Assembly: GCF_020176715.1 (NCBI RefSeq)
Contig: NZ_JAIVMF010000004.1
Coordinates: 186,001 to 250,000 of the forward strand
Length of the DNA: 64,000 nt
DNA from: Stappia stellulata
GTDB taxonomy: Bacteria > Pseudomonadota > Alphaproteobacteria > Rhizobiales > Stappiaceae
Reading direction: 5' to 3'
Part shown: in pieces, positions 1-64,000 of the stretch
Layout of the letters: each line of letters opens with the position of its first letter
Numbering within the stretch: position 1 is the first letter of the stretch
Translations under genes and position numbers: made by a program
The notes under the pieces: generated by a model
Databases searched by the model: none
What the model was told of the DNA's origin: nothing
Seen by the model: only the letters and a program-made list of their open reading frames with translations

Positions 1-2
1 CG

Positions 3-191
3 CACCGGATGCTCGAGGAGGAGGGCTTCGAATTCGAGGAGGGCGGCGACGTCAAGGTCCAGTTCCATTTCGATACCAAGACCCACAAGAACATCGTCAT
101 CCCGTCACCGCCGGATCTCCTGAAGCTCGACAAGGAAGACCTCCTGACGATCGCCGCCCAAGTGATCGGCATTCAGCTCGAGTTGTTCTGA
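3..191 (+). CDS. NHLP-type leader/precursor-like peptide, 5' end outside window
   Basis: The reading frame is open to the left edge, so the gene starts outside the window. What remains is about 62 residues. The pattern of an acidic 'EEEGFEFEEGGDVKVQF' stretch, a hydrophobic strand ending in IPSPP, and then LDKEDLLTIAA matches the C-terminal part of nitrile-hydratase-like leader peptides (NHLP), which precede RiPP cores. The usual Gly-Gly/Ala-Gly cleavage motif is absent. The residues after it (VIGIQLELF) contain no Ser, Thr, Cys or Trp, so a conventional lanthionine or halotryptophan core is missing. It lies 15 bases before a JmjC gene and a LanM-like gene on the same strand, which supports a RiPP context. 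It could instead be a scaffold or carrier peptide. The family call rests on pattern recognition only. Confidence 0.6.
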   Translation, partial: HRMLEEEGFEFEEGGDVKVQFHFDTKTHKNIVIPSPPDLLKLDKEDLLTIAAQVIGIQLELF

Positions 192-206
192 GCGCGGGAG
201 GGCGTC

Positions 207-1448
207 ATGACCGTACAGGCAAGCACGCCGGCGGAAGCGTCGGCGGGCCTCGCCTCGATGCTCGCGCCGGTGTCGGTGGAGACGTTTTTCGCTGACTACT
301 ACGAAAAGCGTCCGCTGCATCTCACGGGGCGCAGCGTGGCGGAGCGCTACCCGGGGTTTCCCGACATCGAGGGGTTTGAACATCTGCTCTGGTCGCAGGA
401 GGAAAAGCTGCGCCGGGTGCTCAGGGTCAACCGGCAGGGCAGCTATTTCGCGCTGCCGCATCCCTCGCAGGGCAAGAGCCTTTTTCGCTGGTCGGTGGAC
501 AGGCTGGCCGACGGATGCACGCTGATCCTCAACGGCATGGACACGATGTCGGTGCCGGTGGCGCGCGTGGCGCGCGCCATCGAGGCGGAATTCGGCGGAA
601 AGGTCGCGGCGAACGGCTTTCTGACGCCGGCCGACCAGCAGGGGTTTCTCGCCCATTTCGACACGCATGACGTCTTTATCCTGCAGCTTGAGGGCGGCAA
701 GCGCTGGCCGTTGTTCGATCAGCGGCTGGAGCTTCCGATCGACCGGCAGATCCATCTGATCGATCAGGCCAGCGTGGGCGAGCCGACCGCTGTTTTTGAT
801 CTGGAGCCGGGCGATCTCCTGTATGTGCCGCGCGGTCTTGTGCACGGGCCGCATACGCTTGAGGGCCACTCCCTGCATCTGACCATGGGGTTCCGGCCGA
901 TGCGCTGGGTCGACTATCTCGCCGCGATGGTGCAGATCGCGGCGGAGCAGGACCCGGCCTTTCGAAGCTCGATCCTCCAGCATGACGGCGAGGCGTTCGA
1001 GGCGCTGCTGGCGGAAAAGACCGCAGTGTTCGCGAAGATTGCCGGCAAGGCGCGTCCGCGCAAGCTGGCGATGGAACGCCTTATGGAGAATTTCGGCGCG
1101 CAGCTTCGCCCCTTGCCGGGCGACCACATCAAGGTCGCGACGCGGGCCGGAGAGATCGATGCCGGGACATCCGTGCTCCGGCGTCCCGAGTGCCCCTGCC
1201 ATATCTACGAGACGGGGGATGCGGTGCGCATCCAGTTTCCCGGGATCGGCCTTGCGACGGAGGAGGACCTTCAGCCCGGCTGCATCGAGGCGCCGCTGGT
1301 GGCCGGCGGCGCGCTGCGCTGGATCGCGCGCTCCCAAGCACCGTTTTGCGCGCGTGACCTGCCGGAACCGCTTGCGCTCGACGCGCGTGTCGAACTGATA
1401 CGCCGGCTTGCCCGCGACGGGCTGCTCACGCTCTGCCCGCCCGGATGA
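207..1448 (+). CDS. JmjC/cupin-like 2-oxoglutarate oxygenase (ROXA/YcfD-like)
   Basis: This 413-residue protein has a JmjC-type cupin core: HFDTHDVFILQLEG around residue 150 gives the His-x-Asp iron ligands, and the VHGPHTLEGHSLHL segment near residues 213-225 supplies the distal His. The strand 'GDLLYVPRGLVHGPH' is typical of bacterial cupin-like protein hydroxylases. The remaining 170 C-terminal residues resemble the dimerisation/winged-helix tail of the ROXA family. Family members hydroxylate protein or peptide side chains with Fe(II), O2 and 2-oxoglutarate. Its stop overlaps the start of the LanM-like gene (ATGA), so the two are translationally coupled. Hydroxylation of the upstream NHLP peptide is the obvious hypothesis but is inferred only from position. 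Confidence 0.8.
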   Translation: MTVQASTPAEASAGLASMLAPVSVETFFADYYEKRPLHLTGRSVAERYPGFPDIEGFEHLLWSQEEKLRRVLRVNRQGSYFALPHPSQGKSLFRWSVDRLADGCTLILNGMDTMSVPVARVARAIEAEFGGKVAANGFLTPADQQGFLAHFDTHDVFILQLEGGKRWPLFDQRLELPIDRQIHLIDQASVGEPTAVFDLEPGDLLYVPRGLVHGPHTLEGHSLHLTMGFRPMRWVDYLAAMVQIAAEQDPAFRSSILQHDGEAFEALLAEKTAVFAKIAGKARPRKLAMERLMENFGAQLRPLPGDHIKVATRAGEIDAGTSVLRRPECPCHIYETGDAVRIQFPGIGLATEEDLQPGCIEAPLVAGGALRWIARSQAPFCARDLPEPLALDARVELIRRLARDGLLTLCPPG

Positions 1449-3016
1449 TCTATCGCGGCCGGGCGGAGGACCTGCCCGGGTTCGAGACCTGTCGGGCGCT
1501 GGCCGAACATGCGGTGGCGGAGGCGGTTTCGCGCGCGGGCGCAGGCGATCCGGAGACCGGCGCGCGGATCACGCGGGACGCCTTGCGCGGTCTCGTTGGC
1601 GAAGGCGCAAACGTCCTTGCCGGCATCGCGCTTGCCGAGACGGCGATGGCGCAAGCGGCCGGGGCCGCACTGCCCTTGTCCGGCCTGGCGGGGACGGGCG
1701 GATTTCATGCCTTCCAGGATGCGGCGCGGCGCGATGGCGCGCGCGGTCTGGCGGTTCATCTCGCCGTCTTCCTGGCGGACTGGACGGATGGTCTTTCGGC
1801 GGTGATGACGCGGCTTGCCGCGGATGCGGCGGCGCTGGAGGAGATGTTCGCCGTTCCCCGCGCGGCGCGTGTCGTCGGCCTCGTCGGTGCCGGCGGCGAG
1901 TATCATCGCGGCGCCTGCGTGCGGCGGATCGACTTCGACGACGGCACTCGGATTGCCTACAAGCCGCGCCCGGTCGAGCGCGAGCTTGTGTGGCACACGC
2001 TCGGCGAATGGCTTCGCGGTCAGGGAGCGGCCTCCGTGCTGTACGCACCGCAAACGCTGAAGTGCGGCGACTACGGTTGGAGCCGGTGGGTCGATCCGCG
2101 CGCTGCGACCGACAGCGCGGAGCTTGAGGCCTATTTCCGTCACGCCGGCCAGTTGCTGTTCTGGTTGTGGCTGACGAATTCGCGCGACGCGGTTGCCTCC
2201 AATCTCGTCGCGCGGGGCGCAGCGCCGTGGCTGATCGACTGCGAGACCTGTTTTTACCCCGGTGCCGATGAGCCCGCGCCACCGCTTGCGCAGACCGGGC
2301 TCTTGCCGACAGCCGGGGCCGAACCGGAGCGTGCGCGCGCCGGTCTCGCGGTGTCGGTCGCGCCGCGCCACAGCGTCCGCCATTTCAGCGTCGGGGCGGA
2401 CGGCCGCCTGGTGCTCGCCCGGCGCGACATCGCCGACGACGGTCTCGCCAACCTGCCCCGGCTTGACGGACGCGCCGTTTCGGCTCGCGGGCGCGCCGAA
2501 GAGGTGTTGCGCGGATTTCACGAGGCGGCGGGCGATGCCCTTCGCTTGCGCGAGGGACTGTTGGCGGATGGCGGGCCGTTGCGCGCTCCGGCGGGCGGCG
2601 GACGGTTCGTCCTGCGCGCGACGGTTCTCTATGGCGAGTTGATGGCCGGCTATCTGGCGCGCGGACGCGCGCCGGCGTGGCTTGAGACGATGTTGTGCGA
2701 GTTGCCGACTTCCGTCGCGCTCGATCCTCGGGTCGAGACCGCGTTGCGCGCGCGCGAGTTCGATGAACTGACGCGCATCTCCATGCCGAAATTCTTCTAT
2801 GAGGACGCGGCGGCGGCGCGCGGCGGCAGTCCCCGGCTGATCGATGGCGGTCTTGCTCTTTCGCCGCTGCGCTGCGGCCGGGCGATCGCGAGAGCGCGGC
2901 TTGCGGGTCTGCGGGAGGGCGATTTGGCGGCCCTGGACCGGGAGATCCGGGCGGCGCTGACGGGCGAGGGAGAGAGGTGTCCGGGGCGACGGGGAGCGGC
3001 GCTCACAAGCGGATGA
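1445..3016 (+). CDS. Stand-alone LanM-type (DUF4135) lanthipeptide dehydratase domain
   Basis: The 523 residues resemble the N-terminal dehydratase/kinase-like domain of class II lanthipeptide synthetases. Visible landmarks are IAYKPRPVERE (Lys173), GDYGWSRWV, RDAVASN (Asp248, Asn253) and LIDCET (Asp265). The zinc-binding LanC-like cyclase domain of full LanM proteins (about 900-1000 aa) is absent. In characterised LanM enzymes the RDAVASN position reads DxHxxN, and its His is needed for Ser/Thr phosphorylation. Here that residue is Val250, so activity may be altered or lost. The gene overlaps the JmjC gene by 4 bases and runs into the convergent oxygenase gene by 14 bases. It may act on the NHLP-like peptide, but that peptide has few Ser/Thr residues. 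Family call good, activity uncertain. Confidence 0.75.
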   Translation: MIYRGRAEDLPGFETCRALAEHAVAEAVSRAGAGDPETGARITRDALRGLVGEGANVLAGIALAETAMAQAAGAALPLSGLAGTGGFHAFQDAARRDGARGLAVHLAVFLADWTDGLSAVMTRLAADAAALEEMFAVPRAARVVGLVGAGGEYHRGACVRRIDFDDGTRIAYKPRPVERELVWHTLGEWLRGQGAASVLYAPQTLKCGDYGWSRWVDPRAATDSAELEAYFRHAGQLLFWLWLTNSRDAVASNLVARGAAPWLIDCETCFYPGADEPAPPLAQTGLLPTAGAEPERARAGLAVSVAPRHSVRHFSVGADGRLVLARRDIADDGLANLPRLDGRAVSARGRAEEVLRGFHEAAGDALRLREGLLADGGPLRAPAGGGRFVLRATVLYGELMAGYLARGRAPAWLETMLCELPTSVALDPRVETALRAREFDELTRISMPKFFYEDAAAARGGSPRLIDGGLALSPLRCGRAIARARLAGLREGDLAALDREIRAALTGEGERCPGRRGAALTSG

Positions 3017-3665
3017 AGCTGCGCTCCGCGTGGCGCCTCTTCCAGCGCGGGTCCGCCTCCACCCAGGCGACCGGCAAGAGATCGAAGGCGACGGAAATCC
3101 GCGCGTCTGCACCGCTATAGGCCGGCACGTCATGGGACAGGCCGGGCCTGGCGAACAACGTGATGTCGCCCGGCCTGTTTTCGATTTCCACCGGCTCCGT
3201 CGTTCCGTAGCGGGTCACGCTTCCGGAGGTGGAGATGTTGATATGGCCGTGCAGCGGATAGGGGTGGGCGTGGCGCGGCAGGCCCGCGCCGCTGCGCAGG
3301 ATGTTCGACCAGCACTGGATGTACATCGGCCTTTCGGCGATGCCGCGGTCCGCGCGCAGCGCGTTGATGCTTGCGCGGATCGCGTGGCCGAGGGCCTGAA
3401 AGGCCGGGTCGGCGAGCGCCAGCAGATTGTAGCTTGCGTAGCGCGACGAGGCGACGTGATCGTGCCGTTCGCTCCAGTCCGCACTGCGCGGCAGGCTCAG
3501 GATCTCGGCTTCGCGGGCGAGCACCGCGTCGCGCACGGCCGAAACGGCGGCCGCGTCCCTCCACCGGTAGAGATGCAGCGGGACGGCGTCCACGGTGAGG
3601 GTGCGAACCGGCTCTAGCCTTGCGCAGCCCTTGGCGCAGGCTCGGGTTTCCTGGGCTGGGACCAT
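3003..3665 (-). CDS. Putative 2OG-Fe(II) oxygenase (TIGR02466-like)
   Basis: The protein is about 220 residues. It contains MYIQCWSNILRSGAG, RHAHPYPLHGHINI, a middle strand IENRPGDITLFA and a closing HDVPAYSGADARISVAFDL. This arrangement of first His cluster, GDI/LF strand, distal His and Arg-Ile-Ser-x-x-Phe fits the putative 2OG-Fe(II) oxygenase family. The chosen ATG has GGAAAG upstream and overlaps the 3' end of the halogenase by about 50 bases. A GTG at 3593 would give a 196-residue protein with the N-terminus more usual for the family. It is co-transcribed with the halogenase and convergent with the LanM-like gene. It probably hydroxylates the same substrate as the other enzymes here, which is inference. 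Confidence 0.65.
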   Translation of the reverse strand: MVPAQETRACAKGCARLEPVRTLTVDAVPLHLYRWRDAAAVSAVRDAVLAREAEILSLPRSADWSERHDHVASSRYASYNLLALADPAFQALGHAIRASINALRADRGIAERPMYIQCWSNILRSGAGLPRHAHPYPLHGHINISTSGSVTRYGTTEPVEIENRPGDITLFARPGLSHDVPAYSGADARISVAFDLLPVAWVEADPRWKRRHAERSFIRL

Positions 3666-5053
3666 TCGGGCTTTCCGTGAACATGGGTGGCGAGATGGGA
3701 AACGAAGTCCGGGGACACGTGGGCGGGAGCCGGTGCGGGCGGGATGCGCGGACGGCCGTCGAAGGCGCCCAGTCCCGAAAGCACGACATCCCAATTGTTC
3801 GGCCGGTAGAAAAAGCCGGGGTCGGTTTCGATCGCCCGATAATCGCCTCGTCCCGCGGCGTTGATCACGTCCGACAGGCGCCGGCTCGGTATGCATTGCT
3901 TCAGGTCCCGCCAATAGGGCGTGTCCATGCGTTTGCTCAGCCAATAGTGGGCGAAGATGAAGTCGACGGTGGTGTCGAAGCGGCGGCGGCACAGGCGGTC
4001 CCATTCGCCGAGGTCGGCAAGGCCGGGCACGAGCGCCATGATCGCCGCCTGGGTCATCGACAGGCCTGTCGATTCCAGCGGCTCGATGAAGCCGAAGGCG
4101 CCGCCGAGCGCCACGCAGTTGCCGCGCCGGGCGCGCCGGTGGCGACCATGGCGAAAGGCAATGTGCATGGCTTTCAGGCCATCGCTTTCTTCCGCGCCAG
4201 CCTTAAGCCCCAGATCCGCGCGCAGGCGGGCCTCGGCCTGCGAGGGCGATATGTGGCGGGAACTGTAGCAATAGCCGGTGCCGAGCCTGGACCAGAGCGG
4301 GATGCGCCAGATCCAGCCGGCCTCGCCCGCGGTGCAGCGGGTGTAGGGGACGGGGCGGTCCTCGATCGCGTCATAGGGCACACGCAAGGCGACGGCGGCA
4401 TCATTTTGAAGCAGATCCGACAGCGGGTCGAAGGGCGTTTCGAGCGTCTGTCCGATCAGGAGCGCGCGAAACCCGGTGCAGTCGACGAAGAGATCGGCCG
4501 CCAGCCCCTCGACACGGGCAATGCGCTCGCCATCGCGGACCACCTCGTCCACGTGGCGGACAATGTGGTGGACGCCGAGCGCCAGCGCCAGATCGCGCAA
4601 GACGGCACCGTAGCGGGTGGCGCAGACGTGATAGCCGCGCGCCTCCTGACCGGGATCGAAGCGGTTTTCCCGGCAGAGTGTGGTGGCAGCATAGCCTTCC
4701 TGCGCACCGGGGCGGGCCCGCGTTTCGGTTTCCGGTTTGCCGAAAGGGTGGAAGAACACGCCCCCCTGGCGGTCGAAGTTGTCGAAGCGGATGCCGATCT
4801 TGTAGGTGCCGTCGGTTGCCCGGAGAAATTCGGCCTCGTCCAGTCCGAGCGCCGTGTTGAAGCGCCGCGAGATGTCGTTGAGCGATTCTCCGACGCCGAG
4901 CGGGGCGACATCGGGCGAATCCATCAAGGTGATGTCCGCCGAGGGCAGGGCGCGCTTGAGGTAGGCGGCGGCCATCCATCCGGTGGCGCCGCCTCCGATC
5001 ACGGCGATATCGGTTTGCCTCGGGCAGTTCATGGCACGGCGGTCCGGCTCCAT
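3614..5053 (-). CDS. Tryptophan-halogenase-family FAD-dependent enzyme
   Basis: This 479-residue flavoprotein has the FAD-binding GGGATGWMAAAYL (residues 20-32), GVGES (53-57), a Lys in DGTYKIGIRF (Lys85, equivalent to the catalytic Lys of PrnA), the WxWxIP signature as WIWRIPLW near residue 248, and FIEPLESTG near the catalytic Glu. All hallmarks of flavin-dependent tryptophan halogenases are therefore present. Reduced flavin must come from a reductase, and none is visible nearby. The start at 5053 follows AGGACCAGGG. A second Met seven codons later is an alternative. Many relatives in alphaproteobacteria act on peptides or unknown substrates rather than on free tryptophan. It forms an operon with the downstream oxygenase. 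Confidence 0.85.
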   Translation of the reverse strand: MEPDRRAMNCPRQTDIAVIGGGATGWMAAAYLKRALPSADITLMDSPDVAPLGVGESLNDISRRFNTALGLDEAEFLRATDGTYKIGIRFDNFDRQGGVFFHPFGKPETETRARPGAQEGYAATTLCRENRFDPGQEARGYHVCATRYGAVLRDLALALGVHHIVRHVDEVVRDGERIARVEGLAADLFVDCTGFRALLIGQTLETPFDPLSDLLQNDAAVALRVPYDAIEDRPVPYTRCTAGEAGWIWRIPLWSRLGTGYCYSSRHISPSQAEARLRADLGLKAGAEESDGLKAMHIAFRHGRHRRARRGNCVALGGAFGFIEPLESTGLSMTQAAIMALVPGLADLGEWDRLCRRRFDTTVDFIFAHYWLSKRMDTPYWRDLKQCIPSRRLSDVINAAGRGDYRAIETDPGFFYRPNNWDVVLSGLGAFDGRPRIPPAPAPAHVSPDFVSHLATHVHGKPEWSQPRKPEPAPRAAQG

Positions 5054-5171
5054 TGTCCCTGGTCCTTGAGGATGGTCCGCAACCGCTGATTGGTCAAGCT
5101 GTTACCCCTCGCGGATGCGGGTCCGCAGTTTCGCGAGGTTGGCCTCGTGACGATTTGATGACACTCTTGAT

Positions 5172-5186
5172 GTTCCGTCACGGAAC
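5172..5186. promoter_or_regulatory. Short perfect inverted repeat upstream of 97-aa gene
   Basis: GTTCCG and CGGAAC flank a 3-base TCA centre, 15 bases before the start of the following small gene and next to its GGGGAGGGG ribosome-binding region. It could be an operator or an mRNA hairpin that affects translation. No regulator is recognisable. Confidence 0.3.
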
Positions 5187-5200
5187 GTGGGGAGGGGATC

Positions 5201-5494
5201 ATGATCAGTCTGGTGGACTGCATCGCGCTGAGCGGTCTCAGCGAGGAGGAAATCTGCGCGATCGCCGAACATGAACATGTCAGCGAAACGGTTGCCTGCG
5301 GGCTGGCGCAATATCTGTCGCAGGACAAGTCCGGCGAGGGGCGGATGCGCGACATGATCATCGACGACATTCGCAATGCACGGGCGCGCGGCGACGACGA
5401 CCATGTGCGCGAACTCCTGCACGTGCTGCACCACTATCTGCGCACGCACCCGGATGCCCGCCCGGCCGTGCACCCCTGGAGTGCGGTGTTCTGA
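5201..5494 (+). CDS. Small conserved-looking hypothetical protein, 97 aa
   Basis: The product is acidic and mostly helical: a short N-terminal segment (MISLVDCIALSGLSEEEICAIAEHEH), then HVSETVACGLAQYL and a C-terminal RELLHVLHHYLRTHP. There is no signal peptide or membrane segment. A strong GGGGAGGGG ribosome-binding site lies 4-12 bases before the ATG, which makes it a credible gene. It stands alone between the divergent halogenase operon and the convergent DsrE-like gene. I recognise similar small proteins in alphaproteobacteria only as hypothetical. No function is proposed. Confidence 0.65.
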   Translation: MISLVDCIALSGLSEEEICAIAEHEHVSETVACGLAQYLSQDKSGEGRMRDMIIDDIRNARARGDDDHVRELLHVLHHYLRTHPDARPAVHPWSAVF

Positions 5495-5650
5495 AACGCG
5501 GTGTCTGCATCTGTCCCGGAAGACGCTGCGCCGGAAGATGCCGCTACGGAACGAAAAGACGCCGGCGCCCGGTGCAAGCCGGTTGCCGACGTCTGTGCGA
5601 TTGCGGTTGCGTGGAGCGAAGGTCGGACAGGCTGCACGCCGGGGGGACGA

Positions 5651-6097
5651 TCAGAACGACAGGATGCGTGCATTCTCCGCCAGAAGATGGCCCGCCATTG
5701 CCGGCGGCTTGGCCACCGAAACACCGTCGAGCAGGACGTCCGGCCCGCTGTCGCGGTTGGGAAGATAGATCGCGCAGACTTCGACCGGGGTGCCCTGGGA
5801 CATCAGCTTTCGCATCAGGTCCTGGGGACCGACGCCGAGCGGTTTCTGTGGTTTTGTGGCGGAGGCCGGCGCGTCCTTGAGCGCGAGATCCGCGGCCGGG
5901 CCGCACAGAAGGATGCGGGCCTTCGACCCCTGTTTCACGGATTGCATCGTCAGCACCATGGCCATCATCTGCGTCTGGGCATCGGGGGCCGCGAGCACGG
6001 TGACGAGCGCGGGCTTCGCGGCGGTCTCGGCGGAGACGGCGGCGGAAAGCGGCAGGGTGACGGCGACGAGCGCGGCCGACAGGAGGGTTTTCAGCAT
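5651..6097 (-). CDS. Secreted DsrE-family protein
   Basis: The 148-residue product begins MLKTLLSAALVAVTLPLSAAVSAE, a clear Sec signal peptide, followed by a DsrE/DsrF-like fold: strand PALVTVLAAPDAQTQMMAMVL, then GSKARILLCGPAADLAL and VEVCAIYLPNRD. Two Cys residues, in ILLCGP and VEVCAIY, are in positions typical of DsrE-like sulfur-handling proteins. The ATG at 6097 was chosen because it starts the signal peptide, and the reading frame extends further upstream without support. It is the last gene of the SQR operon. A periplasmic sulfur-carrier role is plausible but inferred. Confidence 0.75.
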   Translation of the reverse strand: MLKTLLSAALVAVTLPLSAAVSAETAAKPALVTVLAAPDAQTQMMAMVLTMQSVKQGSKARILLCGPAADLALKDAPASATKPQKPLGVGPQDLMRKLMSQGTPVEVCAIYLPNRDSGPDVLLDGVSVAKPPAMAGHLLAENARILSF

Positions 6098-6135
6098 GGT
6101 GGGGTTCCTGGATTGCTGGGGAGGGGACGGTTGCT

Positions 6136-6489
6136 TCAGGATTCGCGACGCGGCGCGATCAGCGCCAGTGCGACATAGGTGACGATCGTCAGGCCGACGG
6201 CCCCGGTCGTGCCGATGGCGATCAAGACGATGACATCGACAGGGCCGCCGATGTCGGAAAAGCCCGAACTGGTGATCCATTGCACGAAGAGGATCGCGGC
6301 GAGCGCACCGACGGGAGCCATCAGTTCGGCACGCAGGAAACGGTGCCCCTCGAGCCGGTGCTCGCGCAGCACGATCACGATGAAGGCGGCGGTGACCGCG
6401 AGTGCGGCGGCCACGAGTCCCCAGAACAGGAACACACCGAACATCTCCTCGAAGACGGCGAGCAGGGTGGAAAGGGTAAGGTCCTTCAT
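6136..6489 (-). CDS. DUF5368-like membrane protein
   Basis: This 117-residue protein has about three hydrophobic segments (FGVFLFWGLVAAALAVTAAF, LMAPVGALAAILFVQWI and VIVLIAIGTTGAVGLTIVTY) separated by short charged loops. The phrase FVQWITSSGFSDIGGPVDV is characteristic of the DUF5368 family that I recall from rhodobacterial genomes. It sits 13 bases downstream of the SQR gene and upstream of the DsrE-like gene on the same strand, so it probably belongs to sulfide oxidation or sulfur transport. No biochemical role is known to me. Confidence 0.65.
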   Translation of the reverse strand: MKDLTLSTLLAVFEEMFGVFLFWGLVAAALAVTAAFIVIVLREHRLEGHRFLRAELMAPVGALAAILFVQWITSSGFSDIGGPVDVIVLIAIGTTGAVGLTIVTYVALALIAPRRES

Positions 6490-6502
6490 GGTGTCTTGCT
6501 CC

Positions 6503-7834
6503 TTACGCGCGGCCGCGCAGCATGGCGTTGTAGGTGGCCTTGAGCGCGATTTCCTTCATCAGCCAGGAGATCCAGAGCTCTTCAAGCGGCGCGATGATTC
6601 CGGGAAAGGACGGGGTCAGGTTGTTGTCGTAGTCGAACTCGACCAGCATCGCGCGGCCGATGCGGGTGATCAGCGGGCAGGAGGTGTAGCCGTCGTAGCG
6701 CGCCTGGCTGTCGCGGCCGGCGATCTGCGCGGTGAGTTGCGCCTCGACGACGGGGACCTGCCACTTGACGCTGGCCGCGGTCTTGCCCTTCGGCACACCG
6801 GCGACGTCGCCGACTGCAAAGACCTCCGGATAGCGCAGGTGGCGCAGGCTGTGCTTGTCGACCTCGACCCAGCCCTCGGAGACCCATTTTCCGGTTTTCC
6901 ACGACAGCGGGCTGTCGCGGATGACGTCGGGTGCACGCATCGGCGGAATGACGTTGGTAAAGTCGTAGCCGATCTCCTTCGACCCCTCCGGGGTCTGGAA
7001 GGTCGCGATCTTGCGGCCGGGATCGATGGCCGTCATGACATGATTGCGGACCGACGCGACGCCCCGGTCTTCAAACAGCATGCGGACCTTTTCATCGACG
7101 ATGGGAACCGAAAAGAAGGTGTCGTTGTGAGCCGCGTAGACGAGTTCCGCTTTGCTCCGAGTGCCTTTCTTGCGGGCGTAGTCATCGGTCAGAAAGGTGT
7201 ATTTGAGCGGTGCGCCGGCGCATTTCATTTCCGTCGCCGGTCGCGTGAACAGGGCGATGCCGCCCTTGTCGGTGAAGCGGTCCATTTCTTCCCAGGTCCT
7301 GGCCGCATGTTCCGGCCCGGCATAGACCGCGCCGATGCCGTTGCTGCCGACCAGGTCGAGCGACATTCCCTCGATGGCGTCGAAGTCGAGTTTCAAGCCG
7401 GTGGCAACGACAAGGTAGTCGTAGGCGATGGCTGTGCCGCCGGTGGTCACGACGCGTCGGGCATCCGGATCGATCTCGGCGGCAGCTTCCGGCACCCAAT
7501 CAATGGTGCGCGGCAGCCAGTCGGCGGTCGCGGAAACCGAGTAGTCCGCCGGCTTGAGCCCGGCGGCGATCAGCGTGAAGCCCGGCTGATAATAGTGCTG
7601 CATGCGCGGATCGAGGATCGTGATCCGGGCCCCGTCGAGCGTTTCCGACAACCGGTTGGCGAGCGCGGTGCCGGCCGCGCCGGCGCCGAGGATCAAGATA
7701 CGGGCATTCGTCTTCACGCTCTGGGCCGAAGAGGCGGCGGGCAGTGCGGACAGCGCCGCCAGTCCCGCGGACATCGCCAGGAAATCACGTCGCGTGGTCA
7801 ACAAGGGCGTACTCCCGAGGTTCGTTTTTGCCAT
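6503..7834 (-). CDS. sqr: Sulfide:quinone oxidoreductase-type flavoprotein with Tat signal
   Basis: The 443-residue protein starts with a twin-arginine signal (TTRRDFLAMSAGLAALSAL, ending near SSAQ) and then the FAD-binding ILILGAGAAGTALANRL. Redox-active Cys candidates are in EMKCAGAPLK and YTSCPLITRIG, and the second FAD motif is PEVFAVGDVAG. The C-terminal helix ELWISWLMKEIALKATYNAML suits peripheral membrane binding. This fits the SQR/FCSD superfamily, which oxidises sulfide to sulfane sulfur and passes electrons to quinone or cytochrome c. Without a visible cytochrome partner, SQR is preferred. The ATG at 7834 places the Tat motif near the N-terminus. An ATTC-N8-GAAT operator and a TATAAT box lie just upstream. 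Confidence 0.85.
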   Translation of the reverse strand: MAKTNLGSTPLLTTRRDFLAMSAGLAALSALPAASSAQSVKTNARILILGAGAAGTALANRLSETLDGARITILDPRMQHYYQPGFTLIAAGLKPADYSVSATADWLPRTIDWVPEAAAEIDPDARRVVTTGGTAIAYDYLVVATGLKLDFDAIEGMSLDLVGSNGIGAVYAGPEHAARTWEEMDRFTDKGGIALFTRPATEMKCAGAPLKYTFLTDDYARKKGTRSKAELVYAAHNDTFFSVPIVDEKVRMLFEDRGVASVRNHVMTAIDPGRKIATFQTPEGSKEIGYDFTNVIPPMRAPDVIRDSPLSWKTGKWVSEGWVEVDKHSLRHLRYPEVFAVGDVAGVPKGKTAASVKWQVPVVEAQLTAQIAGRDSQARYDGYTSCPLITRIGRAMLVEFDYDNNLTPSFPGIIAPLEELWISWLMKEIALKATYNAMLRGRA

Positions 7835-7862
7835 GCCGTCGGGCCAATGCCTGCAGCAGGAA

Positions 7863-7884
7863 ATTATATTCACATGTTCGAATA
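7863..7884 (-). promoter_or_regulatory. sqr promoter -10 box overlapping an ATTC-N8-GAAT operator
   Basis: Read on the minus strand, a perfect TATAAT lies at 7868-7863, about 30 bases before the sqr ATG. The palindrome TATTC-N8-GAATA (7867-7884) overlaps its upstream edge. ATTC-N8-GAAT is the arrangement I recall for the sulfide-responsive ArsR-family repressors SqrR/BigR. A repressor bound here would occlude the promoter. The -35 element is weak (GTTAGT at 17-base spacing). Confidence 0.6.
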
Positions 7885-8142
7885 AACTAACACTAAAGGT
7901 GCCGCCGGCTTTGACATTTCGCAATCCGGGGCTTGAAAAATGCCTGCGGCATTTGCGCTCATGGACGCGCGGGCTCCGCCGGCCCGTCCCCGACGCGGTC
8001 GGTGCGGCGAAAGATCTTGAGGAAGCTCAGGCGTTTACGCGATCTTTCCAGGTTTCGTGCCATGTCCCGCACCTGGGCGGTCGCCCCCGGTCGCCGCCGA
8101 CCGGCGTTCTGCCGCAGACACACCGGGCAAAGAGGGGATGGA

Positions 8143-8478
8143 ATGACGGGTTTGAAGACAGTTGCGGCGACCTGCGTCTTGAGCGCGGCATTGGTGTCGG
8201 GCGCGATGGCCGAGGAGGTCGACTTCAAGCGGTTCCTGGCGACGCCCGCCGGCGCTTCGGGCGTTGCGGCGATGGTGGCCGGGCTCGGCAGGTGCGACGG
8301 GGCGATCAACTGGGGCTATGCCTATGACGAGGCGGCCGGCAAGGTGAGCCAGGACATGCTCTTCGCCGGCTGCGAGGAGACGGTCGAGGGCGAGGACGAT
8401 CCCTTCGAAAAGTCCGTGGTGGCGAAGTTCCAGTTCTGGAACGGGCCGATGCTGGAAAGCCTGACCTATCTGCCCTGA
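8143..8478 (+). CDS. Small secreted hypothetical protein, 111 aa
   Basis: The product begins MTGLKTVAATCVLSAALVSG and has a predicted signal-peptidase site after AMA. The mature part is about 88 residues, acidic, with two Cys (GRCDGAIN and FAGCEET) that could form a disulfide, and ends FWNGPMLESLTYLP. The ATG was preferred over upstream in-frame starts because AGAGGGGATGGA precedes it and the signal peptide starts there. It is convergent with the next secreted gene and separated from it by a GC-rich palindrome. The family is not recognised. Confidence 0.6.
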   Translation: MTGLKTVAATCVLSAALVSGAMAEEVDFKRFLATPAGASGVAAMVAGLGRCDGAINWGYAYDEAAGKVSQDMLFAGCEETVEGEDDPFEKSVVAKFQFWNGPMLESLTYLP

Positions 8479-8489
8479 CCGGGCAGGAC

Positions 8490-8509
8490 TGCGGCCCCGC
8501 GGGGCCGCA
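8490..8509. terminator. GC-rich perfect palindrome between convergent genes
   Basis: A 20-base perfect inverted repeat, TGCGGCCCCG / CGGGGCCGCA, lies between two convergent stop codons. There is no T-tract on either side, so it may stop RNA polymerase only weakly or act as an mRNA 3'-end stabiliser. Confidence 0.4.
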
Positions 8510-8511
8510 CT

Positions 8512-9168
8512 CTAGTTCGTGGCGGTCGTGGGCACGGACACGGTTCCGGTGTAGCGACCGTCGCCCTGGCAACTGCCGGCGATCGTCACATGCACGATCC
8601 GCGCGGTTCCGATGAAGCTGCTGCCGGCCAGCAGCGGCATCGGATCGCCGCCCGGGTCCCGCAGTTCCTTGCCGTCCCGATAGAGCGTCAGCGTGCCCGG
8701 ATCGCAGGAGATATTGCTGGCGTTGAAGGCGACCTTGAAGCGCGTCGGCGTGTTGAAGGCGGCCAGCATCAGGGTGTGGTCGCGGGCCGGGTCGTAGCTC
8801 CACCGGGTGGAGAAGCTCTTCGTCGCATCGCCCGGTGCCTTCCAGGTGCAGGGGCGGACCGGGCGATCCTGATTGAGCTGCACCGCGATGTCGCGTCCCT
8901 TCACGAAGGCCCCGCCTTCCTCGTTGAAGGTCGAGATCACCTGTGCGCCGTCCACATTCACCCGGTAGCGCGGATATTCGCTGTCGTTGACGATGTCGTT
9001 GCATTGTACGGCGATGAGCAAGGGCGCATCCGGCGGCGGGTCCATCAGCACCAGGGTCTTTGCGCTTGGCGACAGCATGAAGCTGCCGGAATGGAATTTT
9101 TCCGCCCGGGCCGCCCCGGTCAGGGCGAGCGCTGTTGCAGCAATCAGGATTGCGACGATCCGGTTCAT
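8512..9168 (-). CDS. Secreted hypothetical protein, 218 aa
   Basis: It starts MNRIVAILIAATALALTGAARAE, a clear signal peptide cleaved after ARA. The mature domain is beta-rich, with four Cys spread as VQCND, RPCTW, ISCDP and GSCQG, probably forming two disulfides. It ends in a Thr/Val-rich tail TGTVSVPTTATN. There is no lipobox and no membrane anchor. The gene is monocistronic as far as can be seen, downstream of and parallel to phnF with 65 bases between them. I do not recognise the family. A periplasmic role is the only safe statement. Confidence 0.65.
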   Translation of the reverse strand: MNRIVAILIAATALALTGAARAEKFHSGSFMLSPSAKTLVLMDPPPDAPLLIAVQCNDIVNDSEYPRYRVNVDGAQVISTFNEEGGAFVKGRDIAVQLNQDRPVRPCTWKAPGDATKSFSTRWSYDPARDHTLMLAAFNTPTRFKVAFNASNISCDPGTLTLYRDGKELRDPGGDPMPLLAGSSFIGTARIVHVTIAGSCQGDGRYTGTVSVPTTATN

Positions 9169-9233
9169 GGCGCTTTTCCCCCCGCCCGCATGATGCCCAA
9201 GCCTACCGTCCGTGTGGCCCCGGTGTACAGGCT

Positions 9234-10004
9234 CTAGCCGTCTCCGTTCCCGTCCCGATCCCCGCTTTCGGGCGCATTGCGCACCGACAGCGTGACCCGG
9301 TCGGCGGCGAAGCGGCTGCGGCTCATCTGGATCGGAACGCCGTCCTGATCGGCATTGACGGAGGTGGTGAGCAGGACCACCGCGCCGGCCTGCAGGCCGA
9401 GGTCCTCGCGGTCCGTCCGGCTTGCGGGGGCGGCGGAAATCTCCGTGGAAAGGCGCTTGTAGTCGCCGACGCCGCAGGCCTTCAGCGCATGGGTGATCGA
9501 GCCGCTTTGCGCGCAATGCGCCGGAAGCTCTGCGAAGCGTGCGGCGTCGAACCAGTGGGTCGCGCGCGACAGCGCCGTTCCGTCGGCGGCGCCGACGGTT
9601 TCCAGGCGCAGAACGGGGGTCTGCGGCGCCAGTGCCAGCGCCCGTGCGACCTCCTCGCTTGCCGGCTCCGTTGCCGTCTCGAGAAACCGCGTCGCAGCCT
9701 TTGCCACCTGTCCGCCGAGGCCGGCGGAAAAGCGGGTGCGCGCGCCGATCGGATAGCTGACGCGGGCGCGCGGCAGGAGCTCCGTTCCCCGACCCTGAAC
9801 GGTTCGGACCACGCCGTCGCGGGCAAGGGCCGCCAGTGCCTGACGTACGGTGTGGCGGTTGACGTCGAATTGCGCGGCAAGGGCTGCTTCGGTCGGAAGT
9901 TTTCCTGCCGCGTCATAGACGCCGTTGCCGATGGCGGCGCGAATGTCGTCGGCGATCTGGCGCCACAGCGCGACGCCGCTGCGTCGTTCGATCCCGCTTT
10001 CCAT
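9234..10004 (-). CDS. phnF: GntR/HutC-family phosphonate regulator PhnF
   Basis: The 256-residue protein has an N-terminal winged helix-turn-helix (ALWRQIADDIRAAIGNG, LPTEAALAAQFDVNRHTVRQ) and a C-terminal UTRA ligand-binding domain ending in RSRFAADRVTLSVRN. This is the HutC subfamily. It diverges from phnGHIJKL, the standard position of phnF, and should repress the C-P lyase operon. The Met at 10004 is chosen because it directly precedes the domain and follows GGGGGAGG. The frame runs further upstream as low-complexity sequence. A TTGTnTA-N6-TAnACAA operator lies in the divergent spacer. Confidence 0.9.
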   Translation of the reverse strand: MESGIERRSGVALWRQIADDIRAAIGNGVYDAAGKLPTEAALAAQFDVNRHTVRQALAALARDGVVRTVQGRGTELLPRARVSYPIGARTRFSAGLGGQVAKAATRFLETATEPASEEVARALALAPQTPVLRLETVGAADGTALSRATHWFDAARFAELPAHCAQSGSITHALKACGVGDYKRLSTEISAAPASRTDREDLGLQAGAVVLLTTSVNADQDGVPIQMSRSRFAADRVTLSVRNAPESGDRDGNGDG

Positions 10005-10184
10005 CTGCTTCTGCCTCCCCCGTTTTCCACCATCCGCCAGGCGTCCGCCGGGCGTCGGTCCGCATGCCTCAGCGTCCGTTTCGCCCGCTCCTTCGTGCGA
10101 CGCAAGCGGTTTTCCAAGATGCGGCTGGAAGGGCGCGAGGGTCATCAAGGCGTCATGCGGCGGATATAGAGTGCTTGCTGTTGG

Positions 10185-10204
10185 TTGTCTATAAAACTAT
10201 ACAA
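10185..10204. promoter_or_regulatory. Probable PhnF operator
   Basis: The 20-base element has half-sites TTGTnTA and TAnACAA separated by 6 bases. It lies in the 292-base spacer between the divergent phnF and phnG genes and is the only AT-rich patch there. HutC-type GntR regulators commonly bind GT-TA-AC palindromes of this kind. The rest of the spacer shows no gene. Confidence 0.55.
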
Positions 10205-10296
10205 ATCAGCGACTCGCCGGGACCCGGGACCGGAAGAGACGCGACCTGCCTGACCGGGCCGGGGGTCCGGTCCGCTGATTGAAACGGAGCGAGTGA

Positions 10297-10788
10297 ATGA
10301 CATCGCAAGCCAACGGGCATGCCACCGGCGCCGAGCCGCAAGGGGGTGACGCGCGCGGACTGAAGACCCTGATGGACGTGCTGGCCGCCTCACCGGCCGG
10401 CGAGATCGCCGCCTGCGCCGAGGCGCTTGGGCGGCTGCCAGAAGCGGCGCCCGTGCGCGGGCCGGAAACGGGCCTCGTCATGGTGCGCGGCCGCATCGGC
10501 GGCGATGGCGCGCCGTTCAATCTGGGCGAGGCGACGGTGACCCGCGCCACGGTGCGGCTTGAAGACGGTGCCGTCGGCCACGCCTATGCGCTTGGCCAGG
10601 ACCGCGCCAAGGCGACGCTTTCGGCAACGCTTGCCGCGCTCTGGGCGCAAGGCGCGCGCCGGGCGGACATCGACGCCGCCGTAGTCGTGCCGCTTGTCGC
10701 GGCCCGGGCCCGCGAGGCGACACAGACGAAACGCGAGGCGGCCGCGACCAAGGTCGACTTCTTCACCATGGTACGCGGAGACGACTGA
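10297..10788 (+). CDS. phnG: C-P lyase core subunit PhnG
   Basis: This 163-residue protein matches PhnG: an N-terminal helical part, the TGLVMVRGRIGGDGAPFNLGE-type strand region, and VRLEDGAVGHAYALGQDRAKA. PhnG, PhnH, PhnI and PhnJ form the C-P lyase core, in which PhnI with G, H and L attaches phosphonate to ribose and PhnJ breaks the C-P bond. It is the first gene of the operon. The ATG follows GGAGCGAGTGA, and the stop overlaps the phnH start by one base (TGATG). Confidence 0.93.
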   Translation: MTSQANGHATGAEPQGGDARGLKTLMDVLAASPAGEIAACAEALGRLPEAAPVRGPETGLVMVRGRIGGDGAPFNLGEATVTRATVRLEDGAVGHAYALGQDRAKATLSATLAALWAQGARRADIDAAVVVPLVAARAREATQTKREAAATKVDFFTMVRGDD

Positions 10789-11444
10789 TGCAGACGGTTC
10801 ACTTCGACGCAGGCCCGTTCACGGCAAAGGCCATCGAGGGCGGTTTCGCCGATCCGGTGTTCGGGTCCCAGGCGGTCTTCGCCGCGCTGATGCAGGCAAT
10901 GGCCCGCCCGGGCAGGCGCAAGACGCTCGACGACTGTCTCCAGCCGCCGGCACCGCTGGAGCCGGGTCTTGCGGCGGTGGCGCTGACGCTTTGCGATCCC
11001 GACACGCCGGTGTGGCTGTCGCCCGCCCTGCGCAGCGACGCGGTGCGCGCCTGGCTCGCCTTTCACGCCGGCTGCCCGCTGACGGAGGATGAAGGCGCTG
11101 CCGCTTTCGTCTTCTGTGCGCAAGACGATACGCCGCCGGCGCAGGCGGCACTTCATGCCGGCACGCAGGAATACCCCGACCGGGCGGCGACGCTGGTGCT
11201 GGCGTTGCCGGCGTTCGACGGCGGCCCGGTCCTGACGCTCACGGGTCCCGGCATCGACGGCAGCGAAACCATCACGCCCGTCGGCCTGCCGGAGGGTTTC
11301 GTCGCCGCGCGCGCCGACAACCGCGCGCTCTTCCCGCGCGGGGTCGATGTGGTGCTGGTTTCGGGCCGCGATCTCCTCGCCCTGCCGCGCACGACCGTTG
11401 TCGCGGTGGCGGACGGCTCTTCTTCCAATGCGGAGGCCAACTGA
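10788..11444 (+). CDS. phnH: C-P lyase core subunit PhnH
   Basis: The 218-residue product has PhnH signatures: an early FADPVFGSQAVFAALMQAMARPG, an AALTLCDPDTPVWL-like segment, and a C-terminal LPRTTVVAV. It is a structural subunit of the C-P lyase core complex with PhnG, PhnI and PhnJ. Its length is close to that of the E. coli protein. It overlaps phnG by one base and is followed after one base by phnI, so it is translationally coupled. Confidence 0.93.
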   Translation: MQTVHFDAGPFTAKAIEGGFADPVFGSQAVFAALMQAMARPGRRKTLDDCLQPPAPLEPGLAAVALTLCDPDTPVWLSPALRSDAVRAWLAFHAGCPLTEDEGAAAFVFCAQDDTPPAQAALHAGTQEYPDRAATLVLALPAFDGGPVLTLTGPGIDGSETITPVGLPEGFVAARADNRALFPRGVDVVLVSGRDLLALPRTTVVAVADGSSSNAEAN

Positions 11445-11445
11445 C

Positions 11446-12570
11446 ATGTATGTTGCAGTCAAGGGCGGTGAGGCGGCCATCGCCAACGCCCACAAGATGC
11501 TGGCCGACCGCCGGCGCGGCGACCGGTCGGTGCCGGCGATCACCGTGGAGCAGCTCGTCGAGCAGCTCGCGCTCGGCGTTGACCGGGTGATGGCGGAAGC
11601 CTCGCTCTATGCGCCGGACCTTGCCGCGCTCGCCGTCAAGCAGGCGCGCGGCGACATGATCGAGGCGATCTTCCTGCTGCGCGCCTATCGCACGACGCTG
11701 CCGCGCTTCGGCGCCTCGCGGCCGGTCGAGACCGGCGAGATGATCGCCGAGCGGCGGATTTCGGCCACTTACAAGGATCTGCCGGGCGGGCAGGTGCTGG
11801 GGCCGACCTTCGACTACACCCACCGCCTTCTCGATCCGGAGCTTGGCCGTGACGCCAAGGTGCCGGCCGCGCCGGCGCGCGAGAGCGAGGGCGAGCCGCT
11901 GACGCGGGTGGCCGACATCCTGGCGCATGAGGACCTGATCGAGCGCACCGCCCCCGATCCGGACGGCGAGCCGTTGCCGGAGGAGCCCTCGGGCGATCTC
12001 ACGCGCGAGCCGCTGGAGTTTCCCATGGCCCGCGACCTGCGCCTGCAGGCGCTGGCGCGCGGCGACGAGGGTTTTTTGCTGGCGCTCGGCTATTCCACCC
12101 AGCGCGGCTACGGCCGCACCCATCCCTTCGCCGGCGAGATCCGCATGGGCGAGGTCGCGGTGGAGATGGACGTGCCGGAACTCGGCTTCGCCGTCGCGCT
12201 CGGCACGATCAAGGTGACCGAATGCCAGATGGTCAACCAGTTCGCCGGATCGGCGAAGGTGCCGCCGCAGTTCACGCGCGGCTACGGGCTGGTGTTCGGC
12301 CAGTCGGAGCGCAAGGCCATGTCCATGGCGCTGGTCGACCGCTCGCTGAGAGCCGGCGAGCTCGGCGAGGACCGGGTCGCGCCCGCGCAGGACGAGGAAT
12401 TCGTGATCTCCCATTCCGACAACGTCCAGGCGACGGGCTTCGTGGAGCACCTTAAACTGCCGCATTACGTCGACTTCCAGGCCGAACTCGACCTCGTGCG
12501 CCGCATGCGGGGCGAATTCGAGGACCGGGCGAAAGACGTCGACACCGCCACACAGGAGGCCGCGGAATGA
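11446..12570 (+). CDS. phnI: C-P lyase core subunit PhnI
   Basis: The 374-residue protein starts MYVAVKGGEAAIANAHKML, typical of PhnI. It carries AEASLYAPDLAALAVKQARGD, RRISATYKDLPGGQVLGPTFDYTHRLL and, towards the end, SHSDNVQATGFVEHLKLPHYVDFQ. PhnI is the nucleosidase component that, with PhnG, PhnH and PhnL, replaces adenine of ATP by phosphonate. The ATG at 11446 was chosen over an upstream in-frame start that lies inside phnH. Its stop overlaps the phnJ start as ATGA. Confidence 0.94.
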   Translation: MYVAVKGGEAAIANAHKMLADRRRGDRSVPAITVEQLVEQLALGVDRVMAEASLYAPDLAALAVKQARGDMIEAIFLLRAYRTTLPRFGASRPVETGEMIAERRISATYKDLPGGQVLGPTFDYTHRLLDPELGRDAKVPAAPARESEGEPLTRVADILAHEDLIERTAPDPDGEPLPEEPSGDLTREPLEFPMARDLRLQALARGDEGFLLALGYSTQRGYGRTHPFAGEIRMGEVAVEMDVPELGFAVALGTIKVTECQMVNQFAGSAKVPPQFTRGYGLVFGQSERKAMSMALVDRSLRAGELGEDRVAPAQDEEFVISHSDNVQATGFVEHLKLPHYVDFQAELDLVRRMRGEFEDRAKDVDTATQEAAE

Positions 12571-13472
12571 CGGTCATGACCGGCGACATCGCCACCTACA
12601 ATTTTGCCTATCTGGACGAGCAGACCAAGCGGATGATCCGCCGCGCGATCCTCAAGGCCATCGCCATTCCGGGCTATCAGGTGCCCTTCGCCAGCCGCGA
12701 GATGCCGATGCCCTACGGCTGGGGCACGGGCGGGGTCCAGGTGACGGCCTCGATCATCGGTCCCGACGACCGGCTCAAGGTGATCGACCAGGGCGCCGAC
12801 GACACCACCAACGCGGTCTCGATCCGCGCCTTTTTCCAGAAGGTTGCCAATGTCGCGGTGACGACGCACACGGGCGAGGCGACGATCATCCAGACCCGCC
12901 ACCGCATTCCCGAGGAGCCGCTCGTCGAGGGGCAGGTGCTCGTCTACCAGGTGCCGATCCCCGAGCCGCTGCGCTTCCTGGAGCCGCGCGAGACCGAAAC
13001 GCGCAAGATGCACGCGCTTGAGGAATACGGCCTCATGCATGTGAAGCTCTATGAGGACATCGCCCGCCACGGCCATATCGCCACGACCTATGCCTATCCG
13101 GTGCTGGTCGCAGGCCGATACGTGATGGATCCCTCGCCGACGCCGAAGTTCGACAATCCGAAGATGGACATGTCGCCGGCGCTGCAGCTCTTCGGCGCCG
13201 GCCGCGAGAAGCGGATCTACGCGATCCCGCCGTTCACCCGCGTCGTCAGCCTCGATTTCGAGGATCACCCCTTCGAGATCCAGAGCTTCGAGGAGCCCTG
13301 CGCCCTCTGCGGGGCGGAGAACGTCTATCTCGACGAGGTCATCCTCGACGACCGGGGCGGGCGGATGTTCGTCTGTTCCGACACCGATCACTGCGAGGGG
13401 CGGCTTGAGCAGGGCCACAAGGGCCGGCTCGCCCCGGAAGACGCCTATGCGACCAGGGAGACGGCGCAATGA
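12567..13472 (+). CDS. phnJ: C-P lyase radical SAM subunit PhnJ
   Basis: This 301-residue protein is PhnJ, the radical SAM enzyme that cleaves the carbon-phosphorus bond of ribosyl phosphonate. Near the C-terminus it has the diagnostic CALC...VC...HC cysteine set, spaced C-x2-C-x21-C-x5-C, which binds the 4Fe-4S cluster and holds the catalytic Cys. The N-terminal YNFAYLDEQTKRMIRRAILKAIAIPGYQ segment is also typical. It overlaps both neighbours by 4 bases (ATGA), in the strictly coupled phnGHIJKL arrangement. Confidence 0.95.
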   Translation: MTVMTGDIATYNFAYLDEQTKRMIRRAILKAIAIPGYQVPFASREMPMPYGWGTGGVQVTASIIGPDDRLKVIDQGADDTTNAVSIRAFFQKVANVAVTTHTGEATIIQTRHRIPEEPLVEGQVLVYQVPIPEPLRFLEPRETETRKMHALEEYGLMHVKLYEDIARHGHIATTYAYPVLVAGRYVMDPSPTPKFDNPKMDMSPALQLFGAGREKRIYAIPPFTRVVSLDFEDHPFEIQSFEEPCALCGAENVYLDEVILDDRGGRMFVCSDTDHCEGRLEQGHKGRLAPEDAYATRETAQ

Positions 13473-14260
13473 GTTCGCTTTTCGAGGATGCCGCGCCGCT
13501 TCTTTCGGTCGACGGTCTGACGAAATTCTATGGATCCCGCATCGGCTGCCGCGATGTCTCCTTCGACGTCTATCCGGGCGAAGTGGTTGCCATCGTCGGG
13601 GAATCCGGCTCCGGCAAGACGACGCTCCTGAACTGCATCTCGACCCGGCTGGAACCGTCTCACGGGTCGGTTCGCTATCGCATGCGCGACGGCGGGACCC
13701 GCGACCTCTACGCGATGAGCGAGGCGGAACGCCGCCTGCTGATGCGCACCGACTGGGGCTTCGTGCACCAGAACCCGGCCGACGGGTTGCGCATGACCGT
13801 CTCCGCCGGCGCCAATGTCGGCGAGCGGCTGATGGCGGTCGGCGAGCGGCACTACGGCCGCATCCGCGAGACGGCCACCGGCTGGCTCGAGCGGGTGGAA
13901 ATCGCGGAGGACCGCATCGACGACCAGCCGCGCGCCTTTTCCGGCGGCATGCGCCAGCGTCTCCAGATCGCCCGCAACCTCGTGACGGGTCCGCGCCTCG
14001 TCTTCATGGACGAGCCGACCGGCGGTCTCGACGTTTCGGTGCAGGCGCGCCTGCTCGACCTGTTGCGGGGGCTTGTCGCGGATCTCGGGCTTGCCGCCAT
14101 CGTCGTGACCCATGATCTCGCGGTCGCGCGGCTCCTGTCGCACCGCATGATCGTGATGAAGGGCGGCGATGTCGTGGAGGCCGGTCTCACCGACCGCGTG
14201 CTCGACGATCCGCAGGCGCCCTACACCCAGCTTCTGGTTTCCTCCATCCTTCAGGTGTGA
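13469..14260 (+). CDS. phnK: C-P lyase ABC-type ATPase PhnK
   Basis: The 263-residue ATPase has Walker A GESGSGKTT near residue 45, the signature FSGGMRQRLQIARNL, Walker B LVFMDEPTGGLD and the switch VVTHDLAVARLLSHR. Despite its ABC transporter fold, PhnK binds the C-P lyase core complex rather than a membrane permease. The order J-K-L and the 4-base overlap with phnJ identify it. Its stop is directly followed by phnL. Confidence 0.93.
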   Translation: MSSLFEDAAPLLSVDGLTKFYGSRIGCRDVSFDVYPGEVVAIVGESGSGKTTLLNCISTRLEPSHGSVRYRMRDGGTRDLYAMSEAERRLLMRTDWGFVHQNPADGLRMTVSAGANVGERLMAVGERHYGRIRETATGWLERVEIAEDRIDDQPRAFSGGMRQRLQIARNLVTGPRLVFMDEPTGGLDVSVQARLLDLLRGLVADLGLAAIVVTHDLAVARLLSHRMIVMKGGDVVEAGLTDRVLDDPQAPYTQLLVSSILQV

Positions 14261-14262
14261 CG

Positions 14263-14991
14263 ATGGCTCAGGCTCAGACTTTTGACGCGGCGCTCGCCGT
14301 CAGCGTCGCCGATCTTTCCAAGACCTTCACCATGCATCTTCAGGGCGGCATCGTCCTGCCGGTCGTCGAGGCCGCGTCCTTCGACGTCGCGGCAGGCGAA
14401 TGCGTCGTGCTCGGCGGGCCTTCGGGCGCCGGCAAGAGCTCGATCATGAAGATGCTCTACGGCAACTACGCGGCCGCAAGCGGACGCATCCTGGTGCGGC
14501 ATCGCGGCGAGGTGGTGGATCTTGTCGCGGCGAGCCCGCGCGCGGTGATCGCCATGCGGCGCGAGACAATCGGCTATGTCAGCCAGTTCCTGCGCACGGT
14601 GCCGCGCGTGAGCGCGCTCGACCTCGTCGCCGAACCGCTGACGGCGCGGGGCGTGGCGCTTGAGGCCGCCCGTGTCCGGGCCGGCGAGATGCTCGCCCGG
14701 CTCAACGTGCCGGAGCGGCTGTGGGCGCTGCCGCCGGCGACCTTTTCCGGCGGCGAGCAGCAGCGGGTGAACATCGCGCGCGGCTTCATCACCGATCATC
14801 CGGTGCTTTTGCTCGACGAACCGACGGCCTCGCTCGACGCCACCAACCGGCGCGTCGTCATCGAGATGATCGCCGAAAAGAAGACGGCCGGCGTCGCGCA
14901 GATCGGCATCTTCCACGACGAGGAAGTGCGTGAGGCGGTGGCCGACCGGATCATCGACGTGCGCGCCTTCGCGCCGAAACAGGCGGCGTGA
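14263..14991 (+). CDS. phnL: C-P lyase ABC-type ATPase PhnL
   Basis: About 242 residues with [17 protein letters not shown] at the start, Walker [11 protein letters not shown], signature [15 protein letters not shown] and Walker [13 protein letters not shown]. The [18 protein letters not shown] opening is typical of PhnL, which assists PhnI in forming ribosyl phosphonate triphosphate. A GTG two codons upstream (14257) overlaps the phnK stop as GTGA and is an alternative, coupled start. The gene is followed after 7 bases by a hexapeptide transferase. Confidence 0.93.
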
Positions 14992-14998
14992 GACGATC

Positions 14999-15613
14999 AT
15001 GACGAAACTCTCCGAGACGCCGCTCGTCCATGAGACGGCAACGGTGACGCAGTCCGATCTCGGGCGCTACACGGAAGTGGCCGAGGGGGTGCGCATCAGC
15101 GAGACCACCCTCGGCGACTACTCCTATGTCATGTACGACAGCATCGTCTGGTGCGCGGAGATCGGCAAATTCGCCAATATCGCCGCCTCGGTGCGCATCA
15201 ATGCGCCCAATCACCCGACCTGGCGGGCGACGCTGCACCATTTCACCTATCGCGCCAACGACTACTGGCCGGACGCGGAGGCGGACGTCGCCTTCTTCGA
15301 CTGGCGGCGCGAGGGGCGGGTCGTGATCGGCCACGACGTGTGGATCGGTCACGGGGCGACGATCCTGCCCGGCGTCACGGTCGGCGACGGCGCGGTGATC
15401 GGCGCGGGGGCGGTCGTCTCCCGCGATGTCGCGCCCTACACGATCGTCGGCGGCGTGCCGGCAAAGCTTATTCGCGAGCGGTTTCCCAAGGCCGTTTCGG
15501 AGCGCATGCAGACGCTTGCCTGGTGGGACTGGGATCACGCCCGTCTGCGGTCCGCGCTTGAGGATTTTCGCACCCTCGACGCGGAGGCGTTCCTCGCGCG
15601 GCACGGCGGTTAG
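14999..15613 (+). CDS. Phosphonate-locus hexapeptide-repeat transferase (TIGR03308-like)
   Basis: The 204-residue product is a left-handed beta-helix acyltransferase. Hexapeptide repeats run from about residue 25 ([20 protein letters not shown]) through [13 protein letters not shown] to [41 protein letters not shown] loop holding [15 protein letters not shown] carries the likely catalytic His. Xenobiotic acetyltransferases of this group commonly lie in alphaproteobacterial phn operons. The substrate is unknown, perhaps an aminoalkylphosphonate or a pathway intermediate. It is the last gene of the phnG operon. Confidence 0.85.
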
Positions 15614-15731
15614 CGGCCGGTTTTGCTTAGCCGCGCCGTGAGCCGGCTGTGTAAGCAAATCGTCACAAAATCGCAGACCGCCTGTCATGAACTGCCGCTA
15701 AGCAGTTCTTGCAAGACAAACAGGGGCGCAC

Positions 15732-16565
15732 ATGTTCAAGCTCGAAGGCGTGACACGAAAGTTCGGGTCCAATACGGCGGTCAAGTCGGTGACCCTCGAC
15801 ATTCCCGACGGCCAGATGGTCGGCATCATCGGCCGTTCCGGGGCAGGCAAATCCACCCTGCTTCGGATGATCAACAGGCTGATCGACCCCAATGGCGGGC
15901 GCATCGTCTTCAACGACACCGAGGTGTCGGCGCTGCGCGGCAAGGCGCTGCGCAGCTGGCAGCGCGACTGCGCGATGATCTTCCAGCAGTTCAACCTGGT
16001 GCCGCGTCTCGACGTGCTCACCAACGTGCTGCTCGGCCGGCTCAACCATCGCAATTCGGCGAAGAACCTGCTCGGCATGTTCTCTCAGGCCGAACGCGCC
16101 ATGGCGATTGCCGCCCTTGAGCGGCTCGGCATCGCCCAGACCGCGCTGCAGCCGGCGGGAACGCTCTCCGGCGGCCAGCAGCAGCGCGTGGCGATCGCCC
16201 GGGCGCTGATGCAGCAGCCGAAGATGGTGCTCGCCGACGAGCCCATCGCCTCGCTCGATCCGCTGAACGCGCAGAAGGTGATGGACGCGCTGAAGGACAT
16301 CAACGAGCGCGACGGCATCACCGTCGTCACCAACCTGCACACGCTGGACACCGCGCGCAGCTACTGCGAACGCATCATCGGCATGTCGCAGGGCGCGGTG
16401 GTCTTCGACGGTCCGCCGGAAGAGCTGACGACAGAGGCCGCCCGGCGGATCTACGGCGCGGAAGGCGAGGCGCTCTCGGAAGCGATCACCTCCACAAGCA
16501 TCACGGCGCCCGCCCGGGCCGCCTCCTCATCCGCTGGGGTCCTGCGGCCGGCGCTCGCCGGCTGA
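15732..16565 (+). CDS. phnC: Phosphonate ABC transporter ATP-binding protein PhnC
   Basis: The 277-residue ATPase has Walker [28 protein letters not shown] (a phrase typical of PhnC), signature [15 protein letters not shown] and Walker [14 protein letters not shown]. It energises uptake of phosphonates with PhnD and two PhnE permeases. The 118-base spacer upstream contains AT-rich sequence with CTGTCAT at 15682-15688 and a CTGTGTA at 15647, which could be parts of a degenerate Pho box. The spacing does not fit the consensus well, so PhoB control is only suggested. Confidence 0.93.
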
Positions 16566-16646
16566 GGGTCACGGATCGGCTTCCCACGAAACGGGACAAA
16601 ATCGACATTCAACGGCCGGATCACCCGGACCATCATGGAGACGTCA

Positions 16647-17570
16647 ATGCTCAAGAGCACCCTTCTTGGCGCAGTTGCTGCCGCCACCCTTCTGGTCACC
16701 GGCGGCGCGATTGCCCCGGTTCAGGCCGAGGACCTCAAGGAATTCCGCATCGGCATTCTCGGCGGCGAGAACGAGGCCGACCGCCTGCGCAACTTCCAGT
16801 GCATGACCGAAAAGCTTCCGGACGTGCTCGGCGTGGAAAAGGTCTCGCTGTTCCCGGCCGCCGACTATGACGGCGTGATCCAGGGCCTGCTCGGCGGCAC
16901 GCTCGACTATGCCGAACTCGGCGCCTCGGGCTACGCCAAGGTCTACCTGAACGACCCGGAAGCGGTGGAGCCGATCCTCACGACCGTGCAGACCGATGGT
17001 TCGACCGGCTATTATTCGGTCATGGTCGCGCGTTCCGACAGCGGCATCGCCTCGCTTGAGGACATGAAGGGCAAGAAGCTCGGCTTCGCCGATCCCGACA
17101 GCACCTCAGGTTTCCTGGTTCCGTCCGTGACGCTTCCCGAGGCCATCGGCGGCCCGATCGACGGCTATTTCGCCGAGACCGGCTTCGGCGGCGGTCACGA
17201 GAACCTGGTTCTCGAAGTGATCAAGGGCACCTTTGACGCCGGCACCACCTGGTCGTCGGGCGTTGGCGAGTTCAAGGACGGCTACACCTCCGGCAACCTG
17301 CGCAAGATGGTCGACAAGGGCATCCTCGACATGGACGACCTGGTTCAGATCTGGCAGTCGCCGCTGATCCCGAACGGCCCGGTCGTCGTGCGCTCCTCGC
17401 TGAGCGACGACATGAAGACCAAGTTCAAGAACTTCATGCTCGCAATGCCGGAGACCGACCGCGACTGCTTCATGGCGATCCAGGGCGGCGACTTCAAGGC
17501 GTTCACCGAAGTCAACGTCGACTTCTACAAGGCGATCATCGCCGCCCGCAAGGCGAAGATCGGCTCCTAA
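16647..17570 (+). CDS. phnD: Phosphonate ABC transporter substrate-binding protein PhnD
   Basis: This 307-residue protein begins MLKSTLLGAVAAATLLVTGG and has a signal-peptide cleavage site near VQAED. The mature part has FRIGILGGENEADRL, a pattern of PhnD proteins, and the ligand-binding GSTGYYSVMVARSDSGI and DPDSTSGFLVPS segments. It captures phosphonates in the periplasm. The ATG at 16647 is preferred over one at 16635 because GGAG lies six bases upstream. A strong hairpin with a T-rich tail follows directly and separates it from the permease genes. Confidence 0.93.
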   Translation: MLKSTLLGAVAAATLLVTGGAIAPVQAEDLKEFRIGILGGENEADRLRNFQCMTEKLPDVLGVEKVSLFPAADYDGVIQGLLGGTLDYAELGASGYAKVYLNDPEAVEPILTTVQTDGSTGYYSVMVARSDSGIASLEDMKGKKLGFADPDSTSGFLVPSVTLPEAIGGPIDGYFAETGFGGGHENLVLEVIKGTFDAGTTWSSGVGEFKDGYTSGNLRKMVDKGILDMDDLVQIWQSPLIPNGPVVVRSSLSDDMKTKFKNFMLAMPETDRDCFMAIQGGDFKAFTEVNVDFYKAIIAARKAKIGS

Positions 17571-17584
17571 GCCCCACTCGCTTG

Positions 17585-17620
17585 CGGACGCCGGCGCCAA
17601 CGCCGGCGTCCGTTTTCTTT
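17585..17620 (+). terminator. Intra-operon hairpin (attenuator/terminator) between phnD and phnE
   Basis: A perfect 12-base-pair GC-rich stem (17585-17596 with 17601-17612) closed by the loop CCAA is followed by TTTTCTTT. This is a canonical intrinsic terminator. The next gene is the permease phnE, so it probably lets a minority of transcripts through and keeps PhnD levels above permease levels. Confidence 0.75.
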
Positions 17621-17649
17621 GTTCCCCGTTGCCATTGCGAGCCCCGCCC

Positions 17650-18636
17650 ATGTCGCTTGCGACGCTTTCCCCCAACGCCGCACCCCGCGACGGCGTCCCC
17701 TTGAGCGCGCAAGGCGCGCTCGTCGAGCGCCACTGGCGCGAGCAGGCCGGCCGGCGCCGGCTCTACACCGTCGGCGGCCTTGCGGTGCTTCTCCTCGCGC
17801 TTTCCGGATCGCTCTGGTTCGCGAATGAGACCAACGCCGGCAAGTTCTTCGACCGGCTGCCCTATTTCTTCGATTTCTTCATCGATCTCGCGCCGCGCGA
17901 TCCGATGGAAATCTGGCGGGCGCTGTTCGACCTTCCCTCGCCCTATGACGACGGCAGCTTCAAGTACAATTATCCGGAAGGCCGGGTCTATCTGACCCAA
18001 AGCTTCTACATTCCGGAATATTTCTACAAGATGCTGGAGACGCTGAACATCGCGATCCTGTCGACGCTGATCGGCTTTACCTTCGGCTTCCTGCTGTGCT
18101 TCGTCGCCTCCAAGAACCTGGTGCGCAATGCCTGGCTGCGCGGAACCGTGCGCCGACTGATGGAGCTGCTGCGTGCCTTCCCCGAGATCGTCATCGCCGG
18201 CTTCTTCGTGGCGATCCTGACCATCGGCCCGATCCCGGCGATCATCGCGGTGTCGATCCATACGGTCGGCTCGCTCGGCAAGATGTTCTTCGAGGTGGTG
18301 GAAAACGCCGACATGCGCCCCGACGAAGGTCTTCGGGCGGTGGGCGCCAACTGGTTCGAGCGGGTGTGGTTCGCCATCGTGCCGCAGGTCGCGCCCAACT
18401 TCATGAGCTATGCGCTGCTCCGGCTGGAGATCAACGTGCGCGCCTCCACCATCATCGGCGCGGTCGGCGGCGGCGGCATCGGCGAGGTGCTGCGCCTGTC
18501 GATCAGCCGCGGCCACGAGGCCAAGACGCTCGCCATCATCCTCCTGCTGTTCCTGACGATCGTCGCCGTCGACCAGTTCTCGGCCTGGCTGCGCAAGCGC
18601 CTCGTCGGCAACCAGGCCTTCGAGTTCGGACGCTAG
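17650..18636 (+). CDS. phnE: Phosphonate ABC transporter permease PhnE (first)
   Basis: The 328-residue membrane protein has a hydrophobic anchor near residue 45 (LYTVGGLAVLLLALSGSLWF), a periplasmic section, and a BPD_transp_1 core with the EAA-like loop ENADMRPDEGLRAVGANWFERVWFAIVPQ. The end GAVGGGGIGEVLRLSISRGHE fits PhnE. It pairs with the second PhnE-like permease 15 bases downstream. The ATG at 17650 gives a cytoplasmic tail of about 45 residues. Confidence 0.9.
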   Translation: MSLATLSPNAAPRDGVPLSAQGALVERHWREQAGRRRLYTVGGLAVLLLALSGSLWFANETNAGKFFDRLPYFFDFFIDLAPRDPMEIWRALFDLPSPYDDGSFKYNYPEGRVYLTQSFYIPEYFYKMLETLNIAILSTLIGFTFGFLLCFVASKNLVRNAWLRGTVRRLMELLRAFPEIVIAGFFVAILTIGPIPAIIAVSIHTVGSLGKMFFEVVENADMRPDEGLRAVGANWFERVWFAIVPQVAPNFMSYALLRLEINVRASTIIGAVGGGGIGEVLRLSISRGHEAKTLAIILLLFLTIVAVDQFSAWLRKRLVGNQAFEFGR

Positions 18637-18651
18637 ACAAGGTCCCGTTTC

Positions 18652-20241
18652 ATGGCTTCCACCGCTTCCCTCCCGCTGAGCCAGAGCGATGTCGACGACA
18701 TCGCCGCGCGCCATCCCGAGGTTTTCAAGAACCGCCCCTGGCGGCGCTATCGCGCGCCGCTGGCGATCCTCGCGGTCGTGCTCTACAGCGTCTATTGCTG
18801 GTCGTTCTTCGGCATCGGCAAGGTGCTTCAGGACGCCAATTGGGACATCGCCGGCAATTATCTCGCCGACTGGATCTCCTATGAGGTCCGTCCCGACTTC
18901 GAGATCGAGCCGGACGGGGCGATCCTGCTGGAATGGCCGAGGTTCTCGCCGCTGGGGTCGGACCCCGACCCCGACTGGATCACCACGCAGACCGCGACGA
19001 TGGAGCGGGTGCGCGCCTCGGATGGTGCAACGCCCGCAGCCACGGCGGCCGAGAAGACCGCCAACAGCTTCATGGTGCCGGATGCCAAGGGCACCGCACC
19101 TTCGTCCGCCGGCACCTCCAGCAGCTTCTCCTTCATGGCGCCGGATGCGGCGACCGGCGCGGGGACGGCTGGCGATGCGGGCGAACCTGCTGCGCCTGAG
19201 ACTGTCGTCGAAGAAGTGATCACCGAGGCAACGGTCGAGGTGGGGCGCGGCAACCTGATCGAGATCGCGCCGACGCGTGTGGTCCTGACGCGCGGGTCGG
19301 AAAGCGTCGCCGTGCGGCTCGGCCCCGGAGAGCTGGTCACGGTCGAGGGCGAGATGCCGGACTGGGTCCAGCAGAAGCGCGCCGGGCGCAAGGTGCTTGC
19401 CTCCTTCGGCTTCGACGGGCGCGCCGAGATCGACTACGACGGCGTCAAGGTGCGCCACCGCTTCATCGGCTGGGAGAACTTCGTCTTCGACGCCAATTCC
19501 CCGTTCTGGGGCAAGAGCGCGGGCGAGGTCCTCGGGCTGATCGTCTCCGGCAAGCGGATCGATCCGGAGCGCTCCAACCTGTCGCTTGCCTGGAACAACA
19601 TCCTCTACAATGCCGACTGGCAGCATCTCGACGTGTGGACCAAGCTGCTGCAGACCATCGTCATGGCCTTTGTCGGCACGCTGTTTGCCGGGGTGGTGGC
19701 CTTCCCGCTCGCCTTCCTGGCGGCGCGCAACATCACCCGCAGCCGGATCCTCAACCAGATCAACAAGCGCTTCTTCGACTTCCTGCGCTCGGTGGACATG
19801 CTGATCTGGGCGCTGTTCTTCACCCGCGCCTTCGGTCCGGGACCGCTGGCCGGCATGTCGGCGATCTTCTTCACCGACACCGGCACGCTCGGAAAACTCT
19901 ACGCCGAGGCGCTGGAAAACATCGACGACAAGCAGCGCGAAGGGGTACGCTCCGTCGGCGCCTCTCCGGCGTCCGTGCAGCGATTCGGCGTGTTGCCGCA
20001 GGTTCTTCCTGTCTTTGCCAGCCAGGCGCTCTATTTCTGGGAATCCAACACGCGCTCGGCGACGATCATCGGCGCCGTGGGTGCCGGCGGCATCGGCCTG
20101 AAGCTGTGGGAAGCGATGCGCACCAACCAGGACTGGGAGAACGTCGCCTATATGGTGATCCTGATCCTCGCCGTCGTCTTCCTGTTCGACGGCATCTCCA
20201 ATGCCCTGCGCTCGCGCCTGATGGGCGGGCAGAAGCGCTAG
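18652..20241 (+). CDS. phnE2: Phosphonate ABC transporter permease PhnE (second, enlarged)
   Basis: At 529 residues this is about twice the length of a minimal PhnE. One membrane helix near residue 35-55 is followed by a 250-residue periplasmic insert before the conserved permease core (TIVMAFVGTLFAGVVAFPLAFLAA, EALENIDDKQREGVRSVGAS, IGAVGAGGIGLKLWEAM). The insert has an Ala/Ser/Thr/Pro-rich linker at about residues 120-180 with a duplicated SFMxPDA motif (NSFMVPDA and FSFMAPDA). Extended second permeases are common in alphaproteobacterial phn loci, but the linker looks lineage-specific. A terminator follows. Confidence 0.88.
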   Translation: MASTASLPLSQSDVDDIAARHPEVFKNRPWRRYRAPLAILAVVLYSVYCWSFFGIGKVLQDANWDIAGNYLADWISYEVRPDFEIEPDGAILLEWPRFSPLGSDPDPDWITTQTATMERVRASDGATPAATAAEKTANSFMVPDAKGTAPSSAGTSSSFSFMAPDAATGAGTAGDAGEPAAPETVVEEVITEATVEVGRGNLIEIAPTRVVLTRGSESVAVRLGPGELVTVEGEMPDWVQQKRAGRKVLASFGFDGRAEIDYDGVKVRHRFIGWENFVFDANSPFWGKSAGEVLGLIVSGKRIDPERSNLSLAWNNILYNADWQHLDVWTKLLQTIVMAFVGTLFAGVVAFPLAFLAARNITRSRILNQINKRFFDFLRSVDMLIWALFFTRAFGPGPLAGMSAIFFTDTGTLGKLYAEALENIDDKQREGVRSVGASPASVQRFGVLPQVLPVFASQALYFWESNTRSATIIGAVGAGGIGLKLWEAMRTNQDWENVAYMVILILAVVFLFDGISNALRSRLMGGQKR

Positions 20242-20252
20242 GACGCCTTAGT

Positions 20253-20286
20253 CCGGGCCCGCCCGATGGCGCGGGTCCGGCTTTTC
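20253..20286 (+). terminator. Intrinsic terminator after phnE2
   Basis: CCGGGCCCGC (20253-20262) pairs with GCGGGTCCGG (20271-20280), with one G-U pair and an 8-base loop, and is followed by CTTTTC. It ends the phnCDE1E2 transcript. The DUF1045-phnM-phnN genes start about 90 bases later. Confidence 0.7.
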
Positions 20287-20374
20287 ACCCGATCCGCGGC
20301 GTCCCGTCCAACGGGGGGCCGCGCGATCATTCGTTTGCGGGATGTTTTCGTCCCGCACAGGACCGACCGACCCG

Positions 20375-21076
20375 ATGCGATACGCTCTCTACTACTCCCC
20401 CTCCGCCGACCATCCGCTGGTCGCCGCGGCTGAACACTGGCTCGGCCGCAGCCTCTTCGGCCGCGAGGTGCCCGGCGACACGATCGGCGGGCTGACGCCG
20501 CAGGCGCGCGCGCCCTGGATCGCCTCGCCGCGCCGCTACGGCTTTCACGCGACCCTGAAGGCGCCGTTCCGCCTGGCGGAGGGGTGCGACGAGGCCGCGC
20601 TGATTGCGGCCATCGACGCGTTTGCAGCGACCACAGGGCCGGCGCCGGCGGCGCGTCTCGGGCTGGAGAACCTGCGCGGGTTTCTGGCGCTCACCTTTGT
20701 CCGGCCGACCCCGGAACTCGACGCGCTTGCCGCGGAGATCGTGCGGGACTTCGACGGCTTCCGCGCGCCGATGAGCCCCGAGGATCGCGCCCGCCGGCAG
20801 CCGGAGCGTCTGGAGGAGGCCCTGCGCCGCAATCTCGACACCTGGGGCTATCCTTATGTGATGGAGGCCTTCCGCTTCCACATGACATTGACGGAGCGGC
20901 TCGATGCGGCCGACGCCGCGCGCGCCGGCGAGGCGCTGCGGCAGCATTTCGCCGAACTGCTCGAGACGCCCGTCACTGTCGACCGGATCGTGCTGTGCCG
21001 GGAGCCGGCCCCGGGCGCGCCCTTTACCTCTATCCACGCGACGCCGCTCATCGGCGCTGCGTCCAAAACCGCCTGA
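20375..21076 (+). CDS. DUF1045 phosphonate-locus protein, 2H-phosphoesterase-like
   Basis: The 233-residue protein contains two His-x-Thr motifs, GFHATLKAPF near residue 55 and FRFHMTLTERL near residue 170. This is the hallmark of the 2H phosphoesterase superfamily. It is the phosphonate-operon family TIGR03223/DUF1045. In C-P lyase pathways, a cyclic ribose phosphate made by PhnJ must be opened, normally by PhnP. No phnP is present in this window, so this protein is a good candidate for that step, as an inference. Start chosen at MRYALYYSP. It is 12 bases upstream of phnM. Confidence 0.85.
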   Translation: MRYALYYSPSADHPLVAAAEHWLGRSLFGREVPGDTIGGLTPQARAPWIASPRRYGFHATLKAPFRLAEGCDEAALIAAIDAFAATTGPAPAARLGLENLRGFLALTFVRPTPELDALAAEIVRDFDGFRAPMSPEDRARRQPERLEEALRRNLDTWGYPYVMEAFRFHMTLTERLDAADAARAGEALRQHFAELLETPVTVDRIVLCREPAPGAPFTSIHATPLIGAASKTA

Positions 21077-21088
21077 AAGACGAAACGC

Positions 21089-22228
21089 ATGGAAACGATT
21101 TTGACGAATGCCCGCATCGTGTTGGGCGACGAGGTGATCACCGGCACGCTGCACCTCAAGGACGGGGCGATCGCTGGCGTGGATACCACCGCGAGCACCG
21201 CGGCGGGCGCCGAGGACATGAACGGCGATTATGTGATCCCCGGGTTGGTCGAACTGCACACCGACCACCTGGAAAACCACTATATGCCGCGCCCGAGAGT
21301 GCGCTGGAACCCGATCGCGGCGGTCTGCGCCCATGATGCGCAGGTTGCCTCGAGCGGCATCACCACCGTGTTCGACGCCCTGCGCGTCGGGCTCGACGAG
21401 GACGCCGGGGTGACGGCGGAGGACATGCGGCGGCTGGCCGACGCCATCGAGGCGGGCGTGGTCGGGGACCGGCTCAGGGCCGACCATTTCATTCACCTGC
21501 GCTGCGAGGTGTCCGCGCCCAATTGTCTGGAGAGCTTCCGCCTGTTCGACGGCGATCCGAGGGTGCGCATCGCCTCGCTGATGGACCATTCGCCCGGCCA
21601 GCGCCAGTTCGCGAGCCTCGAGGCCTATGCGGTCTACTACAAGGGCAAGATGAAGATGAGCGACGCGGAGTTCAACGAATTCTGCGAGACGCGCATGGCG
21701 CAGTCGGCCGAATATTCCGACAAGAACCGCACCGCCGTCGCCGATCTGGCCCGTCCGCGCGGGATCGTGCTCGCCAGCCACGACGACGCGACGACCGCCC
21801 ATGTGGACGAGGCGGTCGACCAGGGGATCAAGATCGCGGAATTCCCGACGACCATGGAAGCGGCGCGGGCGTCGAAGGACCAGGGGCTCGCGGTGCTGAT
21901 GGGTGCGCCGAACGTGGTGCGGGGCGGCTCGCACTCCGGCAATATCTCGGCGCGCACGCTTGCCGAACACGGGCTGCTCGACATCCTGTCGTCCGACTAC
22001 ATCCCCTTCAGCCTCATTCAGGCGGCGTTCTTCCTCAGCGAGGTGGTCGACGAAGTCGACCTGCCGCAGGCCGTTGCCATGGTGTCGCGCAACCCGGCGC
22101 GGGCGGCGGGGCTTGAGGATCGCGGCGAGATCGCGCTTAACCGGCGCGCCGATCTCGTGCGGGTGCGGGTCGAGGATCACATCCCGATCGTGCGCTGCGT
22201 GTGGCGCGAGGGGCGCCGCGTCGCGTGA
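21089..22228 (+). CDS. phnM: Ribosyl-phosphonate triphosphate pyrophosphohydrolase PhnM
   Basis: This 379-residue amidohydrolase-fold enzyme has the metal-binding IPGLVELHTDHLENH, followed by PRPRVRWNPIAAVCAHDAQV, a phrase specific to PhnM. Further metal ligands are in LASHDDATTAHVDEA and ILSSDYIPFSL. PhnM removes pyrophosphate from alkylphosphonate ribose triphosphate before PhnJ acts. Its length equals that of E. coli PhnM. The stop overlaps the phnN start by one base (TGATG). Confidence 0.94.
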   Translation: METILTNARIVLGDEVITGTLHLKDGAIAGVDTTASTAAGAEDMNGDYVIPGLVELHTDHLENHYMPRPRVRWNPIAAVCAHDAQVASSGITTVFDALRVGLDEDAGVTAEDMRRLADAIEAGVVGDRLRADHFIHLRCEVSAPNCLESFRLFDGDPRVRIASLMDHSPGQRQFASLEAYAVYYKGKMKMSDAEFNEFCETRMAQSAEYSDKNRTAVADLARPRGIVLASHDDATTAHVDEAVDQGIKIAEFPTTMEAARASKDQGLAVLMGAPNVVRGGSHSGNISARTLAEHGLLDILSSDYIPFSLIQAAFFLSEVVDEVDLPQAVAMVSRNPARAAGLEDRGEIALNRRADLVRVRVEDHIPIVRCVWREGRRVA

Positions 22229-22833
22229 TGGGCGAGACATCCACGGGAAACGGGATGACGAGCGCACGGCCCCGGGGCCGGCTGATCGCCGTGGTCGGCC
22301 CGAGCGGGGTCGGCAAGGACAGCCTGCTGACGCTTGCCCGGCGCGAACTCGACGGCGAGCTGCACTTCGTGCGCCGGACCATCACCCGGCCGGTTGCCGC
22401 CGACGCGGAGGATCATCTGGCCGCGAGCGACGCGGACTTCGCGGCATGCGAGGCGGCGGGAGGGTTTTGTTTTTCCTGGCGTGCGCACGGGCTGAGCTAC
22501 GGGCTGCCTATCGCGCTTGACGATCACCTCGCCGCCGGACGCCCGGCGGTGGTGAACGGATCGCGCAAGGTGCTGCCGCAAATGGCGGACCGGTTTCCGG
22601 GGCTTGTCATCGTTTCCGTGACCGCGGATCCGCAGGTGATCGCCGCCAGGCTGCTCGCCCGCGGGCGCGAGGATGCCGACGCGGTGGCCGCGCGTCTGGC
22701 GCGCTCCGCGCCGGTTCCGGCCGTCGCGCCGGTGCGCGTCATCGACAATTCCGGAGCGCTGGAGGCCGCGGCGGCCGAGTTCATCGGCGCGCTGCGGGCC
22801 TTTGCTCATTCCGACGGGTTGTCCTCAGACTGA
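22228..22833 (+). CDS. phnN: Ribose 1,5-bisphosphate phosphokinase PhnN
   Basis: About 201 residues with a guanylate-kinase-like fold: Walker A VVGPSGVGKDSLL, FVRRTITRPVAADAEDHLAAS and a lid region. PhnN phosphorylates ribose 1,5-bisphosphate to PRPP and so returns the ribose of the C-P lyase pathway to nucleotide metabolism. The ATG at 22228 overlaps the phnM stop. A second Met nine codons later (MTSARPRGR) is also possible. It is the last gene of the phosphonate locus. Confidence 0.92.
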   Translation: MGETSTGNGMTSARPRGRLIAVVGPSGVGKDSLLTLARRELDGELHFVRRTITRPVAADAEDHLAASDADFAACEAAGGFCFSWRAHGLSYGLPIALDDHLAAGRPAVVNGSRKVLPQMADRFPGLVIVSVTADPQVIAARLLARGREDADAVAARLARSAPVPAVAPVRVIDNSGALEAAAAEFIGALRAFAHSDGLSSD

Positions 22834-23129
22834 CAGGCTGCGTGCGGAGATGCTGCGGACACTGCGCTGAAGCCGCAGTCTTCGCCCGCCGAAGGCTGTC
22901 GGCGCTCTGACTACGGCGCTCGGGCCACGGCGTTTTCCACACATCGCGCGGACTTGCAACGCTGAGCAGTGATTTTGTGGTTTGCACGCAATTTTTGATA
23001 TATGATTTTCGCAATCGATAGCTGCGCAAGACGCGGCTGCAACAGCCTGTTCCCGCCCGGCCAAGACCGGCGGGCTGCGTGCTTCGGCAAGCATCGCGGG
23101 ATTTCAGGCATCATCGCAAGGTTCGAATC

Positions 23130-23870
23130 GTGACGGGTTTTCTGGCAACGCATGGAACGAGCGGACTGGTGCTCAGTCTCGACGACGAGGTGGCGAACGA
23201 ACGCATCGTCTCCGAAATCAAGCGCGGCCGCTACGAGGCGAGCGAACTTGCCATCGCGTCGCGTTTCGTGCGCGCCGGGGACCGGGTTCTGGAACTGGGG
23301 GCCGGCGTCGGCTTCATCTCCGCCGGCGTGATGCGCAACGTGGGACCCGCCTATTACGCGGCGGTGGAGGCCGATGCCAGGCTCATCCCGCATATTCGCG
23401 AAACCCATGCGCGCAACGGCGTGAGCGGGGTCGAGATCATCAACGCCGCCTTCACCAGCGATCCGGACGTGCTGGCGAAGGGGACGGTGGCCTTTACCCT
23501 GCACCGGGAGTTCTGGCGCTCCGGGATCGGGCAGGATCAGCCGGGCAGTGCGGAAACGGTCAGCGTTCCGGCCCGGGACGTCTCCCGGTTCCTGGCGGAA
23601 AAGGACATCACCGTGTTGATCGCGGATATCGAAGGCGCCGAACTGGACCTGCTCCGCCACATCGACACCGCGCGGCTGGAAAAGATCGTGCTGGAGCTGC
23701 ATCCCCAGCGGATCGGCAAGGCGGGGGTGCTGGAAATCTTCCAGATCCTCTGTGCCCGGGGATTTGCCTATAACACGGCTTTGTCCGAGGGGTCCGTAGT
23801 GTGTTTCGAGGCGGTCCCATCCCAAAGCGCGGCAATCGGCGAGGCGGCCTGTTCCGCCGGGAATCCTTGA
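23130..23870 (+). CDS. FkbM-family SAM-dependent methyltransferase
   Basis: The 246-residue protein has the SAM-binding VLELGAGVGFISAGVM near residue 65, YYAAVEADARLIPHI, and the FkbM signature region VLIADIEGAELDLL and KIVLELHPQRIG. FkbM enzymes O-methylate sugars or small molecules. A GTG at 23130 is taken as the start. A GTG at 23079 in the same frame would add 17 residues, and neither has a strong ribosome-binding site. The 296 bases upstream hold no gene. An AT-rich patch at 22975-23010 (TTGTGG and TATATG at 18-base spacing) may be its promoter. It is isolated and its substrate is unknown. Confidence 0.7.
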   Translation: MTGFLATHGTSGLVLSLDDEVANERIVSEIKRGRYEASELAIASRFVRAGDRVLELGAGVGFISAGVMRNVGPAYYAAVEADARLIPHIRETHARNGVSGVEIINAAFTSDPDVLAKGTVAFTLHREFWRSGIGQDQPGSAETVSVPARDVSRFLAEKDITVLIADIEGAELDLLRHIDTARLEKIVLELHPQRIGKAGVLEIFQILCARGFAYNTALSEGSVVCFEAVPSQSAAIGEAACSAGNP

Positions 23871-24149
23871 GCGAAAAAGACGCACTTAAGCGATCGCCGA
23901 GACTTCGTAATTCTTACGATGAATTGCAAGTCATTTTTGGGAAATTTATAAATAAATTTATTGTAGTATCCGGATAAATGACAGTAAGTATTATTCGTTT
24001 TTGAATCTATCTTTTCATTTATACGATGGGTTAGCGGATCTCATTAAAGAAACATTATATTTGTTGGCGTCACTCTTGTGCTATGATGCAATATCTGTCG
24101 CGGAACACCTTCGCCGGGCGGTGTGCGGCAGTAGCAAGAGCGAGATGTG
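23871..24149. other. AT-rich intergenic segment with palindrome
   Basis: About 280 bases of strongly AT-rich sequence in an otherwise GC-rich window. No coding frame is credible. It includes the perfect inverted repeat AAATTTA-TAAA-TAAATTT at 23942-23959 and a TATGAT box at about 24082 that may serve the next gene. Such tracts attract AT-binding silencers (MucR/Ros, H-NS-like), or may mark acquired DNA. Confidence 0.5.
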
Positions 24150-24635
24150 ATGAAGAATCTTCGACTGGTTTGCGCCGGGTTTCTCCTGCTGGTGTCCGTG
24201 CTTGCGAGTTCGGTTCTGGCCGACGATGCGGTCGTGCTGACCGTCGACGGCCGCATTGCGGGCGATACGGCTGTCGACTTCACGCTTGCCGACCTGCAGG
24301 CGCTAGGCATGGAGCGCATCGAGACAACGACGCCGTGGCATGACGGCGTGATGGTGTTCGAAGGCGTTCCCCTGTCCAGGCTGATGGCGCATGTCGGAGC
24401 GCAGGGGGACAATCTGACCGCCATCGCTCTCAACGACTTCTACGCCGAAATCCCGATCTCCGATGCCGCGGCCTATGACGTCCTGCTCGCCTATCGCGCG
24501 AACGGGTCGATCCTGACGGTGCGCGACAAGGGGCCGCTTTTCCTGATTTACCCGTTCGACCGGTTTCCCGACCTGCGGAACGAGTTGTACTATTCCCGTT
24601 CCATCTGGCAGCTGCGCCGGCTGACGGTCAGATAA
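24150..24635 (+). CDS. Secreted sulfite-oxidase-fold (molybdopterin-binding-like) protein
   Basis: The 161-residue product has a signal peptide (LVCAGFLLLVSVLASSVLAD) and then a SUOX-like core: VVLTVDGRIAG, FTLADLQALGM, TTTPWHDGVMVFEGVPLSRLM, and a closing LYYSRSIWQLRRLTV. The Cys that binds molybdopterin in true family members is not visible, so this is probably a cofactor-free sensor or binding version. Such proteins are often encoded next to signalling proteins, and here a GGDEF-EAL gene starts 7 bases later. The ATG at 24150 is preceded in frame by a GTG. Confidence 0.7.
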   Translation: MKNLRLVCAGFLLLVSVLASSVLADDAVVLTVDGRIAGDTAVDFTLADLQALGMERIETTTPWHDGVMVFEGVPLSRLMAHVGAQGDNLTAIALNDFYAEIPISDAAAYDVLLAYRANGSILTVRDKGPLFLIYPFDRFPDLRNELYYSRSIWQLRRLTVR

Positions 24636-24642
24636 GGCCGCA

Positions 24643-26652
24643 ATGATGGATGGGTTTTCGCGTATCGGCGAAACGCTTGTCGGAAAGATGAGGCTCCTTG
24701 CCATCATGGTGCTGGGCGGCCTCGTGCTTGTCATCATCGTGCAGGCGGAAGCGGTTCTCACGACCGGCGAGGCGGTCAACCGGTCGATGCGCTACGACAT
24801 CGCCATGAACGGGCTGAACGGCAAGCTGGACGCGGTGAATGCGCTGGAACGGGTGTCTCGTTTCGCGGCAACCCGGACGCCTGAAGATGCCCAGGCCGCC
24901 CGTCTGTTCCACAATATCCTGCTGAGCCGCATCGACACCTGGTCCGCCGGGGCCTTCGGGAACTTTGTCGCCACTTCGCCGGAGCGCGTCGCGCTGCTTG
25001 AGCGGGTCCGGGCGCAAGTCTCGGGCCTGTCGCCGCTTTATGCCCGGATCGAGGATCCGGGCGTGCCGGACGAGATCCGCCGAACCCTGGCGCAGGCTGT
25101 CAGCGGACTGATCCGAATCGGCGGTCAGGCGATGATGTCGAACCTGACGGAGGCCGCGGACATCCGGGAGACGCTGCGCGAGCGCCAGCGCTTCCAGAAT
25201 GCGCTCGTCATGGTGCTGATCGTGTTCGGCGCGGTCCTTTTGGCGATGATGTCGTTTCAGGCCAGAGGCCTGCGCCTGGCGCGCGAATCGGCGGAGCGCA
25301 GCGCCCGGAAGTTCGAGCAGGTTGCGCAGCGCGATCCGCTGACGCAGCTCGCCAACCGGCTGGCCTTCGACGCCGCGCTCGACAAGGTGATCGTCGAGGG
25401 CGATGCGGGCGCGGGGCGGCTGGCGGTCTTTGCCATCGACCTCGACGGCTTCAAGGCGGTCAACGACATGCTCGGCCATGCCGCGGGAGACAGTCTCCTG
25501 ATGTCGGTGGCGCGGCGGCTGGAGGAAATCGTCGGCGGCTGGGGCGGCGACGGCCTCGTGTCGCGGCTTGGCGGCGACGAGTTCACGGTGCTGACCAGGG
25601 TGCCGAAGGGCGCGCCGCAGGCCAAGGCCCGGGCCCAGGAAATGATCGACGGTCTGCATGCCGCCCATGGTCTCGACCACGGAAACATCGTCGTCAATGT
25701 CACCATCGGCTACGCCCTGGTCGATGGGCAGACCGCCGATGCCGACTCGGTGGTCCAGAACGCGGATCTTGCCCTGAGCCATGCCAAGGCCGCCGGAAAG
25801 GGGCGCTCCCAGGCCTATGACGCGTCGATGCGCGAGGATGCGACGCGGCGACAGTTGATCGAGGCCGGATTTTCCTGTGCATTGTCGCGGGGCGAGATCG
25901 TGACGCACTACCAGCCCCAGGTGGAGATGGCGACCGGGCGCATCGTCGGCTTCGAGGCGCTGGCGCGCTGGCGCCATGCCGAGCTTGGCTGGATCCCGCC
26001 AAGCGAGTTCATCCGGATCGCGGAAGCCTCGGGCCGGATCGCCGAGATCGGCGAACACATCCTGCGCTCCGCCTGCCGGGACGCCAGCCTGCTGCCGCAG
26101 GACGTGCCGGTGTCCGTCAACCTGTCCGTGGCGCAATTGGCGCGCGCGGACCTGCCGGGCACGGTTGCCGACATCCTGGAAGAGACAGGGTTGCCGCCTG
26201 AGCGCCTCAAGCTTGAAGTGACCGAGAGCATGGTGATGAGCGATTCCACGCGGGCGCTCGCGACCTTGCGGCGGCTCAAGGCGCTCGGCGTGTGGATCGC
26301 GCTCGACGATTTCGGCACGGGCTATTCCGCCTTGTCCTATCTGCGCGACTTCGCCTGGGACGAGTTGAAGGTCGACCGCAGCTTCGTCCAGACCCTGGAA
26401 AGCGATGCGCAAAGCCTGCTGATCATCCGCTCCATCGTCGAGCTGGCGCAGCGTCTCAACATCAGCGTCACGGTGGAAGGGGTGGAGACACCCAGCCAGT
26501 GCGCGCTGCTGCGCCGCGCCGGGTGCCGGGTCGCCCAGGGGTTCTATTACGGCCATGCGGTGCCGGCCGGCGAACTTGCCGGCCAGTTGCTGCGAAGTTT
26601 CGCCCGGGTGCCGTTGCTGGAAAAGCCGGACCTGCTTGGAAAAGGCGCCTGA
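24643..26652 (+). CDS. Membrane GGDEF-EAL cyclic-di-GMP enzyme
   Basis: The 669 residues are arranged as an N-terminal membrane helix (LLAIMVLGGLVLVIIV, residues 17-33), a helical periplasmic domain, a second helix near residue 190 (ALVMVLIVFGAVLLAMM), a GGDEF domain and an EAL domain. The active-site GGDEF is intact near residue 310 (LGGDEFTVL). EAL is intact near residue 438 (FEALARWRH), and the later DDFGTGYSALSYL and ELKVDRSF motifs are present. Both synthesis and hydrolysis of c-di-GMP are therefore possible. The preceding secreted SUOX-like protein is a likely periplasmic input, inferred from the 7-base spacing. Confidence 0.88.
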   Translation: MMDGFSRIGETLVGKMRLLAIMVLGGLVLVIIVQAEAVLTTGEAVNRSMRYDIAMNGLNGKLDAVNALERVSRFAATRTPEDAQAARLFHNILLSRIDTWSAGAFGNFVATSPERVALLERVRAQVSGLSPLYARIEDPGVPDEIRRTLAQAVSGLIRIGGQAMMSNLTEAADIRETLRERQRFQNALVMVLIVFGAVLLAMMSFQARGLRLARESAERSARKFEQVAQRDPLTQLANRLAFDAALDKVIVEGDAGAGRLAVFAIDLDGFKAVNDMLGHAAGDSLLMSVARRLEEIVGGWGGDGLVSRLGGDEFTVLTRVPKGAPQAKARAQEMIDGLHAAHGLDHGNIVVNVTIGYALVDGQTADADSVVQNADLALSHAKAAGKGRSQAYDASMREDATRRQLIEAGFSCALSRGEIVTHYQPQVEMATGRIVGFEALARWRHAELGWIPPSEFIRIAEASGRIAEIGEHILRSACRDASLLPQDVPVSVNLSVAQLARADLPGTVADILEETGLPPERLKLEVTESMVMSDSTRALATLRRLKALGVWIALDDFGTGYSALSYLRDFAWDELKVDRSFVQTLESDAQSLLIIRSIVELAQRLNISVTVEGVETPSQCALLRRAGCRVAQGFYYGHAVPAGELAGQLLRSFARVPLLEKPDLLGKGA

Positions 26653-26841
26653 GGCTCGGGGCGGACGCGCCGGGCCATGCTCGGGTGCGGTTTGCTGTTG
26701 CTGGCGGAAGCTGATAACCAAAACACCGTTGCCGCATCCTGCGGCCAGCCGCCTTCGCGCCGGTTCATGACAATTGCCAAAAGAGGCGCCGGAGGCCAAA
26801 GCAGCCGCCGGGCGCATCGCGTTTCACGGGAGCCTTCTCGC

Positions 26842-27669
26842 ATGTCCGATCCATGCATTATCTGCGTCGCCATCACCGGTTCGGTGCCGAAAAAGTCGGA
26901 CAATCCCGCGGTTCCGATCACCGTCAGCGAGCAGATCGAAAGCACGCAGGAAGCGTTTGAGGCCGGGGCCACCATCGCCCATTGCCATGTGCGCGAGGAC
27001 GACGGCACACCAACCTCCGACCCGGATCGCTTTGCCCGGCTGATGGAGGGGATCAAGACCCATTGTCCGGGCATGATCGTGCAGCTCTCCACCGGCGGCC
27101 GCTCGGGCGCCGGCAAGACACGCGGCGGCATGCTGCCGCTCGCACCCGAAATGGCGTCGCTCTCGGTCGGATCGAACAATTTCCCGACCCGCGTCTACGA
27201 AAACCCGCCCGAGCTGGTCGACTGGCTGGCAAGCGAAATGCGCACCTACAACATCAAGCCCGAGATCGAAGCCTTCGACCTGTCGCACATCTTCCAGGCT
27301 GCGGCGATGGTCGCCGACGGGCGGCTCGCCGCGCCGCTGCATGTGCAGTTCGTCATGGGCGTGAAGAACGCCATGCCGGTCGACCGCCGCGTGTTCGAGT
27401 TTTACGTCGAGACCACCCGGCGGCTGATGCCGGAGGCGACCTGGACGGCGGCGGGCATCGGCCGGCACCAGCTGGAGGTCAGCCGCTGGGCAATGGAAGC
27501 CGGCGGACATTGCCGCACCGGTCTGGAGGACAACATCCGGCTGGACCGCGACACGCTTGCCCCCTCCAATGCAGCTCTGGTGAAACGCACCGCCGATATC
27601 TGCGCCGACTACGGCCGGCATCCGGCAAGCGTTGCGGAGGCACGCGCGATCCTCGGTCTGGAGGCCTAG
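26842..27669 (+). CDS. BKACE (DUF849) beta-keto acid cleavage enzyme
   Basis: The 275-residue TIM-barrel protein has the DUF849 signature: CIICVAITGSVPKKSDNPAVPIT near the start, AGATIAHCHVREDDGTP with the metal-binding His-x-His, VQLSTGGRSGAG and GGHCRTGLEDNIRLD. BKACE enzymes condense beta-keto acids with acetyl-CoA and cleave them, as in carnitine or lysine breakdown. The ATG at 26842 follows CGGGAGCC. The frame extends upstream as unsupported sequence. The gene stands alone, so the substrate cannot be inferred from context. Confidence 0.88.
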   Translation: MSDPCIICVAITGSVPKKSDNPAVPITVSEQIESTQEAFEAGATIAHCHVREDDGTPTSDPDRFARLMEGIKTHCPGMIVQLSTGGRSGAGKTRGGMLPLAPEMASLSVGSNNFPTRVYENPPELVDWLASEMRTYNIKPEIEAFDLSHIFQAAAMVADGRLAAPLHVQFVMGVKNAMPVDRRVFEFYVETTRRLMPEATWTAAGIGRHQLEVSRWAMEAGGHCRTGLEDNIRLDRDTLAPSNAALVKRTADICADYGRHPASVAEARAILGLEA

Positions 27670-27693
27670 CGGGCCACGACCTTCGGCGGTCGG

Positions 27694-27730
27694 TGTCACA
27701 CGAAATTGACATGTGTCAATTTCGTGTGAC
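27694..27730. promoter_or_regulatory. 36-bp perfect palindrome with PpsR/CrtJ-type TGT-N12-ACA box
   Basis: Bases 27695-27711 and 27714-27730 are perfect 17-base inverted repeats around a 2-base centre. TGT at 27694-27696 and ACA at 27709-27711 form TGT-N12-ACA, the consensus of the photosynthesis repressor PpsR/CrtJ. A near match (TGT-N12-ACG) starts at 27714. The element is 42 bases before bchE. No T-tract follows, so a terminator is unlikely. Confidence 0.65.
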
Positions 27731-27771
27731 GGTGTCGGGTGTAACCTTTCCCTTTCACGGGAGGGTTTGCC

Positions 27772-29376
27772 ATGCGCATCGTGCTTGTTCATCCGAATTA
27801 TCATTCCGGCGGCGCCGAGATCGCCGGAAGCTGGCCGCCGGCGTGGGTTGCCTACCTCGCCGGCAGTCTTCGGCGCGCGGGCTTTGACGATATCCACTTC
27901 ATCGACGCGATGACGCATCACATCGACGACGAGGCCCTGGCGGCGCGCCTTGGCGCGCTCCAGCCGGACCTCGTCGGGGTGACGGCGATCACACCGTCCA
28001 TCTATACGGCCGAGCGCGTGCTCGAGGTGGCGCGCGACGCCTGTCCGGACGCGGTGCGGGTGCTTGGCGGCGTCCATGCCACCTTCATGTACAAGCAGGT
28101 GCTGAGCGAGGCGCCGCAGGTCGATGTGATCGTGCGCGGGGAGGGCGAGGAGATCTTCGCCAATCTGGTGACCGCCATCGCCGCCGGGTCCTGGCGCGAT
28201 GCGGTGGGCGGGATCAAGGGGCTGGCCTTCAGGCGCGGCGACGAGATCATCGCAACGCCCGCGGCGCCGACGGTGAAGGACCTGGACGGCATCGACCCCG
28301 ACTGGTCGCTGCTGGAGTGGGAGAACTACATCTATGTGCCCTTGGGCGTTCGCGTCGCGATCCCCAACATGGCGCGCGGCTGTCCCTTCACCTGTTCGTT
28401 CTGCTCGCAGTGGAAGTTCTGGCGCGACTACCGGGTGCGCGACCCGAAGAAGGTCGTCGACGAGATCGAACGGCTGGTGGAGGATCACCAGGTCGGCTTC
28501 TTCATCCTCGCCGACGAGGAACCCACCATCAACCGCAAGAAGTTCATCGCCTTTTGCGAGGAGCTGATCGCGCGCGGCCTGCCCGACAAGGTGAAATGGG
28601 GGATCAACACCCGCGTCACCGACATCCTGCGCGACGAGGCGCTGCTGCCGCTCTACCGCAAGGCGGGGCTGGTGCATGTCTCGCTCGGCACGGAAGCCGC
28701 CGCGCAGCTGAAACTCGACCGGTTCAACAAGGAAACCAAGGTCGCCGACAACCGCCGCGCCATCGAGCTGTTGCGCAACGCGGACATCTTCGTCGAGGCG
28801 CAGTTCATCGTCGGGCTTGACAACGAGACCCCGGAAACGCTGGAAGAGACCTACAAGATGGCGCGGGACTGGAACCCGGACCTCGCCAACTGGGCGATGT
28901 ACACCCCCTGGCCGTTCTCGCCGCTCTACCAGGATCTCGGCGACAAGGTCGAGGTTTTCGACTTCTCCAAGTATAATTTCGTCACGCCGATCATGAAGCC
29001 GGAGGCCATGGACCGGGCGGAACTGCTCGACCGGGTGATGAACAACTACCGGCGCTTCTACATGAAGAAGGCGCTGCTGGACTATCCATGGCGCGGCAGC
29101 GGCTTCCGCCGGCGCTATCTGCTTGGATGCCTGAAGGCGTTTCTCAAGGCCGGGTTCCAGCGCACGTTCTACGACCTCGGCAAGGTCGGCTACTGGGGGC
29201 CGCAGTCGAAGAAGAAGGTCGACTTCCATTTCGACGACACGCGCAAGATCGCCCCGGCCCAGTTGGAAGACTGGGAGGCGGCGGCGGAGCGGGCGCAAAA
29301 GGCGAAGGCGGTGCGAAGCCAGGCGGCGGCGCAAAAGGCCTGCGGCGGCGGCGAGGAGCAGATGGCCGATGCGTGA
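27772..29376 (+). CDS. bchE: Mg-protoporphyrin IX monomethyl ester anaerobic cyclase BchE
   Basis: The 534-residue protein starts [18 protein letters not shown], an N-terminal B12-binding-type domain. The radical SAM core has the cluster motif CPFTCSFC (Cys204, Cys208, Cys211). Phrases such as GRGEGEEIF-like [28 protein letters not shown] and [20 protein letters not shown] are typical of BchE. It makes the fifth ring of bacteriochlorophyll without oxygen. A GGGAGGG ribosome-binding site precedes the ATG. It overlaps bchJ by 8 bases. The C-terminal 40 residues are Ala/Lys-rich and probably non-essential. Confidence 0.93.
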
Positions 29377-29992
29377 GGAGGTCGCGCGCGACGGCGCGGC
29401 CGTGCGGCCTGCCGCGTCCGTGCCATCCGGTCAGGCCGGGGTGATCGGTCCCAACGCCGCCTTGCAGCTGGCGGTCGCCATGACGCAAATGGCGGGGGCG
29501 GAGGAGACCGGCCGGCTGTTTGCCGCAGCCGGACTGTCCGCCTGGCTCGAGACGCCGCCGGGCGAGATGGTTCCGGTCCCGGAGGTTGAGCGCCTCTATG
29601 CGGTTCTCTATCGCGACTGGCCCGAGACAGCGTCCGCCTTTTGTACGCAGGCCGGGTGGCGAACGGCGGATTACCTGATTGCCAATCGCATTCCGGCGCT
29701 TGCGCGCGGCGTGCTGCGGGCGCTTCCAGCCGGTGCGGCCGCGCATCTGCTTGCCCTTGCGGTGGCGCGCAATGCCTGGACCTTTGCAGGCGAGGGCACG
29801 CTGCGGGTGCTGCCGGGGCGACCGATGAAATTCCTCTTGCAGGGGCATCCGCTGGCGCTTGCCGGCTGCCCCTGGCACCGGGCGGTGTTTCAGCGTCTGT
29901 TTCGGGCGTTCGTCAGCCCGCGGGCGGCGGTCGCCCATGTGCCGGCTACCGGCCCCGACGGTCCGGGAGACCTTCTGATCGTCACCTGGTGA
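29369..29992 (+). CDS. bchJ: Bacteriochlorophyll biosynthesis protein BchJ
   Basis: About 207 residues. The region [20 protein letters not shown], the following [18 protein letters not shown] and [13 protein letters not shown], and the Cys/Trp-containing [13 protein letters not shown] fit BchJ. BchJ was first described as a 4-vinyl reductase and is now regarded as an accessory protein with a V4R-like fold that may carry intermediates. Its start overlaps the end of bchE, which is the usual bchE-bchJ pairing. It ends 7 bases from the convergent SGNH hydrolase gene. Confidence 0.85.
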
Positions 29993-29999
29993 GACACTT

Positions 30000-30893
30000 T
30001 TAAGCGACGGGCGCGGCCGGCATGCGGTCGGTGAACTTCGCCGCAAGGTCGACGGAGGCTGCCTCTTGCGGATGCAGCTCGTCGTTCCAGCGGCCATCGA
30101 CGACATTGCGCAGGTTCACCACCTGCACATGGGCATGTTCGCCCGCAACCCCCTCGAGCATGTCGTAGAAGGCATCGACAAGATGCCTGAGGATCGCGGC
30201 GATCAGCTCCTCGTCGACGGTCAGGTCGTAGCCTTTCGCGGTGAAAGGGACGGCAAGCCACGGCTGGCCGGCGCGCGGGGCCGGATAATCGTAGCCGTGG
30301 ACGAGCATGGTGACGCCGGTGTCGGCGGCCCTGACGTCGCGGGCGATGAAGTCGTAGCCGCTCGCAAGGGTCGCCACGGCGGAGGCGAGCGCGTCCGGAT
30401 CGATGCAGTCGTGCGGATCCGGGCTGCTGCCCACGGCCTGCCGGTCGCGCAAAAGGGCGACAAGCGCGCTGCCGCCGAGGATATCGTTGCCCCCGCCGGA
30501 AAAGACGAAATAGTCGAAGGTCCCGGAATCCAGCGGTTGGCGGTAGTCGCGCGCGGCCAGCATGTCCGCCAGCGTGTCGCCGGGATAGCCGACGCTGCGG
30601 CTGTAATAGGAGACGTTCTCCTCGATCACGTCGAAGAAGGTCTTCTCGTGGCCGAACAGCGTTGACCATGGCCAGAGGATGTTGATCCAGGAATCGCCGT
30701 CGGCGCACACGCGCACGAGGTTCTCCGCCGGCGCAGTTTCGCTGCTCTGGCGGGCAGCGCGCAGCCGTGCGCGCAGCTCGTCGGTCTCGTCTCGCCCGTC
30801 GGGACCGAAGATCCGATAGGCAAGGGCAACCTCCGGGTCCTTCTTCATCGATCGCCCCGGGAGCCCGAGCATGTCCAGAATTGCCTTTACCAT
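30000..30893 (-). CDS. SGNH/GDSL-like hydrolase
   Basis: The 297-residue protein shows the four SGNH blocks: CADGDSWINI (block I, nucleophile Ser), VGYPGDTLADML (Gly block), FSGGGNDILGG (Asn block) and RWNDELHPQEA (Asp-x-x-His). It is thus a probable esterase or acyl-hydrolase. No signal peptide is visible. The Met at 30893 is preferred over one five codons upstream because GGAGG lies 7 bases before it. It faces bchJ and is followed upstream by a DeoR regulator gene on the same strand. The substrate is unknown. Confidence 0.72.
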   Translation of the reverse strand: MVKAILDMLGLPGRSMKKDPEVALAYRIFGPDGRDETDELRARLRAARQSSETAPAENLVRVCADGDSWINILWPWSTLFGHEKTFFDVIEENVSYYSRSVGYPGDTLADMLAARDYRQPLDSGTFDYFVFSGGGNDILGGSALVALLRDRQAVGSSPDPHDCIDPDALASAVATLASGYDFIARDVRAADTGVTMLVHGYDYPAPRAGQPWLAVPFTAKGYDLTVDEELIAAILRHLVDAFYDMLEGVAGEHAHVQVVNLRNVVDGRWNDELHPQEAASVDLAAKFTDRMPAAPVA

Positions 30894-30982
30894 CGTACCG
30901 CCTCCCATTTCGAGATGGCCTTGATTTTGACTGTATCCCGAAAAAATTCAATCAAAGGGTGTAAGTGCCGCGGCTGCCGGGG

Positions 30983-31780
30983 TCAGGCCCGAATGAGCTC
31001 GGACGGTTCTGCGGGCACGACAATGCGGGTGCCGGCCTGCTGCAGCCGGCGGCGCAGCGCGTCGGGGGGCGGACGGTCGCAGACGACCGCCGCCACGTCG
31101 GTGATATGCCCGCCGCGCACATGCGCCGGCCGGCCGAACTTGCTAGCATCGAGCACGAGATAGGCCTGACGGCAGTTCGCCAGGATCGCCTGGCGGGCCG
31201 TGACCTCCTCTTCGTGGAAGTCGAGCAGCGTGCCGTCGGCATCGACGCCGGCAACGCCGAAGATGCCGATATCGACCTTGTAGCCGGCGAAGAAGCTCTG
31301 GGTTTCCGCGCCCAGGATGTCGCAGTCGCCATGGCGCAGGCGGCCGCCGGCGATGGTGACCTCGAAGCTGTCGCATTGCGAGGCGGCAAAGGCGACATGC
31401 AGGTTGTTGGTGAAGATGCGCAGGTTCTTGTGGTGCACCAGCGCCTGCATCACGATTTCGGGCGTCGTTCCGATGGAAAACGCCAGGGCGGCGCCGTCGC
31501 GCACTTCTTCCGCAACCGCCTCTGCAATCGCGCGCTTGGCCGCGAGATTGAGGATCTGGCGCCGGGCGTAATGCAGGTTTCCCGTCTGGGCCGGCGGTTC
31601 CACCCCGCCATGGGTGCGCCGCAGGATGCCGCGCCGGCACAGTCGCGTGAGATCACGCCGGATGGTCTGGGTCGTGACCCCGAAGCGCCGGGCAAGATCC
31701 TCCACCGAGGCAAACCCGTCCGACTGCACCAGGTCTGCGATGTCGCGCTGGCGCGGCGTGATGTCCCCTTCGCCGAACAT
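30983..31780 (-). CDS. DeoR/GlpR-family transcriptional regulator
   Basis: About 265 residues. The N-terminal helix-turn-helix ITPRQRDIADLVQSDGFASVEDLARRFGVTTQTIRRDL is followed by the DeoR signature LCRRGILRRTHGGVE, then a sugar-phosphate-sensing domain (SIGTTPEIVMQALVHHKNLRIFTNN, GVAGVDADGTLLDFHEEEV). Family members usually repress carbohydrate genes and respond to sugar phosphates. The start at MFGEGD is chosen because it abuts the domain, although the frame extends 17 codons further. It diverges from the mnt operon across a 346-base spacer. Its target is not evident, perhaps the SGNH gene downstream. Confidence 0.82.
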   Translation of the reverse strand: MFGEGDITPRQRDIADLVQSDGFASVEDLARRFGVTTQTIRRDLTRLCRRGILRRTHGGVEPPAQTGNLHYARRQILNLAAKRAIAEAVAEEVRDGAALAFSIGTTPEIVMQALVHHKNLRIFTNNLHVAFAASQCDSFEVTIAGGRLRHGDCDILGAETQSFFAGYKVDIGIFGVAGVDADGTLLDFHEEEVTARQAILANCRQAYLVLDASKFGRPAHVRGGHITDVAAVVCDRPPPDALRRRLQQAGTRIVVPAEPSELIRA

Positions 31781-32017
31781 GGATGCGACGATGCTCCCTG
31801 GTTGTCTGCGGAGGCTCGCCCGAAGAGGCAAGCCGTTCGGGTGATCGTTGAACTACGTTCATATGAACATAGCGTGACGCGACGGTGCCGTCCCCGTCGC
31901 GCGGCCGCTTTTCCCTATTTTGCGCAAAGGAGCTCGCGCGCGATCCGGCAGGGGCGCATTGCCGTAAACGCAATCAGGCTATGCCCGCGTGCTGGCGCGA
32001 CAGGGCTTGGCTCGTTT

Positions 32018-32069
32018 TTGCAAATGGTTCTCATTTTCATTGACAGTTGCAAATCATTCTCATATTCAT
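32018..32069 (+). promoter_or_regulatory. Tandem Fur-family (Fur/Mur-type) boxes upstream of mntA
   Basis: Two 23-base direct repeats, starting TTGCAAATGGTTCTCATT at 32018 and TTGCAAATCATTCTCATA at 32047, match at 20 of 23 positions and are 29 bases apart. The AATxxTTCTCATxTTCAT pattern resembles Fur/Mur operators. The second ends 58 bases before the mntA ATG, so metal-dependent repression is likely. The rest of the 31781-32126 spacer holds no gene. Confidence 0.6.
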
Positions 32070-32126
32070 GTTGGGCGCGGACCGGAGACGGCCGCGCAAG
32101 GACAGGCAAAGAGGCGAGGTTGGTAA

Positions 32127-33107
32127 ATGCGCGACTGGACGAGACGGCAACTGGTGGTCGGCGCCGCGGCGCTTGGTCTGATGCTCTCCCTTGCCGCGCC
32201 GTCGCCGCTTCGCGCCGAGGGCGAGGCGCTCAAGGTCGTCGCGACCACGGGCATGATCGCCGACGCCGCGCGTCGCGTCGGTGGCGATGCGGTGACCGTG
32301 CAGGCCCTGATGGGGCCGGGCGTCGATCCGCACTCCTACCGCCAGACCCGCACCGACATCGTCGCGATGGTGAACGCCGATCTCGTGCTGCGCCACGGCC
32401 TCTATCTCGAGGCGCAGATGGAGGACTTTTTCGCCGGTCTCGGCAAACGCAAACCGGTCGTTTCCGTCGCCGAGGTTTTGCCCCGCGACGCGCTGATCGC
32501 CCATGAGGACTATGCCGACAAGTTCGATCCGCACGTCTGGATGGATCCGGACCTGTGGTCCAATGCAATCGTTGCGGTGCGCGATGCGCTGATCGAGGCG
32601 CGGCCGGCGTCGGAAGAGGTCTTCCGCGCCAATGCGGCCGCCCATCTGGAGGAAATCGCCGCACTTGCCGCCTATGCGCGCAAGGTGCAGGCGAGCGTTC
32701 CGCCGGAGGCGCGGGTGCTGGTCACCGCCCATGACGCCTTCAACTATTTCGGCCGGGCCTACGGGTTCGAGGTGCTCGGTATCCAGGGCATTTCCACGCA
32801 AAGCGAGGCCGGATTGCAGCGCGTGTCGGAGCTGGTCGACGTGCTGGTGTCGCGCGGGATCAAGGCGGTCTTCGTGGAATCCTCCGTGTCCGACCGTAGC
32901 GTGCGCGCGCTCATCGAAGGAGCGGCGTCGCGCGGCCATGAGGTCGCCATCGGCGGCGAGCTATTCTCCGATGCCATGGGCGAGGACGGAACCTATGAGG
33001 GGACCTATCTCGGCATGATCGACCACAATGTGACGCTGATCGCGCGGGCGCTGGGCGGCGACGCTCCTGAGCGCGGCGCGACCGGGCGTCTGGCGGCCGG
33101 AAGCTGA
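32127..33107 (+). CDS. mntA: Manganese/zinc ABC transporter substrate-binding protein (TroA/MntA-like)
   Basis: The 326-residue protein has a signal sequence with a twin-arginine-like start (MRDWTRRQLVVGAAALG), cleaved near LRAE. Metal ligands of the cluster A-I family are visible: VDPHSY (His69), FDPHVWMD (His136), TAHDAFNYFGRAYG (His202) and GELFSDAMG (Asp282). The His-His-His-Asp set and the phrase EVLGIQGISTQSEAG fit TroA and B. subtilis MntA, which bind Mn or Zn. Gene order (binding protein, ATPase, long permease, permease) also equals mntABCD. Confidence 0.85.
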   Translation: MRDWTRRQLVVGAAALGLMLSLAAPSPLRAEGEALKVVATTGMIADAARRVGGDAVTVQALMGPGVDPHSYRQTRTDIVAMVNADLVLRHGLYLEAQMEDFFAGLGKRKPVVSVAEVLPRDALIAHEDYADKFDPHVWMDPDLWSNAIVAVRDALIEARPASEEVFRANAAAHLEEIAALAAYARKVQASVPPEARVLVTAHDAFNYFGRAYGFEVLGIQGISTQSEAGLQRVSELVDVLVSRGIKAVFVESSVSDRSVRALIEGAASRGHEVAIGGELFSDAMGEDGTYEGTYLGMIDHNVTLIARALGGDAPERGATGRLAAGS

Positions 33108-33162
33108 ACCCGCTATCGTCGCGACACCCGCAACGCCGCCGTCGGGCGGCAGGGAGCCATGA

Positions 33163-33978
33163 ATGTCTGCGCCCAAGCTTGAACTTGCTGCCAAAGACGG
33201 TGCCCGGGCGCCGTCGCCCACGGAAATCGCCAATGCGTCGCTGGCGCTCAGCGAGATCACGGTCTCCTATGGCGAGAAGCCGGCGGTGTTTTCCGTCGAT
33301 GCCGCGCTTCCCCGCGAAAGCATGGTCGCGATCATCGGCCCGAACGGGGCGGGAAAATCCACGCTCCTGAAGGCCGCGCTCGGCATCGTGCCGCGGCTGT
33401 CCGGCAGCGTGCGTGTGTTCGGCCAGGAGATCGAGCGCGCCCGCGACCGGGTGGCCTATGTGCCGCAGCGCGCCTCGGTCGACTGGGATTTCCCCACGCG
33501 GGTGATCGACGTCGTGCTGATGGGCCTCTACCGCGAGCTCGGGCTCCTGCGCTTCGTACGCAAGGCGCACCGGGAGCGCGCGCGTGCCTGCCTGGAGCGG
33601 GTCGGCATGGCCGACTTCGCGGAGCGTCAGATCGGCCAGCTCTCGGGCGGTCAGCAGCAGCGCGTCTTCCTGGCCCGCGCGCTGGCGCAGGATGCGGATC
33701 TCTATCTGCTCGACGAGCCCTTCGCCGGCGTGGATGCGGCGACCGAAAAGGCGATCATCGACGTGCTGCATACGCTGAAGGCGGCGCGCAAGACCGTGGT
33801 TTGCGTCCATCACGACCTGGCGACGGTGGTCGATTATTTCGACCACGTGCTCCTGATCAACGTGCGCAAGATCGCCGAAGGGCCGACGGCCACCACCTTT
33901 ACCTCGGACAATCTCCAGGCAACCTACGGCGGGCGGCTGGCCTCCACCCATATCGACCAGCTCAAGCTGTCGAGCTGA
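33163..33978 (+). CDS. mntB: Manganese/zinc ABC transporter ATP-binding protein
   Basis: This 271-residue ATPase has Walker [14 protein letters not shown], the family-specific [27 protein letters not shown], signature [15 protein letters not shown], Walker [13 protein letters not shown] and the switch [16 protein letters not shown]. The [11 protein letters not shown] segment is typical of Mn/Zn/Fe importers. The ATG is preceded by AGGGAG. It follows mntA by 55 bases and precedes mntC by 6, so it belongs to the same transcript. Confidence 0.9.
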
Positions 33979-33984
33979 TCGGCC

Positions 33985-35208
33985 ATGCCCGACGCCATCC
34001 TCTCCGCGCTTCTGTTCCAGGCCGGCTACAACGCGGCTCTCGTCGCGATCGGATCCGCGCTGCTGGGGATCGCCGCCGGCGCCGGCGGCACCTTCCTGTT
34101 CCTGCGCAAGCGCGCATTGATCAGCGATGCGGTGGCCCATGCCACGCTGCCCGGCATCGGGCTGGCGTTCATCGCCATGGTCGCGCTTGGCGGCGACGGC
34201 CGCAATCTTGTCGGGCTGCTGGCCGGTTCGGCGGTGTCGGCCGCCGTCGGACTGTTGCTGGTCGACTGGATCGTGCGCCACACCCGCCTTGCCGAGGATG
34301 TCGCCATCGGCGCGATCCTCTCGGTGTTCTTCGGACTGGGCATCGTGTTGCTCACCGTGATCCAGACCATGTCGAGCGGGCGTCAGGCGGGGCTGGAAGG
34401 CTTTCTGCTGGGCTCGACCGCGGGCATGCTGCGCCAGGATGCGCTGGTGATTGCCGTTGGCGGGGCGCTGGCGCTGGCGGTTCTGGTGCTGCTGCGCCGG
34501 CCGATGACGCTGGTCGCCTTCGACCCGGGCTATGCGGCCGCGCGCGGCGTGCGGGTGCAGGCCGTCGATCTCGCCATGATGGGGCTGGTGCTCGCCGTCA
34601 CCGTGATCGGGCTGAAGGTCGTCGGCCTGATCCTGATCGTCGCCATGCTGATCATCCCGCCGGTGACCGCGCGGCTGTGGAGCGAGCGGACCGACACGGT
34701 GGTTGCGGTCGCGGGCGTGCTCGGCGGGCTTGCCGGCTATCTCGGGGCGGCGATCTCGGCTTCCGCGCCCAATCTGCCGACCGGGCCGATCATCGTGCTC
34801 GTTTCGTTCTCGCTATTTTGCTTTTCGCTGCTGATGGCGCCCAGCCGGGGCGTGCTTGCGGCCGCGGTGCGCCACCGGCGGTTTCAGCGCCGGGTGCACC
34901 GCCGGCAAGGCCTGCTGGCGCTGGCCCGCAACGAGCCGATCCTCGATCCGTTGACGCTGAAGGTGCTGCGCCGGGACGGGCTCATCCGGCCCGACAAGGT
35001 GGCCACCGACGCCGGACGGGCCCGGGCCGCCAAGGCGCTCAGGGACGAGCGTCGCTGGGAGGTGGCGCGGCGGATGCACCAGGACGAGGGGGCCTCGGGC
35101 CGCTACGACGGGCTGACCTCCATCGAGACGGTGCTGACGCCGGACGAGATCGCGGCGATCGACGCGGAGATCGGTGCGCCGCGGCTCGCTGGCCAGGGAG
35201 CCAACTGA
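33985..35208 (+). CDS. mntC: Metal ABC transporter permease with DtxR-like C-terminal extension
   Basis: The 407-residue protein has the ABC-3 permease core with about eight membrane helices, and the conserved LRKRALISDAVAHATLPGIGLAF and LKVVGLILIVAMLIIPPVTARL. After residue ~285 it carries a 120-residue soluble tail (RFQRRVHRRQGLLAL...LRRDGLIRPDKVATDAGRARAAKAL...DEGASGRYDGL). The tail resembles the dimerisation/helical part of DtxR-family metalloregulators, as found in TroC and B. subtilis MntC. A role in metal feedback is inferred. It is 2 bases upstream of mntD. Confidence 0.87.
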   Translation: MPDAILSALLFQAGYNAALVAIGSALLGIAAGAGGTFLFLRKRALISDAVAHATLPGIGLAFIAMVALGGDGRNLVGLLAGSAVSAAVGLLLVDWIVRHTRLAEDVAIGAILSVFFGLGIVLLTVIQTMSSGRQAGLEGFLLGSTAGMLRQDALVIAVGGALALAVLVLLRRPMTLVAFDPGYAAARGVRVQAVDLAMMGLVLAVTVIGLKVVGLILIVAMLIIPPVTARLWSERTDTVVAVAGVLGGLAGYLGAAISASAPNLPTGPIIVLVSFSLFCFSLLMAPSRGVLAAAVRHRRFQRRVHRRQGLLALARNEPILDPLTLKVLRRDGLIRPDKVATDAGRARAAKALRDERRWEVARRMHQDEGASGRYDGLTSIETVLTPDEIAAIDAEIGAPRLAGQGAN

Positions 35209-35210
35209 CC

Positions 35211-36137
35211 ATGGATGCCTTTCTGCAACTCTCTCTCGCACCGATCCTGATCGGCGTGCTTTCGGCGATCGCCTGCGCGCTTCCCGGCAATTTCCTGATC
35301 CTGCGCCGGCAGGCGCTGATCGGCGATGCGATCAGCCATGTGGTGCTGCCAGGCATCGTCGTCGCCTTTCTCGCCACCGGGGTCATCGCGGCGCTGCCGA
35401 TGCTGGTCGGCGCGGCCGGGGCGGCGCTGGTCGCCGTGGTGTTGATCGAGACGATCAAGCGGGTCGGACGGATCGAGCCGGGTGCGGCGATGGGCGTCGT
35501 CTTCACCGCCATGTTCGCCGGCGGCGTGCTCTTGCTGGAACAGACCGACACGAGCGCGGTGCATCTCGACGTGGAACACGCGCTGATGGGCAATCTGGAA
35601 AGCCTGATCTGGTTCGACGCCGCCGGATGGGGCTCGCTTGTCGACCCGGCAGCGCTCGCCGGGCTGCCGCCAGAACTGCCGCGGATCGCCGTGGTGGCCG
35701 CCGTGATCGCGCTGCTCACCTTCGTGTTCTGGCGTCCGCTCAAACTGTCGACCTTCGACGAGGGCTTCGCCGCGACCGTCGGCGTGCCGACGCGGACGAT
35801 CGGGCTGGCGCTTGTCGCGGCCTCCGCCGTTGCCGCCGTCGCCGCCTTCGATGCGGTCGGCTCGATCATCGTCATCGCCATGTTCATCTGTCCGCCGGCG
35901 GCGGCCCGGCTGATGACCAACCGGCTGGAGGCGCAGGTCGGCTGGAGTATCGTCTTCGCCACGGTGTCCGCCATCCTCGGCTATGTGTTCGCCGGCTATG
36001 GCCCGCTGTGGTTCGGCGCGCAGAATGCCGTCAGCGCGGCCGGCATGATCGCGGCGGTGTCGGGCGCCATTCTCGCCGTCGCCTGTCTCGCGGCCCCGCA
36101 CCGGCGCCGCATCGGCGCCGCGCAGGGGCAGGGCTAG
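35211..36137 (+). CDS. mntD: Manganese/zinc ABC transporter permease
   Basis: The 308-residue ABC-3 permease begins MDAFLQLSLAPILIGVLSAIACALPGNFL and has LRRQALIGDAISHVVLPGIVVAF and DAVGSIIVIAMFICPPAAARLM, the standard coupling and pore motifs. It forms the heteromeric channel with the preceding longer permease. The ATG at 35211 is 2 bases after the upstream stop. A frame that opens far earlier is a shadow of mntB/mntC. It is the last gene of the operon. Confidence 0.9.
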   Translation: MDAFLQLSLAPILIGVLSAIACALPGNFLILRRQALIGDAISHVVLPGIVVAFLATGVIAALPMLVGAAGAALVAVVLIETIKRVGRIEPGAAMGVVFTAMFAGGVLLLEQTDTSAVHLDVEHALMGNLESLIWFDAAGWGSLVDPAALAGLPPELPRIAVVAAVIALLTFVFWRPLKLSTFDEGFAATVGVPTRTIGLALVAASAVAAVAAFDAVGSIIVIAMFICPPAAARLMTNRLEAQVGWSIVFATVSAILGYVFAGYGPLWFGAQNAVSAAGMIAAVSGAILAVACLAAPHRRRIGAAQGQG

Positions 36138-36523
36138 GCGTCAGACGCGGACACCCGGGCCGATTGCCGGCCGGGCGCCTGGCCCGGACCTCAAGAACCT
36201 CGCCGGCTGCGGATATCATGATCTTCCCTTTGCCATGACCCGGAGGTCGGCGCGCGTCTGGCCGTGTGTCGTTTGCACGGTGGCAAGACGTCGATGAACC
36301 GCCCGCGGCGGTCTGCGGCGGCGGATTAGAATTCGGAAATTTCAGATTTTTTAGAAAATTATACTGATAACACACGCAAATCGTGTAAAATTGTTATTTT
36401 GGTTGCATTAGAAACTCAGCATCATCCGGCCAAATTCACTTGTAAGTTGAGTTGTCGAATGTCACTCTTCTCTCATAGGTAGATTTCTCAAATTCTTCTA
36501 ATTTATCGCGATGCGAGGACGCC
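36138..36523. other. Non-coding spacer, AT-rich in its second half
   Basis: The first 190 bases are GC-rich with short inverted repeats but no clear terminator. From about 36320 the sequence becomes strongly AT-rich up to the next gene, and no coding frame is credible. This half probably holds the promoter of the four-gene cluster. Several TTTAGAAAAT/TATACT-like boxes are present, but none can be assigned with confidence. Confidence 0.5.
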
Positions 36524-38884
36524 ATGTTTGACATCACCACAGTGCGCGAAATCGATTACGGCCCGAACAGCGTTGTCTATGTCTATCAGGACCACGACAA
36601 TCCCAAGCTCTGGTACATGGTGCCGGTTCCCACGCTGCGGACGTTGAATGGCGCTCCCGCCTTCTCGATCACCGAATACACCAAGAACGGCGGGGGGATC
36701 TCGGGGCTTTGCACCTTCGAGATGGAGCTCGTCCAGCCGCTGGCGGCCCGTCAGGCCGCGGAGCAGGTGCTGGGCGACGACATCAGCTGGGGCGGGTTCA
36801 CCTGGGTCGGCGGCACGGCCTATTTCTACTATGACATTGAGGGCGAGACGGAGGTTCTGGCGGTCGAGCCCACCCTCTACGGGACCAATGTCGCGGCCTT
36901 CCAGATCCCGCTCGAGACACCGGAGGCGCTGAACACCTTCAAGGCCGCCTATTCCGAAGGCGGCGGCGCCTCGCCCTTCCGCATCGAATACGACATGCAG
37001 GTGCTGACCAAGCTTCTCGGCGCCAAGGCCACGGTCAAATACGTCGCCGAAGCCGCCATCCACTACGAGAAGACCTACAAGACGGTTCGCGATACCTGGG
37101 GCAACCAGAAACGGGTCCTGCAGGACGTCAAGCAGGTGTTGCAACAGTCGGGCGCGGGCGAGGTGCATGTGGAAATCGGCGCCGGCAGCACGCAGGAGCT
37201 GGAGCAGCGCGTGCGCGACTGGGGCTGGACGACGCTGGAAAACCAGGTGGCGAACACCGTCGCGGCCGCCGCGACCATGGCCACCGGCCCCAATCCGGTG
37301 TCGGCGACAACCTCCTTCGAGCAGACCTACAGCGAAGACACGGTGATCGACTGGTCGACGCCGGTATCCAGCTTCATGCGCAAGTTCTCGAGCGAGGAAT
37401 GGAACAAGCTCTTCATCAAGGTCGACAACCGCAAGCTGTCGGTGGTGTTCAACCTGATCGGTCAGCTGACCCGTACCGACAATGGCGATGCGGTCGCCGA
37501 ATCCGTAACGGTCACCGTGACTTATCCCACCCGCACGACGGACAACACCTTCGTGCTGATCGTCAAGGACGGCGACCAGTCGTCGATGATCTACGAAGCG
37601 CCGGGAGACTTTTCCGGCGGGTCTTACAACGCCGAGTACAGCTATTCCTATGTCATCGCGTTCAAGGACGGGACGAGCTTCCAGAGCGACCCCGTCACAA
37701 CGTCCGACACATTGATCAACATCACGCCGAATGTCTTCGGCACGCGTCAGGTCAGCTTTATCGGGCAGTCCATTCCGTTCCTAACCGCCTCGTCCCCCAA
37801 CGGCGCCGTCAAGACGGTCAATATCGACTTCTTCTTCGCGCCGCCCTCCGGCAGTCCCGCGATCGTTCAGACGAAGACGATGACCGGAAACGGCGAAGAG
37901 AGTGCGGTTCTTTTCGACAGCTTCTACAATCTCCCGATCGGGCAGGCCTACAGCTATCGGCTGCGCTACCAGATGGCGGACAATTCCGAGGTGATCTCGC
38001 AACCGCCCGGTGCGCTGTCGAGCGCTCCCGACAACACGAACTCCGGGAATGCGGATATCGTGTTCGTGAAGGATCCGAAGGGGTTGTTCACCCAGTTCAC
38101 CCTGCGCGCCTTCAACTATGCCAATCAGTCGCAGGACCTCCTGCTGGTCGATGTCAACGCCCAGTATTTCGATCCGGCGAACGACCCCAACAGCTGGCTG
38201 TTTGAAAACACCTGGTCGAACTGGCAGCCGACCGGACTTCTCAGCTTCGCCGAGCCGCGCTGGAACTTCCAGGCGGTCGATAACACCAATTCGGCCTATT
38301 ACAACATCGCTGGCACGATCTTCTACTCGGACGGCACCGACTTCACGCTCGCGAACTACAAGCAGTCGAGCGAGTACAAGACACTGACGATCACCAATAC
38401 GATCGAGAATTACAGCGTTCTTGTCGACACCACCCTGATTGACTGGACCAAGGTGGCCAGCGTCAATCTGACGATGTTCCAGTTGAAGAAAACGGCGAAG
38501 GAACGCTTTGGCGACACGCTTCCCGATTTCTTCACCAAGCCGCGCGAGGAGATGACCAGCGAGGAACGGGCGACCGCGCTCGGGTCGCAGGACAACCTGC
38601 TGCTGTTCAGCATTCTCAGCCCGGCCGGAACGCCGCAGGTCGACGATCTCAACCGCTACTATGGTGTCCAGCGGCTGCGCGACGACCCGCTCGTCGAGTT
38701 CTATTACACCGCCGTTTACGTGATGAAGAGCGACGGCGAACAGCGCACGCTGACGGACCAGAAGGTGGAAGGAAAGCTGTCGGTGGAATTGCCGGCGCTA
38801 CCGCCGACCACGGTCAAGCCCGGTATCGTGCGTCACAGCATCGAGCCCGAGGCGCTCGCAGCCCATATGCGCGTCGCGGGCTAG
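36524..38884 (+). CDS. Beta-rich 786-aa protein of unknown function (first gene of novel cluster)
   Basis: No family is recognised. There is no signal peptide and no long hydrophobic segment. The first ~280 residues mix strands and helices (YAVE-like AEAAIHYEKTYKTV, NQKRVLQDVKQVLQQSG). From ~300 the protein looks like tandem beta-sandwich modules that repeat a tyrosine-rich edge: YSYSYVIAFKDGTSF, YSYRLRYQMADNSEV and YYNIAGTIFYSDGTDF. The ATG follows CGAGGACGCC, a good ribosome-binding site. It has a somewhat lower GC content than its neighbours. The stop is 4 bases before the next gene. A secreted-effector, toxin or structural role is possible, but nothing in the sequence settles it. Confidence 0.75.
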   Translation: MFDITTVREIDYGPNSVVYVYQDHDNPKLWYMVPVPTLRTLNGAPAFSITEYTKNGGGISGLCTFEMELVQPLAARQAAEQVLGDDISWGGFTWVGGTAYFYYDIEGETEVLAVEPTLYGTNVAAFQIPLETPEALNTFKAAYSEGGGASPFRIEYDMQVLTKLLGAKATVKYVAEAAIHYEKTYKTVRDTWGNQKRVLQDVKQVLQQSGAGEVHVEIGAGSTQELEQRVRDWGWTTLENQVANTVAAAATMATGPNPVSATTSFEQTYSEDTVIDWSTPVSSFMRKFSSEEWNKLFIKVDNRKLSVVFNLIGQLTRTDNGDAVAESVTVTVTYPTRTTDNTFVLIVKDGDQSSMIYEAPGDFSGGSYNAEYSYSYVIAFKDGTSFQSDPVTTSDTLINITPNVFGTRQVSFIGQSIPFLTASSPNGAVKTVNIDFFFAPPSGSPAIVQTKTMTGNGEESAVLFDSFYNLPIGQAYSYRLRYQMADNSEVISQPPGALSSAPDNTNSGNADIVFVKDPKGLFTQFTLRAFNYANQSQDLLLVDVNAQYFDPANDPNSWLFENTWSNWQPTGLLSFAEPRWNFQAVDNTNSAYYNIAGTIFYSDGTDFTLANYKQSSEYKTLTITNTIENYSVLVDTTLIDWTKVASVNLTMFQLKKTAKERFGDTLPDFFTKPREEMTSEERATALGSQDNLLLFSILSPAGTPQVDDLNRYYGVQRLRDDPLVEFYYTAVYVMKSDGEQRTLTDQKVEGKLSVELPALPPTTVKPGIVRHSIEPEALAAHMRVAG

Positions 38885-38888
38885 GGCA

Positions 38889-39914
38889 ATGGCCGACGCC
38901 CTGTCCATGGATGGCGTCGGCGCGGGCCAGGGTGGCGGCGGGGTGGCCGCCAGCTTTTCCGCGCTGCGGGGCCTTGCCAGGGCCGCCACCGACGATGCCG
39001 CGATGCTGGCAGCGGCGGTGGCGCGGTGTGCGCCTTCCGCGTCGTCGTCGGCACCGAGCCGGCTTACGCCGGCCGGTGCGCCACTGGAGGCGGCGGTCGT
39101 GTGGCCGGCGCCGGGGCTGCGGGTCAGCCTCGACCCTTGTCCGGATGCCTCGCCGGGCGTGCGTGTGCGGTCCTGTCGCACCGATATCGCGGAGCCTTTT
39201 ACGGCGGAGCAGGCCGATGTGATGGCGCGCGTTGCGCTGTGGCGCAAGGAGCATCCTGGCCGCTACGGCGGCTGGCTTGGCCTGCGCGTCGTCGACGGGG
39301 AGTTGCGCAAGAAACTCTATCTCGACGTGCCGCAGGGCTGTTCCTGGGAGACGTTCGAGACGCAAACCGTCGGGGCGCCGGCGGTGCTGCCGCGCCGGCA
39401 GATCCGGCTGACGATGATCGGCCTCGATCCTGTGTCGGGCGGGGTGGAGCTCTACTATCGCTGCGGCCGGCTGTTCCCGCCCGAGATTGACACGCTGCTG
39501 CGCCGCTTCGCGCTGGCGGAGCGCGGGGCGGAGGTCGTGGAATTCATCGCGGCGCTGACGCAGCGCACGGTCCGCTTCGAGTTGCCCTCCTTCGACATGG
39601 GTTTCAGTTGCGCCTTCGATGCGCAGGGCCGGGCGCGGGTCTTCACCTGGTATTCCAACGCCCGGGCGCTGCTTGGCCCGCCGGCGCGGGGGCGGGCCGC
39701 GTTGTTGCGCATTGGAACCGAAGCCGGCTGGCCGATGGCCGATTACGAGGCGCTGAGCCGGCCGGACGCGCAGGGTCGCGTGCCCGAACACGGGCTTGTC
39801 GGCGTGATGCTGGCTGACGGGCACCCCCTGCAGGCAACCGCAACGGTCGCGCTGTCGCCGCCCGATGCGGCGGTGCCGCGCGCAGCCATCGCGGGCGAGG
39901 GCTGCCATGCGTGA
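38889..39914 (+). CDS. Unknown 341-aa protein, possible ABBA-type barrel
   Basis: After a Gly/Ala-rich start, residues ~105-280 form a series of predicted strands with Arg/Lys/Tyr at alternate positions: WLGLRVVDGELRKKLYLDV, RRQIRLTMIGLDP, GVELYYRCGRLF, MGFSCAFDAQGRARVFTWYS. Such repeated strands with basic/aromatic residues recall aromatic prenyltransferases (ABBA fold), but this is a weak visual resemblance. The family is not recognised. There is no signal peptide. The gene starts 4 bases after the 786-aa gene and overlaps the following cyclase-like gene by 8 bases, so it is clearly part of the same operon. Confidence 0.7.
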   Translation: MADALSMDGVGAGQGGGGVAASFSALRGLARAATDDAAMLAAAVARCAPSASSSAPSRLTPAGAPLEAAVVWPAPGLRVSLDPCPDASPGVRVRSCRTDIAEPFTAEQADVMARVALWRKEHPGRYGGWLGLRVVDGELRKKLYLDVPQGCSWETFETQTVGAPAVLPRRQIRLTMIGLDPVSGGVELYYRCGRLFPPEIDTLLRRFALAERGAEVVEFIAALTQRTVRFELPSFDMGFSCAFDAQGRARVFTWYSNARALLGPPARGRAALLRIGTEAGWPMADYEALSRPDAQGRVPEHGLVGVMLADGHPLQATATVALSPPDAAVPRAAIAGEGCHA

Positions 39915-40860
39915 CGGGGATCTCGACGGCCTTCTTGCCCTGCAATGCGCATCGGGCGCCTTTCCCTCCACGGTCGAGGGGCCGGAGGGTCGTGTCGCAG
40001 ACGAAACCTGTTTCGTTACCGCGCAGGTCGCGCTGATCCTGGCCTCGCTTGCCCGACAAGGCGCGACGGCGTGTGAAACGCAGCCCGTCGCCTTGCGCCG
40101 GGCGCTGGCGCGGGCGCTCGACTTTGTCGAGACCTGCGCGGTGCCGGAGGTGCCCGGCGCGTTTTCCTTCTACCCGCCCGACGGCACTGCACGGCTCGCC
40201 ATTCGCCTGCCGGCGGATGCCGATGACACGGCGCTTGCCTGGATGGCGCTGATCGCCGGCGGACGCCGGTCGCCGCAAGACGCCGCAACGGTCCTTGCCC
40301 GGCTTTTCGCCGGCCATGGCGTTCGTGCCCCGCGTCGCGGCGATCCGCCTTTCGTGCGCGCGCCGATGGTCCGGACGTGGCTTGAGGCGGAGGCCCCGGC
40401 AAATCCGGTCGACCTGATCGTCAATCTCAATGTGCTGGCGAGCCTTGCCGCCGCCGGTGTCAACCCGGATGCGCATGACGGGTTCGCGGCGCGGCTTTCT
40501 GCGCGTCTCGCCGCCGCCTTGCCGCAGGATCCGCCGTCCCTGTCGCAACTGCGCATGCTGGCGCCTTTTTATGCGCATCCCCGCGAACTGGCCGAGGCGC
40601 TGGCGCGTGCGGTCGCGGCCGGCGGTCGCGCGCTCGCCCCCGCGCTGGAGCGGATCGCACCGCATGCGGCTCCCGGAGCGCATGAGGACGACCAGCCGCT
40701 CTACTGCAATGCGCACGGGCGTCCGCTGTGGCGCTCGCCGGCCCTTCAGGCGGCGCGCCGGTGTCGGGACGGGCTGCCGGAGGATGTCCCGACGCCGTTT
40801 ATTTCATCTTCGATTTCAGGAGGTTCCCATGACATTCATGCCCAGATCCGCATTCGCTGA
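39907..40860 (+). CDS. Terpenoid-cyclase/prenyltransferase-fold-like protein, 317 aa
   Basis: The start MRDGDLDGLLALQCASGAFPSTV followed by DETCFVTAQVALILASLA resembles the first repeat of alpha/alpha-toroid proteins such as squalene-hopene cyclase and prenyltransferase beta subunits (Q-x3-G-x-F type motif). A further repeat-like block is LPADADDTALAWMALIAGG. The catalytic DxDD of true class II cyclases is not evident, so enzymatic activity is open. It overlaps the previous gene by 8 bases, and its last 32 bases overlap the start of the 1231-aa gene. Very high GC, unlike the first gene of the cluster. Confidence 0.65.
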   Translation: MRDGDLDGLLALQCASGAFPSTVEGPEGRVADETCFVTAQVALILASLARQGATACETQPVALRRALARALDFVETCAVPEVPGAFSFYPPDGTARLAIRLPADADDTALAWMALIAGGRRSPQDAATVLARLFAGHGVRAPRRGDPPFVRAPMVRTWLEAEAPANPVDLIVNLNVLASLAAAGVNPDAHDGFAARLSARLAAALPQDPPSLSQLRMLAPFYAHPRELAEALARAVAAGGRALAPALERIAPHAAPGAHEDDQPLYCNAHGRPLWRSPALQAARRCRDGLPEDVPTPFISSSISGGSHDIHAQIRIR

Positions 40861-43800
40861 ACTGTCCGCGGGAGAATTCCCGGCGGCGCGCGCAAGCACG
40901 AAGTACATGGAGACGTTCCAGCTGTCGAAGCCCGCGCTCGGCGGCACCGACATCCGCACCTATCCGAATGTCGCGGGAAACCTCGACCTCTATACGATCG
41001 GCACCAACGACGAGATCTACCGCCTGCGCCGCGGGGAGAACGCCGAGGCGCCCTATCACGACACCAACCTGAAGATCACCGGACGCCAGCTCTTTCTCTA
41101 TTCCTCGATTTCCGAAAGCAGCGATACGCCCAGTATCCTGTCGCTCGGCGGCAACGGCCAACTGCGGTTCGCCTCCTACAAGTCGACGACGGACACCTAC
41201 TTCCAGCAGGAGACCAAGCCGGAGGATGCAACGGAGACCATTCGCCAGTTCCGGGCGGTGCGCGGGGCGACGAACGGCAACATCTACGTCAACGTGATGC
41301 TCGACGTTCCCGGCGAGAGCTTCGGTCTGCTGGCCAACAACTTCTTCACCCCCGGCGAGGACAAATGGAACGGCCCCGTCTGGGCGCCGCTGATGGGGCC
41401 GGGCGGGACCCAGGCCGAGGTCCTCTCGATCGCCATGGTGGAAAACAGCGTCGTGCAGTCGTCCATTCTGGCGATCAGCAAGAACTACGAGGTTCTTTAT
41501 TGCGAACAGGCGAACCGCGCGACCCCGCTCAGGGTGCTTGGCTCCAAGAAGGCGACGGCGCTTTATGTTGTTGTCGACCAGGAGCAGCGGCTCAACATTT
41601 TCGCGGTGGAAAAGGACACCGGCAAGCTGCTGCTCAAGAAGCAGAGGAAGTACCAGTCCGGCACCCTCAAGCAGTTCGATGACTGGATCTATGTCGATGC
41701 GGCGCAGGATGTGAGGCTGACGCAGATCTATGCCTCGATCTGTTTTGACGGGCTGTTGCAGGTCTTCGGCATCGGCGATGACGGGCGGTTGTGGCGCGCC
41801 GGTCAGGTGCCGGGGAGCGGACGCTCCGCCGAGCCCGCCTGGAACACGCTGTTTCCGCTGGGCAACGAGATCCCCAGCGATGCGGGATCCAAGGCCTCGA
41901 TCTTCGCGGTCGGCCGCGACCTCGCCGGCTATGCGGAGGCCTATACGGTGTCGGCCGGCGGCGAGCTCACGCGCTTCTGGCAGTCGCCGACCTCGCAGCA
42001 GTGGTTCGATGAACATGTCACGCTCTTTCGCGGCGACAACGAGATGGTGCCGGTGGAGACCCACGCGCTGGAACTCGTCGTGCTCGACAATGAGGGCATG
42101 CCGATGCCCTTCGCCAAGGTGTCGATCCAGGCGAGTTTCCTGGTGACGCTCTTCGTCGACGGGCGCTCCTACCGGTGCAGCCAGCTCAACAGGGTGGGGG
42201 TCGAGACAGGCCCGAACGGCAAGGTGGTGATCTATCAACGCGCCAATGCGCTCGCCGCAGCCACCCTCTACATCGAAACGCCGTCAACGCTTGCCGGGTC
42301 GCCGCTTGCGGTCGAGCCGAACCTGCAATTGCAGGAGAAGCTGGAAACGCTGTCGGTCGACGACATCAAGAACGCCAAGGACGCCTCGGGCGCCTATCTG
42401 CTGCCGGCCAAGTACCGCAGCAGCGACGAATATGCCCAAAGCCTGCAACAGATCACCCAGTCCTCGATGCAGATCGCCGGGCAGCAGGAGGTCAAGGCGA
42501 AGAAGGTCGCCTATCACGCGGTCCGGCGCGGGCGCACGGCGCGCACCTTCAGTCCGAAGCTCGACCTTGCCGCGATGAACGGCACCACCTGGGCGATCGA
42601 TTTCTCCTCCGGTTTTCCGCAGTATCAGGCGATGACGCTCGATGAGGTCGCCGACTGGAAGGTGTCGAAGCTTGAGACCATGCGCGCCGCCAGCGCCGAC
42701 GGCGCGGAGGTCGCCGGCTTTCTCGGCATCGACTGGGGCGACGTTTGGAATGGCATCAAGAATGCGGCCAAATCCGTCGTCGACGGCCTGGTCAAGATCG
42801 TGGTGGAGATCGTCGACGGCATTGGGCGGGTGCTGTTCGAGATCGCCGGCAAGGTGTTCGAGGCGATCATAGAGTTCGCGCAGCAGGCCTTCGATTTCGT
42901 GCAAGGCGTGTGGAACTGGCTGAAGGTGAAGCTGAAGCAGCTGTTCGAATGGCTGGCGTTCCTGTTCAACATCGGCGATTTCGTGCGCACGGCGGAGGCG
43001 GTCGAGCACAACACCCGCGTGATGCTCGACTTTACCGTCGAGGGCGTCGAGCACGTCAAGCAGATGATCCTCGGCGGCATCGACACGATGAAGGACAGCC
43101 TCAAGGCAACGGTCGACAGTTTCGTCCAGGAACTCAACAAGGCGGACAACCCGACCTACGACCAGTTCTCCAAGCAGGAGGAGATGACCGACGACCAGGC
43201 CTATCAGCTTGAGCACAACCTGTTTTCCAACGCCTATGAGGAAAATGGCGGCAACGCGAGCGAGAAGGGGGAAACCTCCGTCTCGCTGATGACCCAGACC
43301 GCGCTCTCCAGCCCGCTGGAGGGCCTGGTGACGATGCTGGAGGATCTGGCCGACAACTTCCAGTTCGGCGACGGCAAGGAGGCCTTCAACGAGGCGATCG
43401 AATATTTCACCGCCATCGGCGACAATCCGAACGAAGTGCTCAACCTCTTGATGAGCGGCATCGTCAAGGTGATGGAGAGTGTCGCGCTCTTCGCGCTTGA
43501 TGCGGCGAAGGGCGTCATCGCGGTGCTGATGGACCTGATCAAAGACGTGGTGGAGGCGTTCCGCGACGTGCTGTTCGCGGAGTGGGAGATCCCGATCGTC
43601 TCCCAGCTCTACAAGTTCTTCACCGGCAAGACGCTGTCCATCCGCGTCAGCCAGATCGCCTCCTATCTGATCGCCATTCCCACGACGCTGATCTACAAGC
43701 TGGCGACCAACAAGGCGCCCTTTCCCGATCAGGCAGCACTTGACGCCTACAAGAACTACATCACCGTCGACTGGCTGAAATCGAAGTTCGGCATCCAGAC

Positions 43801-44524
43801 GCAGAAAGCGGTTGCCTTCGATGCCAGTCAGGAAAAGGTCGTCGCCCAGATCGCGCTCGGCGTCTATGCCGGTGCCATGGGCGTGCGGATCTTCACCGAC
43901 AATCTGACGGGATTCTTGAGTGCCACAGCCGCCGTGAGCGGCGACAAACCCTCCAAACTGCCGACGAACATCAAGGATTACGTCGGAACCTGGAAGCCGA
44001 AGGGCAAGTCGCTCGCCGGCCTTGCCGCCGTGCTGCTGCGCTACACCACCACTTTCGCCACCATGCCCTGGCTGATCCGGCCCGGATCGCCCGGACCGAG
44101 CTGTCCGGCGGGAGATCCCGGCTTCGGCGGCACCATCTGGATCACCCAGCTCATCTGCGGTCCGACGCGCGGGCTGTTCGTGCTGGCGCTCGTTCCGGGC
44201 GGTCGACCGCGCGTCTATACGGGCGAGATCACCATCTGTCTGTGGGGCGTCGCCAACATGATCATGGTGGCGTGGAACTACAACGACACGAAGAACAAGG
44301 ACACGCTCGCCAAGCTCGGCCTGTCCCGGGCCCTGACCAACATCATTCCCGGCCAGATCGGGCGGATCCTGTTCATCCCGGACGTGCAGGACAAGACCTA
44401 TTTCATTCCCGCGCTCATTGGCGGGGTGCTGCAGGTCGTCGGCTATCTGGGATCGGCCGGGGTGGCCATCGCCGAACTGGTCGAGGTCGGCCAGATGGAC
44501 GAAAGCCAATTCGTCGAATGCTGA
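40829..44524 (+). CDS. 1231-aa propeller/helical protein with hydrophobic C-terminus, unknown
   Basis: No family is recognised. Residues ~45-400 look like a beta-propeller or lectin-like repeat (NLDLYTIGTNDEIYRLRRG, SILSLGGNGQLRFASY, LQVFGIGDDGRLWRAG). An Ig-like stretch follows (LELVVLDNEGMPMPFAKVSI). Residues ~630-1010 are long amphipathic helices (NGIKNAAKSVVDGLVKIVV, FDFVQGVWNWLKVKLKQLF). The last ~180 residues contain several hydrophobic segments (GLAAVLLRYTTTFATMPWLI, GGVLQVVGYLGSAGVAIAEL). There is no signal peptide. AGGAGG precedes the ATG at 40829. A carbohydrate-binding head with a membrane-active tail would fit a pore-forming or contact-dependent effector, as speculation. Confidence 0.78.
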   Translation: MTFMPRSAFAELSAGEFPAARASTKYMETFQLSKPALGGTDIRTYPNVAGNLDLYTIGTNDEIYRLRRGENAEAPYHDTNLKITGRQLFLYSSISESSDTPSILSLGGNGQLRFASYKSTTDTYFQQETKPEDATETIRQFRAVRGATNGNIYVNVMLDVPGESFGLLANNFFTPGEDKWNGPVWAPLMGPGGTQAEVLSIAMVENSVVQSSILAISKNYEVLYCEQANRATPLRVLGSKKATALYVVVDQEQRLNIFAVEKDTGKLLLKKQRKYQSGTLKQFDDWIYVDAAQDVRLTQIYASICFDGLLQVFGIGDDGRLWRAGQVPGSGRSAEPAWNTLFPLGNEIPSDAGSKASIFAVGRDLAGYAEAYTVSAGGELTRFWQSPTSQQWFDEHVTLFRGDNEMVPVETHALELVVLDNEGMPMPFAKVSIQASFLVTLFVDGRSYRCSQLNRVGVETGPNGKVVIYQRANALAAATLYIETPSTLAGSPLAVEPNLQLQEKLETLSVDDIKNAKDASGAYLLPAKYRSSDEYAQSLQQITQSSMQIAGQQEVKAKKVAYHAVRRGRTARTFSPKLDLAAMNGTTWAIDFSSGFPQYQAMTLDEVADWKVSKLETMRAASADGAEVAGFLGIDWGDVWNGIKNAAKSVVDGLVKIVVEIVDGIGRVLFEIAGKVFEAIIEFAQQAFDFVQGVWNWLKVKLKQLFEWLAFLFNIGDFVRTAEAVEHNTRVMLDFTVEGVEHVKQMILGGIDTMKDSLKATVDSFVQELNKADNPTYDQFSKQEEMTDDQAYQLEHNLFSNAYEENGGNASEKGETSVSLMTQTALSSPLEGLVTMLEDLADNFQFGDGKEAFNEAIEYFTAIGDNPNEVLNLLMSGIVKVMESVALFALDAAKGVIAVLMDLIKDVVEAFRDVLFAEWEIPIVSQLYKFFTGKTLSIRVSQIASYLIAIPTTLIYKLATNKAPFPDQAALDAYKNYITVDWLKSKFGIQTQKAVAFDASQEKVVAQIALGVYAGAMGVRIFTDNLTGFLSATAAVSGDKPSKLPTNIKDYVGTWKPKGKSLAGLAAVLLRYTTTFATMPWLIRPGSPGPSCPAGDPGFGGTIWITQLICGPTRGLFVLALVPGGRPRVYTGEITICLWGVANMIMVAWNYNDTKNKDTLAKLGLSRALTNIIPGQIGRILFIPDVQDKTYFIPALIGGVLQVVGYLGSAGVAIAELVEVGQMDESQFVEC

Positions 44525-44532
44525 TGGACAGC

Positions 44533-44559
44533 GCGGCCGGACGGATGTCGCCCGGCCGC
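44533..44559. terminator. GC-rich hairpin between convergent genes
   Basis: GCGGCCGG (44533-44540) pairs with CCGGCCGC (44552-44559) across an 11-base loop, in the 45-base space between two convergent stop codons. There is no T-run, so termination efficiency is unclear. Confidence 0.35.
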
Positions 44560-44569
44560 CTGCTTCCGG

Positions 44570-45490
44570 TCAGCCGAGGTGTTCCTTGAAGAAGGCGATG
44601 GTGCGCTCTTCGGCAAGCTTGGCCGCTTCCGCGTCGTAGCGCGGCGTCGTGTCGTTGTGGAAGCCGTGGTTCACATCCGGATAGATGTGGGCCGTGTAGG
44701 TCTTGCCGGCGGCTTTCAGCGCGGCCTCATAGTCGGGCCATCCCGCGTTGATGCGCTCGTCGAGCCCGGCGTAATGCAGCAAGAGCGGCGTCTCGATGGC
44801 GGCCACATCTTCTGAGGCCGGCTGGCGGCCGTAGAAAGGCGCGCCGGCGGCCAGTTCCGGATAGGCGACCGCGATCGCATTGACCACGCCGCCGCCATAG
44901 CAGAAGCCGACGGCGCCGACCTTGCCGGTGCCGTCCTCGCGCGCCAGCAGATATTCAAAGCCCGCGAAGAAGTCGTTCATCAGCTTGGTGCCGTCGACGG
45001 TGCGCTGGAGTTCGCGGCCCTTGTCGTCGGAGCCGGGATAGCCGCCGACCGAGGTCAGTCCGTCGGGGGCCAGCGCCATGAAGCCGGCCTTGGCCATGCG
45101 CCGCGCGACGTCTTCGATATAGGGGTTGAGGCCGCGGTTTTCGTGGATCACGAGCACCGCCGGCAGCTTGTCCGTCACGCCGGCGGGGCGCACCAGATAG
45201 CCGTTCACCTCGCCATGGCCGTTCGGCGAGGGATAGGTGATGCGGCTCGCCTCGATGGAGCTGTCGTCGGGCGCGACCTGCTGGGCCAGCGCGTAGTTCG
45301 GCGACAACTGGCTGAGCAGCGCCGTCGCGGTCAGGCCGCCGACCGCGAATTTCGCGACGCGGTCGAGAAACGTGCGCCGGTCGATAATGCCATGGGCATA
45401 GAAGTCGTAGAGTTCGAGCAACTCCTGGGGAAAGTCCCGGGCGGTCTTGCGCTGTTGCGTGCCGCCGGAAAGCGTGCCGAGATCGTCCAT
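44570..45490 (-). CDS. Dienelactone hydrolase-family protein with internal Tat-like segment
   Basis: The 306-residue protein has an N-terminal extension with [26 protein letters not shown] (residues 38-63), a twin-arginine-like signal set unusually far from the start. An alpha/beta-hydrolase domain follows with [18 protein letters not shown], nucleophile Cys197 in [17 protein letters not shown] (Asp) and VNHGFHND (His). This is the YghX/carboxymethylenebutenolidase type. Substrates of this exported group are not well defined. It is monocistronic. Confidence 0.85.
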
Positions 45491-45655
45491 TGTGTTCCTG
45501 CCTTCGTTGAAAGGTCCCTGTCAGGTGGCCGGGTTCTGCGCCCGGCCGACCTGTCAGAAGGAACATGGGATGGCGGATCGAATAGGCCAGATCTCTTGCG
45601 GTTTTGCACAGGCTGTTGCGTCGCGCGATCCGGTGTCCGTCTTGTAGGACCCGCG

Positions 45656-48019
45656 TTACGAAGTGCGGCTTGCCTTTTTCGTCCTGCTGGCCCCGGTGTT
45701 TCGCTTGCCCCCGGAGAGCGGCGCATCGGCGGGGATGGACAGGATCTCGTGCATGCGCGCAACCAGCTGGCGCGTGCGCGGCTCCATCTCCTCCGGCGCG
45801 CCGACGATATATTCCACCGTTTCCAGCGCCCTTGCGCGCTCCTGCGGCGTCTTCAGCAGGTCGGGCAGGGCGAGCAAGCCGCGCTCCGGTTCGAAGTGGG
45901 CGATCAGCGTCTGTTCGTGGATCAGCCGGGCGCGTGCGGTCGGGTCGATGGCCTCGAAGGGCGCGTGTGTCGACAGCACCTCGGTGGAGCGCTGCAGGCG
46001 GTCGTTGCGCACGGTGCCGCGGCTGTCGGCCATCAGCACCAGCATGCGCACCACCGCCTCGGCGTAGCCGCCGGTCTCCGTGTGGTCGAGTGCCGCCAGC
46101 ACCTCGCGCAGGTTGCGCAGTTCCGTTTGCGGCTTGTGCGCGCGCTTCCTGGCGTGGTCGGCGCCGAACCAGGCCGCGATCGGGCTGGCATAAAGCGACA
46201 GGAAGGTCATTTCGGTCGCCATCGCGCGCAAGTCGCGCACCAGGTTCCAGCCTTCTTCCACCGTGTCCGCCCAAAGCCGCTCCAGCGTCAGGAAGGGATT
46301 GTGCGGATCGGCGGGACGGCGGCTGGCGCGTGTCTGGTCGGCCATGGAACGCGATCCCGCCATCAGCGGATTGGCGGAGGCGAGCAGGCGTCGCTGCAGG
46401 CGCAAGGGGTGCAGGGCGCGCGTGACCTCGGCCGATTGCGCGCTCACGCCTGCCTGGACGAGCGGCCGCAGCGTCGTGTCATACGCTTCGGCGATATTCT
46501 CCGACAGCCGCGCCACGGCGGCGAAGGCAAACTCCTCGTCGCGGTCGTCGTTGCCGACCGCCTCGATGTCGGAAAACCGGCGCTTGTGGAAGGAGACGGT
46601 GAAGCGCTTCTCATGCCCCTTGCCGACGATATCCTCGATGGTCATTTCGTAGAGACCGGGAGGAAGCGCCTCGATGGTCTTCAGCGTCGAGGCCATCTGC
46701 GTGTGTTCGCGCCGGGCGACCGAGGAGGACACGAAGATGCCCAGATGCCCGACCTGCTCGTGCACCATGTAGACGATGCGCTGGCCGCAGATCTCGATCT
46801 CGCGCTCGTCGGAATAGGTGTCGACGATCCAGTTCAGCGCCTGTTGCGGCGGCGTGATGTTGTCGCCGTGGGAGGCGAAGACGATGACCGGCGCGCGGAT
46901 CGCCTTGGGGTCGATCGGACGTCCGGTTTCCAGCCGTGCCTCGTTGCGCGACAACTTATTGCCGACGAAGAGGTTTTCCACGATCCAGCGGATTTCGGCT
47001 TCGTTCATCAGGTAGAAACCGCCCCACCACTTCTCGAACTCCAGGAAGCGGGTGTCGCCGTCGTCGATGGTGGCGAAGAGGTCGTAATACTTGCGGAACC
47101 AGGTGCGCCCGGGATTGAGCGTCTCGAAGTTCATCACCAGATCCGCGCCGTCGAAGACGCCGTTGCCGAGATCGGAGGAGACGAGCGCGGGCAGGACGCC
47201 GCCCAGAATGCCGCCGCTGTAGCGCATCGGGTCCTGGCCGAGCCGGCCCGACCAATAGGCCATCGGGGCGCCGTTCAGCACGATCGGGCCGGTCAGATCC
47301 GGGTTGGTGGCGGCGAGAATGGCGGTGGCCCAGCCGCCCTGGCAGTTGCCGACGACGACCGGACGGGGCGCCTCGGCATGGCGGCGATGCACCTCGCGCA
47401 GGAACTCCGCTTCCGCGTCGGTGACATCGGCGAGCGTTTGCCCGGGTTCGGGCATCGGACGGAAGGCGACGAAATAGACCGGGTGACCGTCCTTGAGCGC
47501 GACGCCCACCTGGCTGTCCGGCTTGAAGCCGCCGATCCCCGGTCCGTGGCCGGCGCGCGGGTCGATGATCACATAGGGGCGCTTCCAGTCGAACACCTCG
47601 ACGCCGGCCGGAGGCGTGATCTGCAAGAGCATGTAGTTGCAGGGGCGGGGAAGGTCGGCCCCGTCGACAACCGTCTCATAGTCATAAATGAGAACCGGCG
47701 GCGCGCCGGCGGCCTCATGGGAGATGAAGATGTCGCCCCGCTTGCGCAAGGTGTCGAGGGTGAGGAGCGCCCGTTGGCCGGCGTCTGTCGCATAATCCGC
47801 GCCCGCCTGCAGCAGGGCGTCGGGCGTTGCGAGCTGCGCCAGGCTGGCAAAGAGACCCTTCCAGGCGGCCTCGGCCGCCGCGCCGCTTTGCTCGGAGGTC
47901 TGCTGCAGGCGGCGCGCATGGCGCTTGAAGGCGGTCTGGCACAGCCGGTGCTGGCGCGCGGCCGCCTCGTTCCACTGCTCGGCATCCTGCAGGCGTTGCT
48001 CGAAAAGGCGGTCTTGCAT
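45656..48019 (-). CDS. DUF3141 protein, PHA-synthase-like alpha/beta hydrolase
   Basis: The 787-residue protein matches DUF3141: a helical N-terminus, then an alpha/beta-hydrolase domain with VVVGNCQGGWATAIL (nucleophile Cys, as in PHA synthases), ETLNPGRTWFRKYYDLFATIDD, FASHGDNITPPQQALNWI and the catalytic-His region VHEQVGHLGIFVSS. The C-terminal ~250 residues are helical. The family is usually found beside fabI and phosphotransacetylase/acetate kinase genes. Here only fabI is present, 17 bases upstream on the same strand. A role in acyl or polyester metabolism is likely but unproven. Confidence 0.85.
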   Translation of the reverse strand: MQDRLFEQRLQDAEQWNEAAARQHRLCQTAFKRHARRLQQTSEQSGAAAEAAWKGLFASLAQLATPDALLQAGADYATDAGQRALLTLDTLRKRGDIFISHEAAGAPPVLIYDYETVVDGADLPRPCNYMLLQITPPAGVEVFDWKRPYVIIDPRAGHGPGIGGFKPDSQVGVALKDGHPVYFVAFRPMPEPGQTLADVTDAEAEFLREVHRRHAEAPRPVVVGNCQGGWATAILAATNPDLTGPIVLNGAPMAYWSGRLGQDPMRYSGGILGGVLPALVSSDLGNGVFDGADLVMNFETLNPGRTWFRKYYDLFATIDDGDTRFLEFEKWWGGFYLMNEAEIRWIVENLFVGNKLSRNEARLETGRPIDPKAIRAPVIVFASHGDNITPPQQALNWIVDTYSDEREIEICGQRIVYMVHEQVGHLGIFVSSSVARREHTQMASTLKTIEALPPGLYEMTIEDIVGKGHEKRFTVSFHKRRFSDIEAVGNDDRDEEFAFAAVARLSENIAEAYDTTLRPLVQAGVSAQSAEVTRALHPLRLQRRLLASANPLMAGSRSMADQTRASRRPADPHNPFLTLERLWADTVEEGWNLVRDLRAMATEMTFLSLYASPIAAWFGADHARKRAHKPQTELRNLREVLAALDHTETGGYAEAVVRMLVLMADSRGTVRNDRLQRSTEVLSTHAPFEAIDPTARARLIHEQTLIAHFEPERGLLALPDLLKTPQERARALETVEYIVGAPEEMEPRTRQLVARMHEILSIPADAPLSGGKRNTGASRTKKASRTS

Positions 48020-48036
48020 GTCGAAACCTCGATGCG

Positions 48037-48801
48037 TCAGCCGACGATGTGATAACCGCCGTCGATGGGGTGGATGCCGCCGGTGACATTGGTCGCCTCG
48101 TTGGAGGCGAGGAACGCGGCATAGGCGCCGATGTCCTCGATGCTGGCCAGATGCCGGCTCGGGGTGCGGGCCGCATTGGCCGCCATCAGCGCGTCGAAAT
48201 GATCGATCCCGCTGGCTGCGCGGGTGGCGAGCGGTCCGGGCGACAGCGCGTGAACGGAGATGCGCTTGGGACCGAGTTCGGCGGCGGCGTAGCGGGTCAC
48301 CGATTCCAGCGCCGCCTTGACCGGGCCCATTATGTTGTAATGGTCGACGACCTTTTCAGACCCGTAGAAGGACACCGTCATGCAGGTCCCGCCATGCGGC
48401 ATCAGCGGCTCGGCCCGGCGGATCATGCGCAGATACGAATGCACCGAGATGTCCATCGCCGTGGCGAAGCCGTCGCGCGAACAGTCGATCACCCGGCCGT
48501 GCAGGTCGTCCTTCGGGCAATAGGCGATGGAGTGAAGCAGGATGTCGAGCTTGCCCCAGCGGGTCTCGATGGCCTCGAACACCGCATCCATCTCGTTGTC
48601 TTCGGTGACGTCGAGCGGGGCGACGATCTCCGCGCCGAGCTTTTCGGCCAGCGGCCGCACATGCGGCTCCGCCTTGGCATTCAGATAGGTGACGGCCAGA
48701 TCGGCGCCCTGGCGGCGAAACGCCTGCGCGCAGCCCCAGGCGATGGACTGGTCGTTGGCGATGCCGACCACAAGCGCGCGCTTGCCTTTGAGGGAGAACA
48801 T
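48037..48801 (-). CDS. fabI: Enoyl-ACP reductase FabI
   Basis: The 254-residue short-chain dehydrogenase starts MFSLKGKRALVVGIANDQSIAWGCAQAF, the FabI nucleotide-binding region (GxxxxxSIAxG). The catalytic Tyr-x6-Lys is in YNIMGPVKAALES, followed by the substrate-loop sequence LSPGPLATRAASGI. It reduces enoyl-ACP in fatty acid synthesis with NAD(P)H. The ATG at 48801 starts the domain, and upstream codons in frame are unsupported. It is co-transcribed with the DUF3141 gene, so it may be a specialised paralogue rather than the housekeeping copy. Confidence 0.88.
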   Translation of the reverse strand: MFSLKGKRALVVGIANDQSIAWGCAQAFRRQGADLAVTYLNAKAEPHVRPLAEKLGAEIVAPLDVTEDNEMDAVFEAIETRWGKLDILLHSIAYCPKDDLHGRVIDCSRDGFATAMDISVHSYLRMIRRAEPLMPHGGTCMTVSFYGSEKVVDHYNIMGPVKAALESVTRYAAAELGPKRISVHALSPGPLATRAASGIDHFDALMAANAARTPSRHLASIEDIGAYAAFLASNEATNVTGGIHPIDGGYHIVG

Positions 48802-49063
48802 GGAGTGGCCCAGGGTTTGTTTTCGGTCGTGGTGCAGCGCAGCATGACCGAAAAACATGTCGCAATCGTGAAGAGAACCGCTCGTGTTCCCGAAGGGAAC
48901 GCGTGAAGGCGTGTCTGTTGTCCGCCATGGCGTGACAACGGCGGATCGCAGGGTCGGACAGCCTGGATCCCGACTGTTTACGAACACTTCAAGTTATATG
49001 CCGATATTGGAGGAAGTGACCGCAACCCGCCGTTGATTTCCGGGGGGCGACAATCGAGCGGTT

Positions 49064-50323
49064 TTGTCAGCGGGTGAAGATTTGAGCGAACGTGAGAGCC
49101 AATATGCGCTCCTTCTTGGCAACTATCGCCCGACGATGGTGATTGCCCGCGAACTCAGGGCGCGCGGTTACCGCGTGGCAACGGGGCTCGACGGCTTCGA
49201 ACGCGGGGCGGCGCTGTCGCGTCATGTGGATCGCCTCTGGACCCATCCGAAGCTCGAAGAGGATGAGGCCGCCTTCGCTCACGCGCTGTCAAAGGTGCTG
49301 GCGCGGCGCGACGACATTCGCCTGGTGGTGCCGGTCTCGGAGCCCTATGTGCGCTTCTTCGCCCGCGGGGAGGTCGTCCTGCCGAGCGGGGTCACGGCGA
49401 TGATGGTGGCGCCGCAACTGGTAGAGGCCTGCCTCGACAAACGGCGGATGATGGCCATCGCCGAGGCCACCGGCGTGCCGGTCGCACCTTTCGCGGAAGT
49501 CTGCGACTATGCGGAGCTGATCGGCGAAACGGAACGCATTGGGTTTCCGGTCGTCATTCGCTCGCTCTCCTCGTCTCACCGCCTGCTCGGCGAGAAGGCG
49601 GTGACGGTGGAGGACCGCGCCGCGCTGGAGCTGCTCTTGCCGGACTGGCCGGAGGGGCACCCTGCGCTGCTGGTGCAACGCCGGGCCTCGGGGCCGCGAC
49701 AGAACCTTTATTTCTCGGCACGCGACGGACGGATCGACAGCCTGTTGCATGTGGAAATCAGCCGCACCGACCGGCTCGACGGAGCCGGGCTGGCGGTCGA
49801 AGGGGTGGCCGGGGCGACCGACCCGGACCTTGGCAGATACACCGCGGCGATGATCGAGGCGCTTGACTATTCCGGGATCGGCTGCGCGCAATTCTTGGTG
49901 GATCCGGAAACGGGTGCGACCTGTTTTCTGGAGATCAATCCCCGCTTTGCGGGCAATCACGCGATCCCCGCGGCCTGCGGACTGGAGCTGACCGACCGGC
50001 TGCTGGATGTGTGTCTTTCGCTCGATCGGCGACACGAGCCGGCGCCGCGGCCGCCACGCACGCCGCTCCGCTATTGCTGGCTCGCGGGCGACCTGCTTGG
50101 CGCCAAGGTCGCCTGGCGGCAAGGTCAGGTTTCGAACGGGGAAGCCTGCCGCTGGCTCGGGCGGGCCATTCGCGCCCGTTGGCGGGCGCAACTCGATGTC
50201 GGTTTCGACTGGCGCGATCCGCTGCCCGGTCTTCTTGCGATCCTCGATGTTCTTCCCGGCATCGGCAAACTCGTCCGGATGTGGAAAATACACCCGGGCC
50301 GTTTTGCCAAAGACAGTCTCTAG
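49064..50323 (+). CDS. ATP-grasp carboxylate-amine ligase-like protein
   Basis: About 419 residues with an ATP-grasp fold: an N-terminal Rossmann-like part (YALLLGNYRPTMVIARELRARGYRV), RIGFPVVIRSLSSSHRLLGEKAVTV (ATP-binding), and the metal-binding DPETGATCFLEINPRFAGNH. The C-terminal ~100 residues (YCWLAGDLLGAKVAW, ending DVLPGIGKLVRMWKIHPGRF) occur in ligases of polysaccharide loci. No ATG fits. The TTG at 49064 is used here, and a TTG at 49082 after GGTGAAGA is equally likely. It starts a probable three-gene operon with the transferase 11 bases downstream and the flippase. Confidence 0.8.
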   Translation: MSAGEDLSERESQYALLLGNYRPTMVIARELRARGYRVATGLDGFERGAALSRHVDRLWTHPKLEEDEAAFAHALSKVLARRDDIRLVVPVSEPYVRFFARGEVVLPSGVTAMMVAPQLVEACLDKRRMMAIAEATGVPVAPFAEVCDYAELIGETERIGFPVVIRSLSSSHRLLGEKAVTVEDRAALELLLPDWPEGHPALLVQRRASGPRQNLYFSARDGRIDSLLHVEISRTDRLDGAGLAVEGVAGATDPDLGRYTAAMIEALDYSGIGCAQFLVDPETGATCFLEINPRFAGNHAIPAACGLELTDRLLDVCLSLDRRHEPAPRPPRTPLRYCWLAGDLLGAKVAWRQGQVSNGEACRWLGRAIRARWRAQLDVGFDWRDPLPGLLAILDVLPGIGKLVRMWKIHPGRFAKDSL

Positions 50324-50334
50324 CGAGGTTTGAC

Positions 50335-51537
50335 ATGCATCGAGCGACAGACCGGTCGTTGGCGACGGCGAAACAGGTCATGTTCCATCGCGATTTGGCG
50401 TCGGAGGCGGAAAGCCCTGTGCCCTCGATGGCAGACGGTGGCGTGTCCGCCGCAAGGGGAGCCGATGTGCGGGTGGAAGACGTTGCCGCCGAGGACTGGG
50501 ACCGCCTGGTGCTCGGGTTCGACGACGCGGTTCAGGAGCAGCTCCAGAGCTTCAACGAAGTGCGCCGGGCGCCGGAGCAATTGCGCCGGCTTGCCGTCTA
50601 CGCAAACGGCGAACTGACCGGCGGCGTGCTGCTGCGTCTGGTGAAGGTGCCGGTGTTTGGCTTGACGATCAACTCCGCGCGCTGGGGCCCCGTATGGCGG
50701 CGAGGCGGCAAAGCCGTGACCCCGGAAACGCTCGAGCTGGTCTTGCGAGCGGTGACAGACGAGGTGTGCCGGCGCAAAAAGGGGTATTTGATGATCATGC
50801 CCCGGCCCGAGCCGGATCTTCAGGACGCGCCGGTCGCGGCCCTGGAGCGGATCGGCTTTCAGAGCATGGCCCCGTTCGCCAATCCCCTGCGATATTTCGC
50901 AAGGGTTGATCTGGATCCGGACGCGATGCGGGCGAATTTTTCCCAGAAATGGCGATACAACCTCAAAAAGGCGGAAGCGGCCGGGTTGCAAACCGAACTG
51001 GTAGAGGGCGAGGCGGGACTGAACGAGGTTCTCAGCCTCTATCGCGAGATGCTGGCACGCAAGAAGTTCGTCGATTATTCGCCGATCGACACCCTGGCGC
51101 ACAGACTGGCCAATCCGCTGACGCGCTTGCGCCCGCGCATGTTCGTCACCCGCAAGGACGGCGTTCCCCTTGCCATGGCGGTGGTCGACTGTTGCGGCGA
51201 CACGGCGGCATTCCTCTACGGCGCGACGGCGGACGACGCATTGCCGACGCGGGCAGGGTATGCGCTGCAATGGGCGGTGCTTTGCCATCTGTCTCGCGAC
51301 CCGGCGATGCGCTGGTATGCGCTTGGCGGTGCCGGTTCGGCGACCTGTCCCCTGCATCAGTTCAAGCGCGGGCTGGTCGGAAAGGCCGGGGTGATCCTCC
51401 ACGAACGCCCCGCGCATGTCATCGCCAGCGGCAAATACGAGGCGGTGATCGGGCGACTGGCTATGGCGGTTCGGGATGCGCGTGATCGGCTGCGCGAGCC
51501 GCTTGCCCAACTGCTTCCCGTTCGACTTGGCCGCTAG
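50335..51537 (+). CDS. FemAB/GNAT-like acyltransferase
   Basis: The 400-residue protein has a GNAT fold of the FemAB type: LAVYANGELTGGVLLRLVKVPVFGLTINSARWGPVW in the first half, then FSQKWRYNLKKAEAAGLQTEL (typical of FemAB/CelD proteins) and LAMAVVDCCGDTAAFLYGATAD with LHQFKRGLVGKAG near the end. Such enzymes transfer aminoacyl or acyl groups to sugars or peptides in cell-surface synthesis. The ATG follows GCGAGGTTTGAC. Together with the ATP-grasp ligase and the flippase it suggests modification of an exported glycan or glycopeptide. Confidence 0.75.
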   Translation: MHRATDRSLATAKQVMFHRDLASEAESPVPSMADGGVSAARGADVRVEDVAAEDWDRLVLGFDDAVQEQLQSFNEVRRAPEQLRRLAVYANGELTGGVLLRLVKVPVFGLTINSARWGPVWRRGGKAVTPETLELVLRAVTDEVCRRKKGYLMIMPRPEPDLQDAPVAALERIGFQSMAPFANPLRYFARVDLDPDAMRANFSQKWRYNLKKAEAAGLQTELVEGEAGLNEVLSLYREMLARKKFVDYSPIDTLAHRLANPLTRLRPRMFVTRKDGVPLAMAVVDCCGDTAAFLYGATADDALPTRAGYALQWAVLCHLSRDPAMRWYALGGAGSATCPLHQFKRGLVGKAGVILHERPAHVIASGKYEAVIGRLAMAVRDARDRLREPLAQLLPVRLGR

Positions 51538-51725
51538 GGTGCGGTCCCGCCGAATGAGGTTGCCGGGGAAGAGGGCTCTCCCGTGACAGCGGGCGTGCAA
51601 AGCCGGCCGGGTGCCCGGCCGGGCGCGTCGTGCGCGCAAGGGGGCGTCATGTCTTTTGCATCCGGCCGGACCTTTCGCATCTTGCCGTGCGGCATTGGGG
51701 CCGAACATTGGGAGCGTTTGGCGTC

Positions 51726-53018
51726 ATGCTGGCGATCCTGACAAGGCTTTCGGTGCTGACGCTCGCCCGGCTCTTCGGCGCGGGCGCCGTGTTGCTGGCG
51801 ACGCTGGTGATCGCGCGCGCCTTTGGCGCCGACGCAACGGCGGCCTATGCGCTGGCGGTGTCCGCCTCCGGGGTGCTCGCGGTCCTGATGCTCGTCGGCT
51901 TTCAGGCCTTCGCCCAGATCCTCACGGCGGAATACGCCGCGCGGGGTCAGGACGACCGCCTGCACGGACTGGTGCGGGCGGGCCTGCGCAACGTGCTGGT
52001 CGCCTGCGTCCCCGTCGCGGGGGTCGCCTTGCTGGTGCTGCTCGCGCCGGGCGCGGGGCCGGGTCTCGCCGAGGGGGGCTTGCGGTCGCAGGTGATCGTT
52101 GCCGTGTGCCTGACCGCGCCCGGCGTGGCGCTCACCCTGTTCAACGGCGCGGTCCTGACCGGCCTGCAGCGGCCCGGCGAAGCGCAGATCGCCGACAGTC
52201 TCGGCCGGCCCGTGCTGATCCTCGTGTTCGTTTCAGGCCTTGCCTTCATCATGCCGGGCGTGTCCGCCGGCTGGATCCTCGCGGGTCTGACGATCGCCGT
52301 CTGGAGTGCGGCAGCGGTGCAGGGCTGCTTCCTGTATCGCGCGCTGCGCAAGCGGCCGGCGCCGGTTGCACGCGAAACCCGGCGCTGGTGGTCGATGGCC
52401 CCGCCCTGGCTGACCATATCCCTGATCTGGGAATATGTGATCGAACTGCATTTGCTGCTGGCATCCCTGGTGGCTGCCCCGGTCGAGATCGCCCTTTTGC
52501 ATGTCTGCTTCCGCTTTCGCGTGCTGGCCGGGTTCGGGGTTCGCTCGATCTATTCGGTGTTTCAGCCGAAGATCCTTGCCGCGCAGGCCCTGGACGACCG
52601 GGCGGCGGCGAGCCGGCTGATCGCGCTCACCAACGGATTGTCGGTCGGCTATGCGCTCGCCGCCTTTGCCGGCCTGTGGCTGGTCGGCCCGTTCTTCCTG
52701 TCGTTGTTCGGGCCGGAGTTCGCCGACGGCCTTCCGTTGCTGTTGGTATTGTGCGGGACTTTCGTCCTTCGGGCCGTGTTCGGGCCGGCCCTTTCGGTTC
52801 TGAGCGGGGCAGGGCGGCAGCGTGAGATCGTCGCAATCCTGATCCTGTCGCTGCCGCTGTCCGCCGGTTTGATGTTCGCGCTCTATCCGTTGCTCGGCAT
52901 TGTCGCCGCCGGCATCGCCTACACTGCGTCGACGGGCTTCGCCGCCGGCGCGATGTGGTGGATGGCGCGCCGGCGTCTTGGTATCGACTGCGCCGTGTGG
53001 GGTGGCCGGGCGGGCTGA
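51726..53018 (+). CDS. Polysaccharide flippase (Wzx/MATE-like)
   Basis: The 430-residue protein has 12-14 predicted membrane helices, beginning MLAILTRLSVLTLARLFGAGAVLLATLVIARAFG and including GVALLVLLAPG, PVLILVFVSGLAFIMPG and LSLPLSAGLMFALYPLLGIVAAGIAY. The pattern and the N-terminal 'GxxxlLATLVIARxxG' motif fit the MOP exporter superfamily (Wzx, PST). It would move lipid-linked sugars across the inner membrane. The ATG at 51726 starts the first helix. A GTG at 51630 would add 32 residues. Likely partners are the two genes upstream. Confidence 0.82.
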   Translation: MLAILTRLSVLTLARLFGAGAVLLATLVIARAFGADATAAYALAVSASGVLAVLMLVGFQAFAQILTAEYAARGQDDRLHGLVRAGLRNVLVACVPVAGVALLVLLAPGAGPGLAEGGLRSQVIVAVCLTAPGVALTLFNGAVLTGLQRPGEAQIADSLGRPVLILVFVSGLAFIMPGVSAGWILAGLTIAVWSAAAVQGCFLYRALRKRPAPVARETRRWWSMAPPWLTISLIWEYVIELHLLLASLVAAPVEIALLHVCFRFRVLAGFGVRSIYSVFQPKILAAQALDDRAAASRLIALTNGLSVGYALAAFAGLWLVGPFFLSLFGPEFADGLPLLLVLCGTFVLRAVFGPALSVLSGAGRQREIVAILILSLPLSAGLMFALYPLLGIVAAGIAYTASTGFAAGAMWWMARRRLGIDCAVWGGRAG

Positions 53019-53099
53019 CCGTGCGGCGGCAAGGGCGAGCCTGCGGCGTACCGCCCGGGCGCGCCGGTCGGAAAGGGCGCGCGCAACGCTCCTCCGGTT

Positions 53100-53126
53100 C
53101 TCACGCCTTGAAGGCGTCGGCCCATT
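53100..53126. repeat. 27-bp direct repeat, left copy
   Basis: The 27 bases beginning CTCACGCCTTGAAGGCGTCG are identical to 54669-54695. The right copy is the 3' end of an intact GNAT gene (encoding WADAFKA-stop). This left copy is an orphan fragment of that end, with no similarity on its far side. It brackets the pentapeptide-repeat gene. Confidence 0.8.
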
Positions 53127-53190
53127 GCCGGGGGCTGCAAGCTCTGGTCTGATGCAATCCTTGGTAAAATCTTGTTTGGATTGCGCATTG

Positions 53191-54366
53191 ATGTCCGAAA
53201 ACACGCCGCCGCGCGAGCGCCTCTCTTCCTGTCCGCCTGAAACCTCCGGCTTCAGGACGCCGGAGGCGCTGGTCTGGGGCGTGTTCCTGGGGGCGGCCGG
53301 TGTCGCGCTCGCAGCCCTTGTGCTTTCCGGCGCGGAGATCTGGACGCTGGACTATTGGGGAAGCGAGGACCGCTCCGCTGTCCTGCGCAATTTGGGGCTT
53401 TTGGTGATTGCCGCTCCGGCGCTCTATTTGGCCTGGAAACGCACCACCACGGCCTCCCGGCAGGCCGATATCGCCAACGAGAACAAGGAAATCTCCAACA
53501 GGCAACAGCGTGTCGCGGAACGCGGCCTCAACATCGACCGCTACCAGAAGGGCGCGCAAATGCTTGAGAGCCAGGAACTGTCAGTGCGCATCGCCGGCAT
53601 TTATGGCTTGCGCGAACTGGCAATGAGCGATCCGGAGGAGAGCTATATTCTGGTGCAGTCGCTGCTGTTTGCCTTCATCCGGGAGAAATCGAAGGAGCGG
53701 AAACTGGTTTCGCCCGAGGCTGACGCGAACAAGAAGGATACCAAGAGCCTGACTTATGAGGACCTCGGTCCGGATATCTGTGAAGCATTGACCGCTACGA
53801 TTGAGTTGCGTTTTTCCATCTCGACCGCAACGGACTTGGAAGAGGCAGCGGCTTGGTGCCCTAATCTTGCGGACGCCAATCTGTCAGGCGCAAATATCTT
53901 ATGCGCGAATCTGTTCGGCGCGGGCCTTGTTGGCGCTAACCTATCTGGCGCGGAGCTATGGCATGCCAATCTGTCCGACGCGTGTCTTGATCACGCCGAC
54001 CTGACCGGTACGGAGTTGGTATTCGCGAACCTGCGTGGCGCGAACCTAAGAGAGGCCAAACTGTCCGATACGATTCTTACGCATGCTAATCTTGCTGATA
54101 CGATCATTGATGACGCTGATCTGTCCGGCGCGCGCTTCTTGGGCTCCAAGTTAGCCGATGCGGATCTTTCAGGGTGTGATCTTTCTGGCGCGATTCTTTG
54201 GAGTGCCAATCTGTCAAATGCGGACCTTGCGGATATCGCGCTCGATGAAGATACCGACCTCACCGGTATCTGGGCCTGGGCTGATCGCCCGCCCCAAAAC
54301 ATGCCGCCTGAGATCGAGGCCGCCATCGAGCTGCGCGATCCGGCCGGGTGCGAAGAAGGCGACTGA
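53191..54366 (+). CDS. Membrane-anchored pentapeptide-repeat protein
   Basis: About 391 residues. Two membrane helices near residues 25-45 (ALVWGVFLGAAGVALAALVLS) and 65-88 (LGLLVIAAPALYLAW) are followed by a coiled-coil-like segment (ADIANENKEISNRQQRVAERG) and the sequence RYQKGAQMLESQELSVRIAGIYGLRELA, common in this protein type. A right-handed beta-helix of A(N/D)LSGA-type pentapeptides runs over residues ~230-348. The repeat part is clearly lower in GC than its surroundings. The gene lies between 27-bp direct repeats, which suggests insertion. Possible function: membrane-linked immunity or regulation, unknown. Confidence 0.82.
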   Translation: MSENTPPRERLSSCPPETSGFRTPEALVWGVFLGAAGVALAALVLSGAEIWTLDYWGSEDRSAVLRNLGLLVIAAPALYLAWKRTTTASRQADIANENKEISNRQQRVAERGLNIDRYQKGAQMLESQELSVRIAGIYGLRELAMSDPEESYILVQSLLFAFIREKSKERKLVSPEADANKKDTKSLTYEDLGPDICEALTATIELRFSISTATDLEEAAAWCPNLADANLSGANILCANLFGAGLVGANLSGAELWHANLSDACLDHADLTGTELVFANLRGANLREAKLSDTILTHANLADTIIDDADLSGARFLGSKLADADLSGCDLSGAILWSANLSNADLADIALDEDTDLTGIWAWADRPPQNMPPEIEAAIELRDPAGCEEGD

Positions 54367-54668
54367 TCCACTTCCGTGAGCCCAACCCTCCGCCGTCACC
54401 CAGGCTCCCGAGCCGGGGTCCAATCCACGTTTCCGTGCGCTCCGAGGTATCGGGAGGCGGGGCGCTGCGAACCGCGTTGCGACCCACACCTGCCGAGGGC
54501 GCCAATGGACCCCGGATCTCCGCTTGCGCGGCGTCCGGGGTGACGGGCGGTGATGGGAGCGAGGTGCCGCGACCCGTCAGGAAAATGCCAGGTCCAACGG
54601 GACACCGGGACGAGCGATCCTCTGCAAATGGATCGTGCAGATGCGCCGTCGAGGATCGCCGACCGATG
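54367..54668. other. Non-coding spacer inside the repeat-bracketed segment
   Basis: About 300 GC-rich bases between the pentapeptide gene and the right direct repeat. Frames on both strands are low-complexity Arg/Pro/Gly sequence without a ribosome-binding site, so no gene is called. No terminator or recombinase site could be identified by eye. Confidence 0.5.
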
Positions 54669-54695
54669 CTCACGCCTTGAAGGCGTCGGCCCATT
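54669..54695. repeat. 27-bp direct repeat, right copy
   Basis: Identical to 53100-53126, and overlapping the last codons and stop of the GNAT gene at 54670-54972. A duplicated gene end flanking a foreign-looking segment resembles the att sites left by site-specific integration. Confidence 0.8.
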
Positions 54696-54972
54696 CGGGG
54701 TGCTTGCGGCGCTGGGCGTTGACGAAGGGGCAGAGCGGCAGGATCAGAAATCCGCCGGCGCGGGCGTCCTCGACCAGCCGCGCCACCAGCGCATGGCCGA
54801 CGCCGGTGCCGCGTAGGCTGTCGGGCACGCCGGTGTGATCGGCGATCACCAGCGTGTCGCTGGCGACCGAAAAGGTCAATTCCGCCGGCTCCTTGTGGTT
54901 CGCCACCGTGGCGAGATAGCGTCCCTTGGCGCCGCTGCTCTCCAGTTCGATGGTGATGGCTGTGTCCGTCAT
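54670..54972 (-). CDS. Small GNAT-family N-acetyltransferase (YjdJ-like)
   Basis: This 100-residue protein is of the short GNAT type. It has TLVIADHTGVPDSLRGTGVGHALVARLVEDARAGG, where RGTGVGHA is the acetyl-CoA pyrophosphate-binding motif, and then FLILPLCPFVNAQRRKHPEWADAF. The C-terminal Cys-Pro-Phe-Val/HPEW pattern is typical of the YjdJ/Gtn1 group. The substrate is unknown. Its 3' end is duplicated 1.57 kb away (53100-53126). Confidence 0.85.
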   Translation of the reverse strand: MTDTAITIELESSGAKGRYLATVANHKEPAELTFSVASDTLVIADHTGVPDSLRGTGVGHALVARLVEDARAGGFLILPLCPFVNAQRRKHPEWADAFKA

Positions 54973-55072
54973 GTCCGCATGTCCCTCTCAAGATGCGGCG
55001 CGTGGCGCGCGCCCTTTTTCACAAGCGAAGCCGGACCGGAGCCTGCAGGCAAGCCCCGATCCGCAAGCCGTG

Positions 55073-55777
55073 TCACTGCGCGGCGAGGTCGAAGAGCAGG
55101 AGTTCCGCGTCTTCCTGCGCGGTGATGCTCAGCGCGCCGGGCGTGTCGAGGCCCAGTCCGTCACCGGCCTTGAGCGTCCGACCGTTGACGGAAACCGTCC
55201 CGCGCACGAGCTGGATCCAGGCCTTGCGGCCCTCGGCGAGAGCGTGGGAGACGCCCGCCTGCGGTTTCAGCAGCGTGCCATAGAGCGCCACATCCTGATG
55301 GATGGTGACGGAGCCGTCGCGGCCATCGCGGGATCCGAGCAGCACGAGCCGTCCGTTGCGGTCTTCGGGCGGGAACGTCTTTTGCTCGTATCCCGGCTCC
55401 AGTCCGCCACGCTCCGGCAGGATCCAGATCTGCAGGAAGTGGACGGGCGCATCCTTTGAGTGATTGTATTCGCTGTGCCGGATGCCGGTGCCGGCGCTCA
55501 TGCGCTGGAGATCGCCGGGCCGGATCACGGAGCCGGTGCCGATGGAATCCTTGTGCTCCAGCGCGCCCTCCACGACATAGGACAGGATTTCCATGTCCCT
55601 GTGCGGATGGGTGCCGAAGCCGGCGCCGGGCGCCACGCGGTCCTCGTTGATCACGCGCAGCGCACCGAAGCCCATGTGGTCTTCATCGTAATACTGGCCG
55701 AAGGAGAAGCTGTGGCGGCTGTCCAGCCAGCCGAAATCGGCCCGGCCCCGCGCATCGGATGGGCGATGGATCTGCAT
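55073..55777 (-). CDS. Pirin-family bicupin (YhhW-like)
   Basis: The 234-residue protein has the pirin N-terminal domain with metal ligands in [23 protein letters not shown] and [17 protein letters not shown], preceded by [27 protein letters not shown]. The length fits YhhW, which has quercetin 2,3-dioxygenase activity in vitro. It is probably cytoplasmic. It is transcribed alone or with the LysR gene upstream, 170 bases away on the same strand. The physiological role is unknown. Confidence 0.88.
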
Positions 55778-55947
55778 CCCGTTGGTCCTTTTCGTCAGGG
55801 CGCCCGGCCGTGTGCCGGTCCGCCGGTTTCAACGATCTGATCCCAAGGTGGGTCTTGCGGGGCGTCCCGGCAATCGGCGCAATGGTGGGCGCACTGTTCA
55901 CGTTTTGCGAACAAGGCGATGTCTCGGCGGGCGATTGGCCGCACCGT

Positions 55948-56898
55948 CTATGTCGCCTGTCCCGTCTGCGCCGCGCACAGGTCGGCGGCCGTGGCGAGAT
56001 CGGCATCCCGGCGGGTCGCGAGCGTTGTTGCAAAGGCGTCGGCCAGCGGCGCCTTGCCGGTCTGGGCCGGCCGCACCAGCGTGGTGATGAAGGGCAGCGT
56101 GTGCGTCAGGCGGCGCAGCACCAGGCCCGCCGGGACGAAATCGAGCGCCGTCAGCGGGTTGATCACGGCGATGCCGACGCCTTCCGCGGCGAGCGCGCAG
56201 GCGGCGGCGCTGGTCTCGACCTCGATCACGGGGCCGTCGAGGGCCTGCGTTTGCCCGGCACATCCGGACAGCAGCGTGTCGAGCCGCGTGCGATAGGGAT
56301 CGCCGCCCGCGAGACGCACGATCCTTTGCGTCGCGAGATCGTTTGGGGTCAGGTCCTGCCGTTCCGCCAGGGGGTGCGCCTGCGGCAGGACGGCGACCTC
56401 CGCGCATTCGGTGAAGCGGGTGCTGCGGACGCCGGGAGCCTCGACCTCATAGGCCGCGATGCCGATGTCGATCAGCCCCTTGGACACGGCGTTGCGGATG
56501 TCGGTGGAGGCAAGCGGGCGGATGAAGACGCTGACATGCGGATGCCCGGGGAGGAAGTCGGTGAGCGCGCGGGCGATGAACCCTTGCGCGAACGCCGGCA
56601 GGCAGGCGATGCGCAGGTGGCCGATCCGGCGTCGGCGAATGCCCTTCGCGGCTTCCTGGATCCGCAGCATCCCCTGATGGTTGTCCGCCACCACCCGCGC
56701 CAGATCGCGCGCGTCGGCGGTCGGCACGAGCCGCCCCTTGGTGCGGTTGAACAGCACCAGCCCGGTCGCGTCCTCCAGCTGTTTGATCGCGCGGGTGATC
56801 GACGGCTGGGAGGTGTTGAGCACGCTCGCGGCCGCCGTCGCCGTCCCGAGGTCGAGCACGGCGGAAAAGGCGTCGAGCTGTGCGGTCGTGATTTTCAT
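55948..56898 (-). CDS. LysR-family transcriptional regulator
   Basis: The 316-residue protein starts MKITTAQLDAFSAVLDLGTATAAASVLNTSQPSITRAIKQLE, a canonical LysR helix-turn-helix, followed by the periplasmic-binding-protein-like effector domain (HLRIACLPAFAQGFIARAL, IDIGIAAYEVEAPG). The order and SQPSITRAIKQLE phrase recall LysR regulators of amino acid or opine genes. It diverges from the two small genes and the kinase/PLP/racemase cluster across a 234-base AT-rich spacer, so it may control that cluster. This is inferred from position. Confidence 0.87.
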   Translation of the reverse strand: MKITTAQLDAFSAVLDLGTATAAASVLNTSQPSITRAIKQLEDATGLVLFNRTKGRLVPTADARDLARVVADNHQGMLRIQEAAKGIRRRRIGHLRIACLPAFAQGFIARALTDFLPGHPHVSVFIRPLASTDIRNAVSKGLIDIGIAAYEVEAPGVRSTRFTECAEVAVLPQAHPLAERQDLTPNDLATQRIVRLAGGDPYRTRLDTLLSGCAGQTQALDGPVIEVETSAAACALAAEGVGIAVINPLTALDFVPAGLVLRRLTHTLPFITTLVRPAQTGKAPLADAFATTLATRRDADLATAADLCAAQTGQAT

Positions 56899-57132
56899 AC
56901 ACCTATATCCAACATGTATCGATGGCTGGTCAAACTCTATTGGATTTGCATGATCTGTTGAGGGATATTCGGAGATAGTCACGCCAACGAAGGAAGAAAA
57001 TGCAAACCGCAATCGAATATTGCATTCGCGTTTCAACCCTATCTCGGGAAGGCGTGTTCAAGTTCGTTCTTGGGCCAGGATGCAACTGGCCGGACCTCAT
57101 TGGAGCGTGATTGATCGTCCGGAGGAACGGCT

Positions 57133-57342
57133 ATGACGCTTGCGGTGGAAGCCGCCGGATACGATCAGCTAGCGGCATTGCGCGATCTGTTCGCTCGACA
57201 CCGCGGAGCGGAAATCGTTTGGACTGCGATGGTTCTGCGTCAGTGGGTGCACAACTCATTACTGATCCGCAACTACGATCCGCAAAACGGCGCTGATTGG
57301 CTGTTTGTGCGACTACAAGAAAATGCCGAAAGGCACAAATAA
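57133..57342 (+). CDS. Small protein of unknown function, 69 aa
   Basis: It starts MTLAVEAAGYDQLAALRDLF and includes VWTAMVLRQWVHNSLLIRNYD. The protein is soluble-looking and without signal peptide or repeats. GGAGG eight bases before the ATG makes it a credible gene. It is the first gene after the LysR-divergent spacer and is followed after 50 bases by another small gene. The family is not recognised. It may be a partner or subunit of the enzymes downstream. Confidence 0.55.
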   Translation: MTLAVEAAGYDQLAALRDLFARHRGAEIVWTAMVLRQWVHNSLLIRNYDPQNGADWLFVRLQENAERHK

Positions 57343-57392
57343 ATTTGAAAGATATATTTTTGAAAACGTAGTTCCTGCCAAGGGAGACAGAA

Positions 57393-57587
57393 ATGTCGAT
57401 TGAGAATCGCCAATTCATCAAATTCGCGACCGACGTCAATCGTCGTATCTTTGAAAGAAATATGAATGGTGCTTTGCGATTGATTGGCGAGTACATGCGC
57501 AAGAATGACCTCAAGGCAACACTAGAGACGATGTCCGCTATCCCTGTGAATGACCCAGAACTCTCCCGCGACAGCACTGTAAAGTGA
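57393..57587 (+). CDS. Small protein of unknown function, 64 aa
   Basis: The sequence MSIENRQFIKFATDVNRRIF...GALRLIGEYMRKNDLKATLETM is charged and helical, with no signal peptide. AAGGGAGA before the ATG is a good ribosome-binding site. Its stop overlaps a GTG (57584) that opens the frame of the next, disrupted kinase gene, so translational coupling to that gene is possible. The family is not recognised. Confidence 0.55.
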   Translation: MSIENRQFIKFATDVNRRIFERNMNGALRLIGEYMRKNDLKATLETMSAIPVNDPELSRDSTVK

Positions 57588-57637
57588 GCTCTCCCGCTGG
57601 ATATTCCGCAAGAATGCAGGAAGCGATTTCTATTGTG

Positions 57638-58545
57638 ATGAAATTTTTTTCGATAGCTGGATCTGGCACGGCACCGGACATTGCTGCGGTCATTTTGGTG
57701 AGTTGATGCAGGGAACAATCACCGAGGCCGATGGGTCCCACGTGCGGGGGCTTGTTACGCTTCCGTGCCGCAGCATCGGATCCGTCGCCCATGCCAGGGT
57801 CAGTCCCGGGACCGGAGACATCCGGATGCCTCCCGGCAAGAGCAAGGTTCGCAAGGCGGTCGAGGCCTACCGGGCGTATCATCAGGTCGAGCCGCAGCTC
57901 GACGTCGATATCGCCATCGACACCACCATTCCCATGGGAGTCGGCATGGGGTCTTCGACCGCTGACATCACGGCGACCCTTCGCTCTCTCGATCAGGCTT
58001 TCGGCAATGCGCCCGAGAGTCAAACGCACGCGCATCTGTCCCTGAAGGCGGAGGCCGCATCCGACAGCACGATGTTTTCAAACACCGTCAAGTTGTTCGC
58101 GCAACGCGTCGGCAGGGTAATCGAGGACTACGCTCTCACCTACATGCCGCTCGCCATCGTCGGCTTCAACGTCGTACCGGGGACGTGTTTCAACACGGAC
58201 GAGACACCTGCCGCGAAATACGACACGGACGAGGTGCGCGAATTCGACGCGCTGCGCGCAACGCTGCGCAATGCGCTCGATTGGGGCAACTCCCGTTGCC
58301 TTGGAGAGATTGCTACCCGCAGCGCTCTGATAAACCAGAGAAAGTTCCCGAAGCCCGGTTTCGAAAACCTGTTGCGGATGAAGCGGGATTCCGGCGCTGC
58401 CGGTATATGCGTCTCCCATTCCGGCACCGTTGCGGGATTGCTCTTCGGCGCGAGGTCCGCACCGACAGCGGGTCAGCTCTCCCGATTGCTTTCGGACGGT
58501 GCCGACAGCGGTTTCGAACCGCTCGGCCTGTTCCGTATCCGATGA
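57638..58545 (+). pseudogene. GHMP-family kinase, frameshifted near the 5' end
   Basis: The main frame (from TTG 57703 / ATG 57706) has the GHMP motif IPMGVGMGSSTADI and a C-terminal half with GAAGICVSHSGTVAG, as in PduX-like/homoserine-type kinases that phosphorylate small alcohols or amino acids. The N-terminal glycine-rich motif is split. Frame 2 from ATG 57638 reads MKFFSIAGSGT, and frame 1 continues GHCCGHFGELMQG. The break falls on a GGCAC-GGCAC tandem duplication at 57665-57674. Removing one copy restores GSGTGHCCGHFGELMQG in one frame. It is thus a fresh pseudogene, a switchable gene or an assembly error. A downstream start would lack this motif. Confidence 0.7.
57665..57674. repeat. 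5-bp tandem duplication (GGCAC x2) causing the kinase frameshift
   Basis: The two GGCAC copies are adjacent. Deleting one restores an uninterrupted GHMP kinase frame with the family's N-terminal motif, so the duplication is the likely cause of the frameshift. Confidence 0.75.
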
Positions 58546-58558
58546 AAGGTCCGATGCC

Positions 58559-59653
58559 ATGACAGTTCGCCTGCAAAGCGCCGATGCCAGCGTGATCGCG
58601 CCCTACGCCGTGCCCGCCTTTCTCCGTCTGGAGCGGAACCTGACGGCTGCAAAATTCGAACTGATGAAGTTCACGCCGGCCAAACGCATTCTCGACGATG
58701 CCCTGGCAAGCGGACGCTTGCCGCCGGGAGGACAGGTGATCGAAAGCAGTTCGGGAACCTTTGCCCTGGCCTTGTCGATCCTTTGTTCCCTCTATGGGCT
58801 CAAGTTGACGCTGGTTACCGGACCCGTTTCGGAGATCGTGCGGTGGCGACTGGAAAACCTCGGCGCAACGCTGCATATCGTCGAAGCCAGCCGGAATTGC
58901 GAAGGCGGCATCCAGCAGGCGCGGCTGGAGGTGCTGCATCGGTTGCTTGCAGACAATCCGACGGCTTTCTGGCCGCAGCAATACACGAACCCGCTCAACG
59001 CCGCGTCCTACCGCGAAATCGCTCAAGACTATCTCGACCGCGGACGGCGGGTGGATACGATCGTCGGAACGGTGGGCAGCGGGGGCTCGCTGTTCGGCTT
59101 TGCGAGGCTCCTGCGTCTGGCAAATCCGAACCTCAAGGTTGTCGCGGTCGATCACAATCGCAGCGTTGTGTTTGGAGCGGAGGCGCGAAGGATCACGCGC
59201 ATGTGTCGCGAGACCTTCGAGCAGATTCTCGCCATGGGGGCGGGAATTCCGATGGGAAATGTCGAACACGGCGCCTGCGACGAGGTTCACTGGGTGCCCG
59301 TGCCCAGGATGGTGCAAAAGGTTCATTCGTTTCACAGGAAAACCGGATTGCTTGTGGGGCCGTCCAGCGGTGCCGCCTTGACCGTCGCCGAATGGTACGC
59401 ACGAAACGAGCCCGATCGCGAAGTCCTGACGATCCTGCCCGATCACGGCGTGCGATACGTCGAAACCATGTTCGATCCCCATTGGCTCGACACATGGGCG
59501 CAGGACATCCGAGAGGCGGCCACTGCGCCGATCGAGATCGAAAGGCTTGGCGACGTCGCGCCGCAGTGGTGCCGTCTCAAGTGGTGTCGCCGCTCGTTCG
59601 AGGAAATGGCAGGCCGTCCCCAAGCGCCACGGCCTGCGGGCTATCAACCATGA
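58559..59653 (+). CDS. Cysteine-synthase-family PLP enzyme (fold type II)
   Basis: The 364-residue protein has the PLP Lys candidate in FELMKFTPAKRILDDAL (Lys42), VIESSSGTFALALSIL (substrate loop equivalent) and the phosphate-binding GTVGSGGSLFG, followed by GLLVGPSSGAALTV near the end. This is the cysteine synthase/cystathionine beta-synthase fold. Relatives such as SbnA and O-phosphoserine sulfhydrylase use phosphorylated serine as substrate. A kinase gene directly upstream therefore suggests beta-replacement on a phospho-amino acid. The nucleophile is unknown. It starts 13 bases after the kinase stop. Confidence 0.82.
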   Translation: MTVRLQSADASVIAPYAVPAFLRLERNLTAAKFELMKFTPAKRILDDALASGRLPPGGQVIESSSGTFALALSILCSLYGLKLTLVTGPVSEIVRWRLENLGATLHIVEASRNCEGGIQQARLEVLHRLLADNPTAFWPQQYTNPLNAASYREIAQDYLDRGRRVDTIVGTVGSGGSLFGFARLLRLANPNLKVVAVDHNRSVVFGAEARRITRMCRETFEQILAMGAGIPMGNVEHGACDEVHWVPVPRMVQKVHSFHRKTGLLVGPSSGAALTVAEWYARNEPDREVLTILPDHGVRYVETMFDPHWLDTWAQDIREAATAPIEIERLGDVAPQWCRLKWCRRSFEEMAGRPQAPRPAGYQP

Positions 59654-59666
59654 AGGCGGCCCCCAA

Positions 59667-60986
59667 ATGGTTGGCATGACCCGGCTGGAACCCGATGTGC
59701 ACTGGCCTACCGTCGACCCCGCGCCCGCCGTGAGCCGGTTTTTGGCCGCCGCCGGTTCGGCGGTCGCGGCGCAGGGATACCGCCCGCTGTGGGCGGGTAT
59801 CGATACGCAGGCACTTCGTTGCAACGCCGGCTTGATCAGACGCCATCTCGCGCCCGACGGCTTTTGCGCCGTTTTGAAGGGGGATGCCTATGGGCACGGC
59901 GCCGACCTGGTCGCGCAGGCGATTGTCGCGGATTGCAGTCATATCGCGATTTGCGACAATCGGGAGGCGGTGGCGGTCCGCAAGGCAAGCGCCGAGATCC
60001 CGGTGCTGCGTCTCAGGATCGGCGCCCCGGGGGAAATCGCGGCCGCGATGGCCGACGGTCTCGGCTTGCGCGAGACCGTCGGATCGCTCGAGGCGGCCCG
60101 CATCGTCAGCGACCTCGCCGCCGGCCATCGGCGGGTTCAGCCGGTCCATCTCAATCTCGATGTCGCGGGCTCGGGCCGGACCGGGCTCAATATCGCGCCG
60201 ATGAGGGATTGCCTGGCGCAGATCTCGAGCATTATTGCCCTGCCGTGGCTCAGGATCGCGAGCCTCGGGTGTCACCTGCCGGACGCTGCAAGCGCCAATG
60301 CGTCGGATCTGGATGACCCGTCGAGGCGGGGCATCGCCCGTTTCCAGGAGATCGTGGCAAACGCGCTGCCGCTGTTTCGGGAGGCGGGCGAGGGCGACCC
60401 GGAAATCAGTCTGTTCTCGTCCGCGGCCTCGGCCGTCTTCGGAGGGGTCGACGATCTCGACGGGCTGGGGCTGCAAAGGTTCGACCGGATCGGAAACGCC
60501 CTTTACGGCACTGCCAACGGAATGCGCGGGCCTTTCGCAGGAACGCGACAAGTCATGCATGTGGCGACAAGCGTTTGCGACTGCATGCACCGTCCGCAAG
60601 GCGCGACGATCGGCTACGAACATGCCTATCGGATTGGCGAGCGGTCCGGGCAATGGATTGCCTTGCTCGGGTTTGGCTGGCTCAGCGCGGGCCGAACCTA
60701 CCAGGGCATCGGCAAGACCGAGACGCCGGCCTGCGTCCTCAATGCACATGGTGGCGCACACCGTCTCGTCGGCCGTCAATCCATGAACATGAGCACGGTG
60801 GAGGCCGAAGACCCGACAGGGCACCGCCTGTCTTGCGGCGACCATGTGTTCGTCACCACCGACTGGTGGAGGGCGCGCGCGCGGGCCGACATTTCTTCCC
60901 TCGCGGCCTGGATGGGCGATGTGCAGCCGGAGTTTGTGACATCGGTTCTCGGCTGCAGCCCGTCGACGCTGCGATTTTCATTCTGA
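59667..60986 (+). CDS. Alanine racemase-family PLP enzyme
   Basis: About 439 residues. The N-terminal barrel has the PLP Lys in CAVLKGDAYGHGADLV (Lys71). The C-terminal domain carries the catalytic Tyr region TIGYEHAYRIGE and VGRQSMNMSTVEA, all typical of Alr. An extra ~35 N-terminal residues precede the domain. It follows the PLP synthase gene by 13 bases and precedes an exporter, so it is probably a dedicated racemase for the product of this cluster rather than the cell-wall enzyme. Relatives with amino acids other than Ala are known. The substrate is not predictable from sequence. Confidence 0.85.
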   Translation: MVGMTRLEPDVHWPTVDPAPAVSRFLAAAGSAVAAQGYRPLWAGIDTQALRCNAGLIRRHLAPDGFCAVLKGDAYGHGADLVAQAIVADCSHIAICDNREAVAVRKASAEIPVLRLRIGAPGEIAAAMADGLGLRETVGSLEAARIVSDLAAGHRRVQPVHLNLDVAGSGRTGLNIAPMRDCLAQISSIIALPWLRIASLGCHLPDAASANASDLDDPSRRGIARFQEIVANALPLFREAGEGDPEISLFSSAASAVFGGVDDLDGLGLQRFDRIGNALYGTANGMRGPFAGTRQVMHVATSVCDCMHRPQGATIGYEHAYRIGERSGQWIALLGFGWLSAGRTYQGIGKTETPACVLNAHGGAHRLVGRQSMNMSTVEAEDPTGHRLSCGDHVFVTTDWWRARARADISSLAAWMGDVQPEFVTSVLGCSPSTLRFSF

Positions 60987-61077
60987 CGCCGCATCCGGTG
61001 CGGGCGCGACGGCGCGACCGCCCTTTCCTTCGCCAGGGCCGGCCCGCGGACCGGGAGCATCCATTGGAGAAAAAACC

Positions 61078-62025
61078 ATGGCCGCCAGGGACCTGACATC
61101 GACCGCCGGTGCGTTCGACAATGCCAAGGGCGTTGCCTGGGCGGCCGTTGCCGTTGCGCTGTTTGCCCTGATCTTCGTCTCGGGGAAGTGGAGCGGCGGT
61201 GTCGCATCCGCCGCGCAAATCATCTGGCTGCGCTATGTCGGCGGGTTCCTGTGCGTGGTCGCCTGGGCGCTTCTCAGCCGGGAGCGGGTTCGCGGGCTGG
61301 CCACGCCGCAGCTTCCCGTCCATGCGGTGCGCGCGGCCGCCGGCGGTGGCGGCGGCATGGCCGCGATCTATGCGGCGACCAACATGCCCGTCGCCGATGC
61401 AACGGCCATCGGCCTGCTGGACGGGTTCTTTACCGTGCTCCTCGGCGTTTTCGTGCTGAAGGAAGCCTTCACGCCCCGGCAGTGGGGCGCGGCGCTGGTG
61501 TGTCTTGCCGGTGCGATGATCGTCGTTGCCGGCGATGGCGCCGGTCTGCACCTGCAAGCCGACACGCTGCTTGCCGGTCTCGTCGCCCTTGCCGGCGCGG
61601 TGCTCATCGCCGTGGAGAGCATCCTCATCAAGACGCTGGCGCGCTCGGAACGTGCAATTATCGTGCTGTTCTATGTGAACCTGTTTGGCATGCTGCTGTT
61701 CGCCGCCCCCGCCCTGTGGCAATGGCAACCGGTTCCGGCCGCGCTGACCGGTGCCTTCGTCCTGCTGGGACCGATCGCGATCCTCGCGCAGGTCTGCAAC
61801 ATCCAGGCGTTCCGCCTGTCAGACGCCGCCCTGATCGGGCCGGTCCGCTACACATGGATCGTGTTCGGCGCCCTGTTCGGATGGGTCTTGTTCGGAGAAA
61901 CCCCGACGACCGCCACCTATGCGGGCGGCGCCTTGATCCTCATCGGCGGGGCCGGACTTGCGGCATCGCGGTCCCGCCGCATTCTCCCGACAGCGGTTCC
62001 GGGGGCTCCGGGCCCGCCGCGTTGA
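61078..62025 (+). CDS. EamA/DMT-family transporter
   Basis: The 315-residue protein has ten predicted membrane helices in two EamA repeats, beginning GVAWAAVAVALFALIFVSGKW. AADATAIGLLDGFFTVLLGVFVLKEAF and IGPVRYTWIVFGALFGWVLFGETP are the typical repeat ends. DMT-family proteins export amino acids and metabolites. It is the last gene of the kinase/PLP/racemase cluster, 91 bases downstream of the racemase, and would fit export of its product (compare the exporter of the D-cycloserine locus). The ATG follows GGAGAAAAAACC. Confidence 0.87.
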   Translation: MAARDLTSTAGAFDNAKGVAWAAVAVALFALIFVSGKWSGGVASAAQIIWLRYVGGFLCVVAWALLSRERVRGLATPQLPVHAVRAAAGGGGGMAAIYAATNMPVADATAIGLLDGFFTVLLGVFVLKEAFTPRQWGAALVCLAGAMIVVAGDGAGLHLQADTLLAGLVALAGAVLIAVESILIKTLARSERAIIVLFYVNLFGMLLFAAPALWQWQPVPAALTGAFVLLGPIAILAQVCNIQAFRLSDAALIGPVRYTWIVFGALFGWVLFGETPTTATYAGGALILIGGAGLAASRSRRILPTAVPGAPGPPR

Positions 62026-62067
62026 CGGTCAGGCGGACCCCGGCGCCGGCCGGCGTCGCCCGCGCCT

Positions 62068-62766
62068 TCAGTTGTCGGCGCGCTTGAACACCATCATGGT
62101 GAAGAGCCCGAAGGGCGCGATGCGCTCCTCGTGCACCAGCGTCATGCCGGTGTTGTCGAGCACAGTCTCGCGCTCGAACAGCGGATCCCAGCCGAGCTTG
62201 CCGGCGAAGCGCGCCAGTCCGCGCTCGATCCAGGCAAAGAGCCCTGAGCGCGACGCGAAGTGGTTGACGACGATGACCGTACCGCCAGGTCGCACGACGC
62301 GTTCGAGCTCGGCCAGCACCGTTTCGGGGTCGGGAACGACGGTCATGACATACATCACCGTGGCGACATCGAAGCGGGCTTCGGGAAAGTCAAGGTCGGC
62401 GGCGTCCATCGCGCGCAGCTCGGCGACATTGCCCAGATGCTTGCGCGCCACCCGTTCGCGGGCGCGCTCCAGCATCGGTTCCGACAGGTCGATGCCGGTG
62501 ACGGTCAGGTTGCGGCTGTAGAGCGGCAGCGACAACCCGGTGCCGACGCCCACCTCCAGCAGGTCGCCGGACAGACGGTTGGCGGCGCGGGCGGCGGCGC
62601 GCTGGCCGAACACCAGCGGCGCGGTGAACACCCAGTCGTAGACCGGCGCCCAGCGGGCATAGGCACTTTCGACATCGCTTCGCGTGCCGGTGCCGCGCGT
62701 CGCGGAGGAAAACACCCGGTCGAGCCAGCGCCCGAACCGCGAAGCGCGGAGAAAATCTTCGACCAT
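62068..62766 (-). CDS. pmtA: SAM-dependent methyltransferase, PmtA-like (phosphatidylethanolamine N-methyltransferase)
   Basis: The 232-residue protein has AYARWAPVYDWVFTAPLVFGQR, LLEVGVGTGLSLPLYSRNLTVTGIDLS (SAM motif I), VVPDPETVLAELERVVRPGG and VVNHFASRSGLFAWIERGL, the pattern of Rhodobacter/Sinorhizobium PmtA enzymes, which methylate phosphatidylethanolamine to phosphatidylcholine. The ATG overlaps the mnmA stop by one base (TAATG), so the genes are coupled. Generic methyltransferases can look alike, so the substrate is likely but not proven. Confidence 0.75.
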   Translation of the reverse strand: MVEDFLRASRFGRWLDRVFSSATRGTGTRSDVESAYARWAPVYDWVFTAPLVFGQRAAARAANRLSGDLLEVGVGTGLSLPLYSRNLTVTGIDLSEPMLERARERVARKHLGNVAELRAMDAADLDFPEARFDVATVMYVMTVVPDPETVLAELERVVRPGGTVIVVNHFASRSGLFAWIERGLARFAGKLGWDPLFERETVLDNTGMTLVHEERIAPFGLFTMMVFKRADN

Positions 62767-63947
62767 TATGCCGTTGCCGTTGCTTGTGTTGTCTTTTCCG
62801 GGTTGCCGATCGCATGGCCGGGAACCGTTCGTTCGATCCACCCGCCGCCGAGAACGCGCGCGCCGTCGCCGTCGTCGTCGAAGAAGACGCAGGCCTGCCC
62901 TGGTGCGACGCCGGTTTCCCCGTCGAGCAGCTCGACGACGGCTTCGCCGTCGCGCAGCCTGAGGATCGCGGGCCTCGGAGGACGGGTGGAGCGCACCTTG
63001 GCGTGCAGCTCGAGCCCGTCGGCGGGGATGTTTTCCAGCAGGCCGGGGCCGATCCAGTTGACGTCGCGCAGCACGATCTCGCGCGTGCCGAGCGCCTCGC
63101 GCGGGCCGACGATCACCCGCCGGTTGGCGGCGTCGAGACGCACGACATAGAGCGGCTCGCCGGTGGCGACGCCGATGCCGCGCCGCTGCCCGATGGTGAA
63201 ATGGATGATGCCCTGATGGCGCCCGAGCACGCGTCCGTCGAGGTGGACGATGTCGCCGGGTTCGGCGGCGTCGGGCTTCAGCCGCTCGATCACGTCGGCG
63301 TATTTGCCCTGGGGCACGAAGCAGATGTCCTGGCTGTCCTGCTTCTCGGCGACGGACAGGCCGAACTCGCGGGCGAGCTCGCGGGTTTCCGCCTTGGTCA
63401 TGCCGCCGAGCGGAAAGCGCAGGAAGTCGAGCTGGTCCTGGGTGGTGGCGAAGAGGAAATAGCTCTGGTCGCGGTCGAGATCGACCGGGCGGTGTAACGC
63501 ACGATGGTTGCCAACCATGCCGGTGCGCACATAGTGGCCGGTCGCCAGCACGTCGGCGCCGAGCGTCTTCGCCGTCTCCAGCAGGTCGGAGAACTTGACG
63601 GTCTGGTTGCAGGCGACGCAGGGGATCGGGGTTTCGCCGGCGATGTAGCTTTCGGCAAACCGTTCGATCACCGCCTCGCGGAAGCGGTCTTCATAGTCGA
63701 GCACGTAATGGGGAATGCCGAGGCTCTCGGCGACCCGGCGCGCGTCCTGGATGTCCTGGCCCGCGCAACAAGCGCCCGCCCGGTGCACCGCCTCGCCGTG
63801 GTCATAGAGCTGAAGCGTCACGCCGACGACGTCATAGCCCTCGCGCTTCATCAGTCCGGCGACGACGGAGGAATCGACGCCGCCCGACATGGCGACGACG
63901 ACCCGTGTGTCCTGCGGTCTCTTCGGCAGATCGAGACTGTTGAGCAT
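62766..63947 (-). CDS. mnmA: tRNA-specific 2-thiouridylase MnmA
   Basis: The 393-residue protein has the PP-loop [18 protein letters not shown], catalytic Cys in [12 protein letters not shown] and in [27 protein letters not shown], and the [20 protein letters not shown] segment. MnmA introduces sulfur at the 2-position of the wobble uridine in tRNA-Lys, -Glu and -Gln. The ATG at 63947 follows AAGGTGAGA; a GTG three codons upstream is less likely. The sequence from 63948 to the window edge holds no other feature that I can identify. Confidence 0.94.
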
Positions 63948-64000
63948 TGTTCTCACCTTGCGGTCTGAGCCGGCCTGCCCGGCGATCCCGCCCGGCCCGT

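Follow-up and report, generated by a model that had tools for sequence, protein, structure and literature searches.

A conserved four-gene unit of Stappia with a predicted ABBA-fold prenyltransferase and a DxDD cyclase-like protein: a candidate membrane-active system

In a window of 64,000 nucleotides from Stappia stellulata, four genes form a unit (Table 1) that we read, with a probability of roughly 0.4, as a membrane-active, probably toxin-like system with its own lipid-tailoring pair. This reading starts from the gene module and its conservation, the predicted fold of the gene 2 protein, the motif of gene 3 and its likely ancestry, and the lectin-like head of gene 4, from which we infer the catalysis, acceptor, secretion, target and toxicity of the unit.

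Table 1 Features of the four-gene unit, with positions counted from the first letter of the window
Feature	Position	Strand	Detail
AT-rich leader (presumed promoter region)	36324..36523	+	35% GC over 200 bp
Gene 1 (P0001, 786 aa), mostly-beta partner, putative carrier or acceptor	36524..38884	+	
Gene 2 (P0002, 341 aa), ABBA/dimethylallyltryptophan-synthase (DMATS) fold, presumed prenyltransferase	38889..39914	+	
Gene 3 (P0003, 317 aa), single-domain toroid, terpene-cyclase-like	39907..40860	+	DADDTA at 40216-40233
Gene 4 (P0004, 1231 aa), propeller-lectin-like head, then amphipathic helices, with hydrophobic segments close to the end	40829..44524	+	
PLL/CV39L-like beta-propeller region, gene 4 residues ~28-397	40910..42019	+	NCBIfam CV39L E 2.7e-6
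Helical module, gene 4 residues ~636-965	42734..43723	+	common to plasmid proteins with other heads
Hydrophobic segments, within gene 4 residues 1004-1221	43838..44491	+	19-residue Kyte-Doolittle windows >1.4

The genes all lie on one strand, with spacings of +4, −8 and −32 bases, as the first-pass annotation had described. The complete set is present in all 12 same-genus regions fetched, at 40-97% identity, which argues against a chance arrangement. With start codons assigned by script, the 32-base overlap between genes 3 and 4 is exact in 12/12 of these regions, and the 8-base overlap between genes 2 and 3 in 10/12. Of 13 further Stappia genomes, 12 have gene 4, and across the genus the unit is conserved. 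Homologues that never occur together had been named in advance as the case against the unit; the neighbourhoods show that the genes do co-occur. The AT-rich spacer noticed before gene 1 also recurs: the leader has 31-40% GC in all 13 loci examined (11 Stappia-type and two from Nioella), while in the window the 60 bp upstream of it have 70% GC. The reported lack of signal peptides agrees with hydropathy, the only measure used, by which none of the four proteins has a hydrophobic N-terminus. None of them reached the cut-off of a Pfam or NCBIfam family, and no known toxin family in these two collections was matched. Genes 2 and 3 (mean identity of 56% and 60%) diverge faster than genes 1 and 4 (82% and 81%).

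By sequence alone, genes 2 and 3 both gave weak matches. The predicted structure of gene 2 is a PT-barrel of beta-beta-alpha-alpha units with ten strands, as in the ABBA/DMATS fold, and in a fold search the nearest bacterial folds were PriB, IptA, CymD and TleC. Predicted structure and fold search together confirm the ABBA-like fold that had been suggested, and the protein is a putative prenyltransferase, although its identity to the indole prenyltransferases PriB, IptA, CymD, TleC and 5/6-DMATS is 13-18%. Enzymes of this fold have a conserved Glu and Arg on the first two strands, which are the acceptor base and the diphosphate Arg. Strand 4 then carries a Lys-x-Tyr and strand 6 another Lys/Arg-x-Tyr; the second Lys of DMATS enzymes binds diphosphate. 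Six residues of gene 2 (E67, R78, K142, Y144, E187 and Y189) are invariant in the 18 copies of the gene 1-3 trio. E67 and R78 correspond to this conserved Glu and Arg, in a stretch that aligns with TleC, and K142-x-Y144 and E187-x-Y189 were mapped by strand order, not by superposition. On this mapping, the site expected for the second Lys holds a Glu (E187), and this Glu at strand 6, together with the fixed gene neighbours, sets gene 2 apart from the indole prenyltransferases. A distant gene 2 relative in genome G532 carries Lys at position 187.

The DxDD motif expected of a class II terpene cyclase is found in 17/18 trio copies of gene 3, the exception being a Stappia copy (L030) from which this stretch is missing. 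The gene 3 profile gave five matches, with per-genome E values of 5e-5 to 9e-4, to frames that are 647-690 aa long. Three of these (L078, L080 and L082) are all squalene-hopene cyclases by Pfam; L079 and L081 were left out of this follow-up because, by the script, no frame spanning the match point carried DxDDT. The DxDDTA motif and the stretch flanking it are shared with the C-terminal DxDD domain of squalene-hopene cyclases, and an hhalign comparison with these enzymes gave 70% over 78 columns only. Common ancestry is likely on these comparisons, and the terpenoid-cyclase-like toroid proposed for gene 3 is supported by motif and profile. Unlike squalene-hopene cyclases, gene 3 encodes one domain of ~300 aa without the N-terminal domain, and at its full length it is too short for both Pfam domains. 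Since PMC13290415 cites a monodomain cyclase, MstE, this counts only against membership of the classical squalene-hopene cyclases. Viral contigs held no relative of gene 3. A toroid encoded beside UbiA in genome G104 matched a six-row gene 3 profile (E 5.4e-4) and was not recovered with a sixteen-row profile, which scored 10 of 68 candidates; it is not counted as evidence. That the products of genes 2 and 3 lack catalytic activity and instead bind or chaperone the gene 1 and gene 4 proteins as scaffolds is quite improbable. The replacement of the expected Lys by E187, the faster divergence of the pair and the one gene 3 copy without DxDD would fit such a role, but in the aligned rows the six gene 2 residues (18/18) and the DxDD motif (17/18) persist at identities down to ~27%, whereas some of the six have gone from the two solitary copies of gene 2.

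The trio of genes 1-3 recurs in a few other bacteria, several Alphaproteobacteria and one cyanobacterium. The contig scan used two short peptide patterns and missed, for example, Azospirillum, so that the loci number at least 12. Loci L032-L042 overlap in genomes with L020-L031 and L063 and were not summed; the gene 3 copy of L033 is that of L030, the miss in the 17/18, and was omitted from alignment A10, which is used in no count. L027, L028 and L040, all near to rows that remain, are absent from alignments A5 and A4. In Azospirillum lipoferum p5, the trio lies behind genes for MakB and MakA, pore formers of the type found in the tripartite alpha-pore-forming toxin MakABE (mak operon), and this is one independent toxin setting for the trio. 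In A4, the Azospirillum gene 3 was trimmed at L002:19100, since its end overlaps with a Tn3-type transposase gene. Genes 1-4 themselves matched no NCBIfam Mak/Nhe model and had no Pfam HBL match, and size rules out genes 1-3 as MakC or MakD, which have 131 and 126 aa (PMC11484084). Two Calothrix proteins that we read as nuclease-like gave nothing in Pfam up to E 10; one has an NCBIfam match below the cut-off, and the other only a resemblance by eye. Anti-phage defence found no support, as PADLOC returned nothing for genes 1-4, two gene 1 relatives and one Calothrix cargo protein. There was no match to a type VI sheath in the genome of the unit; a single contractile-tail sheath is encoded on a different contig and is not tied to the unit.

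The propeller-like head that had been claimed for gene 4 gains support from its CV39L match, from that of the Nioella homologue (E 1.3e-10) and from a profile match to PDB 8q82 (E 1.6e-5). At 26.7 bits against a curated cut-off of 350, the CV39L score points to related repeats and not to a filed member of the family. Propeller-type repeats at the protein start are thus a likeness to the PLL/CV39L lectins, from which gene 4 differs by scores far under the curated cut-offs and by the long helical, hydrophobic part to which its head is attached. A weak apolipoprotein A-I match of the helices (E ~0.03) was rejected as an identity and taken as amphipathic-helix resemblance only. As a whole, the gene 4 protein looks like a membrane-active toxin. 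Neither its helical module nor gene 1 had a match in phage records at E 1e-3.

The predicted structure of gene 1 consists mostly of strands (pLDDT 59.7, pTM 0.30), and the beta-sandwich assigned to it earlier stays at this low confidence. Its N-terminal domain (residues ~17-189) is also found as a stand-alone protein. Scores in Pfam and NCBIfam were at chance level only, and single and profile searches of PDB sequences gave no match. W192 and W277 are kept in 18/19 rows and several Tyr equally well or better, so the conservation of these Trp may have a structural reason instead of an acceptor role. An extracellular or surface structural assembly of genes 1 and 4 (adhesion, matrix or predator defence), anchored through lipidation by the prenyl pair and not toxic, is unlikely. 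It would suit a unit conserved across the genus, the glycan binding of propeller lectins and a stretch that appears OmpA-like by eye in the gene 1 relative P0012 (L051), a protein without a Pfam match, but not the position of the Azospirillum trio behind MakB/MakA.

Across lineages, the third partner that stays constant beside the gene 2/3 pair is gene 1, and cross-BLAST of called frames revealed no other gene common to them. The trio is not obligatory, as G532 has three gene 1 relatives and only the distant gene 2 relative, and gene 3 was not found there. It is doubtful that the product of genes 2 and 3 is a small free meroterpenoid (a prenylated, cyclised tryptophan or other aromatic), which gene 1 would bind, store or carry, with gene 4 as a separate lectin-type effector. 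The entry titles of PriB, IptA, CymD and TleC do show free tryptophan or indolactam, and DxDD cyclases mostly act on free substrates; against this stand the large size of the constant partner and the lack of another shared gene in the called frames.

Another parallel comes from prenyltransferase-cyclase fusions. According to PMC13290415, NctPC and ChrPC are such fusions acting on tryptophan, NctPC has an ABBA-fold prenyltransferase and a cyclase domain like the monodomain MstE, and tryptophan in peptides is reported to undergo prenyl transfer and then cyclisation. Genes 2 and 3 resemble NctPC, by its description there, in that an ABBA-fold prenyltransferase would work with a cyclase; unlike the fusions described there, they are two separate genes, fixed beside 786-aa and 1231-aa proteins. 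In the 7 leaders checked (373-400 bp), up to four Trp-bearing small frames were printed per leader, none were alike by eye and no conserved one was seen. Among the matches listed from open-licence papers, we found no description of terpenoid tailoring of full-size toxin proteins.

We prefer the prenylated or lipid-carrying toxin complex that the first-pass annotation had offered among its alternatives, for which the MakB/MakA genes of Azospirillum give one independent toxin setting. Gene 2 would transfer a prenyl group onto an aromatic side chain, most likely tryptophan, and gene 3 would protonate and then cyclise the prenyl chain through its DxDD acid. With gene 1 as the constant partner and no other shared biosynthetic gene seen, the acceptor is likely to be a partner protein or peptide, with gene 1 as first candidate and gene 4 as second. 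The terpene cap would help the complex to enter or anchor in a target membrane, which the lectin-like head of gene 4 may recognise. More tentatively, genes 1-3 may be a transferable module of a scaffold, an ABBA prenyltransferase and a single-domain DxDD cyclase, which would construct its cyclic terpene on a large folded protein itself and thereby equip varied cargo, such as the lectin-helical protein, Mak-type pore formers and perhaps other proteins, with a terpene anchor for the membrane. In bacteria, acyl chains are the main known means of protein lipidation. If the proposal is true, the conserved module, with two concrete enzymes (genes 2 and 3) and two acceptor candidates (genes 1 and 4), would couple prenylation and cyclisation chemistry to large, possibly toxin-like proteins, and both the protein modification and the set of membrane-active proteins would be new.

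The four-gene unit is real, conserved and unannotated. In the 4.5 Mb Stappia stellulata genome, the genes were found at the positions and with the spacing given by the first-pass annotation, together with the AT-rich spacer that it had placed ahead of gene 1 (35% GC across the preceding 200 bp; 31-40% in 13/13 gene 1 leaders examined). The GC3 values of the four genes are close to those of nine other window genes sampled (0.83-0.90 in eight, 0.71 in the ninth), and a recent foreign origin is therefore not indicated.

The four-gene unit (+ strand). Identities are means against ten Stappia relatives.
Gene	Position	Protein	Distance to next gene (bases)	GC3	Identity (%)
gene 1	36524-38884	786 aa, mostly-beta partner protein	+4	0.85	82
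gene 2	38889-39914	341 aa, presumed ABBA-fold prenyltransferase	-8	0.85	56
gene 3	39907-40860	317 aa, putative terpene-cyclase-like toroid	-32	0.75	60
gene 4	40829-44524	1231 aa, propeller-like head, amphipathic helices		0.87	81

Gene 4 was matched in 13 of 101 genomes searched, namely the own genome and 12 of the 13 others of the genus (the sole genome without a match is 89% complete), and in 0 of 87 genomes outside it. A comparison of gene neighbourhoods bore out the proposed set, since all four genes keep the same order in 12 of 12 same-genus regions fetched. The gene 3/4 overlap is exactly 32 bases in all 12, and the gene 2/3 overlap exactly 8 bases in 10. The large proteins of genes 1 and 4 are tightly held, and the enzyme-like genes 2 and 3 diverge faster.

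The gene 1 alignment, run against the collection of named genomes, gave 12 loci, a lower bound (eight Stappia-type, three Nioella and one Calothrix plasmid), 11 with the full set and the Calothrix locus with genes 1-3. Azospirillum lipoferum 4B p5 emerged from a search of plasmids, with genes 1-2-3 (the trio) adjacent and the end of its gene 3 overlapped by a Tn3-type transposase gene. Class and family surveys added one further alphaproteobacterial genus, g89, with the trio together in genomes G139, G364 and G837, of which all but G364 have extra gene 1 paralogues; gene 2 occurs in 4 of 10 genomes of the family holding g89. The three-gene module is rare: counting the own genome, gene 1 occurs in 3/385 class and 3/398 phylum genomes, gene 2 in 4/398 of apparently the same phylum sample, and both in three phylum genomes. 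One of these three, G532, belongs to another class; it holds a remote gene 2 relative (29 bits) and yielded no gene 3. Within the stretches fetched, gene 2 stands without nearby genes 1 and 3 in G352 (L062:9242-10222) and G267 (L066:9117-10073), and conserved residues are altered in both copies.

The pattern is that of a constant trio with varying neighbours, of which only those in Azospirillum are securely toxins. The neighbour is gene 4 in Stappia and Nioella. In Azospirillum, three Mak-type genes precede the trio (L002:11481-14967), encoding MakB (NCBIfam 408 bits, cut-off 240), MakA (430 bits, cut-off 320) and, scoring under the cut-offs, a shorter MakA- or MakE-like protein; the main text of one Mak paper (PMC8617504) does not mention Azospirillum. 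On Calothrix sp. NIES-4101 plasmid3, four further proteins lie downstream (L005:14267-21496), the first corresponding to the N-terminal domain of gene 1 on its own (109 bits). Two others may have a DNase-I fold, one from an NCBIfam MnuA match below cut-off (E 2e-5) and one from resemblance by eye; Pfam matched neither. The 1494-aa protein gave no family match above chance. In G532, genes that by eye resemble those of peptidases and amidases neighbour the three gene 1 relatives.

The propeller-like head attributed to gene 4 was upheld in part: the N-terminal 400 residues are similar to propeller lectins of the PLL/CV39L kind (E 2.7e-6; Nioella copy, 1.3e-10; head against PDB 8q82, 1.6e-5), with propeller-lectin scores below curated cut-offs. 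The amphipathic moment peaks within residues 651-700 and 851-900. On the Kyte-Doolittle scale, several windows of 19 residues exceed 1.4. The helical module, present in 3/398 phylum genomes, is also found in plasmid proteins bearing other heads, a LamG domain in the case of Undibacterium. A putative glycan-binding head with predicted membrane-active helices would fit a secreted membrane-acting protein, which is not proof of one. As a side observation, a contractile tail sheath gene, possibly from a prophage or an injection system, lies on another contig of the same genome (G000:C7:146497-146964).

The motif DADDT is present in 17 of 18 gene 3 copies, one of them reading DGDDT. In Stappia taiwanensis (L030:8032-8850 / L033:13423-14238) an internal stretch including DxDD is missing, by deletion or assembly fault. 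Searched against the PDB, the gene 3 profile picked up squalene-hopene cyclase (E 0.0084); it also found matches in 9/230 class genomes, five in frames of 647-690 aa; the three of these examined are squalene-hopene cyclases by Pfam, with DxDDTA near the match point. With hhalign, the comparison of gene 3 with their C-terminal domain scored 70% over 78 columns including DxDDTA. In G104 (L050:406-3188), a HEAT-repeat protein with a DADDTA stretch adjoins a UbiA-family prenyltransferase gene; it is a possible distant gene 3 relative, recovered by one profile and not by a larger one. A G133 protein is another possible relative, with no prenyltransferase among the neighbours scanned.

Gene 1 matched no known family or protein. 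Its model, built from 13 sequences, is poor (pLDDT 59.7, pTM 0.30) and largely of strands, with long helices predicted at 188-209 and 224-253, so that the earlier label of beta-sandwich is unproven. W192 and W277 are conserved in 18/19 rows, at most a hint of a prenyl acceptor, because Y31, Y156, Y334 and Y482 are kept in 19/19. Three gene 1 paralogues lie close together at L051:7925-15548 and at L064:9829-18770, and one of the clustered paralogues, P0012, carries an inserted stretch that is OmpA-like by eye.

As described in passages of a 2026 review (PMC13290415), NctPC combines an ABBA-fold prenyltransferase and a cyclase resembling the monodomain MstE in one fusion, and puts a geranylgeranyl group on tryptophan, after which the chain is cyclised. 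Going by this description, genes 2 and 3 seem to split the two steps in the same way, with two separate genes in place of one fused protein. When called frames were compared across lineages, no other gene common to them was seen, and we therefore think that the prenyl acceptor is a partner protein or a peptide; no sign of conservation appeared among the small Trp-containing frames of seven leaders. No description of a toxin-linked prenyltransferase-cyclase pair was found in the literature among the matches listed. The unit would join a prenyltransferase-cyclase pair, with its catalysis and its acceptor putative, to large proteins that may be toxin-like.
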